Below are positions 1-41,012 of a DNA stretch of 41,012 bases, piece by piece. Position 1 is the first letter of the stretch. Each line of letters starts with the position of its first letter. Made by a program: the position numbers and the translations under genes. The stretch is from an uncultured Candidatus Melainabacteria bacterium (lineage in GTDB: Bacteria; Cyanobacteriota; Vampirovibrionia; Gastranaerophilales; Gastranaerophilaceae). The stretch is from NCBI GenBank assembly GCA_949741915.1, contig CATJOM010000119.1:1-41012 (forward strand), written 5' to 3'. Below the pieces are notes generated by a model. It made no database searches. It was not told the DNA's origin and saw only the letters and a list, made by a program, of their open reading frames with translations.

Positions 1-162
1 AAATTATAATTCAAATCTTATTCAAAATTATTAAACTTTGCTTTAATTTCACTTCTTGCGCTATTTTGGCTGAATAAAATTGAACTTTTTTGCCAAACTT
101 TGCAATCTAAAATGAAAAATAAAAGATTGAAAATTTGTTATCGAAAAATCCAAGTGCTAAGC

Positions 163-1524
163 CTAATTGGGATTTTTAGCGGTTAGCGTCTCTAGTTTAT
201 ATCTATTAACGTGGTTTTTGATTTTAGCTTCTTCAAGTCTTTGTTTTTTATCTAATAATTCTATTTTCTTTTTAATACACTCGGTTTTCGCTATTATACC
301 GTTTGTGTTTAGTCTTTCAAGGTTTTTAAGATTTTTATTTACTAATTCAAGCGTTCTTTTGTTATGCTCAGACTGTAAAACTGAATTTTCAGCATCCAGC
401 TTAATTTGGGTGTATTTCTTTTTTAATTCAGCTAATTCCTGTTCTTTTTGAACCTTTAATTTTTCAACTTCCATTTTTCTTTTTTGAACAGTATTGATAT
501 TTTTCATTCCATCAAACAGTGTAAAAGATGTTGAAACCCTAAAAGATACACTCCTCTGTTCAATATCAGAGAAGCTGTTGAAATATTTACTACTATCTGA
601 ACCATATAGATTGTATCTAGCATCAAATGAAATCTTGGGCAAATTTGCCCTTTTTTGAATCTCATATTCGTTTTGCTTTTTTGATATTTCGAGGTCATAT
701 GTTGTGGCTTCTAGTGAATTTTTTAGATCAATATTGATGTTATTATCTGTATCATTTTTTGTGTGGGTAGATTTTTCAATAGAGAGCTTTGCTGGTTGGA
801 TGGATTGCTTTGCTTTGCTTTCAATTGCATTCACAGGAATAATGCTGTCATTAGAATATTCAGGAAAATCCTCTATCTTGACATCATCTACATCATAGTT
901 TTTATTTGTATAGTACGAAAATTCTGTTAAGCTTTTTGATAAACTATTCTTTAATTCTTCGATATCAGATTTTGTTTCCGATACATCAATTTCAGAATTC
1001 GTGACCTCGATTTCAGATAGCTCTCCTGCATTTCTCAAACGAGAATTTATTGTTAAAAGCTCATTCTGTAATCCCAAAATCTGTTTTTTTACCCCTAAAA
1101 CTTTATATAATGAAAGTGTTTCACCGTATAGAACAATGATATCAAGCTTTAAATCCCTGATATCTTTTAAAAGAAGTGTTTCTTTTTGTTTGTTATCTGT
1201 TTTTGCAATTTCTAAGTTTCTTTTCCTGATTCCAAAATCATAAATACTGTAGTTTAATCCTATTGCTGCAGCATCCTGATAATAATCATTGTTTAATAAT
1301 ATTTCATTACCAACAGCTGTAATTTGACGGGTTCCATCCGATAAATCATTATATCTTTCAGTTGTAGCATATCCTGAAACAACTGGAAAATATCCAGACC
1401 ACGCCTCTTTAATTCCGTATTCTGTTGATTTTTTATCGATTTTAGAAGCTTTTAAAATATATGAATTCTGAAGCGCTTCTGATAAAAAAGAATCAAATGT
1501 TAATGTTTCAGCAAACGACGGCAA
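163..1524 (-). CDS. TolC-family outer-membrane efflux protein
   Basis: About 453 residues in the tracked frame, the usual length for TolC/OEP-family channels that carry substrates across the outer membrane. Seen: two long alpha-helical, heptad-rich stretches (around residues 110-210 and 270-445) separated by beta-strand-like segments rich in aromatic residues, the twofold TolC layout. The tracked start is a TTG at 1524. The same frame stays open upstream to about 1645 and encodes a basic stretch plus a hydrophobic core (LLLISLCGL) ending in PSFAE, a convincing signal peptide. The real start is therefore upstream and must be a rare codon, since no in-frame ATG or GTG exists there; CTG at 1557 follows an AAAAGG. 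No membrane-fusion or pump gene lies beside it in this window; partners may lie beyond the left edge. The family call is sound; the substrate is unknown. Confidence 0.85.
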   Translation of the reverse strand: MPSFAETLTFDSFLSEALQNSYILKASKIDKKSTEYGIKEAWSGYFPVVSGYATTERYNDLSDGTRQITAVGNEILLNNDYYQDAAAIGLNYSIYDFGIRKRNLEIAKTDNKQKETLLLKDIRDLKLDIIVLYGETLSLYKVLGVKKQILGLQNELLTINSRLRNAGELSEIEVTNSEIDVSETKSDIEELKNSLSKSLTEFSYYTNKNYDVDDVKIEDFPEYSNDSIIPVNAIESKAKQSIQPAKLSIEKSTHTKNDTDNNINIDLKNSLEATTYDLEISKKQNEYEIQKRANLPKISFDARYNLYGSDSSKYFNSFSDIEQRSVSFRVSTSFTLFDGMKNINTVQKRKMEVEKLKVQKEQELAELKKKYTQIKLDAENSVLQSEHNKRTLELVNKNLKNLERLNTNGIIAKTECIKKKIELLDKKQRLEEAKIKNHVNRYKLETLTAKNPN

Positions 1525-1880
1525 TGTGGTTAATCCACAAAGCGAGATTAATAACAGTCTTTTTAATATCCTTTTTATAATTTTAACTTTAGACGTTTTG
1601 TGTACCTTTATTATTCTGTTTTTCTTAATTCCTTGTTGTTTATATTAATTTTAATTTGTTTTATTTAGTATCATTTTATTGCCAACAAGCCCCTATGTCT
1701 ATTGCTGTATGAAAGGCTAAATTCCTATATTGTTTTCTGAGTACTCTACTGTGTAATATTATTTATCTTAAAACAGGATGCCAGCTTGTTGCTTAAGCTA
1801 ATTTGCTTGAGAAGTTCAATATAGATATATTTGTTTCAATAAATTACATTCTGCAAACTTTTTTATGATAGTATTTTTGT
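1525..1880. other. divergent intergenic region
   Basis: This gap separates the minus-strand TolC gene from the plus-strand transporter. Its left 120 bases very probably encode the TolC signal peptide in frame. The remainder holds AT-rich promoter-like DNA for both directions and a distant 8-base inverted repeat, CAACAAGC at 1683-1690 and GCTTGTTG at 1784-1791, of unknown meaning. I see no further gene or RNA here. Confidence 0.5.
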
Positions 1881-3227
1881 ATGGAATTATTGTTAAACCC
1901 TGTTTTGGTATCTGTAATTATTCTCTGCTTATTATGTGTATTCAAGGTTAATGTCCTATTTTCTTTGATGATTAGCTCCATTATTGCGGGATTGATTTCC
2001 AAAATGCCTATAGACAGGATAATGGATTTATTTATTTCCGGCATGGGACAAAATTCCGAAACTGCACTGAGCTATATTCTTTTAGGAACTCTGGCAGCAG
2101 CTATGACCCATACGGGGCTGGCCAAAATAATTGCAATAAAGATTTCAAATTTTATTAAAAATAATAAATATCTTTTGATTGGCATTCTTGTTTTAATTTC
2201 AATAATGTCGCAAAATTTAATCCCTGTGCATATTGCATTTATTCCAATTTTGATACCGCCCTTGCTGCCATTAATGAATAAGCTAAGGCTCGATAGAAGA
2301 ATTATCGCCTGCTCTCTTGCCTTTGGCTTAAAGGCGCCTTATATAGCTATTCCTGCGGGGTTTGGGCTTATATTTCAGGGGCTTATTGCAGATAATATGA
2401 CAAATAACGGAATAGCAGTCTTGAAGCAAGATGTATGGAAATCCAGCTGGATTTTGGGTTTTGCTATGTTTATCGCTTTGTTGGTTGCCGTTTTTATTAC
2501 ATATAGAAAACCAAGGGAATATGCAGCCGATAAAACCAACAGTATGAAATGCAGCACCGAACAAGTTGAAGACTGCAATAAGAGTATTAGTATTAATGAC
2601 TCTGTTGATTTAAAATTTCATAAAAAACATTTTATTACCCTTTTGGGTGCGATAATTACCTTGGTTATCCAGCTTTTAAGCGGTTCTTTGCCATTAGGTG
2701 CATTGTGCGGGCTTATTGTAATATTTGGCCTCCGCGCTGTTTCGCATAAACATATGGATTTTTTGATTAATGAAGGTGTCGGCCTGATGGGCTATATTGC
2801 TTTTGTAATGCTTGTTTGTGCCGGGTATGCTCTAGTTTTAAAGGAAACGGGAGGAATTGAAAGCCTGATAAATTCAATTTTGCCGTTTGTCCAAAATTCC
2901 AAGCTGCTTGCGGCTTCAGCTATGCTGTTTATAGGTTTAATTATAACAATCGGCATAGGTTCATCCTTTGGAACAATTCCTATACTTGCAGTTTTATTTG
3001 TACCGTTGTGTTTAAAACTGGGTTTTTCGGCTCCCCAAAGCATAATCCTTCTTTGCGCTGCAGCAGCCCTTGGGGATGCAGGCTCGCCTGTGTCTGATAC
3101 AACATTAGGGCCTACAGCCGGTTTAAATGCCGACAATCAGCATAATCATATAAAAGATACCTGTATCCCCACATTTGTGCACTTTAATACAGCGCTCATT
3201 ATTGCAGCACTTATTGCGGTTTTATAA
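1881..3227 (+). CDS. YuiF/NhaC-type ion or amino-acid transporter
   Basis: A 448-residue integral membrane protein with about eleven or twelve hydrophobic segments. It resembles the Na+/H+ antiporter-family proteins of the NhaC superfamily, in particular the YuiF group annotated as antiporters or putative histidine permeases. Seen: the N-terminal pair of helices (about 7-40), a GTLAAAMTHTGLA segment near residue 70, a loop and helix with SQNLIPVHIAFIPILIPP near 110-125, and the C-terminal conserved GDAGSPVSDTTLGPTAGLN stretch near 400-418. The ATG at 1881 has no clear Shine-Dalgarno sequence. It stands alone on its strand, divergent from the TolC gene, followed by about 230 bases of AT-rich DNA. 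The family assignment is good; whether it moves sodium/protons or an amino acid cannot be told from sequence. Confidence 0.8.
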   Translation: MELLLNPVLVSVIILCLLCVFKVNVLFSLMISSIIAGLISKMPIDRIMDLFISGMGQNSETALSYILLGTLAAAMTHTGLAKIIAIKISNFIKNNKYLLIGILVLISIMSQNLIPVHIAFIPILIPPLLPLMNKLRLDRRIIACSLAFGLKAPYIAIPAGFGLIFQGLIADNMTNNGIAVLKQDVWKSSWILGFAMFIALLVAVFITYRKPREYAADKTNSMKCSTEQVEDCNKSISINDSVDLKFHKKHFITLLGAIITLVIQLLSGSLPLGALCGLIVIFGLRAVSHKHMDFLINEGVGLMGYIAFVMLVCAGYALVLKETGGIESLINSILPFVQNSKLLAASAMLFIGLIITIGIGSSFGTIPILAVLFVPLCLKLGFSAPQSIILLCAAAALGDAGSPVSDTTLGPTAGLNADNQHNHIKDTCIPTFVHFNTALIIAALIAVL

Positions 3228-3462
3228 AAATATTAAGTCCTATATTGCGTTGTATTTGTCTATATATTTGTTTATTTTGTAAATGTTGAATTAAAAATTG
3301 AGCTATAAATTTTTGGCTTAAGATATTAGATTTTTGTTTATTGCTAAATGTTAAAAATTGTAAAAGAATATCGCATCTCTGGCAAGTATTTTTAAGTACG
3401 CGTTTTATAACTATAAGTATTAAATTTAATTAAGTGTTATCAATTAAAAGGAGAGTTGCTTA

Positions 3463-5014
3463 ATGATTAATAATACAAGCAGGGTGAATACCGTGTTTTA
3501 TAATGATTTACACGGAACTTTAAAAAATGTAAGACGATTTGCCGTAGCTCAGGATGAGTTTTATAAAGAACATGAAAATGAAACCAATGTGACTATTGCG
3601 TCAGGAGATGTTTTTATGGATGCCAGTGCAAACAATGATACTCTTGCAAAAGAATTATTGCCAAGAACTGATGCAATTGCAATCGGAAATACGGATATTA
3701 ATGCAGGAAATTATTTGGGCAAAATGATTAAAAAATTTGCCATGCAGGGAAAATGGTTATCCTGCAATCTTCGGTTTAATAGAAAGAACGATATTGAAGA
3801 TCAAATTTCCAAGAGCACTATCATAAATAAAAACAATGACCGAATTGGCGTAATAGGTGTTTCTCCTCTTGATTTTCAGGATAAATTATATGGAAAAGAT
3901 GATATTGATTTTATAGAAGTACAGCAATTAGAAAAAACAAAGAAAAGCATAAGAGAAGAAGTTGAAAAGCTAGAAGAACAGGGGGTCAATAAGATATATT
4001 TAGCTGCCCACACAGGGGAAACAAGTAATGGCACCGCAAAACACCATGACGGAGCAGATGAAGAAAAATATTATGATGAATTTTCTAAAATTGGCGGTAT
4101 TGATGTAATAATAGGAGGCCATGACCACAGACATACGGATAAATGGGCCACAACAGAAAGAGGCGAGCCCGTTAGAATCGTTTCAACAGGCGTTGGTTCA
4201 GATTATCCGTTTAAAGAAAACCTGAATGTTGTTGGCCTTATGAACAATGTTTTTGATGAAAATGGCGTCCTTATTAAGGAAGCTTCTGAATGCAATTTCA
4301 AAACAATAGATGACATCCAAATTGATAATGAAATAGAAACGGGGGGGGGTAATACACACGCTGGATAGGCCTCTAAATCATCTGGAATCTATGAAGCTAT
4401 TAAAGAGCGGACATTTTGGAGAGATAGGAAATATAGTTGCAGATTCCAATCTTTGGTATGTTAATAACCACACAAAAGGGAAAAGGGCTGATTTCGCTTT
4501 TGTAAACCCCGGTAATATAAGGGCAAATTTTGAAAATGCTGAAATAACGACGCAGGATGTTCAATCGGTTGTTCCATTTACAACCTCAACATTAATTAAG
4601 ACAGATTTAAGTAAAAAGCAAATTATAAATACACTTAATTGGTGTGCTCAATCTACCGAATTCCAGAGAGTTGTACCAGGTGTAATGCAGGTTTCAGGAA
4701 TGGAATACACCATTCATCCTGATTTAACAGTATCGGATGTACATATTATGAACGAAGATGGCTCAATTAAATACAATCTCGATGATTATAATGATGATGA
4801 CATGTTTACGGGCGTATATGATACTTTCCTTGCAACAGGCTGTGACGGACTTAAAGATTTAGCGAAAGACTGCAAAAATGACAGTTCGGTTGAAATTTTT
4901 GATGCCACAAGGGAAAAAGCATTATCGGAGTATGTGACACAAAACAATAAGTTGATTAACTATAAAAATGCAAGAATAAAATTTGCGCATAATGATGCAA
5001 TTATAAAAAAATAA
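3463..5014 (+). pseudogene. 5'-nucleotidase-family metallophosphatase, frameshifted at a G9 run
   Basis: Two adjacent reading frames together make one protein of about 515 residues. The first (3463-4368) is the metallophosphoesterase domain with NDLHG (residues 14-18), SGDVFMDA (46-53), AIGNTDIN (72-79) and IGGHDHRH (about 217-224). The second (ATG 4391-5014) is the C-terminal 5'-nucleotidase domain, with NPGNIRA and a GVYDTFLATGCDG motif. The break is at nine G residues, 4341-4349. Removing one G joins the frames as ...GGVIHTLDRPLNHLES..., which reads naturally for this family. The start follows a good AAAGGAG at 3450-3456. No signal peptide is visible, unusual for a family that is often exported, and the usual GNH[DE] motif is GNTD, so a metal-ligand His is missing. 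It could be a phase-variable gene, a pseudogene or a sequencing indel. Confidence 0.85.
4341..4349 (+). repeat. G9 homopolymer inside the metallophosphatase gene
   Basis: Nine consecutive G in otherwise AT-rich coding DNA. The run sits exactly where the reading frame is lost; eight or eleven G would restore it. Long G/C runs are known slipped-strand mutation sites. Confidence 0.95.
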
Positions 5015-5065
5015 AAATAGGCAAGAACTAATTAATTGTCTTCTATCTTCATATGATTTATTTAT

Positions 5066-5112
5066 ATAACCAGCGCATTCGTCGAAACATTTTCGGAATC
5101 AGTGCTGGTTAT
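5066..5112. terminator. hairpin after the metallophosphatase gene
   Basis: The 9-base arms ATAACCAGC (5066-5074) and GCTGGTTAT (5104-5112) are perfectly complementary, and further pairing occurs inside (ATTC with GAAT). It lies 52 bases after the stop codon and before the glycan operon. No T-run follows on either strand, so it could be a terminator aided by a factor, an operator or a transcript-stability stem. Confidence 0.5.
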
Positions 5113-5233
5113 ACTAACTATAACAAATTTATAACAGATGCCCGCATTTTTATTTGTAATGTTTTATTGAAAGTTTTACACAAGTTTGTTATATAATTAC
5201 ATAATAAAGTAAAACATAAGGGTTAAGAGATGT

Positions 5234-7213
5234 ATGAGTGGTGCAAATCAAATTAACATATGCATAGCATGTGATGATAATTATTCAAAATATGCAGGCG
5301 TTGTTATGGCATCTGTTTTGTATAATGCTGCAAAAAATGATGAAATTACTTTTTATATTTTGGATGGTGGTATTTCCGAGGAGCAAAAGAATAATATAGA
5401 TTTGCTGAAAAATATAAAGAATTGTAGCATTAAATTTATTAAGATTGACGAAGAATTGTTTGATGACTACAAGAATATAAAAACCCATAGCTATATTTCT
5501 ATTGCAGCTTGTTATCGTCTGAAATTGCCGTCATTATTACCTGATGTCAAAAGAGTAATTTATTTTGACTGTGATTTTATTGTAAATTCAAGTCTTAAAA
5601 AATTATTTAATAAAGATTTGGGCAAATATCCTATTGCGGGTGTTTTGGATCTTAACAAGCGGATGTTAAAGAAAAATCCATCCTATATAAATTCTGGTAT
5701 GCTTGTAATGGATTTGGATTTAATGCGAATTCAGAATTCTGAGGATATTCTTCTTAACTGGACAAAAGAGCATATTGATACCATAAAAACTGGAGATCAA
5801 GAAATTATTAATGAGGCACTTAAGGGTAAAATCAAGGTTATAGAGGATGAGTGGAATGTGCAGTCAAGTAATTTTACAAACCGGTCCAGCTATGCAAACA
5901 ATCCTAAAGGAATTCATTTTGTTTCAAAAAATAAACCCTGGCATTTTGGTTCATTTAGCTATCATAGGAATTTGTATTTCAAATATCTGCAGATGACACC
6001 TTGGAAAATGAATGAAAAAGAGCTTAGGCGCTGGACTTTTGACAACCAGATTATATCTTTATTTAAATATCTAAAGTACAGACCACTATTCCTTTTTCGT
6101 CCGAGGTTTTATGAGGCATTGTTTAAGACATATATTTTGCCTTTGTTTGAGTATAGGAAACCCGTTATAAAAAATAATACATTTTTAATTTGGGAGCCGT
6201 GCAGCAAGTCTCATTCAGAGGTTTTACCGGGCTTTGCAAAATATTTACTTGATTTAGGATACCATGTTTCGGTTCTATGTACACCAGAAAGGATTAAAGA
6301 AGGCCTATTTTCAAGGTTTAAAGATGCAAATTTAACTATAAACAAAATGTCAAAAAAGCAGGTCAGAACTTTTTTTGTGAAGAATAATCTTGAAGATATT
6401 GAAGGACTTTTGGTCACTACTGCGGGTAAACTTTGTGATAGTGTGCATTATGGGGATATTTACAAGCATTTTAATAAAGATATTGATAAAAAGAAAATTT
6501 TGCTTGTTGAACATGAGGCTTGTCACAGTGTGGATAATGGCAGCTGGTGTGATAATTTAATAATGCTTCGAGAACTTAACTATAAAGGTGTAAAGTGTAT
6601 TAGTGTAAATCCCCATTATTTTGGCGATGTTAAAATTACTCCAAAAAATACCGATGTTACGAATTTTATCACAATAGGTGCGCTTCAATATAAAAAAAAG
6701 AACTGCAGTTTGATAATTGATTCTGTTCAAAAACTTTTAGATAAAGGATATAAAAATTTTAAGATTACAGTTGTAGGAAAAGGGCATCTTGATGACCTGC
6801 CGCTAGATTTAAGACAGTATTTTGATATCAAGGGAAGATTGTCATTCAATAAAATGTATGAGGAGCTTGAAAAAGCAGATTTTTTGCTGACTGCCTATAA
6901 TGACAAAGACCCAAAACACATAAGGTATAATACATCCGGCACAAGTGGAAATTTTCAATTGGTATATGGCTTCGTAAAGCCTTGCGTTATCATTGAAAGT
7001 TTCGCATCGATTAATGGATTTAATGATTCAAATTCTATTATTTATAAGGATGATTCTTATTATGTAAATGCACTTGAAAAGGGTATAAATATGAGTGCTA
7101 TTGAATATGAGGTTATGCAGAAAAATCTTTCTGTCTTGGCTTTGAATATATATAATAATTCTAAAGAAAATTTGAAATATCTAATTGAAAGCAATGCAGG
7201 ATATTCCTCTTAG
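5234..7213 (+). CDS. two-domain glycosyltransferase: GT8 fused to GT-B-like domain
   Basis: The 659-residue product has two halves. Residues 5-280 are a GT8 (LgtC/glycogenin-like) domain: ACDDNY near the N-terminus, the metal-binding DxD as D112-C-D114, INSGMLVMDLDL near 153-164, GDQEIIN near 193-199, and KPWHFGSFSYH near 236-246. Residues 310-655 resemble a GT-B-type retaining glycosyltransferase, with GYHVSVLCTPERIKEG, FITIGALQYKKKN, and YNTSGTSGNFQLVYGFVKPCVI in the place of the usual nucleotide-sugar site. It would transfer two sugars to a surface glycan from nucleotide sugars in the cytoplasm. The start at 5234 follows AAGGG at 5218-5222; an overlapping ATG at 5230 is out of frame. First gene of the glycan operon. 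The GT8 call is firm; the fold of the second domain is inferred, and sugar specificity is unknown. Confidence 0.8.
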   Translation: MSGANQINICIACDDNYSKYAGVVMASVLYNAAKNDEITFYILDGGISEEQKNNIDLLKNIKNCSIKFIKIDEELFDDYKNIKTHSYISIAACYRLKLPSLLPDVKRVIYFDCDFIVNSSLKKLFNKDLGKYPIAGVLDLNKRMLKKNPSYINSGMLVMDLDLMRIQNSEDILLNWTKEHIDTIKTGDQEIINEALKGKIKVIEDEWNVQSSNFTNRSSYANNPKGIHFVSKNKPWHFGSFSYHRNLYFKYLQMTPWKMNEKELRRWTFDNQIISLFKYLKYRPLFLFRPRFYEALFKTYILPLFEYRKPVIKNNTFLIWEPCSKSHSEVLPGFAKYLLDLGYHVSVLCTPERIKEGLFSRFKDANLTINKMSKKQVRTFFVKNNLEDIEGLLVTTAGKLCDSVHYGDIYKHFNKDIDKKKILLVEHEACHSVDNGSWCDNLIMLRELNYKGVKCISVNPHYFGDVKITPKNTDVTNFITIGALQYKKKNCSLIIDSVQKLLDKGYKNFKITVVGKGHLDDLPLDLRQYFDIKGRLSFNKMYEELEKADFLLTAYNDKDPKHIRYNTSGTSGNFQLVYGFVKPCVIIESFASINGFNDSNSIIYKDDSYYVNALEKGINMSAIEYEVMQKNLSVLALNIYNNSKENLKYLIESNAGYSS

Positions 7214-7251
7214 AATTATTGTATAATAAAAATTATTTTATTGTATAATTC
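7213..7251. repeat. AT-only inverted repeat after the first glycosyltransferase gene
   Basis: GAATTAT (7213-7219) pairs with ATAATTC (7245-7251) and the interior is also largely self-complementary. It begins at the stop codon of the fusion gene. It may mark a weak transcript boundary in the 190-base gap or carry a promoter; no GC stem is present. Confidence 0.4.
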
Positions 7252-7400
7252 TTATACGGCTGTGAAACTTACAAAAAAGGCTCTTAAAAGGCACGGTATA
7301 AGTATAATGCAGGCTTTATTTCAAGGCTGGCGGAGTTTAAATTTTATCCTGGGCCTTAAATATATATCTGATATGCCAATTTTCATAGAAAGCGAGAGAG

Positions 7401-8291
7401 ATGAATAGAATCCCCATAGTTTTTTGTTTTGATAAAAGAATAGTTTTGGGTGCATCTGTTTCTATAAAAAGTCTCGTTGATACTGCAAATGCTGATACCA
7501 GCTATGATATTAGGATTTTTCATTCTGATTTAAGCCTTGATTATCAGAAAAGTTTAACATCACTTGTTAAAAATACTAATCACACCATTGTCTTTCATTA
7601 TATAAATCCTGAAATTTTTAAAGATGCACCAAAAAGCAATGGCTCCTGGAGCGAGATTGTATATTATAGGTTTTTAGTTCCTGAAATTTTGAAGGAATAT
7701 GATAAGGCCATATATTCTGATGTAGATGTATTGTTTAAGGATGATTTATCTGAATTATATTTAACTAATGTTGCAAACGTTGAATTTGCAGCTGTGCGGG
7801 CAGAAAGAAACCACCCTGGGGCTATTGGGCATAAATACTTTGAAGAGAATAAGAACGAATTTATTTTTTGGTCTGGTCTGATGTTATTTAATAATCAAAG
7901 ATTCAGGGATGAAGAAATATTTGACAAGCTCTTAGTTAATGCCAAAAAACATTATACAAGATTAAAGTTTTTTGATTTGGATTTAGTGAACATCACCTGT
8001 GATAATATAGGTTTTTTGCCATTTAAATACTGTGTTTTACAGGGATTTTATTATAATAAAGATTATCATAACGTTAAGGAGTATGAATATCTTAAGGATG
8101 TTTATTCTGATGAAAATATAGAATGGGCTATTAAAAATCCTGCAATTGTTCATTATGCAGGAAAGCCCGGAAAGCCTTGGAGGATGAAGCATCCATATGA
8201 AGATTATTTTGAGTATATCAAGAAAATCCCATCAAAGTTAAGAAAATATACAATACGGGATATAAGAAAACGCCTGTTTAGCAAGGTATAG
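7401..8291 (+). CDS. GT8 family glycosyltransferase
   Basis: A 296-residue single-domain GT8 enzyme, the usual length for LgtC/WaaJ-like galactosyl- or glucosyltransferases that extend lipopolysaccharide or related glycans from UDP-sugars. Seen: CFDKRIVLGASVSIKSL at the N-terminus, the DxD metal site as D107-V-D109 in YSDVDVLFKD, WSGLMLFNN near 156-164, and the closing HYAGKPGKPW motif near 252-261 that contacts the donor in this family. The ATG follows GAGAGAG at a good distance. It is a diverged relative of the N-terminal half of the preceding fusion. The basic tail (KLRKYTIRDIRKRLFSKV) is typical of membrane-associating glycosyltransferases. Acceptor and sugar are unknown. Confidence 0.88.
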   Translation: MNRIPIVFCFDKRIVLGASVSIKSLVDTANADTSYDIRIFHSDLSLDYQKSLTSLVKNTNHTIVFHYINPEIFKDAPKSNGSWSEIVYYRFLVPEILKEYDKAIYSDVDVLFKDDLSELYLTNVANVEFAAVRAERNHPGAIGHKYFEENKNEFIFWSGLMLFNNQRFRDEEIFDKLLVNAKKHYTRLKFFDLDLVNITCDNIGFLPFKYCVLQGFYYNKDYHNVKEYEYLKDVYSDENIEWAIKNPAIVHYAGKPGKPWRMKHPYEDYFEYIKKIPSKLRKYTIRDIRKRLFSKV

Positions 8292-8294
8292 GCA

Positions 8295-8312
8295 ATATAT
8301 GCCGGCATATAT
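8295..8312. promoter_or_regulatory. perfect 18-base palindrome between glycan genes
   Basis: ATATATGCCGGCATATAT is perfectly self-complementary with no loop. It begins four bases after the GT8 stop and lies 28 bases before the acetyltransferase start. A loop-free dyad of this kind suits a dimeric protein-binding site better than a terminator; function not known. Confidence 0.45.
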
Positions 8313-8339
8313 AAAGCTCTAATAGAAACGAGATAAGAA

Positions 8340-8918
8340 ATGAGTGTTCAAAAATTAAGAAATTCATTGATACAACTGATTCCAAACAGAAAATTAAAAT
8401 ACTGGCTAAGCTATAATTATGGCTGGTTTCCCGGGAATTTTGTTGCACCCGATGTTAGAATTTCAGCCATCAAAAAATTAAAGCTTGGGGGAAATGTTTG
8501 GATAGGTGGATATGGTGCGGCAATACACGCAGGTGGCGGTATTAAGATAGGAAGAAACACAAAGATTGGCGAAGGGTGCTTTTTTATTTCATCTAATCAT
8601 AATTACATGTCTAAAACTCACGTTCCTTTTGATAATATTGGGTTGCTTCAGTCTATTGAAATAGGAGAGAATTGTTGGATTGGCGCAAGGTGTATGATTT
8701 GTCCAGGTGTAAAGATTGAGGATGGGGCAATTATTGCAATGGGTTCTGTTGTTTCAAAGTCCGTGCCTAAATGTGCAATTGTTGGCGGGAATCCTGCAAG
8801 GATAATCGGATGGCGAAACAAGGAAGAATATGAAAATAATGCAAAATTAAACCGCACATACCATGAAGAGCCCACAATTGATACTACAGTTGAAGGGTTT
8901 AAGGAATTTTTAAAATAA
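8340..8918 (+). CDS. hexapeptide-repeat O-acetyltransferase (WbbJ/Maa-like)
   Basis: A 192-residue left-handed beta-helix acyltransferase, likely transferring acetyl from acetyl-CoA to a sugar hydroxyl in the surface glycan. Seen: hexapeptide turns such as IKIGRNTKIGEGC and IEIGENCWIGARCMICPGVKIEDGAIIAMGSVV, the catalytic His in SSNHNYM (about residue 83), the extended loop after it, and the family-closing VGGNPARIIGWR motif near 148-159. It is 49 bases after the GT8 gene and 13 bases before the GT2 gene, so it is clearly in the same operon. The start is supported by GAGATAAGAA just upstream. It is intact, unlike the second acetyltransferase of this operon at 10927. Confidence 0.88.
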   Translation: MSVQKLRNSLIQLIPNRKLKYWLSYNYGWFPGNFVAPDVRISAIKKLKLGGNVWIGGYGAAIHAGGGIKIGRNTKIGEGCFFISSNHNYMSKTHVPFDNIGLLQSIEIGENCWIGARCMICPGVKIEDGAIIAMGSVVSKSVPKCAIVGGNPARIIGWRNKEEYENNAKLNRTYHEEPTIDTTVEGFKEFLK

Positions 8919-8931
8919 TATTGGAGCAAAA

Positions 8932-9774
8932 ATGGCAAAAGTATCTGTATTGATGTCTGTATATAACTGTGTTGAAGCCGAGATGCGAGAAGCAATAGAA
9001 AGTGTTTTGAATCAAACGTTTTCTGATTTTGAATTTGTCATAGTAAATGATGGCTCAACTGATAATACTCCTCAGATTTTGGCTGAATATGCAAACAGAG
9101 ATTCTAGAATAAAGATTGTTGAAGGAAATCACACAGGTTTTTCAAATGCATTGAATCTGGGTATGAAAAACTGCACGGGGGAATATATTGCAAGGATGGA
9201 TGGGGATGATATTTCGCATCCAGATAGGCTTAAAAAACAGACAGAGTTTTTAGATAATAATCCCGATGTTTCCATTTTGGGTGCTTCAATTGAAACTTTT
9301 CCTAAAAAGAAAGTTATAAGCTATCCTCTTTCTGTCGGTTTTGTTGATATGCTTCAAGGCTGCCCTTTGGCGCATCCTCTTGTTATATTCAGGCGAGCTG
9401 TTTTTGAACGTTACAATCTTTTGTATGATGCTAATTTTGCCTGTGAAGATTATGAGCTATGGTCAAGGGCCGTAAGGCATTTAAATATTGCAAATTTACC
9501 TGATGTGCTTTTAAATTACAGAGTGAAGAAAGATTCTCTTTCACATACAAAACTAGGCAAAATATATAAAGACAGTAAAATTGTAAAGCAGAGAATTCTT
9601 GATATTTTAACAAAAGATGCGGAAAAACAAAAAAAACTAATAAAATATTTTGAAAACAAAAAAAGTAATATTTTTGAAAAATTATTCTCATACAGAAACA
9701 AATGGTATGGAGATGAGCAGTATAAAGTACTTACAATTTTAGGCATCAGGATAAAACTTTACAAAAAGGTTTAA
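8932..9774 (+). CDS. GT2 family glycosyltransferase
   Basis: A 280-residue GT-A fold enzyme of family GT2. Seen: KVSVLMSVYN at the N-terminus, VNDGSTDNT (about 39-47) for nucleotide binding, ARMDGDDISHP (about 86-96) carrying the metal-binding DxD, and CEDYELWSRA (about 167-176) as the catalytic-base region, followed by a basic C-terminal tail. It probably adds a hexose or deoxysugar to the growing polysaccharide on its lipid carrier at the inner membrane. The ATG lies 13 bases after the preceding stop, with TTGGAGC in between as ribosome binding site. Specificity is not predictable. Confidence 0.9.
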   Translation: MAKVSVLMSVYNCVEAEMREAIESVLNQTFSDFEFVIVNDGSTDNTPQILAEYANRDSRIKIVEGNHTGFSNALNLGMKNCTGEYIARMDGDDISHPDRLKKQTEFLDNNPDVSILGASIETFPKKKVISYPLSVGFVDMLQGCPLAHPLVIFRRAVFERYNLLYDANFACEDYELWSRAVRHLNIANLPDVLLNYRVKKDSLSHTKLGKIYKDSKIVKQRILDILTKDAEKQKKLIKYFENKKSNIFEKLFSYRNKWYGDEQYKVLTILGIRIKLYKKV

Positions 9775-9832
9775 TAAAATTTTTGCTTAAAGTAAAATAA
9801 TAAAAAAAGAAGTTTATAGAATTGGGGAGATA

Positions 9833-10921
9833 ATGGTAAAAAAAGCTTTAATTACTGGTATTACAGGGCAGGATGGCAGCTATCTTGCAGAATTGCTTTT
9901 AGAGAAGGGCTATGAAGTGCATGGAATGAAAAGAAGAGCTTCGTCATTCAATACTTCAAGAATTGACCACCTTTATCAAGATATCCATAGTGATAGCAAT
10001 TTTAAGCTTCATTACGGCGATTTGTCTGATTCTTCAAATTTGATAAAATTAGTGCATGATATTGAACCTGATGAAATTTATAATCTTGCGGCACAGTCTC
10101 ATGTTAAGGTTTCATGGGATTGCCCCGAATATACTGCTGATTGTGATGCCCTAGGTACATTAAGGCTTCTTGAAGCCATAAGAATGAATGGTTTTGAAAA
10201 GAAAACCAAGTTTTATCAGGCCTCAACGTCTGAATTATATGGCTTAATTCAGGAACCAATTCAAAATGAAAAGACACCCTTTTATCCAAGGTCTCCTTAT
10301 GCGGTTGCAAAACTGTATGCCTACTGGATTTGTGTAAATTACAGGGAAAGCTTTAATATATTTGCTGCAAACGGTATTTTGTTTAACCATGAATCTCCAA
10401 GACGCGGCGAAACATTTGTCACAAGAAAAATTACAATGGCTGCAACAAAGATAAAAATGGGGCTTCAAGATAAATTATATCTTGGAAACCTTTCTGCTAA
10501 GCGTGATTGGGGCCATGCAAAAGATTATGTTGAGGGTATGTGGAGAATTTTACAGCAGGATAAACCCATTGATTATGTACTTGCAACTGGTGTTACTACA
10601 TCAATCAGAGATTTTTGCAAGATGACATTCAATGAGCTTGATATTGATATTGAATTTACAGGTGAGGGTGTCAATGAAAAAGGAATTGATAAAAAAACCG
10701 GTAAAACGTTAATTGAAGTTGACCCAAGGTATTTTAGGCCTGCTGAAGTTGATTTATTATTAGGAGACAGTACAAAGGCAAGAAGAGAATTAGGCTGGCA
10801 ACCCACGTATACACTTGAAATGCTAGTAAAAGAGATGGTAGAAGAAGATTTAAAACTCGCGCAGAAAGAAAAAACCCTAAGAGATAATGGCTATGAAGTT
10901 TTAATTCCAAGAGAGGCGTAG
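9833..10921 (+). CDS. gmd: GDP-mannose 4,6-dehydratase
   Basis: A 362-residue short-chain dehydrogenase/reductase that converts GDP-D-mannose to GDP-4-keto-6-deoxy-D-mannose, the first committed step to GDP-L-fucose. Seen: the NADP-binding GITGQDGSY near residues 8-16, KRRASSFNT (about 34-42), AAQSHV, STSELYG, the active-site YAVAK (Tyr and Lys), and [16 protein letters not shown] near 185-200, all characteristic of Gmd. Length matches the family. GGGGAG at 9824-9829 sets the start. It lies directly upstream of a truncated acetyltransferase and then fcl, the next enzyme of the pathway. I am confident of the function. Confidence 0.97.
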
Positions 10922-10926
10922 CCCTT

Positions 10927-11567
10927 ATGAAAATTCAATGGTTTCAAAATTTTATTGATAAGCTTCGCGGTAAAAAAAATATTGTTGGAAAAAACAATGT
11001 TGTCAAATTTGACTGGGAAAAAACAAAAAAGTTTGCAAAGGTAAGAATTTTTGGCAACGATAATGAGGTTTGTATAAAATCAACAGAGCCCTTTGTTGCA
11101 CAAATTAATATAGGTTCAAAAGATTGTCCTGCAAATAATTGTAAAATTTTTGTTGACAAAAATTCCGGTTCAAACGGGGTAAATATTGTTCTAATGGAGG
11201 ATAACAGCTCTGTTACAATTGGTCAGGATACCATAATTTCATCAGGCGTGGGCATTTTTTGTTCAGATACGCACAGTATAATAAATTCTAACAATGAAGT
11301 TATTAATATAGGAAAATCAATAGAAATCGGAAACCATTGCTGGATTGGGATGGATTCTAAAATTTTAAAAAATACAAGAATTTCTGATAATTCAGTTGTT
11401 GCTGCAGGAAGTATTGTGACTACGGGTAAAACCGTCCCCCCTCCCCCCGAGGATGTATTCTTGCCGGCAATCCTGCCAGGGTTGTTAAAGAAAATATTAA
11501 CTGGGATAGAAAAAGGCCAATGCAGTATTTAAAACAGTTTAAACAGGAAAATGAAGATGATAAATAA
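10927..11567 (+). pseudogene. hexapeptide-repeat acetyltransferase, frameshifted at C6-T-C6
   Basis: The open frame from 10927 runs to 11532 (201 residues) but loses sense after residue 170. Up to there it is a left-handed beta-helix acetyltransferase with SSVTIGQDTIISSGVGIFCSD, a catalytic His in SDTHSI (about 118), and IEIGNHCWIGMDSKI. After the tract CCCCCCTCCCCCC (11436-11448) the correct continuation is in another frame: GCILAGNPARVVKENINW and on to a stop at 11565-11567, which also overlaps the fcl start as expected in a tight operon. A loss of one base or gain of two in the tract would restore about 213 residues. It starts five bases after the gmd stop. The conserved NPAR ending of the family is what proves the shift. 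Possible phase-variable O-acetylation, a pseudogene, or a base-calling error. Confidence 0.85.
11436..11448 (+). repeat. C6-T-C6 tract inside the acetyltransferase gene
   Basis: Two runs of six C separated by one T, in an AT-rich operon, located exactly at the loss of reading frame. It is the second G/C homopolymer tract of the window to coincide with a frameshift. Confidence 0.95.
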
Positions 11568-12501
11568 AAATATTAAAATTTATATAGCAGGGCACAGAGG
11601 ACTCGTTGGGGGTGCCATTAAAAGAGAACTTGAATCAAAGGGGTATAGAAATTTAGTATATAAAACCCACAGCGAGCTTGATTTATGTGATTCAAAAGCA
11701 GTTGAAGAGTTTTTTAACACTGAAAAGCCTGATTGGGTAATTCAAGCAGCAGCAAAGGTTGGCGGAATATTAGGAAATAAGACGTATCCTGTTGAATTTA
11801 TGCTTGAAAACCTCAAGATTCAAAATAATATAATTGAAAATTCATATAAAAATAATGTAAAAAAGCTTCTATTCCTTGGCTCTAGCTGTATTTATCCTAG
11901 GGTTACAAAACAGCCAATGAAGGAAGAATATTTACTTTCTGATTATCTAGAATCTACAAATGAAGGCTATGCACTTGCAAAGATATGCGGCATAAAGCTT
12001 TGTAATTATTATAACAGGGAATACGGCACAAACTATATGTCTGTAATGCCCTGTAACCTTTATGGCATCGGTGATAACTATCATCCTGAAAATGCTCATG
12101 TTATTCCTATGCTTTTAAGGCGTTTTCATGAGGCTAAACTTCAAGGGCTTGATGAAGTTACTGTCTGGGGAACAGGTACGCCTAGGCGCGAATTTCTTTA
12201 TGCGGGCGATTTAGCTGAGGCTGTTGTATACCTGATGGAAAATAAGGATGCAAAGGATATTGGTGAATTTATAAATATCGGCACAGGCTCAGATATGACA
12301 ATTGATGAAATTGCAAACCTTATTAAAGAAACCGTAGAATATCAGGGAAAACTTGTATATGACACCACAAAACCTGATGGCACAATGCTTAAGATGATGG
12401 ATGTTTCAAAAATTAATGCACTTGGTTGGAGGGCTAAAACGTCACTGAGAGAGGGCTTAAAAATTGCCTATGAAGATTTTCTAAAAAGAGGTATTATATA
12501 A
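11557..12501 (+). CDS. fcl: GDP-L-fucose synthase
   Basis: About 314 residues from ATG 11557; the alternative ATG at 11551 is in frame but only two bases after the AGGA (11545-11548), so 11557 is preferred. The enzyme is an epimerase/reductase turning the Gmd product into GDP-L-fucose. Seen: IYIAGHRGLVGGAI at the NADP site, FLGSSCIYPR (catalytic Ser), the YALAK active-site Tyr/Lys near 140, and NLYGIGDNYHPENAHVIPMLLRRFHEA, diagnostic of Fcl/WcaG. It overlaps the restored end of the preceding acetyltransferase and the start of the fucosyltransferase by one base, so translation is probably coupled. Function assignment is firm. Confidence 0.96.
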   Translation: MINKNIKIYIAGHRGLVGGAIKRELESKGYRNLVYKTHSELDLCDSKAVEEFFNTEKPDWVIQAAAKVGGILGNKTYPVEFMLENLKIQNNIIENSYKNNVKKLLFLGSSCIYPRVTKQPMKEEYLLSDYLESTNEGYALAKICGIKLCNYYNREYGTNYMSVMPCNLYGIGDNYHPENAHVIPMLLRRFHEAKLQGLDEVTVWGTGTPRREFLYAGDLAEAVVYLMENKDAKDIGEFINIGTGSDMTIDEIANLIKETVEYQGKLVYDTTKPDGTMLKMMDVSKINALGWRAKTSLREGLKIAYEDFLKRGII

Positions 12502-13454
12502 TGCCCGTAAATGATGTGAATAATTGTACAGCCAAAAATGCTATTATCTGCGATAAGGCGGATGAAGGCTTTAAGATTGTAAAATTAATCGGCGGGCTTG
12601 GAAACCAGATGTTTCAGTACGCATTTGGAAGGGCGCTTGCCCATAAAACAAATTCAAGGGTTTTATTTGATAAAATCACGCATTATGAACAGGAAGAAGG
12701 TACAAAGGATGTCCAGGTGCGGTTTTATGCGCTTAATGTATTTAAAAATTTAGATATTAATTTTGCTTCTCAGGAAGAGATTAACTTCTGTCTTGGTAAA
12801 AAAAATAATAACCCCAAATTTATTAAAAAATGGTTTCATCAAACCAATTTTTGCAATAAAATCGCAGAAAAAGGATACTGCAAGTTTAATAAAGATTTTT
12901 TAAAAGACCGTAAAACCGTTTATTTTGAAGGGTATTTTCAAAATGAAAAATACTTTTTGGATATAAAGGATGAAATAAGGGAGCAATTTGCATTTTTTGA
13001 AATTCAGGATGGATACTACAAAATGCAAGCAAAAAAGATTTTATCTTCCAAGAATCCTGTTTTTATCCACCTTAGGCGCGGTGATTACAAAAATTCTGAT
13101 TGTCTTTGCGCAGGCTACTATAAAAATGCTGTAAAATATATTAAAGATCGCATCAACAGTCCTCTGTTTTTTGTCTTTGGGGAAAATTGCAGAGAATTTG
13201 CAGAAAAAGAACTGGATATGGGCTGTAATTTTGAATTTATCGGTACAGATAATGTTACGCCCTTAAATCATCATTTTGATATGCAATTGATGAGCTTGTG
13301 CTCCCATGGGATAATTGCAAACAGTACATATAGCTTTTGGGGTGCATGGCTAATTAATAATAAAGATAAAATTATAGTTGCACCAAGCCCCTGGCTATAT
13401 AGCAAGGATGATATTATCTGCAAAGACTGGGTGAAGCTGTCATCAAGAGGATGA
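12501..13454 (+). CDS. alpha-1,2-fucosyltransferase (GT11)
   Basis: A 317-residue GT11 enzyme that transfers L-fucose from GDP-fucose, normally to galactose in alpha-1,2 linkage. Seen: KLIGGLGNQMFQYAFGRAL (28-46), VYFEGYFQNEKYF-like segment (140-152), the donor-binding HLRRGDY at 190-196, and the C-terminal NSTYSFWGAWL stretch near 275. The ATG overlaps the fcl stop codon (TAATG). About 24 residues precede the usual family start, so translation might begin a little later, though no better start codon is seen. It closes the operon and is the consumer of the GDP-fucose made by gmd and fcl. Bacterial GT11 enzymes are known in gut and gastric bacteria that make blood-group H/Lewis-like structures; that parallel is inference here. 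Confidence 0.92.
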   Translation: MPVNDVNNCTAKNAIICDKADEGFKIVKLIGGLGNQMFQYAFGRALAHKTNSRVLFDKITHYEQEEGTKDVQVRFYALNVFKNLDINFASQEEINFCLGKKNNNPKFIKKWFHQTNFCNKIAEKGYCKFNKDFLKDRKTVYFEGYFQNEKYFLDIKDEIREQFAFFEIQDGYYKMQAKKILSSKNPVFIHLRRGDYKNSDCLCAGYYKNAVKYIKDRINSPLFFVFGENCREFAEKELDMGCNFEFIGTDNVTPLNHHFDMQLMSLCSHGIIANSTYSFWGAWLINNKDKIIVAPSPWLYSKDDIICKDWVKLSSRG

Positions 13455-13589
13455 AACTTTGTTTGAGTTAAAATCATGATGCACAACCATTGATAAACCA
13501 AATAAGATAAAAATAATGCATATATGGGGAAACCCCGATGGGCGGTTAAACTAATCGAGAACTTCACTTCTACCCTATAATTTTAAAGC

Positions 13590-13938
13590 TTAAATACCAC
13601 TATGAATAGCGTTGCTATGCTCTATTTTTGCTGTCGAGCTAAAGCAAGGCTTGCGAAATGAAAATACCTTTGGGGTGTAATTAGTAGCATTATTATTTAT
13701 TCTAAAATCATAGTTTTTTTGCCCTTTTCTATCGTTTTCTTTGTAAAACACGTGTGCAGGATTGCCATGGTACTACCTTTCAAATTTTATCTTATCGTAT
13801 TCATTTTTGTTGTCTAAAATAAGCTTTTTAATTAGCGCTGGGCCTCTTTGTTGGGATTTAACAAATGGAATATTTAATTTTATCTGGTAGTATTTTTGTA
13901 ATCTAGGCAAACTAACATTAAAAAAAAGGGTATTGAAA
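13590..13938 (-). pseudogene. possible gene remnant with an internal amber codon
   Basis: On the minus strand, one frame is open from about 13938 to a TAA at 13590-13592 except for a single TAG at 13773-13775. The two halves have plausible coding composition, for example KLNIPFVKSQQRGPALIKK before the TAG and NPAHVFYKENDRKGQKNYDF after it. No start codon with a ribosome binding site is visible, and the 5' end overlaps the terminator stem. I do not recognise a family. Treat as a weak suggestion of a decayed gene. Confidence 0.25.
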
Positions 13939-13958
13939 AGGTTACAAAATCAATACCC
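13919..13958 (-). terminator. intrinsic terminator, minus strand
   Basis: Arms GGGTATTG (13928-13935) and CAATACCC (13951-13958) pair perfectly over 8 bases; on the minus strand the stem is followed by a run of eight T (13920-13927 read in complement). It probably ends transcription from the prepilin-like gene to its right. Confidence 0.75.
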
Positions 13959-14267
13959 AAAATAAGTTGTTTATCTAAATTTTTACAAGGTTATGCACTC
14001 ATATATATTGCTTGGCTTGCTATTGCCTATCCGGCATGGTTTTTAAGGTTGAAGTCTTGAGTGCTCTTTTCATCTTATTTCAAAAAGTCTTCCAACCGAG
14101 ACCCTTGAGACAGGAAAAATATAAATTCTTTACGCATGCTCTTTTGCGCCACATTAAATGCATTGATTATCATATTGATTGACCTATTAAATTTAGTTGC
14201 AATATTTAACTAAGCACAGCCTATATGTGCAAGGCATCTGAGCTTCCTCTTTGGTAGGGAAAATTTG

Positions 14268-14305
14268 AAATGCTGCAATATAATTGATAATGTGTTGCAG
14301 CATTT
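14268..14305. repeat. 11-base perfect stem after the prepilin gene
   Basis: AAATGCTGCAA (14268-14278) and TTGCAGCATTT (14295-14305) are perfect complements 48 bases beyond the prepilin stop codon. It lacks a clear U-run, so it may protect the 3' end of the mRNA or act as an auxiliary terminator ahead of the stronger one at 13919-13958. Confidence 0.55.
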
Positions 14306-14352
14306 CGCAAAAATTGCATTTCGCAAAAATTTTTCAAAAAATGCCCTCAAAA

Positions 14353-17300
14353 TTATCTATACCACTCAAGTATTATCTTGCCGTTAGAGCCATTGCCGCC
14401 TGTTGTCGGGTTATTTGTGATATTGCTCTGAGAGGATGAATTTACCTGTCCGAGGTCTCTAATGGCTGCGCCTCCGCCCCCTGCGCCATAGTAATTTTCT
14501 GTGTTTGCATTCTTGCCATTGGCGTTGTTGCCAGTATCCTGCACGCCGCCATCAGCGCCAGCTCCCATTATTTCTTTCTTTGTTTCATTTCCTTCTTTAT
14601 CAATTACAGTGTATTTATATCCGGCAAAGTCTGCACCCTTGCCGCCTGTAGCTCCTTTAGCATTCTGCCCTTCTATGCCTTTTGTGCAGCGCTTTTTGTC
14701 GTTAATAAAGTTCTTATCACTCGTTTGGCAAATGTTTGAAGCACTTCCGCCTTTTCCATTTATAAGTTCACCTGAGGTATTAACAGAAACGTTGCTGCCG
14801 GCACCCCCGCCGCCTGCTTTGATGTCGCCAAACACTGTATCTCCGCCTTTTTTAGCAGATATTACAGTATTATTTAAGATATATGCACCTTTACCGCCTT
14901 TGCCAATCCTGAATTTCACTGCTTGATTGCTTTTCACGGATATACTATATGTTAGAATGTTTCCACTGGCACCTCCTCCTCCAGCGCCTGTTTCTGCCAG
15001 TTTGTAGGCACTGTTTGCAGTATCCCAATATTTATTCCAGCTTATTCTTGCATATCCACCTGAGCCTTTTCCACCATTGCCAAGTCCATATCCGCCTCCT
15101 CCGCCGCATCCATAACCTGAAGCATTTGTGCCGTTTGGCGAAGCAGATGTGCCGCCGGCTCCTGGTGTGCAGGTTCCTGTGAATGGTGTAGTCGTTGTAC
15201 CGCCACGTCCGCCAATAGTGTTATTTGCAATAGTTGATGCATTGCAGTTTAATTGTGCACTGTCACCTGCTGGATGCCCATTTGTTGAGAAAAACCCTGT
15301 TGGCACAGTGCCTGAATGTCCATTGTTTGTAGGAAAGCTATTTCCTGATTTTGTATATATCCAGCTGCCTTCTGAATAATAGGGTGGGTTATTCGCTCCA
15401 CATGCCATACCAGTGCTGCTTCCTGGGTATGCACCATTGCCGCAAAGCGCCTTTGCTCCTAGTATTATTGTGCTGTCTCTTAGGATATACGTTCCGCCAG
15501 TTGTGGGACATGGAGGTTCTTTTGCTCCAACAATGCCTGTATTGTTTGTATATGCAGGCGTGCCGCCTTCTCCGCCTGTTCCAAGTGTTATCTTTAAGGC
15601 TTCATTCGGTGTTACGGTTAATGGATAATTGGCATGAATTCTTCCGCTTCCGCCGCCAGAACCGCCAACACCAGTAACAAGATATGAAATTCTCATAGCA
15701 CCGTCTTTGCCGTCAGAACCTGTTGCAAAAGTTCCACTAGCTCCGTTTCCACCTCCACAGTAGTTGCTGCCGAAAATTGTGGATAAACTTCCGCCTGTTG
15801 TGCCCGAACCTCCAGAGCCGCCTTTTCCGCCCATACCTGGGGAGCCGTGCTGAGATGTAAAGCCGGAACTGCCAATTCCTCCACCGTTGCCGCCATTTCC
15901 GCCAACTGAGCCTGGAACTCCTGCACCTCCGCCACCGCCACCACCCTGATTCCAAGGATTTCCTGGGCCTGCACCTGTACCGCCTCCACCGCCACCACCG
16001 CCTGATGCTACCAATGAGGCTGTCATATAATAATCACCAGTAAAGCGTGTTAAACTGCCACCGCCACCGCCTGAACCTCCTCCAGAGCCTCCTCCACCAC
16101 CACCATGGTAAAAGCCACCTCCACCGCCTCCACCGCCTGAATATTGCCCGCCATTAAGGGTGCTAATCGGTGTATCTCCGCCTTTTCCACCGTAGCCATT
16201 TCCAGAACCACCCGATATTATTGTCATTGAGCTTGTCTGGCTTTTTCCATCCTGGCCATTTGCAGCACCTGAGCCGCCTTTTCCGCCATAACCGCCGTCA
16301 TTATTCGGGCAATTGCCTCCAGCACCTCCATCTGATGTTTTTCCATTCCCTGCTTTTGCAATATAGGCCGTGCCAGACCCGCCACCACCAGCATCCCACG
16401 CGCGTCCGTCTCTTCCAGGATTGTCATCACCTCCACCACCGCCTCCACCACCGCCCAATGTAATGCCAAGAGCGCCGTTTGCAGGCATTTGTAGTACGCT
16501 GTCAACAAAGTATCCTCCTGAACCTCCTCCGCCACCATTGCAAACGCCGGTTCCGCCAGCGCCACCACCGCCTCCGCCGCCTCCACAGGCAGTAATTAAG
16601 GCATATTTCCCTTTTGCTAAATCAGGAATTGTCCAACTAAAGTTTCCGTTGGTACTGGTATGCAAAATATTGTTTTCATTTTGTGAAATATTTCCATTTC
16701 CATTTGTTACAAGTATGTGGTTTCTTCTGGTGTAACCCCCTGCACCTCCTCCTGCGCCTCCTGAAATCAGTGTGGTTTCAATAGTGCCTGTCATTGCAGG
16801 TATGGTGAAAGTATTTGTGCTGCCAGCATTTGTAAATTCAACAAAACCAGCAGCCGGTGCCATACCGCCCCCGCCGCCGGCACCTATTACTGTAGCATTT
16901 ATATATCCTGTATATCCTCCAGGCACGGTGAATTCGCCCTCGCAATATTCGCTGCCGTCTGTATCTGTCTTTATTTCTGAACACTCTTCGGAGCCGTATT
17001 CTATTTCATATGTGTGCTTTGTGCCGCCTGCTGCTACCATATTTCCAGTGATATTAACATTTTCTGAGAATTTTTTTGTCATAACAGGAGCAAGCGCTGC
17101 CATTAAAAGTGATGCCACAAGTAAGGCCATAAGCATTTCTGTGAGGGAGAATGCGGCAATTTTTTGAATATTATTCCAATTGTGTTTGAATTTTTCAAAA
17201 TACTTCAGGTATCTGAAATGTTTTGCTATAAGCTTTATCTGGCAGGATTGCATAAAAGAGCAGCCAAAACTCGCATGGTTGTCTGCTACTATACTTTGTT

Positions 17301-17451
17301 TTAACCGTGAAACTTCTGCCGCAGCTGCTTTTTGGCTAGTATTTTTGTTTTGAATGTCTGTTAATGCTGCATTTTGTGTGTTTCTTTTAATAAAAAGCCT
17401 AAAGACACAGGCAAATAAAGCCATTTTAGGCTTTGAGCAACTTTTCTTCAT
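14353..17451 (-). CDS. large glycine-rich prepilin-like protein
   Basis: About 1,032 residues from ATG 17451; an in-frame TTG at 17460 is an alternative. Near residue 100 there is a type IV prepilin cleavage motif, IAA then FSLTE with Glu at mature position 5, followed by a hydrophobic helix (MLMALLVASLLMAALAPV), so prepilin peptidase should cut after a very long, basic leader of about 100 residues. The rest is dominated by Gly-rich low-complexity blocks (GGGGG runs, GGAGG, GGGGGGA) with Ser, Thr, Asn and scattered Cys, and short AYILNNT-like breaks. It ends in GKIILEWYR; related GYARISW and GAMRISY strand motifs occur inside, so several repeated domains each ending in an RI[SL]-type strand seem present. 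Predicted as a large pseudopilin or surface adhesin assembled by a type IV pilus/secretion machine encoded elsewhere. Divergent from the XRE regulator. Confidence 0.8.
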   Translation of the reverse strand: MKKSCSKPKMALFACVFRLFIKRNTQNAALTDIQNKNTSQKAAAAEVSRLKQSIVADNHASFGCSFMQSCQIKLIAKHFRYLKYFEKFKHNWNNIQKIAAFSLTEMLMALLVASLLMAALAPVMTKKFSENVNITGNMVAAGGTKHTYEIEYGSEECSEIKTDTDGSEYCEGEFTVPGGYTGYINATVIGAGGGGGMAPAAGFVEFTNAGSTNTFTIPAMTGTIETTLISGGAGGGAGGYTRRNHILVTNGNGNISQNENNILHTSTNGNFSWTIPDLAKGKYALITACGGGGGGGGAGGTGVCNGGGGGSGGYFVDSVLQMPANGALGITLGGGGGGGGGDDNPGRDGRAWDAGGGGSGTAYIAKAGNGKTSDGGAGGNCPNNDGGYGGKGGSGAANGQDGKSQTSSMTIISGGSGNGYGGKGGDTPISTLNGGQYSGGGGGGGGFYHGGGGGGSGGGSGGGGGSLTRFTGDYYMTASLVASGGGGGGGGTGAGPGNPWNQGGGGGGGAGVPGSVGGNGGNGGGIGSSGFTSQHGSPGMGGKGGSGGSGTTGGSLSTIFGSNYCGGGNGASGTFATGSDGKDGAMRISYLVTGVGGSGGGSGRIHANYPLTVTPNEALKITLGTGGEGGTPAYTNNTGIVGAKEPPCPTTGGTYILRDSTIILGAKALCGNGAYPGSSTGMACGANNPPYYSEGSWIYTKSGNSFPTNNGHSGTVPTGFFSTNGHPAGDSAQLNCNASTIANNTIGGRGGTTTTPFTGTCTPGAGGTSASPNGTNASGYGCGGGGGYGLGNGGKGSGGYARISWNKYWDTANSAYKLAETGAGGGGASGNILTYSISVKSNQAVKFRIGKGGKGAYILNNTVISAKKGGDTVFGDIKAGGGGAGSNVSVNTSGELINGKGGSASNICQTSDKNFINDKKRCTKGIEGQNAKGATGGKGADFAGYKYTVIDKEGNETKKEIMGAGADGGVQDTGNNANGKNANTENYYGAGGGGAAIRDLGQVNSSSQSNITNNPTTGGNGSNGKIILEWYR

Positions 17452-17510
17452 AATAAACAATTTCCCTAAATTCTATTTAATACAACAACTTTTCATAAAA
17501 AATTATATTT

Positions 17511-17574
17511 AATGGATTATATTCTATATTCAATAGATTAAATTGTCAATAAAAATTATGCCAATGGATTATAT
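17511..17574. promoter_or_regulatory. three phased 12-base repeats between prepilin and XRE genes
   Basis: AATGGATTATAT occurs at 17511-17522 and exactly again at 17563-17574, with a 10/12 copy AATAGATTAAAT at 17532-17543. The spacings, 21 and 31 bases, are close to two and three helical turns, placing the sites on one face of the DNA. They lie in the divergent promoter region, so they are good candidates for operators, possibly of the adjacent XRE protein. Binding is inference. Confidence 0.5.
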
Positions 17575-17642
17575 AAAAATTGTGCGAACAGGCTAGAATA
17601 TAATAATAGCAATGTATTTAGCGTATGATAGTGGATATAAAA

Positions 17643-17972
17643 ATGGCAGAAAATATAAATGTAAAAAAGATGCTCGGCGCAAGAATTCAGGGAATAAGAA
17701 AATCGCTGAAACTCACTCAGGAACAGCTTGCAGAGCGTATTGGCATGGAGCCTCAGAATGTTTCTATGATTGAGACGGGCAGAAATTATCCAACGCCCGA
17801 AAATTTGGCAAAAATAGCTCAAACCCTTGGTGTAGATGTGTTTGAACTATTTATATTTGGTGAACAAAAGTCTCTTGCTGCCATGCGCAAATTTATAATT
17901 TCTGAGGTCAACAGGAGCAGTAAAACAACAAAAATTTTATTTAACTTTTGTAGGTCTATAAACCAGGCGTAG
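17643..17972 (+). CDS. XRE-family helix-turn-helix transcriptional regulator
   Basis: About 109 residues from ATG 17643 (an in-frame ATG at 17625 would add six residues; neither has a strong ribosome binding site, but a GTGGAT precedes 17643). Residues about 9-65 form a classical Cro/C1-type HTH: ARIQGIRKSLKLTQEQLAERIGM, then QNVSMIETGRNYPTPENLAKIAQTLGV. The tail, about 45 residues, includes EQKSLAAMRKFIISEVN and no recognised ligand domain. It probably binds as a dimer. Divergent from the giant prepilin gene with the phased repeats between them, so autoregulation and control of the prepilin gene are plausible. A terminator follows at 18100-18133. Confidence 0.9.
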   Translation: MAENINVKKMLGARIQGIRKSLKLTQEQLAERIGMEPQNVSMIETGRNYPTPENLAKIAQTLGVDVFELFIFGEQKSLAAMRKFIISEVNRSSKTTKILFNFCRSINQA

Positions 17973-18388
17973 ATAGGATTATAGGCGGTTTGCAATAAAA
18001 AATATTGAAAAAATACAAAAATAGGTAAAATTAGAATACAGACAAGGGTGGTGCGACACCCTCACCCGTACCATATTAACTAAATATGGCTTTGAGTATA
18101 AGAGCTAATGCTATTAAAAGTATTAGCTCTTTTCAACTAGCGGATTCTTCTGGGCGTAGCAGGTAAATCTGAACGCCCTTGCTGAGAGCCCTGTTGAAAG
18201 GGCCGAGGCAGAAATAATTCAAGACAACATTTTAACCTCGTGAATGTTAGCTGAAATGCATCGTCAAAATTTTTAGCCTGTATTCTGATTTGAAAATGTG
18301 CAATTGAAATCAGAATACCATAGTAGCTGATTTTGGTATTCATTTGAATGAACTGAATTTTATACATTCATAAAAAACCGGTGAAACC
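17973..18388. other. intergenic region with terminator and GC-rich stems
   Basis: This gap holds the XRE terminator and a short GC-rich patch with two stems: GGGCGT (18152-18157) with ACGCCC (18173-18178), and GCCCT (18188-18192) with AGGGC (18199-18203). A minus-strand 76-codon open frame covers it but has no ribosome binding site and no similarity I recognise. GGGTG/CACCC at about 18046-18061 forms another small stem. Structured RNA is possible but I cannot name one. Confidence 0.4.
18100..18133 (+). terminator. intrinsic terminator after the XRE gene
   Basis: AAGAGCTAAT (18100-18109) pairs perfectly with ATTAGCTCTT (18122-18131), leaving a 12-base loop, and is followed by further T residues on the plus strand. 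Confidence 0.75.
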
Positions 18389-20353
18389 CTAATAAAACTT
18401 GAGTTTTGAGGTTATTGGCTGATTGTATTCGGTTTTATTTATTGAGCGGGCGTCAACAATAGGAGCAGGAGGCATTATAGACCATTTAAAGAGCGCTGTC
18501 TGCATTCTGCGGAAAAATTTGTCTAACCACGCGATTTTAGTGGCTTTTTGGGTATTATGTTTTGTTTCGTAAAGAAATGTTTCAGAAAGCATCTCTTCCT
18601 TGCTCTGATGCAGATTTTCAAGCCTCCATATGACCTCATCCAGGAATTCATAAGGCATTAGGGCATCTTCTGCAAGGAGTGGTTTGCCGGTTTTTGGGTC
18701 AATGGCAAGTTCGGCACCTGGCGGTTTGGTTAAAATAGCCTCAGGGATTGCATTTCGGCTGAGTCTGTTTCTGTTAAGCCAGCGGGCAAGTGCAAAAAGC
18801 TTGGTTTTTGTGACATCGGCAATTGGGGCAAAGCCTCCAGACATATCGCCATTTATTGTGGCATAGCCCATATAGAGTTCCGATTTGTCGGAAGTGGCTA
18901 TTGGCATAGCTTTTGGGAATTCATTCGCTATTCCCCAGAGAATTGTGGCACGGCTTCTTGCCTGAATATTGTCGTTCGTGAGTGACGCCTCAAAACGGTC
19001 ACACCACTTGGTTTCAACTTTTTTAAATACCTCATCAAGCGTGTCCCTGCTGGTTTTGAACATGTTTAAAATCGGGATTTGCGCGAAATTAACGCCTAAA
19101 TTGTCACACAATTCTTTAGCGTCAGATTTACTGGCCTCGGATGTGATGCTTGATGGCATAGAAATGGCAAAAATGTTCTCAGGACCCAGGGCATCTGCCA
19201 GTAAAACGCACGTGACAGAAGAGTCTAAGCCCCCTGACACGCCTAAAACTGCCCGCTTGAAGCCGTTTTTATGAAAGTAATCCCTTATAGAGCTAGTGAT
19301 AGTAAGGTATGTACGCTCTAAATCTGGCTCATAATCAAGACTGAAGGCCTTTTGCGAGTTCAAAGTTTTTTCTAACCCGTCAGGAAGGGCATAAACACGG
19401 TTAATATCCTCTCTGTTCGGGCATTTTACGGGTGGATGAACGATGAAAAACTGCTCCTCAAAAGACTTTGCACGTGCTACAATCTTGCCATCACAGTCAT
19501 AAAGCCTGCTTGCGCCCTGGAAAGTTATGTTATCAACTGCTCCTACTTGATTCACGTACGCGATTGGGGTGGAATATTTTTTGCTCACAAAGGATAACAT
19601 ATTATGAAGCAGCTGTTCTTTTTTTGCACGAGTAGGTGAAGAGGAGCAATTGATGATTAAATCAGGCTTTTGCTCTTTTATGATTTTATCAACAGGGTCA
19701 AAACTATAGACAGGATGGTCAAAAAAGTCTTTATCGGACCAGTTTTCCTCGCAAATGATAACTCCCACGCGGTTTTTGCCGATTTGTATAATTCTTTCCG
19801 ATGAATCAAATTCGGCAGATTGAAAATATCTGGCGTCGCTAAATTCAGAATAGACCGGCAACAGCGTCTTCCTTATGATTGTTTCGATTTTTTTGTTTGA
19901 TAGAACTGCGACAGAATTAAAATACCGTTTTCCTATGTAAAATCGGTTGAATTCGCAAAACCCAACCAATACCTTAGTTTTGCCAGTGCATTTTGCTAAT
20001 TTTTCAAGATATTCAATGTTTTTTTCAACAAGTTTTGGGTATCTATCAATTATATCAAAAACAGGATAACCAAGTAAAAATAACTCAGGGAAAGCGATTG
20101 CGCCTACTTTTAGTTCATTTGCCCATTCTATGTATTTTTTTGCCTTGTTAAAATTGTATTCTATATCGCCAACGATAGGGTCAACTTGCGCTAGCACAAT
20201 GGTTTCGGGGGTTAAAATAGGCTTAATTTTTGCTACGATATCTTTTTTGGCTTCAGGTGAAAGTTCTTTCGGGGCTTCGCTTTTGCCGTAATTTCCGCCA
20301 CAAAATTCCTGGTTTGAAAGTTCTTTTTTTATATAATTTGTGATATCAAGCAT
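18389..20353 (-). CDS. nadE: glutamine-dependent NAD+ synthetase
   Basis: Two-domain enzyme (about 654 residues) that makes NAD+ from deamido-NAD+, ATP and glutamine. The N-terminal nitrilase-type glutaminase has the Glu-Lys-Cys triad in FPELFLLGYP, IRKTLLPVYSEF and VIICEENW. The C-terminal synthetase has the ATP-binding SGGLDSS (residues 384-390 counted from the upstream TTG), and ATSDKSELYMGY plus NGDMSGGFAPIADVTK further on. The ATG at 20353 is preferred because AGG lies 11 bases before it and the upstream TTG at 20386 has no ribosome binding site. Length fits the glutamine-dependent type found in cyanobacteria and many other bacteria, and implies ammonia comes from glutamine. Last step of NAD biosynthesis, cytoplasmic. 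Confidence 0.96.
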   Translation of the reverse strand: MLDITNYIKKELSNQEFCGGNYGKSEAPKELSPEAKKDIVAKIKPILTPETIVLAQVDPIVGDIEYNFNKAKKYIEWANELKVGAIAFPELFLLGYPVFDIIDRYPKLVEKNIEYLEKLAKCTGKTKVLVGFCEFNRFYIGKRYFNSVAVLSNKKIETIIRKTLLPVYSEFSDARYFQSAEFDSSERIIQIGKNRVGVIICEENWSDKDFFDHPVYSFDPVDKIIKEQKPDLIINCSSSPTRAKKEQLLHNMLSFVSKKYSTPIAYVNQVGAVDNITFQGASRLYDCDGKIVARAKSFEEQFFIVHPPVKCPNREDINRVYALPDGLEKTLNSQKAFSLDYEPDLERTYLTITSSIRDYFHKNGFKRAVLGVSGGLDSSVTCVLLADALGPENIFAISMPSSITSEASKSDAKELCDNLGVNFAQIPILNMFKTSRDTLDEVFKKVETKWCDRFEASLTNDNIQARSRATILWGIANEFPKAMPIATSDKSELYMGYATINGDMSGGFAPIADVTKTKLFALARWLNRNRLSRNAIPEAILTKPPGAELAIDPKTGKPLLAEDALMPYEFLDEVIWRLENLHQSKEEMLSETFLYETKHNTQKATKIAWLDKFFRRMQTALFKWSIMPPAPIVDARSINKTEYNQPITSKLKFY

Positions 20354-20545
20354 GGTGTTTTTTACCTGTTCTGTCTGTGCTTTCAATGTTTTTACAAGCT
20401 AAAGTATAGCATAAAAGCGAATTTGAAGTATTAATCTGTACAAAGCCTGCTAAAAGACGTTGCATAAAGGATATGCTCACATTATGTGTTGTAATAGGGC
20501 TGCAAATCAATAAACAAGGAAGAAAGTATGCTGGGTGGATTGATT

Positions 20546-23500
20546 TTATTTTTTGCGGCGAAATATTTTTTTGAAAAAGCCTTGTTTTTTGGCACCTTCA
20601 GCTGTCTCATTTGGTGATGTTGCGGAGCCATGTATTGCTGTATTTTGAAGGGTTTCGCTCGTATTAGACGTATTTTGTGCGTTACTTGTGGTTGAATTTG
20701 CACTTAGCACTCCTTTTGAGTTTTGCCCTAAAAGTTTTTCTGTTATTGTATCAATCTTGTTAAACGACGGTTGCAGTGTTTCTATGACTTCCTGATTTCG
20801 TTCTGCTGCCTTATGCAGGGTTTCCCGGAGTTCGGTTTGGGCTGTAATAAGCGGATTTGTTTTCTGCATGTATTTTTCTGTTGATTCAGAAAATGTTGTT
20901 TTAGGAACGGTATTATTAATTACGCCTGTAGCTTCTGCAAAAATGCGTGATTTTGTTGAATTTCCTGAATTTTTTGATATCTCAGCCTCGGCAATACCTT
21001 TTAACTGTGATATTATATGCTCAATGCTTAAAGAGCCCTCCTTTTGGGATAATAAATCATCAAGAGCTTCCATGCCGTTTACATCTTTTGTATTTACTAT
21101 TGCTGAAAGTTCTTCGCCAGTAAAGTCTTTTAAGTGTTTTATGTTAGTTGGGAAGTTTTTCAGGGCAGCTTTCGGAAGGGTGCTTATGTGGTCAAAATAT
21201 TTGCCTTCAAGCGCATTATATGCCTCTTTATTAGTGTTTAAAAGCGATAAAAATAATTCATTGTTAGGCAAAGAATCTGTGTGTTCTGTTATTTTATCTG
21301 TAGGCGCCGCTTTTTCTGATAATTCGCTGCCTGCAGTCTGTGAAGTTTGGACTGTGCCTGCTAATGTTTCATCATAAGAATATGTGCGCACTTCTATTGG
21401 TCTTAAAATTTCGCCCTCTTTTGTTTGAAAACCTGGGTGAAGAGTTCCCGCCACTTTGCCATCTAATGTCTGATTGCCGGTTTTTACAGTGTTGGCAATT
21501 ATCATATATTTATTATCAAAGTTTTCACCCGGGTTTAGCCGTATAGTTTTAATGCCAAATTCATCAAAAAGAAGTTTTTCTACTTTTGAAAGCATTTCAT
21601 CAATTGGTGCAGCGTTACTAGAGCATTCTTGCAGGTAGCTTGCTTTATTGCAGTCCAATATGTCAACTTTGTCTTTCAGCTCTTGAATTATAGTATTTTT
21701 TGTCTCTTGTCTTCTTTGTTCGACAATTCCTTTAAGGAGGCTCTTTTCGCCTGCTTTTGCAGTTTTGCTCATCAAAGCATCTTCTAACGATTTTGCGGCA
21801 TCTTGTGCTGAGGCGGTTTTTTCATTAACATTGTTTACAATTGTTTTGCACTGTTGCGAGAACATATTTAATAATTTTGCAGTATCTGAATCAATGTTTT
21901 CGCCTGAATATTTTTCAATTGTTTCATTGTATATAGCCTGTATATTGTTTACCAGCCGGGTTTGTTCGCTACTAAAGGCATCCGCTGCTTTTTTAACTTC
22001 TTTAAGCAATGATGCACCTGCACTAGAAGCTTGTCTTGTGGTGGTTTTTGGGTTTGCAAGGAGATTTAGGAATTTTTTATCATAAGTATAAGTTTTTTCA
22101 GGTGTTTTTATATAATTGTAAAGTTGTTCAAGCCCTTCTTCTGATTGAATAATACGTTTTATGCCGTCAGGGCTAAATTCATCAAAGGCTTTTTGTAATG
22201 CTTTGCTGCTGCCTGATTCTATATAGCATACAAGCTCTGCAAACGTTTCAGGACTTTCTTTGCTGCCTGTTTTTTTAAGTATTTCTGCTATCAGAGTGTT
22301 TATTTTTGCAAGGTTTCGCAGAGGGAGTAAATCTGTTTTCCCTATATTCTCAGGGTTGGCATTTAAAAGGTTTTGCAGCCAAGTTTTTGTGGATAATGTT
22401 TCGTCGGCGGTGGTTACTGTGGTATCTTTTCCTGTGCCAAGCGCATGAAGGTATTTTATTGATTCATCTATTGCCTTTTGTGTGTAACTGGCGTCCGAGC
22501 CACTGTAAAATTCTGCGACGCAGCCAAATTCAGAAAGACCTGTATGGAATTTTGCAATATTTTTTAATTCTTCCGGGGTGAATTCTTTTGATAATGTTTC
22601 AATGAGTGTTGTTAAGTTTTCCGGCATATTATAGGTGGCGTTACTAAGTTCATATGCAAAGGGTTCAAAAGCTTTTTTGAATTTCGCATCAGTATTACTT
22701 TTAGCCACTGCTTCTTTGTATTTTAAAAAGCGTTCGGGATAATGAGTCCGATTACTGTTTTTGGCAGCCCGTTGTGCCAAGTGAAGCAGATATGCGTTTG
22801 TTGGTGGTATATCAAGCTGATTGACTGCATGGATTGCACTTTCCTGATTTTGTTTTGGCAAATTTAGAATAAAATTATTCGAATTTGATTTTTGTATGTT
22901 AAAACCTGCCTTTATTTCATCTATAAGTTTTTTAGCTTCATCTGCATAAGGGTTTTTTACGGGTGTCCGTTGTGCTTCTGGCTCTGTTTTGGTTTCAGGT
23001 TGCACTTTTCCATCCTGCGCAGGATTTTGAATACCTTTGGAAAAATCATCAGATTGCACATCGGTACCATCGTTTTTAATATCTGCACCAGTCTGGCTTT
23101 GTGTTTTGGGTAAGGAGTCTGATTTATTTAACGGCCCATCTGTCTCTTCGGCTGTTAATGTACTATTACTTGCGCAATCGCCCGATAACGCTTCTTTCGT
23201 GTCTTCTTTTATTGATTCTTGTTTTTGGGGTTCTTGTTTAATTGGTTTATCTTTTATTGGAACGTCTTTTAAGGACGACGATGTTTCACTATTATTAGGA
23301 AGTTTTGTGATTGGCTTTTGTTCTTGCTTTTGCTCTTCTTTTGGTGTTGATATTATTGGTTCATCAGATGAATGTTTAGTATCTTCTTTCAATAGTGCAG
23401 TATCATCTATTGAGACTTTGTCTTCTGTTGTTTTAATTATAGGGTTATCAGATGTATCATCAAGAATTTTTTCTATGTCTTCAGGTTTGCCTTCTGGTTG

Positions 23501-24082
23501 TTTCTCTTTGACTTGCTCTTGATTTATTGGTTCTTGTTTTAAAGCTTCGTTTGTGCCTGATTCTTTTTTGATTGGTTCATCTATGATTGGCTCCTGTTTT
23601 TGGGGCTCATTTATGCCTTGTTCTTGATTCAGAGTATTTGAAGGTTTATTTTTATTTACTGCTTTTTCATAATCCTCTTTACCTTTTTTAGTAAATGTTC
23701 TTAATCCTTCTCTGAATTTTTTAAATAATCCTGCTTCTTTATTATTTTCAAGCATTATATTGCCTTTTTTAACCATTGATGAAACAAAAATAATGCTTGC
23801 AGTTAATGTTGTTAAGCTTCCTATTAATGCAGCGATTGCAGTTTTCTTTTTTATTTCTTTGCCTGCTATTATTATGGTGTCGGATGAGGGTTGAGGAGTA
23901 AGTGATGGGGCAGGCGATGCTGCTTTGTTATTCTCCTGTTCAGTGTTTTGAATGTTTACAAGTTGTCTGGAAGCGTTTATTGAAGGGTTTTGCCCTGTAA
24001 TATTTTGCGCATTATAAACATTCATCTGGGCAAAGGTTTTTAATTCGCCAAAATGTAAATTATTCGTGCTATTTATATCCAT
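20546..24082 (-). CDS. 1,178-residue protein of unknown function with one membrane segment
   Basis: No family recognised. Seen: an N-terminus MDINSTNNLHFGELKTF without a classical signal peptide; an Ala/Pro/Ser-rich linker; one predicted membrane helix at residues 81-103 (TAIAALIGSLTTLTASIIFV); then a basic stretch. Residues about 140-390 are an acidic, low-complexity linker of Glu/Lys/Pro/Gln repeats (QEPI, KQEP, EEQK, KEDTK). Residues 390-1120 are a helical region interrupted by a short YMIIANTVKTGNQTLDGKV beta-like segment near 900. The end is strongly basic (GFFKKIFRRKK). GGGAG lies seven bases before the ATG, an excellent start. It stands alone, about 160 bases upstream of nadE on the same strand. 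Likely a membrane-anchored protein whose long charged linker spans part of the envelope; this is inference. Confidence 0.85.
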   Translation of the reverse strand: MDINSTNNLHFGELKTFAQMNVYNAQNITGQNPSINASRQLVNIQNTEQENNKAASPAPSLTPQPSSDTIIIAGKEIKKKTAIAALIGSLTTLTASIIFVSSMVKKGNIMLENNKEAGLFKKFREGLRTFTKKGKEDYEKAVNKNKPSNTLNQEQGINEPQKQEPIIDEPIKKESGTNEALKQEPINQEQVKEKQPEGKPEDIEKILDDTSDNPIIKTTEDKVSIDDTALLKEDTKHSSDEPIISTPKEEQKQEQKPITKLPNNSETSSSLKDVPIKDKPIKQEPQKQESIKEDTKEALSGDCASNSTLTAEETDGPLNKSDSLPKTQSQTGADIKNDGTDVQSDDFSKGIQNPAQDGKVQPETKTEPEAQRTPVKNPYADEAKKLIDEIKAGFNIQKSNSNNFILNLPKQNQESAIHAVNQLDIPPTNAYLLHLAQRAAKNSNRTHYPERFLKYKEAVAKSNTDAKFKKAFEPFAYELSNATYNMPENLTTLIETLSKEFTPEELKNIAKFHTGLSEFGCVAEFYSGSDASYTQKAIDESIKYLHALGTGKDTTVTTADETLSTKTWLQNLLNANPENIGKTDLLPLRNLAKINTLIAEILKKTGSKESPETFAELVCYIESGSSKALQKAFDEFSPDGIKRIIQSEEGLEQLYNYIKTPEKTYTYDKKFLNLLANPKTTTRQASSAGASLLKEVKKAADAFSSEQTRLVNNIQAIYNETIEKYSGENIDSDTAKLLNMFSQQCKTIVNNVNEKTASAQDAAKSLEDALMSKTAKAGEKSLLKGIVEQRRQETKNTIIQELKDKVDILDCNKASYLQECSSNAAPIDEMLSKVEKLLFDEFGIKTIRLNPGENFDNKYMIIANTVKTGNQTLDGKVAGTLHPGFQTKEGEILRPIEVRTYSYDETLAGTVQTSQTAGSELSEKAAPTDKITEHTDSLPNNELFLSLLNTNKEAYNALEGKYFDHISTLPKAALKNFPTNIKHLKDFTGEELSAIVNTKDVNGMEALDDLLSQKEGSLSIEHIISQLKGIAEAEISKNSGNSTKSRIFAEATGVINNTVPKTTFSESTEKYMQKTNPLITAQTELRETLHKAAERNQEVIETLQPSFNKIDTITEKLLGQNSKGVLSANSTTSNAQNTSNTSETLQNTAIHGSATSPNETAEGAKKQGFFKKIFRRKK

Positions 24083-24274
24083 TTAAATGCTCCCGGGAAT
24101 ACATGCTCTCTTTGTTGGTGCTTATATTATTATAAAAACCGGAACAAAATATTTTTTGTTAGTTATGTAAAATATTATTAAGATGTTTTTGCATTATCTT
24201 AAGCTTGGTTTGGGCTAAAACAAGGGGATGTGAAAAGGTATTTTTAGGGTAAAATAGGAACTAGGAGAAAATTT

Positions 24275-24901
24275 ATGGGAATTGTTGCAGTTTTTCTTAT
24301 AGCCATAGGTCTTTCAATGGATGCTTTTGCTGCATCAATTTGCCTTGGTCTGTCATGCCAAAAGATGCCTGTAGAAGGCAATAATGAGGCTTCTTTTGGT
24401 AATTTATGCTGGGCTGTTTTAAAGAAAAGCTGCAGTTTGAAGGATTTTCTTTTGCCGGGGCTTTATTTTGGTTTTTTTCAGGCTGTAATGCCGCTTATAG
24501 GTTATTTTTTAGGAAAATGTTTTTATGGTCTTATAAAAGACTACGATCATTGGCTAGCGTTCATTTTACTCTTTTTAATAGGGTTTAATATGATAAAAGA
24601 ATCAAGGGAGTGCACTCCGGATGCTGATATTAAACCTGATTTTTCAAATAAGCGCCTTTTTATTTTAGCTGTTGCAACAAGCATAGATGCACTGGCTGTT
24701 GGTGTTACATTTGCGTTTTTTGAGGCTGATATCCTGCTGCCTTGTTTAATAATAGGCGCTACAACATTTTTTGTTTCTGTTTTTGGTGTTAAAATTGGAC
24801 AAATTTTTGGGGCAAGGTTTAAATCAGGTGCAGAACTTTTTGGCGGAGTTATATTGATTTTAATTGGAGTGAAAATTCTTTTTGAGCATATTCTAGGTTA
24901 A
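24275..24901 (+). CDS. mntP: MntP-type manganese efflux pump
   Basis: 208 residues with six hydrophobic segments, fitting the MntP (formerly DUF204/YebN) family that exports Mn2+ across the inner membrane. Seen: the first repeat IGLSMDAFAASICLGLS with its conserved Asp near residue 16, and the second ATSIDALAVGVTFAF with its Asp near 136, the twin acidic motifs of the family. An unusual loop with extra Cys (CQKMPVEGNNEASFGNLC) follows the first helix. AGGAG at 24263-24267 sets the start. No manganese (yybP-ykoY) riboswitch is recognisable upstream. It precedes the anti-sigma/ECF operon by 113 bases; a link to metal stress is only suggested by this position. Confidence 0.88.
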   Translation: MGIVAVFLIAIGLSMDAFAASICLGLSCQKMPVEGNNEASFGNLCWAVLKKSCSLKDFLLPGLYFGFFQAVMPLIGYFLGKCFYGLIKDYDHWLAFILLFLIGFNMIKESRECTPDADIKPDFSNKRLFILAVATSIDALAVGVTFAFFEADILLPCLIIGATTFFVSVFGVKIGQIFGARFKSGAELFGGVILILIGVKILFEHILG

Positions 24902-24966
24902 CTAAAACGCTCAAATTCCCTGTACCGTTGCTTTTTGCTCTTTATCTAAAAAATAAGATAAAAAAT

Positions 24967-24990
24967 GAACAATTTAAATTCTGAATCGTT
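24967..24990 (+). promoter_or_regulatory. possible ECF-type promoter of the sigma operon
   Basis: GAAC at 24967-24970 and CGTT at 24987-24990 are separated by 16 bases, the arrangement of many ECF sigma-factor promoters. It would start transcription just before the ribosome binding site AAGGA at 25002-25006 of the anti-sigma gene. A TATAAT at 24994-24999 is nearby but has no fitting -35. Autoregulation is inferred. Confidence 0.4.
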
Positions 24991-25014
24991 ATATATAATG
25001 TAAGGAATATAAAA

Positions 25015-25380
25015 ATGAAAAATAAATGCAATAAATACGAAGAATTGTTTGTATCGGATGATACAGAAGCTCTGATAAAACATATAGAGACTTGTCCTGA
25101 TTGCAAGAAGGAATATGAGAATATGCAAAAGGTTTCAGGGCTTATAAAAGAGGTTTCTTTTGTGTATAAGAACAAAAAGAAAAAGCCAATGAGGGCTGTT
25201 TTTACAATGGCCGCATCATTTTTTATGGTGTTTTTGGCATTCTTTGCAATTCAGCTTTCAACTCCTGAATCTTTTGTGAACGAAACTATTGCATCTATAT
25301 CTGGGGAAGAATTTACATATGAACAGATGGGGCTTCCTGTGGATGAATACGGGCTTATAATGGTTGATTATGGTGAATAA
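25015..25380 (+). CDS. membrane anti-sigma factor with zinc-finger (ZAS) motif
   Basis: A 121-residue protein. The N-terminal cytoplasmic part carries the zinc-binding H-x3-C-x2-C motif (His23, Cys27, Cys30 in HIETCPDC) of anti-sigma factors. It is followed by a basic stretch KNKKKKP, one membrane helix (about 60-81, AVFTMAASFFMVFLAFFAIQL) and a short acidic outer part ending in VDYGE. It should bind the ECF sigma factor encoded just downstream and release it on an envelope signal. AAGGA lies nine bases before the ATG. The gene is upstream of its sigma partner, opposite to the usual order, and 46 bases separate the two. Confidence 0.85.
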   Translation: MKNKCNKYEELFVSDDTEALIKHIETCPDCKKEYENMQKVSGLIKEVSFVYKNKKKKPMRAVFTMAASFFMVFLAFFAIQLSTPESFVNETIASISGEEFTYEQMGLPVDEYGLIMVDYGE

Positions 25381-25426
25381 TTAAAACGGGCGTTTGTATT
25401 GAAGATGTATTTTAGATAGAGAATTT

Positions 25427-25927
25427 ATGAATTTTAGAGAAATATTTACAAAAGACAGACAAAAAGTTAAAAACATTATAAAACTTGTGACAAAGGAAGA
25501 AAATGAAGACTTGGAACAGGAGGTGTTTTTAAAGGCATACAAGAATAAAGAAAAATACCATGAAAGAGGTAAATTTACAAACTGGATAACAACTATTACC
25601 TATAATGTTTCTAGGGATTATCTAAAAAGTGCTAAAAAACGCTATGAAGCACCTGTTGAAGATGAAAATGTTGTAATCAATATAAGGGATAGAAAAAGAA
25701 ATCCCGAGGAGGCTTCTCTTCAAAGAGAAAGGCAGATGAGAATAACTGCCGCTATTAATGCCTTGAATAAGAAGCATAAGGAGGTAATTATATTATCTGA
25801 AATAGAGAATATGAGCTATGAAGATATTTCAAAAAAGTTAAGATGCCCCCTGGGCACTGTAAAATCAAGAATTTACAATGCAAAGAAAGAGCTTTTTAAT
25901 ATATTAAAAGATTTAATACAAGACTAG
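25427..25927 (+). CDS. ECF-family RNA polymerase sigma factor
   Basis: A 166-residue sigma-70 family protein of ECF type. Region 2 is seen at about 25-80 (NEDLEQEVFLKAYKN for core binding, KFTNWITTITYNVSRDYLKS for -10 recognition) and region 4 at about 108-160 (AINALNKKHKEVIILSEIENMSYEDISKKL, then GTVKSRIYNAKKEL as the recognition helix). No region 1 or 3. It sits between the anti-sigma gene and a Spy-like periplasmic protein gene and is probably cotranscribed with both. Target genes probably concern envelope stress, given this context; a Lys/Arg-rich linker (ISDRKRN-type stretch near 90) joins the two domains. Confidence 0.95.
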   Translation: MNFREIFTKDRQKVKNIIKLVTKEENEDLEQEVFLKAYKNKEKYHERGKFTNWITTITYNVSRDYLKSAKKRYEAPVEDENVVINIRDRKRNPEEASLQRERQMRITAAINALNKKHKEVIILSEIENMSYEDISKKLRCPLGTVKSRIYNAKKELFNILKDLIQD

Positions 25928-25949
25928 AATTTTAGAAAGGATATTTTTT

Positions 25950-26534
25950 ATGAAAAAACAATTTATGACGATTGCACTTGCTGCAACCATTATTTTTGGC
26001 GGGTTTATGAGTGCTGAGGCTGTGCCCTGCAAGGTGGGAACATCTGATAAGATGCCCGTAAAATGCGATAAACCGCAAAAACCAACACCTGAAGAGATGA
26101 AGGCCATAATGGAAAAGAGGGTGGAGGAATTCAATAAGGCTCTTGGCTTAACAGATGAGCAGGTAGCAAAGGCAAAACAAATCAGAGAAAACGGCCATAA
26201 CAAAATGAAGCCTTTGATGGAAAAAAAGAAGGCAAAGCTTGATGAAATAAGGGCTGTGATGGATAATGACGACCTTTCTGTAAAGGTGCAGGACAAGAAG
26301 GTTGAAGACCTGAGGCTGCAACTAAAGAGTATTGATCAGGATATCCGCCAGGCAAGGCGAGACAACCAAAAAGAATTTGAAGCCATACTTACTCCCGAAC
26401 AAAAGGTAAAATTAAACCAGATAAAGGAAGAAGGAAAAAAACATTTTAGACAAAACAGGAGACCCATGGGCCCTGAGAAAATTAGGCCTGGATATGGCGC
26501 TCCTATGATGCCAAAATCAAAATTTGAGAAATAA
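25950..26534 (+). CDS. Spy/CpxP-like periplasmic protein with LTxxQ motifs
   Basis: 194 residues with a clear signal peptide (MKKQFMTIALAATIIFGGFMSAEA, cut near residue 24). The mature protein is helical and charged, with two LTxxQ motifs, LTDEQ near 67-71 and LTPEQ near 151-155, typical of the Spy/CpxP/ZraP family of periplasmic chaperones and stress or metal sensors. It is unusually rich in Lys, Asp and Glu, with a Pro/Met-rich C-terminus. AAAGGA precedes the ATG by eight bases, and the gene begins 22 bases after the sigma-factor stop, so it belongs to the same operon. It may be the target or sensor of the sigma/anti-sigma pair. The terminator at 26559-26590 closes the unit. Confidence 0.88.
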   Translation: MKKQFMTIALAATIIFGGFMSAEAVPCKVGTSDKMPVKCDKPQKPTPEEMKAIMEKRVEEFNKALGLTDEQVAKAKQIRENGHNKMKPLMEKKKAKLDEIRAVMDNDDLSVKVQDKKVEDLRLQLKSIDQDIRQARRDNQKEFEAILTPEQKVKLNQIKEEGKKHFRQNRRPMGPEKIRPGYGAPMMPKSKFEK

Positions 26535-26558
26535 AAAACTAGAATTACATTAGCTTTT

Positions 26559-26590
26559 AGCCTGCAAAGTTCCGAGTTTTGCAGGCTTTT
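26559..26590 (+). terminator. intrinsic terminator of the ECF operon
   Basis: AGCCTGCAAA (26559-26568) pairs with TTTGCAGGCT (26578-26587), with GTTCCGAGT in the loop, and a T-run follows on the plus strand. Confidence 0.85.
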
Positions 26591-26654
26591 CTATGAAGAT
26601 TACAAGATGACTTGTTTTAATAATCCTTGAATCTTTTAGTGCCAATAAAAACAA

Positions 26655-26696
26655 CCCTTCCTGGGTTCGCTAAGTAGAAAGCGAAGGCAGAAAGGG
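26655..26696. repeat. 17-base imperfect stem-loop between the sigma operon and rph
   Basis: The arm 26655-26671 (CCCTTCCTGGGTTCGCT) pairs with 26680-26696 with three mismatches around an 8-base loop. It is GC-rich for this genome. On the minus strand a T-rich stretch follows it, so it could end antisense transcription coming from the histidine-kinase side; it could also be a small RNA or a mobile-element remnant. Confidence 0.45.
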
Positions 26697-26804
26697 CAAA
26701 AAGCAATCAGAAGAGTTGAGGATTTATATTGTTATTATAGTAAATGCTGTTTTGCTTTAAATTGCCGCAAACTACAATATTTTATGTTTTTTACTATACT
26801 TTTA

Positions 26805-26813
26805 TGCTATAAT
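26805..26813 (+). promoter_or_regulatory. extended -10 promoter of rph
   Basis: TGCTATAAT has the TGn extension directly before TATAAT, 38 bases before the rph start codon. There is no good -35 hexamer, which is common for extended -10 promoters. A strong AAAAGGGG ribosome binding site follows at about 26836-26843. Confidence 0.5.
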
Positions 26814-26850
26814 TATGAAAATTTTATGAGTTTAAAAAAGGGGTTTAAGC

Positions 26851-27546
26851 ATGCGCAGTGATGGACGTGAAAATTTGCAGATAAGAAGGGTTAAGTTTAC
26901 AAAAGGTTTTACAAAATATGCCCCAGGCTCTGTTTTGGTTGAATTCGGCGAGACGAAAGTTATTGTTTGTGCCAGTGTTGAGAATGTGAAGCCAAAATGG
27001 ATGCCAAAGGATGAGATTTCAGGCTGGATAAGCGCCGAGTACTCGCTTCTTCCAAGCTCTACAAATGTTAGGTGCCAAAGGGAGAGGACAAAACTTTCAG
27101 GAAGAACACAAGAGATTCAAAGACTTATAGGACGAAGTTTGAGAGCTTGCGTAAATCTTGAAAAACTTGGTGAGAAAACTATAACAATTGATGCTGATGT
27201 AATTCAGGCGGATGGTGGCACACGGGTGGCTTCTATATGTGGTGCTTATATTGCACTAAAAGAATTAGTTGATAAGATGCTAAAAAATGGTGAACTTGAA
27301 GAAAATCCTATCATAGAGCCCATTGCTGCAATTTCTGTGGGCATTAAAAATGGTGTTGTGCTTACTGATTTATGCTATGAAGAGGATTCAACAACAGACG
27401 TTGATGCAAATATTGTTATGACACAAAGTGGTAAAATTATTGAGTTTCAGGCAACAGCTGAAGGAGAAACATTTTCCAAAGATGAACTAGATAGAATGTA
27501 TGATTCTGCCCAAAATGCCATAAAGCAAATAATCAAGCTTTATTAG
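26851..27546 (+). CDS. rph: ribonuclease PH
   Basis: 231 residues, close to the usual 238, matching RNase PH, the phosphate-dependent 3'-5' exoribonuclease that trims the 3' ends of pre-tRNAs. Seen: MRSDGRENLQIRRV at the N-terminus, AEYSLLPSST (51-60 region), the Arg-rich RQRERTKLSGRTQEIQRLIGRSLRA-like phosphate-binding segment near 75-100, IDADVIQADGGTR near 113-125, and LTDLCYEEDSTTDVDANIVMT. The product acts as a hexamer in the cytoplasm. Its 3' end overlaps the 3' end of the opposing histidine-kinase gene by 14 bases, so the two genes are convergent without a separate terminator. Confidence 0.96.
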   Translation: MRSDGRENLQIRRVKFTKGFTKYAPGSVLVEFGETKVIVCASVENVKPKWMPKDEISGWISAEYSLLPSSTNVRCQRERTKLSGRTQEIQRLIGRSLRACVNLEKLGEKTITIDADVIQADGGTRVASICGAYIALKELVDKMLKNGELEENPIIEPIAAISVGIKNGVVLTDLCYEEDSTTDVDANIVMTQSGKIIEFQATAEGETFSKDELDRMYDSAQNAIKQIIKLY

Positions 27547-29029
27547 TTTTTTTGTGTTCTATGGCTGGTTTTTCGGGCGGTGTATCAATGTTTATGGTGA
27601 AGCTAAAACTTGTTCCGCCATCTTTTAGACGCGAAGCTTCTATTGTTCCGCCGTGTGCATTTACGATGGCACGACAAATATAGAGCCCAAGGCCTGTTCC
27701 TACTTTTCTATAGTCTTTAGAATTTGTTGCATATTTTTGAAATAATGTGTCGATGTTATTTGGTTTTATTCCAAGCCCTGTATCGGACACGGTTATTTTA
27801 AAGTTATCGTTATCTTTTTCTACCAGAATATTAATTACAGAGTTGTCAAAACTGTATTCAGAGGCGTTTACAATTAAATTTGACAAAACTCTTTTTATTT
27901 CAATGTCGTCATAATATGCTGTTGTGTTGCCAATATTTTTATATGAAACTTTTATGGACTGGTTTTTTTGCGAAATTATGAATTTTAAGTTTTCAAGAGT
28001 GTTTTCTATAGTTAATTTTATATCATTCTTTGTTTTTTGAATTTTTAGTTTGCCGTTTTCTGTTTTATAGTTTGTGAGGACATTTTCTGCCATATTTTGC
28101 ATATATTTATTTGAGGCCATAATTTCATTTACAATTTCTCTTTGTCTTGGATTTAATTCGCCAAAATAATCTTTTAGCAGCAAATCAAGGGCCTGAATTT
28201 GTGCTCTTATAGGAGTTTTAAGGTCATGGGTTAACATTGCAATGAAATTTTCCTTTTCAAAAAGCAGCTGGCTGTTTAATTTTCTAACCTTTAATATTCC
28301 ATAAACCTGTGCTATAACTGTTTGCGGGTCAATAGGTTTTTCTATATAGGCAAGAGAGCCAAGGTTAAAACCTTCGATTTTATTTTGTTTTTCACCAGAG
28401 GCGCTGATAAATACAATTGGCGTCTGTGCGTTTGCTTCAGAGTTTCTTATTTCACCTGCAAGTTGGAAGCCATCCATTTCTGGCATAATTACATCAAGTA
28501 AAATTAAATCATATCTTGTATCATCAATGTTATCCAAGGCGGATTTTGGGTTTGTATAGCTGGTAAATTCAAATCTAAATGGGGCAAGGACATCTTCTAA
28601 AAGTCTAATGTTCTCGACTATATCATCCACTATTAAGATTTTAGTGCCTGCGAATTCATCCGTTATTTTGATTTCATTTTCTTTATCTGTTGTTTTGAGG
28701 AGTTCTTCATCAATGTCTGACAATGTGTTGATAGAGATAGAACTACCTATGTTATTTGCATTTATAAGTGCTTTTTTTGTTGAATTTTTTAAATATGCAA
28801 ATATTTTTAGCTCTTTGTTGTTTTTTATAAACTCTTTTGCCTTCGTGCATTCAATTTTGTTTTCAAAGTCTATAAACAATACACAAAAAGCTGCTTCTGT
28901 CTGAATTTTTTCATTGGAATTCAAATCTTTGATACTGAGGCAGAAATTGTGTTTGTTAAAAAAATCTTCAATCTCTCTGATATCGCTTGAGCCTTTTTGG
29001 GCTGTTGTTTTTAATAAGACATTTCTCAT
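27533..29029 (-). CDS. soluble receiver-histidine kinase
   Basis: 498 residues, no membrane segment. In order: residues about 3-115, a degenerate receiver-like domain (VLFIDF with Asp54, later IFAYLKNSTKKALINA) that lacks the full acidic pocket; residues 128-245, a good receiver domain with ILIVDD, phospho-acceptor Asp179 in LILLDVIMPEMDG and Lys231 in YIEKP; then HisKA with His268 in LTHDLKTP; then HATPase_c from about 370, with NLIVNASEYS, VSDTGLGI and GTGLGLYICR. This reversed order, receiver before kinase, is typical of cytoplasmic hybrid kinases that receive phosphate from, or are tuned by, another system. No response regulator or output gene is adjacent. A 10-base hairpin lies 35 bases upstream. 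The gene end overlaps rph. Confidence 0.92.
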   Translation of the reverse strand: MRNVLLKTTAQKGSSDIREIEDFFNKHNFCLSIKDLNSNEKIQTEAAFCVLFIDFENKIECTKAKEFIKNNKELKIFAYLKNSTKKALINANNIGSSISINTLSDIDEELLKTTDKENEIKITDEFAGTKILIVDDIVENIRLLEDVLAPFRFEFTSYTNPKSALDNIDDTRYDLILLDVIMPEMDGFQLAGEIRNSEANAQTPIVFISASGEKQNKIEGFNLGSLAYIEKPIDPQTVIAQVYGILKVRKLNSQLLFEKENFIAMLTHDLKTPIRAQIQALDLLLKDYFGELNPRQREIVNEIMASNKYMQNMAENVLTNYKTENGKLKIQKTKNDIKLTIENTLENLKFIISQKNQSIKVSYKNIGNTTAYYDDIEIKRVLSNLIVNASEYSFDNSVINILVEKDNDNFKITVSDTGLGIKPNNIDTLFQKYATNSKDYRKVGTGLGLYICRAIVNAHGGTIEASRLKDGGTSFSFTINIDTPPEKPAIEHKKTNKA

Positions 29030-29063
29030 ACCTTTATTAGGATAATAAAAGCATGTCTTATTT

Positions 29064-29087
29064 AATATTAGACAGGTGTCTAATATT
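29064..29087. repeat. perfect 10-base hairpin between cimA and the kinase gene
   Basis: AATATTAGAC (29064-29073) and GTCTAATATT (29078-29087) pair perfectly with a four-base loop. It follows the cimA stop codon by about six bases and precedes the kinase start by about 35. It may terminate cimA or attenuate the kinase; the U-run is weak. Confidence 0.55.
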
Positions 29088-29092
29088 TGAAA

Positions 29093-30709
29093 TTAAACTG
29101 TCTTACAAGATGGCATTGAAAATTCAATACTTTTTGCACCCTGAAGCATAAGGCCGTAGAAAATACTGTCTACAATTGCCATATAGGAGGCTTCAATAAC
29201 GTTTTCACTGACACCAACAGTATCCCATTTCCTGATGCCATCCGAACTTTCAATGGTTACTCTTACTTGGGCTGCAGTTGCATCCTTTGAATCAAGAATA
29301 CGAACCTTAAAGTCATCAAGTTTAAATTGAAGAACCTCGGGATATTTTTCAACAATAGCTTTTCTGAGAGCTCTATCGAGCGCATTAACAGGACCGTCAC
29401 CCTCTGAAACCGTGTGGATGATTTCATTTTCAATTTCAATTTTAACAGAGGCTTCACTTATTGTTTTTCTGTTAACTTCTGAAAGGGTGATGGTGTCACC
29501 AATTACTCTAAAGCCAAGTATATTGAAGAAGTTTGGCTGTTTGTTTAAAACTTTCATAACAAGTATTTCAAAGCTTGCATCAGCTCCTTCGAATGCAAAA
29601 CCTTTCCATTCGAGTTTTTTTATTTCCTCTATTATTTTTTTTACATCTTCATCTGAAACGTTTTGTATAAATTTCAGGCTATTGAGCCGTTCTTTTATTG
29701 ATGCGCTTCCTGCCTGGTCTGATACAAGGAACCTCCTCATATTTCCTACAACAGAAGGGTCAATATGTTCGTATGTTTGAGAATTTTTTCTTACACCGCT
29801 TGCATGAACACCTGCCTTGTGCGCAAAAGCACTTCTTCCAACATACGGCATGGAAGATTGGAGGGATTTATTTGAAATTTCTGCTATTTGTCTTGCGGTA
29901 TCTGATAATTTTGAAATATTTTCTCCTATAACATTAAAATCTTTTTTAAGCTGGAGATTTGGAATTATTGAGCAGATATTTGTGTTTCCGCATCTTTCTC
30001 CGTATCCGTTAATACAGCCTTGCACCTGGCTTGCACCTGCATCTATGCTTGCAATTGAATTTGCAATGGCAAGGTCAGAATCGTTGTGGGCATGGATTCC
30101 AATTAGAGCTGAGGGGATTTCACTAACAACGCTTTTTGTTATTTTATATACTTCATTATTAATGCAGCCGCCATTGGTGTCACAGAGAATTATTCTTTTT
30201 GCCCCTGCTTGATGGGCTGCTTTTGCCACCGCAATTGCATATTCAGGATTTGCCTTGTAGCCGTCAAAAAAATGTTCGCAGTCAAAAAATACTTCTTTAT
30301 TATTTTTTATTAAATAAGAAATACTGCCCTCTATCATATTGAGGTTTTCTTCTAGTGTTGTATTAAGGGCTTCTGTAACCTGGAAATCCCAGCTTTTGCC
30401 AAATATTGTAATTATTTTTGCTTTGGAATTTACAAGCATTTTTAAAACATTGTCATCGGCTTCATTAGTGTTTGGCTTTCTTGTACAGCCAAAGGCTGTT
30501 ATTTGTGCATTTTTCAAGCTGTCATAATCGATTTGGTTAAAAACCTCGTTATCAACAGGGTTTGCACCAGGCCAGCCGGCTTCAATATAGTGTACACCAA
30601 GGTTATCAAGCTTTTTAATAATTTTTAATTTGTCTGAAACGGAATAATTTATCCCTTCTGATTGGGCGCCGTCTCTAAGTGTTGTGTCGTAAATTTCAAT
30701 ATGTCTCAT
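29093..30709 (-). CDS. cimA: (R)-citramalate synthase
   Basis: A 538-residue enzyme of the alpha-isopropylmalate/homocitrate synthase family, of the CimA type that joins pyruvate and acetyl-CoA to citramalate and so feeds isoleucine synthesis without threonine. Seen: IYDTTLRDGAQSEG at the N-terminus (catalytic Arg and metal Asp), EAGWPGANP near 42-50, DCEHFFDGYK near 142-151, the metal-binding IGIHAHNDSDLAIANS near 200-215, NGYGERCGNTN near 233-243, and the C-terminal regulatory domain from about 400 (EIENEIIHTVSEGDGPVNALDRALRKA). Length and the EAGWPGANP motif favour CimA over LeuA. It stands alone on its strand, divergent from the next gene. The leucine/isoleucine regulatory domain suggests feedback by isoleucine. 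Confidence 0.93.
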   Translation of the reverse strand: MRHIEIYDTTLRDGAQSEGINYSVSDKLKIIKKLDNLGVHYIEAGWPGANPVDNEVFNQIDYDSLKNAQITAFGCTRKPNTNEADDNVLKMLVNSKAKIITIFGKSWDFQVTEALNTTLEENLNMIEGSISYLIKNNKEVFFDCEHFFDGYKANPEYAIAVAKAAHQAGAKRIILCDTNGGCINNEVYKITKSVVSEIPSALIGIHAHNDSDLAIANSIASIDAGASQVQGCINGYGERCGNTNICSIIPNLQLKKDFNVIGENISKLSDTARQIAEISNKSLQSSMPYVGRSAFAHKAGVHASGVRKNSQTYEHIDPSVVGNMRRFLVSDQAGSASIKERLNSLKFIQNVSDEDVKKIIEEIKKLEWKGFAFEGADASFEILVMKVLNKQPNFFNILGFRVIGDTITLSEVNRKTISEASVKIEIENEIIHTVSEGDGPVNALDRALRKAIVEKYPEVLQFKLDDFKVRILDSKDATAAQVRVTIESSDGIRKWDTVGVSENVIEASYMAIVDSIFYGLMLQGAKSIEFSMPSCKTV

Positions 30710-30832
30710 AGTTTCATTATTAGCATAAAATTAAATATTTGTAAAAAATTAAAATTTTTAGGCAATTTTTCTTTTTAATTTGTTTTTATTAATACATATA
30801 GTGTGTGTGAAAAATTTAATAGGTTTAGTGAA

Positions 30833-31315
30833 ATGGACGTAATTAATTATTTTAAACTTGTGTTCAAGAACTTAACTGCGCTTGAAAATAAGATGCAGAC
30901 AGGGTTTAGATTTTCGCAAAGTGAAATTAACGAGATTATTTCAACCTCAAGAAAAGAGAATTTACCGTTTTTTGAGAATCTTGCAAGAATGCCCGAACTT
31001 ACGGCTTTTGATGTCAGCTATTTGATGTCCTCAGTGAATTTATCTTTAGATAAGATTGATTTGCTTAAAAAGGCATCTTCTCTTTATAAAGAAGAAGAAT
31101 TCAAAGGGCAGGGCCAGACCTTTTCTGATTTTGTTTTTAGAATTGGGGCTAATATTGATAATTTAAATATGGAAAATTTGGAAGTTTTTAAGGATTTAGT
31201 TCAGTGTAAAAATGAAATCTATAATTTCGCAAGGGCTCTGCAGAATCCTGTAAGATACAAAAATTCAAAAACAAAAGAATTGCAGTTTGCTTTTCAGAAT
31301 GTGTTTGTGGAGTAA
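30833..31315 (+). CDS. hypothetical protein, all-helical
   Basis: About 160 residues from ATG 30833, which has AGG nine bases before it; an in-frame GTG at 30803 would add ten residues. No family recognised. It is predicted almost entirely helical, Lys/Glu/Asn/Phe-rich, with no signal peptide and no membrane segment, so cytoplasmic. Segments such as FFENLARMPELTAFDVSYLMSSVNLSLDKIDLLKKA and NIDNLNMENLEVFKDLV suggest a bundle of short helices. It is divergent from cimA and ends in the terminator at 31328-31371, so it forms its own transcription unit. Likely a lineage-restricted gene. Confidence 0.75.
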   Translation: MDVINYFKLVFKNLTALENKMQTGFRFSQSEINEIISTSRKENLPFFENLARMPELTAFDVSYLMSSVNLSLDKIDLLKKASSLYKEEEFKGQGQTFSDFVFRIGANIDNLNMENLEVFKDLVQCKNEIYNFARALQNPVRYKNSKTKELQFAFQNVFVE

Positions 31316-31327
31316 AATTTTTACATT

Positions 31328-31371
31328 AAATGATAGTCTGCTAAAATTCGCTTGGTAGGCTATCATTTTTT
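31328..31371 (+). terminator. intrinsic terminator after the hypothetical gene
   Basis: AAATGATAG (31328-31336) and CTATCATTT (31360-31368) pair perfectly with a T-run after the second arm on the plus strand. It lies 13 bases beyond the stop codon. Confidence 0.8.
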
Positions 31372-31461
31372 AATACTATATGTATTTTAGGCAAATGTAA
31401 AAATTTCCTTTTGTCTTATAAAGACTAGAATAAAAAGAAAGCATCCAATAAACAATATTAA

Positions 31462-31590
31462 TTACTTTTTTTCTTTATAATCCGGCAATTCATGATTTGC
31501 TAAGCCATGTGCTACGTATGGCAAAGCTATTGCCAAACATATTATTGCTATTGTTTGAATTGTCATATTAAAAATATCAATACCATTCAT
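31462..31590 (-). CDS. 42-residue putative small membrane protein
   Basis: An ATG at 31590 opens a frame of 42 codons ending in TAA at 31462-31464. The product has one hydrophobic helix (about residues 8-29, NMTIQTIAIICLAIALPYVA) and a charged tail (ELPDYKEKK), the profile of a single-pass bacterial small membrane protein. The ribosome binding site is only a weak A-rich AAGAAAAAA stretch. It lies about 50 bases downstream of the broken larE on the same strand, and might belong to the guanidine-riboswitch operon. No homologue recognised; it may be too short to be called by usual gene finders. Confidence 0.5.
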   Translation of the reverse strand: MNGIDIFNMTIQTIAIICLAIALPYVAHGLANHELPDYKEKK

Positions 31591-31643
31591 TTTTATTTTT
31601 TCTTTTTGTACAAACATATTCCAAGAGTTTTAGTTACATTAAT

Positions 31644-32435
31644 TTACAGTATTTTATTCATATTCCCTGTTTTATAGCCCTCTAAATCAAGTGATATATA
31701 CAAAAAACCGTATTTTTTAAATTCCGATATAATTTTATCTTTATTTCGATGATTTTTTCAAAATCTTTTAAAAGCACTTCTATTCTTGCAGTTTGGGCGG
31801 ACACTCTTACTCTTGCCTGATAAACCCCTAAGGAATGAATATATTTTTCTGCTTCTTCAATCATTTTAAGTTTTTCTTTTGTTATTATGTCGCCATAAGG
31901 AATTCTTGAAGCAAGACACGCAAGCGAGGGCTTGTTGTGTGTTTTAAGGTTAAATTTTTTTTGACAATGCTCTTATTTCAGTCTTTGTTAAGCCTGCATT
32001 TTGCAGAGGACTTTTTATGTTTAGTTCCTTAACTGCTTTTAGCCCTGGCCTATAATCGCTGTTATCATCAATATTTGAACCTTCAAGAATGTGTTTAATT
32101 TTATTTTCTTCGGCAATTTTTTTAATCCTTGTAAACATTTCCTTTTTGCAGATATAACATCTATCCTTCGGATTTTTATTAAAACCTTCAATACTAAAAT
32201 TGTCAAATTCACATATAATATGTTTTATATTTTCTTTTTTACAAAATTCTTTGGTTTTATATAATTCTTGTTTTAAAAAAACTGGAGAATCAAGAGTGAC
32301 TGCTATGACGCTATCTTTTAATATATTGTGTGCAGCTTTTAATAAAAATGTAGAATCAACCCCGCCTGAGTATGCAATTATGGCGGAGCCTAAGCTTTGC
32401 AAATATTGATTTAATTCATCTAGTTTTTTGTGCAT
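31644..32435 (-). pseudogene. larE: LarE-type ATP-dependent sulfur transferase, two frameshifts
   Basis: LarE provides sulfur by sacrificing a cysteine for the nickel-pincer cofactor of lactate racemase. The first frame (32435-31950) has the PP-loop SGGVDST at residues 23-29, the Cys-containing KDRCYICKKEMF (about 98-110), and EGSNIDDNSDYRPG. It stops at an A8 run on the coding strand (31955-31962); one A fewer continues as KKFNLKTHNKPSLACLASRIPYG, rejoining a second frame (RVSAQTARIEVLLKDF). A second shift near 31745, one base missing, is needed to reach FLYISLDLEGY and the stop at 31644-31646. Restored length would be about 263 residues, normal for LarE. Its role with the upstream guanidine-linked genes is unknown; the two indels make a functional product unlikely. 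Confidence 0.85.
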
Positions 32436-32486
32436 GATTTTTCAAAAAGCATCATTGCTGTTTACTATAGTATAGTAATAGATTAA

Positions 32487-33194
32487 TTATTTCCATGCAA
32501 TGTTAGAGTGTTGTATTAAAATCTCTTTTTTGATTTCGGATAATCTTTCATCTGTTATTGCAAGCCTTTTTTTAAGTCTTTTATCTTCTTCTTTTTTAAT
32601 TTCAATTTTATCTGGTGAAATTTTTTGTATTATTTTCTTTAGTTTTTGAATTGAATCGTTATTGTCGTTATAACCTTTTAAAATTGTTATTTCAAGAATA
32701 AAATCTCCTCTGTATTGACTTTTAAAAAATGCCATACTGTTTATATATTCATTTAGTGTATAATCTTTATATGGCCTTTGGATTTTTTGAAAATCATCTT
32801 CATTTATGGTTTTTATTTCACCAATTACTTCATCACAAAGGTTTGCGATTTCCTTGTAGTCTTGTTTTCCAAGCAAATAACCGTTTGATAATAATTTTAC
32901 TTTGCAATTTTTTGTTTTAATGAAGTGAATAATTTTTGTTATATCTTTATTCAAAAGCGCTTCGCCTTTAGAATTTATGAATATAATATCTGGATTGGCA
33001 TCTTGAATTTTCTTGCCAAAAACTTCTAATGAATTGTCTAATCCTTCAAATTTCTGCTGTTTGTTTGTTTTTATATTTCTTCTAATGGGGCAGAAAATGC
33101 AGTCAAAATTACAAATTTTTTCAGGCAGAATATTTATTTCAAGAATTTTTTTATTGCCTTCTGCATGGATATCTTTGTATGTAAAATAATTCAT
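32487..33194 (-). CDS. radical SAM protein in the guanidine-riboswitch operon
   Basis: 235 residues with the iron-sulfur motif C-x3-C-x2-C (Cys28, Cys32, Cys35 in CNFDCIFCP), followed by INSKGEALLNKDI, a GEP-like SAM-binding turn, and VKLLSNGYL on a later strand. This matches compact radical SAM enzymes; the overall sequence pattern is closest to the COG0731-type group related to wyosine synthesis, but the specific reaction cannot be told. It starts 16 bases after the gdx stop with a good GGAG, so it is almost certainly cotranscribed with gdx behind the guanidine riboswitch. The broken LarE-like gene follows 51 bases on. Confidence 0.85.
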   Translation of the reverse strand: MNYFTYKDIHAEGNKKILEINILPEKICNFDCIFCPIRRNIKTNKQQKFEGLDNSLEVFGKKIQDANPDIIFINSKGEALLNKDITKIIHFIKTKNCKVKLLSNGYLLGKQDYKEIANLCDEVIGEIKTINEDDFQKIQRPYKDYTLNEYINSMAFFKSQYRGDFILEITILKGYNDNNDSIQKLKKIIQKISPDKIEIKKEEDKRLKKRLAITDERLSEIKKEILIQHSNIAWK

Positions 33195-33210
33195 CTATCG
33201 CTCCTACTTC

Positions 33211-33528
33211 TTAGTGTGCTAATAATTTTAATCCAGCTATTCCTGATATTATAAGTGCTATAAAGATAAATTTTGCAAAGGTTATAGGCTCTTTAAATAA
33301 TATTATTCCAAAAATTACAGTTCCGGTTATTCCAATTCCTGTCCAGACTGCATATGCTATTCCAAGCGGCAGATTTTTTAACGACAGGGATAAAAAATAA
33401 AAGCTTAGAAACATACATATAACTGTGAAAACAGATGGTGCTATCTTGCTAAAGGCATCGGAAAATTTCAAACCAATTGCCCAGCTAATTTCAAATATTC
33501 CTGCTATTAATAAATAAATCCAATGCAT
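33211..33528 (-). CDS. gdx: guanidinium exporter, SMR family
   Basis: 105 residues with four membrane helices: small multidrug-resistance family. Features of the Gdx (SugE) branch rather than drug-exporting EmrE are seen: Glu13 in FEISWAIGLKFSDAF, and PLGIAYAVWTGIGITGTVIFGI in helix 3, the guanidinium-binding core. Gdx works as an antiparallel dimer, exchanging guanidinium for protons in the inner membrane. AGGA lies eight bases before the ATG. It sits directly behind a guanidine-I riboswitch, which gives independent support. First gene of an operon with the radical SAM and LarE-like genes. Strong call. Confidence 0.94.
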   Translation of the reverse strand: MHWIYLLIAGIFEISWAIGLKFSDAFSKIAPSVFTVICMFLSFYFLSLSLKNLPLGIAYAVWTGIGITGTVIFGIILFKEPITFAKFIFIALIISGIAGLKLLAH

Positions 33529-33554
33529 TGATTTTATCCTTCATATACTAAAAT

Positions 33555-33590
33555 AGCCCAGAGAAGATATCTTTGAATATCTCCCGGGCT
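33555..33590 (-). terminator. riboswitch-controlled terminator
   Basis: AGCCC (33586-33590, read on the minus strand) pairs with GGGCT (33555-33559), with GATAT/ATATC pairing inside. The hairpin shares bases with the end of the aptamer (the conserved GCCCGGGAGA), so ligand binding and termination exclude each other. A short T-run follows on the minus strand. Confidence 0.75.
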
Positions 33591-33680
33591 TTTATCCTTC
33601 CGTGTACACAGAAACAAGTACTTGTACTGTGCGTTGTCTCTTGGACCAGACCGGTTTTTTTGCCGCGGAACCCTAGAAAA
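33579..33680 (-). ncRNA. guanidine-I (ykkC) riboswitch
   Basis: On the minus strand the conserved blocks of the ykkC class occur in order: CTAGGGTTCCG (from 33676), CCGGTCTGGTCC, AAGAGACAA, a variable stem, ACACGGAAGG and ATAAAAGCCCGGGAGAT (ending at 33579). These are the established binding elements of guanidine-I aptamers. It precedes gdx by about 50 bases and an overlapping terminator, so guanidine should permit transcription of the gdx operon. Confidence 0.95.
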
Positions 33681-33775
33681 CTTTTTATTTAAATTTTTAT
33701 CATTTTAATGATATATTTAAAATTTTTTCTTGTCAAAATTTTGTAATTCCTCATGTTTTTTGATATATTCAGTTT

Positions 33776-34480
33776 ATGAAAGCAGTGGATGAACTTTTAG
33801 CGCTAAAAGATGAAGAGCAGGCAGTGCATTTAATGCGCTTTTTTAAGACCGGCAAGGGCCAATACGGCGAAGGGGATGAGTTCCTTGGGATACGCGTGCC
33901 TAAAACAAGGGAGGTTGCAAAAAAATATTATAAAACTGCCTTATTTGATGATATCCAGGAAATGCTTAATAACAAATACCATGAAATCAGGCTTTGTGCT
34001 TTATTGATGATGGTTTTAATTTATGAAAAAATTGATGATGAAAGTTTAAAGGACAGGGTTTTAAAACTTTATATAAATAATGTAAATAATATTAATAATT
34101 GGGACTTGGTTGATTTAACTGCACCTAAAATTATTGGCGCACAATATCTTAAGACGAGGGATGATTCAATTATAAGAATGCTGTCTAACTCAAAACATTT
34201 ATGGTCTGAAAGAATTGCTGTTGTAGCACAGTGGAGCATTATAAGGGCTGGAGAATATAATTTACTTATTGAACTTTGTGAGAAATTTTTACATCACAGG
34301 CATGATTTAATGCACAAGGCTGCGGGGTGGATGTTAAGAGAGGCTGGCAAGAAAGATAAAACTGTACTTACTGGTTTTTTGGATAAGTATTCAAAAATTA
34401 TGCCAAGAACGATGCTCAGATATTCAATTGAAAAGTTATCTTCTAATGAGAAGAGATTTTATATGAAAAAAGAGTTATGA
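33776..34480 (+). CDS. DNA alkylation repair protein (AlkD-like)
   Basis: A 234-residue all-helical HEAT-repeat protein of the DNA alkylation repair family (AlkC/AlkD type), which excises N3- or N7-alkylated bases without base flipping. Seen: FFKTGKGQYGEGDEFLGIRVP near 22-42, EIRLCALLMMV near 70-80, NNWDLVDLTAPKIIG near 107-121 (with the catalytic-region Asp), HKAAGWMLREAGKKD near 182-196, and MPRTMLRYSIEKL near 212-224. The ATG has no strong ribosome binding site. Divergent from the gdx operon, with a terminator-like structure at 34505-34556. Confident of the family; substrate range unknown. Confidence 0.9.
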   Translation: MKAVDELLALKDEEQAVHLMRFFKTGKGQYGEGDEFLGIRVPKTREVAKKYYKTALFDDIQEMLNNKYHEIRLCALLMMVLIYEKIDDESLKDRVLKLYINNVNNINNWDLVDLTAPKIIGAQYLKTRDDSIIRMLSNSKHLWSERIAVVAQWSIIRAGEYNLLIELCEKFLHHRHDLMHKAAGWMLREAGKKDKTVLTGFLDKYSKIMPRTMLRYSIEKLSSNEKRFYMKKEL

Positions 34481-34504
34481 GGCAGAGTTTTGGCTGGCTT
34501 TTCA

Positions 34505-34560
34505 AACAGCATTATCTGTGCATTTTGTGCTTCAAAGCATAGTTAAATCTGCTGTTTTGT
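34505..34560 (+). terminator. hairpin and T-run after the AlkD gene
   Basis: AACAGCA (34505-34511) pairs with TGCTGTT (34550-34556), enclosing a smaller TGCTT/AAGCA stem, and T-rich sequence follows on the plus strand. It probably ends the AlkD transcript before the converging CMD-cupin gene. Confidence 0.6.
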
Positions 34561-34585
34561 TATTTGCGGATGTTGATGATTAAGC

Positions 34586-35629
34586 TTATTTTAATTTGCT
34601 GTAATCTTTGTCTGATACCTCTTCAAGCCATTCAGTCGAGCTGCCTTCAGCCGGGACTTCTATGGCAAGATGGCTAAACCAGCTATCAGATGCTGCACCA
34701 TGCCAGTGTTTGGTTTCTGCTGGAATATTAACTATGTCTCCTGGTTTTAATTCTTGTGCAGGTTTGCCATATTCCTGATAATATCCTCTGCCCTGCATCG
34801 CTATTAAGATTTGTCCTCCTTTATGGTGAATATGCCAATTGTTTCTGCAGCCTGGTTCAAATGTTACATTTGCTATTCCAACCTGGTCTTTTGAAAGGCG
34901 TTTCAGGTAACTTTGGCCTTTAAAATATTTTGCATAAGCAGTATTTGACTCTCCAATGCTAAACATTTCAGCCTTTGGGATACTTGCGAGTGTTAAAATT
35001 TCTTTTATCTGTTTGTGACTCAGCCCAGTGTTTTTGCCTATTTTAATGTGAGCATCAAGCTGGGGCTCAACGCCTTTTATTGAGGCAAGTGCTGCTATTG
35101 TTGCTATTTCTCTTTCTTGATAAGACAATACACCCCTTGCAAAAATATCTGCAAAAAGATGCTCTTTAAGATAAGTGTCAATTGCTGGTGCAAAATCAAA
35201 CAAGGCGCCCGTTACATGCTTCCCTGTGAGTTTTACCTGCACATTGTCGCCATAGGTAAATTTATCAGTTTCTTTTGGTAGAGCCATACCTTCTTTACCT
35301 GTTGTATCCTGTTTGTTGTCGCGTGAATTCACCACATTCATAAAGGTATTAAGAGCATTCAGGCTTCTTGGAAAACCACAATAAGCATACATTTGAGTTA
35401 ATAATTCTTTTATTTCATTGATAGTTAGTCCGCTATCAAGTCCTTTATGTAGTGCTTGTTCAAGTTAATTTAAATCACCAGCTGCTGTATATGAAGAAAT
35501 CATAACAATACTTTTTTCTTTTTTAGTTAAAATTTCACCTGCCATAGAAAATTCTCCTGTTAAGAAGCCAACTACTAATAAAACTATAAATAATTTTGCA
35601 ATTATCTTTTTCAAATTTGCAATACGCAT
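34586..35629 (-). pseudogene. CMD-cupin protein, interrupted by an ochre codon
   Basis: The frame from ATG 35629 encodes a signal peptide (MRIANLKKIIAKLFIVLLVV, then FLTGEFSMAG) and the start of a carboxymuconolactone decarboxylase domain. A TAA, where a Lys codon (AAA) is expected, interrupts it after AAGDLN, and the same frame continues without shift as LEQALHKGL and YAYCGFPRSLNALNTF. The following 268 residues carry a second CMD segment (REIATIAALASIKGVEPQLDAHIKIG) and a C-terminal cupin with WHIHHKGGQILIAMQG and PGDIVNIPAETKHWHG. GGAGG lies just before the ATG. Together about 347 residues: a predicted periplasmic or membrane-tethered protein. The distal part could still be made from ATG at 35392, but without export signal and with half of the CMD domain missing. 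Confidence 0.85.
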
Positions 35630-35694
35630 CCATCCTCCTTATTATGCGCAGAGGCTAATATCTTATTTTTGATTATATATTAAAATTTGCAATA

Positions 35695-36609
35695 TTAATT
35701 AAAGTATTCTCCAGCCTCTTTGGTTGAAATTTTATCAGTTGTAATGCCTTTACAGTTGAGTGAATTCAGATTAATAAGAGCGCTAGTATTATTCACTGTC
35801 CAAGCTTCAAAATCAAAACCTGCAGTCTTTAATAATTCTTTTGATTCAGAGGTTATTTTTGAGGCTTTTATATCCAAGAAAACCTCATTTTGTCCTGTTT
35901 GCAGGCTTTTTAATGTTTCAATAGTGTTATTTGAAGGCTCTTTTTTTGTAAGATAACCAATTCTTGTTTTTGGCATAATGTTGCTCATAGTTTTAAGATA
36001 ATCTTCATTAAAACTTATCCAAGTCACCCTATCCTCCAACTCTGCCTTTTGAACCAAATCGGCCAAAATTTGTGCTTTCCTCTCATCAAAATTTGATGTC
36101 TCCTTTAATTCAAGATAAAGATTAAGCTCGTAATTTTTGCAGCATTCAAGTGTTTCATTGAGCGAAGGTATTTTTGTACCCTTGTATTTATTGCTAAACC
36201 ATAGGCCGAAATCATAATCTAAAAGTTCTTTGTAATTCAGGCTCGAGCATTTTTTTGGCCAAAATAGGCGCCAGCCGTTCGTTTTTCTTGCTGTTCTATT
36301 TATTGTCTTATCATGTAAGATTACAGGTATATTATCTTTTGTCCACTCTATATCACATTCTATTGTTTTGTAACCGTTTTTTGCGGCTTCAATAAAGGCT
36401 GGGATTGTATTTTCCGGTGCAATTGAGCTATAACCCCTGTGTGCAATAACGTTTGCTTTATCTTCCTTTTTTGTAAAAGTATCCATGCCTTTGTTCAAGA
36501 ATGGGTTTTGAACGATTGGGGTATTTTCATCTAATAAGTTAATATTTTGGATATATTCAGGCATTATGAAATTTTGGGAATATTGTGCTGGCGGATTATT
36601 TATTAACAT
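35695..36609 (-). CDS. glycerophosphodiester phosphodiesterase family protein
   Basis: 304 residues. From residue 54 a GDPD (UgpQ-type) barrel: VIAHRGYSSIAPENTIPAF (catalytic His plus Glu), TIECDIEWTKDNIPVILHD (metal-binding Glu/Asp and second His), LYLELKETS, WISFNEDYL and FEAWTVNN near the end. It would cleave glycerophosphodiesters such as glycerophosphocholine to glycerol-3-phosphate and an alcohol. The first 53 residues are an Asn/Pro-rich extension without a classical signal peptide, ending in MDTFTKKED, a sequence also found at the N-terminus of the upstream gene product. AAGGA lies five bases before the ATG. Twenty-two bases separate it from the upstream 965-residue gene, so the two form one operon. 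Confidence 0.92.
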   Translation of the reverse strand: MLINNPPAQYSQNFIMPEYIQNINLLDENTPIVQNPFLNKGMDTFTKKEDKANVIAHRGYSSIAPENTIPAFIEAAKNGYKTIECDIEWTKDNIPVILHDKTINRTARKTNGWRLFWPKKCSSLNYKELLDYDFGLWFSNKYKGTKIPSLNETLECCKNYELNLYLELKETSNFDERKAQILADLVQKAELEDRVTWISFNEDYLKTMSNIMPKTRIGYLTKKEPSNNTIETLKSLQTGQNEVFLDIKASKITSESKELLKTAGFDFEAWTVNNTSALINLNSLNCKGITTDKISTKEAGEYFN

Positions 36610-36631
36610 TGGTGTCCTTATTGTTTTTTAA

Positions 36632-39478
36632 TTAATCAGTTTTTATTATAGTAACCATTTTGCCATTATTATTGAATACTGCCTTTATGTCGTCTGACTC
36701 AGTATTAAAATAAGCAATGAATGTATTGTCGATTTTTGATTTTTCAATTTTTTCAGGTGTTTCATTGTATATTGTTTTGAAAAGATTTTTCATTTTTGTT
36801 TTGGTTTCATCTGTGTATAAATACTTAATACTTCCTTCTTTGTTTAGTGCAAGCCTTTCAATTGCTCTCAATTTTGCATGAAGAGTGAGGTTTGGTTGAG
36901 TGGCATTTTCATGCGCAAAATTTATCCAGTCATCCGAATTAACAAAGGATACAAATTCTTCACTGAGTGCACTTGCCACTGCGCATAAATATTTTGATTG
37001 TTCATCAATACTGCTATTGCTAATTCCTAAATCTTTTCTTGAGAGCCTTAATTCTCTTGTGATATTTGCGTATTCTTCATTCTTTCCTTCTAATTTTACT
37101 ATTTCGCGGGCTATTTCTTTAGGGGTGATATTTTGACCTTGAATTGCGAATGCATTACTTAAGCCTGCTATAAAGTTTTCATGCTTTTTATTTGAAAGCT
37201 GTGCTGCAAGCTTCATCAATAAAGTAAATCTGCCTTTTTGATATTTTATTACATCTTTCGGATTTAATAGACATATATTATTGCCTGTTATTTTTATCGG
37301 AATTCCAGCCCCTGTTAATGAAGATTGAATATCATTTACATGTTCCACAAATTCTTCAAGGCTTATATCTAAAGGCAAATTTTTAATATATCCTAAGATT
37401 TCTTTAAAATTGCCAGTTTGTTCGTCTGAATATTTTTGTAGAATTTCTGTCAAAGTTTTTGGTGATTCAAGTTCTCTATTAAGGGCTATTCTTAGCACTG
37501 CCTTTAGGTTAAGTTCATTTTTGCAGATTCCAATAAGGGAGCCGATATCTGATTTTGAATTTCGTATAAATCCTGATTTTGTTAGTTTTCTTACGCTATC
37601 ATAATAAAATTTTGGATTGTCTTCATTATTTAAGGCAGCTAAAATTTTTATTATATTTTTCCTGAAAACCCTGCTTTTATAAGATGAATCAAGTTTTATT
37701 TCATTTTCTATGATGAAATCTTTTGCTGCAGTTTTATCTTGGAAATATTCTAAAAGCGTATTAAATGCTTCCGTTTTTTGTGCGCAGTTTTGTTCTTTAT
37801 CATGTCTTATCAAGTCTGCATAGTTAAATAACTCAAGTCTGCCGTTTTTGTCTTTATGTAACAAATCCTGATTTTCCATAAAAACTTCGAATGCGCTTTG
37901 CCCTGCAAAGTAAATTGAATCATTTTCCGACAGTTGTTTTTCTATTTCAGGCTTTAGCTTTTCATAGTTTTCTTTTTTATTTAAAAGTTCTTGCTTGATG
38001 GGATAATTTTTGTTGCTTTTGAATTTTTTTATAACTTCTTTGTCGGCAAATAATAATAAATCTACAAATTCCTTGATATCATTTTTTGAAATTTTATTTT
38101 TAGTATTATGCGCTTTTTTCTGTCTCTTTTTCGAGGAGCTTTTTGTATCTTGAGGACTGTTTATTGCATTAAACAGTGCAATGAATTCACTGTCGTTTTT
38201 GATTCCAAATTCATCAATTACTTTAAGTGTATCTTGAAGCCTTTTTTGTGAAGTTTCGTTATTTATGTCGAATACTGAGCTTATTGTCTCAACAAAGTTT
38301 AGATAAAATTCTTCTGCTCCTTCTTTATTCAGTCCTTTTAAGTCTATTAATTTTTCTGTTATTGTATTTTTGTATAGAATGCTATTAATTATTGAGCTAC
38401 TGTCTTGTATTAATGCGCTCCTTGAAATGTTGTTCAAAGTTTGGACTGATAAATTTTGTTCGCTTAGGGCTGAATAAAGTTCTATTTTTCCTTCTGTTGT
38501 TTGTATGTCAAAAAATTCTGATACCTTTGTTTTAACTGGCGTACGCACAGAGCCAAAATCTAGCGCCGTTTTTATGATTGCATTTCTTGATTGTTCTGAA
38601 TAGTCGTAGTTTGTATTCTGAAAATAATCGAATATTTTGGGCGCTCTGCAGTATGTTGTTGTGATATCTGCATCTTGAAATTCAGGATTTGCTTCTGTGA
38701 AGGAATTAATGATTTTTTCGCATTCGGCTGCGCTTTCTGATAGATAATTGATAAGGTAAAGTATTTCAGGCGGGTTCTTGAAATCATTAAAATTGTCTTT
38801 TAAATAATCAAAACGGGACAGTAATTCTTTTTCGGATTTAAATCCAAGGGCTTTAATTGTATTTAAAAAATCATTTATATCATTATTCTCGCCATCAGGA
38901 AGCTGCCTTGAGTTTTCAATTATTGCAATTGAATTCGGAAATCTTGTTAAGTCGTACTTATCGTTAAGTTTGCTAAAAGCATTTATAAAGTGCAGAGCAT
39001 ATCTTTTAAGCTCGGGAAATTCTTTAGTTATGCCGTCATACATTTTAGAAAGTTCAAAAATTTCTCTGCAGTTTGTGATTCCTCCATTTTTAAGGATTCG
39101 GGTGATATTTGTTCTGGCGTTTTCTGCATCTGGATTATCTTTGGCAAAAAAGATATTATTTAACTGTTCAACTCTGGTGTTTGGGGTTATTTTTGTATAA
39201 AGTTTTTTTGAGACGATATGTTTCATATATTTGTTAAGATGATTGTTCCAATTAATATAATCGTCTTTAAAGTCTGCATTAATTTGTTTTGCCGCCTCAC
39301 CCTTTTCTAGTGTTTTTAATTCAATCATTTGCCCATTAAATGTTACAGATGAAACATTGGTGCTTTTTGTAAAGGTGTCAGCATTTGAACTATTATATAA
39401 AATAGGACGTGTTTTTTGATTTATAATATTTGAGGAGTTTCTATTGTAATTAAACAGGGTATTAAAACTTATGTTCAT
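36632..39478 (-). CDS. about 948-residue protein of unknown function
   Basis: The start at ATG 39478 is chosen because AAAGGA precedes it by six bases; the open frame extends 17 codons further without a better start. The protein begins MNISFNTLFNYN, has NADTFTKS near residue 35 and VTFNG near 46, and then a long, almost wholly helical, Lys/Glu/Asn-rich body made of many short helical hairpins (for example FYDSVRKLTKSGF, NALEFKEILGYIKNLP-type segments). No signal peptide, membrane helix or catalytic motif is evident. A central basic patch (SSKKRQKKAHNTKNKISKN, around 460-480) is notable. Followed by the GDPD gene in one operon. Similar in style to the 1,178-residue protein at 20546, but without its membrane helix and acidic linker. 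Function unknown. Confidence 0.85.
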   Translation of the reverse strand: MNISFNTLFNYNRNSSNIINQKTRPILYNSSNADTFTKSTNVSSVTFNGQMIELKTLEKGEAAKQINADFKDDYINWNNHLNKYMKHIVSKKLYTKITPNTRVEQLNNIFFAKDNPDAENARTNITRILKNGGITNCREIFELSKMYDGITKEFPELKRYALHFINAFSKLNDKYDLTRFPNSIAIIENSRQLPDGENNDINDFLNTIKALGFKSEKELLSRFDYLKDNFNDFKNPPEILYLINYLSESAAECEKIINSFTEANPEFQDADITTTYCRAPKIFDYFQNTNYDYSEQSRNAIIKTALDFGSVRTPVKTKVSEFFDIQTTEGKIELYSALSEQNLSVQTLNNISRSALIQDSSSIINSILYKNTITEKLIDLKGLNKEGAEEFYLNFVETISSVFDINNETSQKRLQDTLKVIDEFGIKNDSEFIALFNAINSPQDTKSSSKKRQKKAHNTKNKISKNDIKEFVDLLLFADKEVIKKFKSNKNYPIKQELLNKKENYEKLKPEIEKQLSENDSIYFAGQSAFEVFMENQDLLHKDKNGRLELFNYADLIRHDKEQNCAQKTEAFNTLLEYFQDKTAAKDFIIENEIKLDSSYKSRVFRKNIIKILAALNNEDNPKFYYDSVRKLTKSGFIRNSKSDIGSLIGICKNELNLKAVLRIALNRELESPKTLTEILQKYSDEQTGNFKEILGYIKNLPLDISLEEFVEHVNDIQSSLTGAGIPIKITGNNICLLNPKDVIKYQKGRFTLLMKLAAQLSNKKHENFIAGLSNAFAIQGQNITPKEIAREIVKLEGKNEEYANITRELRLSRKDLGISNSSIDEQSKYLCAVASALSEEFVSFVNSDDWINFAHENATQPNLTLHAKLRAIERLALNKEGSIKYLYTDETKTKMKNLFKTIYNETPEKIEKSKIDNTFIAYFNTESDDIKAVFNNNGKMVTIIKTD

Positions 39479-39645
39479 ATTTATCCTTTCAGGAATGGTA
39501 TATTCTACAAAACGAAAAAAAGAAAACAATTGCTAGTTTTAGTATTTAAAGTTTTGTAAATTTTTATCTTTTTGGATTGCTATTTTATATATAATAGGAA
39601 AAATAATTTTCATATAGTTGTTTTACAGACAAAGTGGTTATAAAA

Positions 39646-40713
39646 ATGGATACAATGTTTTCAAACAAGGTAAATTTTCTAAAGGCACTAGCTATAATGC
39701 TCGTTGTGTCTGGGCATTTAGAATTTTCATTAATTCCAATGTTTCCTCCATATTCCTTTCAGCTTGCTTTGTTTTTCTTTATATCTGGAATTCTTTTTAA
39801 GGACAAGTATTTGCTTGAGTTTAAGACATATTTTATAAAGAGAGTTAAATCTCTGCTTGCGCCCTATTTTTTGTATGCCGCAGCTTATCTTGGAATAACG
39901 TTTTTATTCTTAAAATTAACAGGTAAATTTTGGGCTATGCCTATAACCTTAAAAAATGAATTACTTATGCCATTTTTAACTGGTCATCAGATTGACTTAA
40001 TTTCTCCAATGTGGTTTGTGCCACAGCTTTTTATCTCACTTATGACATTTTTTGTATTTATAAAATTAATAAAATCAAAATATTTTGCTTTAATTGTAAG
40101 TTTTACTCTAGCTCTTTTTGCTATTTATTTGTCAAAATATTCTGAAAATTTATATATTCTTTTATTGCTTAGAACTTTATTTTCATTATTCTTTTTATAT
40201 CTTGGATATTTCTACAAAAACTTTATACAAGGAAAACATAATATATTAACAATAAATTGGATATTGCCTATAATTGCGCTTCAATCTCTTTTGTGGCTTA
40301 CAAATAAGGACTTTACACCAATGGATGGTATTGGTTTAAGTTATATACTTGTGTGGGGACAGTTTGATGATTGGATAGTGCCAATAATTACGAGTATTAC
40401 AGGCATTTGGATATCTTTGTTTTTAGTGGATGTTTTTTATGATTTTATTAAAGATAATTCTTTTTTAAAGGCTGTTGGGCAAAATACTTATCATATTATG
40501 GCGAATCATCTTTTGGTATTTAATATCTTGACCTATTTTGCACTTTTTATTAAGGGAATTCCTTTTGATATCAAAAATGCGGCTGATATTTACTGGTTTT
40601 ATTTCCCAGTTAAAACCACATATTTTTATTTTGTAATTGGAATGATAATAACAACATACTTTGGGGTGTTCTTAAAAAATATCAAGGCAAAGCTTGCAAG
40701 GACTGCAAACTAA
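39646..40713 (+). CDS. acyltransferase 3 family membrane protein
   Basis: About 355 residues with ten or so hydrophobic segments, of the acyltransferase-3/OafA-type family that moves acyl groups across the inner membrane onto glycans or lipids. Seen: KVNFLKALAIMLVVSGHLEF near the N-terminus with the conserved His, FFFISGILFKDKYLLEFKTYFIKRVKSLLAPYFLYA (the family R-x10-PY pattern), PMWFVPQLF in helix 5, and a C-terminal LKAVGQNTYHIMANHLLVFN segment. The GTG at 39634 is an alternative start; the ATG at 39646 is preferred. It is not adjacent to the glycan operon but would suit modification of a surface polymer. It ends one base before the opposing HTH gene. Confidence 0.88.
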   Translation: MDTMFSNKVNFLKALAIMLVVSGHLEFSLIPMFPPYSFQLALFFFISGILFKDKYLLEFKTYFIKRVKSLLAPYFLYAAAYLGITFLFLKLTGKFWAMPITLKNELLMPFLTGHQIDLISPMWFVPQLFISLMTFFVFIKLIKSKYFALIVSFTLALFAIYLSKYSENLYILLLLRTLFSLFFLYLGYFYKNFIQGKHNILTINWILPIIALQSLLWLTNKDFTPMDGIGLSYILVWGQFDDWIVPIITSITGIWISLFLVDVFYDFIKDNSFLKAVGQNTYHIMANHLLVFNILTYFALFIKGIPFDIKNAADIYWFYFPVKTTYFYFVIGMIITTYFGVFLKNIKAKLARTAN

Positions 40714-40714
40714 G

Positions 40715-40924
40715 CTATCTTTCAAACTCTATATTGATTTTACAGCCTATTATTTTGCATAAAATTTTCATTTCTTTATAGTTAATGGTTTCGTTATTTA
40801 TGCGTCTTGAAAGATACGCACAGTAGTATTTTTTGCCGGTTACTTTTGTCATTTCGTTGGCAACATCTGTTAGGGTCCAGCCTTGTCTTTTAATTATTGC
40901 CTTTATTTCATCTTTTAATGCCAT
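40715..40924 (-). CDS. small HTH-like protein
   Basis: 69 residues, basic, with a helix-turn-helix-like order: ALKDEIKAIIKRQGWTLTDVANEMTKVTG, then YCAYLSRRINNETINYKEMKILCKIIGC. This fits a minimal Cro/C1-type DNA-binding domain with little else. The stop lies two bases from the acyltransferase stop on the other strand (convergent genes). Upstream is a Fur-like inverted repeat (40965-40996), suggesting metal- or iron-linked regulation. The ribosome binding site is weak. It might be a regulator or part of a mobile element cut by the window edge; nothing else supports the latter. Confidence 0.75.
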   Translation of the reverse strand: MALKDEIKAIIKRQGWTLTDVANEMTKVTGKKYYCAYLSRRINNETINYKEMKILCKIIGCKINIEFER

Positions 40925-40964
40925 TTATTTATCTTGACACAGTACAAGTTTTTATGTATTATTT

Positions 40965-40996
40965 AATGATAATAATAAAAAATTATGATTATCATT
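40965..40996. promoter_or_regulatory. Fur-like inverted repeat upstream of the HTH gene
   Basis: AATGATAAT (40965-40973) and ATTATCATT (40988-40996) are perfect complements 14 bases apart. Each half contains TGATAAT, the half-site of the classical Fur consensus. It is 41-72 bases before the HTH start codon, in promoter position. Assignment to Fur is by resemblance only. Confidence 0.45.
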
Positions 40997-41012
40997 AATA
41001 TAAAATTACAAA

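Follow-up and report, generated by a model that had tools for sequence, protein, structure and literature searches.

A nucleotidase-like gene probably toggled or broken by copying slips at a G9 tract, in a bacterial family with G-tracts in prepilin-like genes

In the 41,012-nucleotide stretch of DNA analysed here (the window), which comes from an uncultured gut bacterium of the order Gastranaerophilales, a gene for a 5'-nucleotidase-like protein changes reading frame at a run of nine G. The locus raises the question of whether such a gene is subject to switching through changes in tract length, is decaying, or is intact and only appears broken in the assembly. The features that define the locus are the following.

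1881-3227, plus strand: Na+/H+ antiporter family protein, intact, the upstream neighbour.
3463-4368, plus strand: N-terminal half with a calcineurin-like metallophosphatase domain (PF00149, E 3e-9), 301 aa in the present phase.
3685-3696, plus strand: metallophosphatase motif GNTD, with the Thr codon at 3691-3693, where GNHD is expected from relatives.
4341-4349, plus strand: G9 homopolymer in the inter-domain linker, at the frame change.
4352-5014, plus strand: C-terminal half with a 5_nucleotid_C domain (PF02872, E 8e-17), open in the +1 frame, first ATG at 4391.
5234-7213, plus strand: glycosyltransferase family 8 protein, intact, the downstream neighbour and start of a glycan gene cluster.

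The tract, flanked by C on its 5' side and by TAATACAC on its 3' side, is the only G/C run longer than six in the window. Dinucleotide shuffles of the window gave a mean of 0.04 such runs, with one run present in 4 of 100 shuffles, confirming the rarity claimed for it in the initial annotation. That the tract marks the exact point of the frame change also holds, since PF00149 and PF02872 lie in different frames. The PF00149 frame, with a GGAG at 3450-3453 ahead of its start at 3463, stops at a TAG at 4366-4368. The domain order is thus that of the 5'-nucleotidase/UshA/CD73 family, PF00149 followed by PF02872, but split over two frames. With 8 or 11 G, both domains are fused in a protein of about 516 codons, so a change in tract length switches the frame of an otherwise open gene. 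Restoration at these two lengths had been proposed from the window alone, and it agrees with the sister species (G001), in which the junction is in a single frame and has the residue count of the 8-G reading. The sister species has no G-run there; an ordinary codon mix, GGTTCGCCTGTG, occupies the position. A promoter and terminator scan around the gene gave nothing above chance.

Both halves of the protein resemble their counterparts in the sister species, with amino acid identities of 75% over 184 codons before the tract and 78% over 211 codons after it. The dN/dS ratio was about 0.08 before the tract, and dS was saturated after it. From these comparisons both halves look to have been under selection over the divergence from the sister species. 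Because the two halves are conserved and dN/dS before the tract is low, the frame break should be recent or often undone. The locus also does not appear to be old as a G-run locus, since the gene contains no G-run in any of the two-domain orthologs. The search in related genomes that the initial annotation had proposed therefore yielded no ortholog with a tract at the equivalent place. Conservation of the tract in orthologs was rejected; a split copy in genome G189 breaks at a site without a G-run. An exact search of the tract flank in a viral collection gave no match.

The account that we favour, with a confidence somewhat above even, is that the G9 run is a recently arisen slipped-strand mutable tract in a two-domain 5'-nucleotidase-like gene that is presently out of frame. 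The run would have arisen recently in the inter-domain linker, after which replication slippage would gain or lose G in the tract. The consensus length would leave the PF02872 domain out of frame and give a 301-residue metallophosphatase fragment, and a length change of one or two bases would bring both domains back into one frame. We infer that the tract changes length at a high rate and that both phases of the gene occur in the population. Slipped-strand instability is the best account because the tract is real, is unlikely to be due to chance, and belongs to a genome whose tracts appear to change length.

The main rival is a pseudogene in the making, in which, without MutL, one slip occurred after or together with loss of the catalytic His, selection is gone and the tract has no switching role. 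We consider this reading unlikely, though less so than the other alternatives discussed below. It stays alive because the catalytic His is lost: the family motif is GNH followed by D or E, two-domain relatives carry GNHD or GNHE, and the ten closest of these with a readable motif all have GNHD, while the window gene has GNTD. The replacement contradicts the earlier statement that the motifs were conserved and that there was no other damage. Judged from the sequence, GNTD may be either a second, independent lesion or a divergence. Further points in favour of decay are the absence of the tract from orthologs, the copy in the sister species, of which the N-terminal third is not recognisable and adjoins a contig end, and an intact paralog with GNHE elsewhere in the genome (L034, contig C48). 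An intact relative aligns with solved 5'-nucleotidases, including PDB 2z1a.

Loss of the His alone does not mark a gene as dead, since six shorter relatives, from one genus and six genomes, encode the first domain only with GNRD at this position and have been retained without a C-terminal domain. These relatives and the C-terminal frame of the window gene, which has no stop and keeps its identity to the sister species, argue against decay, as do the mixed in-frame and out-of-frame G-runs elsewhere in the genome, which fit ongoing slippage. The same six relatives would favour a reading in which the fragment encoded by the N-terminal half functions by itself, the C-terminal half being a remnant. 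We give this hardly any credence, because the C-terminal half is conserved as much as the N-terminal half and is free of stops.

No signal peptide was evident by eye in the window gene (N-terminus MINNTSRVNTVFYND, no hydrophobic signal) or in its relatives, and the earlier implication of a surface gene is therefore unsupported. By the same judgement the protein shows no evident export signal of the kind found in the 5'-nucleotidase family; it further differs from that family in its GNTD motif and in the frame change that separates its two domains.

Plain gene decay is seen in the window as well, as indicated by a second gene with a homopolymer-associated frameshift, which adds to the case for a pseudogene.

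31316-32435, minus strand: PP-loop ATPase (LarE-like) gene, with one frameshift at an A8 run (T8 at 31955-31962) and another further on.

The damage in this gene has the pattern of a plain pseudogene, as far as can be read from its sequence. Nearby, a Guanidine-I riboswitch (33579-33687, minus strand) lies just upstream of a gene for a small multidrug-resistance-type transporter (33211-33528). Many proteins of the lineage share a short N-terminal segment with NFG, HFG, FNG or FKG (e.g., MDINSTNNLHFGELK), among them those encoded at 20546-24082 and 36632-39529 of the window (both minus strand) and neighbours in L038 and L041; it is possibly a lineage-specific N-terminal signal.

The frame change could also be an assembly or sequencing error at a homopolymer, with a true tract of eight G and a gene that is always intact. 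The assembly is a draft in 126 contigs, long G-runs are difficult to sequence, and two contigs end in such runs. However, none of 52 conserved genes compared elsewhere in the genome was frameshifted, which indicates that random assembly indels are rare and led us to reject general assembly noise. An eight-G run would also be rare here, and the excess of long runs described below does not depend on one base. We regard this explanation as improbable.

To place the tract in its genomic context, G/C runs were counted in 416 kb consisting of the window and contigs C48 and C54, each known to hold one tract. There were 674, 108, 19 and 0 runs of lengths 4 to 7, followed by a single run of length 8 and two of length 9, with counts dropping about 6-fold per extra base. 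By extrapolation about 0.7 G-runs of at least nine are expected in the whole 2.45 Mb genome, and 14 were found (Poisson P ~2e-14). The nine G of the nucleotidase tract are thus accompanied by a genome-wide excess over chance. The same count for A/T runs gave 104 runs of length eight, 6 of length nine and 2 of length twelve, with no comparable excess, so it is long G-runs specifically that are over-represented. Such runs also put at least two other genes out of frame, and one base would join the parts of each: a prophage tail fibre on contig C42, and an unknown protein on contig C122, whose C10 run limits it to a 189-residue frame that a one-base change extends to 260 aa. The runs on C48, C39 (CheR-like) and C96 (DegT aminotransferase) are in frame. 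Phases are therefore mixed in this genome, which is the outcome that slippage predicts. Contigs C60, inside a G9 in a second, related tail fibre, and C63, in an 11-base run, terminate in G/C runs, as would happen if length variants interrupted the assembly.

The tail-fibre genes allow a comparison of tract lengths. On C42, the Phage_tail_fib N-terminus and the Collar C-terminus are split by a G9 run and a frame change. G-runs between a tail-collar N-terminus and a Collar domain were located as follows.

L040, 3168-3176: tail-fibre G-run.
L105, 4084-4095: tail-fibre G-run.
L043, 2949-2957: tail-fibre G-run.

Aligned over 4,538 bp, IMG/VR contig 3300006217_000456 and the C42 region differ by 2 substitutions and 1 gap, and this sole gap is the tail-fibre G-run, with 12 versus 9 G. 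Neither length is in frame, and the difference keeps the phase. Two assemblies of similar reads may disagree here. The comparison is nevertheless the strongest indication that, in this species, G-runs may change length faster than the surrounding DNA. No length variants of the first tail fibre other than 3300006217_000456 were found in the viral contigs, no other copy of the second tail fibre was found there, and the tail fibre had no match in a phage collection. Hypermutable polyG tracts have been reported in Campylobacter phages (Sorensen et al., 2021, Cell Rep 35:109214, cited in PMC10877375). The prophage tail-fibre genes here are alike in carrying G-runs, one of them with two lengths; they differ in that the phage is another one, the run parts a tail-collar N-terminus from a Collar domain, and both lengths are out of frame.

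Loss of mismatch repair destabilises mononucleotide runs. MutL (PF01119, TIGR00585) was not found in this genome, which is 98% complete, or in its only congener, whereas 34 of 39 relatives possess it. Both genomes of the genus (G000 and G001) do have MutS, but it is among the weakest-scoring and most diverged. Besides these two genomes, MutL was also not found in G003, G005 and G022. Its loss as a general cause of G-tracts was rejected, since the tract-rich relatives G023 and G010 have MutL.

In many genomes of this family G9 runs are common, and they are rare in the order's other families. In 400 kb of genome G023, chosen for containing such runs, 40 runs of at least nine were present but 3 of six to eight. 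Most are located 27 nt downstream of an ATG, and one of the three phases encodes prepilins of the FTLAEVLITLGIIG type. The pattern of GGAG, ATG, 18-30 nt and G9 was found in 106 of the 288 genomes of the family, which belong to 23 of its 41 genera, and the reversed pattern is nearly absent. With one locus taken from each of 24 genomes, 6 were in frame and 18 out of frame. In a set of 59 tract genes from nine genomes, selected for having tracts, 56 have the prepilin motif and tract lengths range from 9 to 13. Nine of these genes are in frame and the other 50 are not, a division biased somewhat toward OFF calls by taking the longest of three phases as the true one; the needed shift goes in both directions. 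Matches to N_methyl (PF07963) were seen for four in-frame tract genes, of which three exceed the cut-off for that domain.

L085-L104 (G023), L106-L129 and L136-L175: prepilin-like genes with G9-G13 about 21-30 nt past the ATG, mostly out of frame, dozens per genome.

The genome to which the window belongs does not have this start-proximal prepilin pattern. In G010, the gene immediately downstream of the nucleotidase homolog is prepilin-like and carries a G-tract (L063, tract 3156-3167). The papers searched contained no description of the prepilin G-tract pattern and none linked Gastranaerophilales with phase variation.

The family tracts also bear on recoding, in which ribosomal frameshifting or transcriptional slippage on the G-run would give the full protein without a change in the DNA. 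G-runs are slippery for both polymerase and ribosome. The shift required in the nucleotidase-like gene is +1, however, and not the usual -1, and the RNA of this region is not stably structured (z +1.29). That the family tract genes need shifts both ways points to random DNA slippage instead of one programmed direction. Programmed frameshifting was rejected on the basis of these differing shifts and the unstructured RNA, and recoding as a whole appears very improbable.

Slipped-strand instability of the nucleotidase tract is thus supported by the excess of G-runs, the 9 versus 12 G in a second tract, the missing MutL and the family-wide start-proximal tracts. The earlier proposal of a phase-variable contingency locus is supported in part, and adaptive phase variation, i.e., a contingency locus of which the switch is useful to the cell, is unproven. 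Most of what is known about slipped-strand switching comes from a small number of cultured pathogens. The closest likeness is to the polyG/polyC contingency loci of Campylobacter, Helicobacter and Neisseria, of which gonococcal pilC is an example: G-runs of about 9-13 in reading frames, AT-rich DNA, mixed frame states and restoration by one base. In contrast to those loci, the phylum is different, nothing evident marks the window gene as a surface gene, a usual but not strict feature of such loci, the gene lacks the evident export signal typical of phase-variable genes, MutL is missing in this genus and present in most tract-rich relatives, and switching is here a prediction.

The prepilin G-tracts of the family are a more interesting result than the nucleotidase tract itself. 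On balance we lean toward a large slipped-strand switching system in Gastranaerophilales, in which dozens of prepilin-like genes per genome, in many genera, would carry a G-run about 21-30 nt past the start codon and would be mostly out of frame, so that cells differ in their sets of pilin-like surface proteins; tail fibres and single genes such as the nucleotidase would have the same kind of tract. If this is true, automated annotation will label many tract genes as pseudogenes or fragments. Switching would then extend, at dozens of prepilin-like genes per genome, to uncultured non-photosynthetic relatives of Cyanobacteria in animal guts, and surface diversity and phage escape in this group would be directly measurable from existing metagenome reads.
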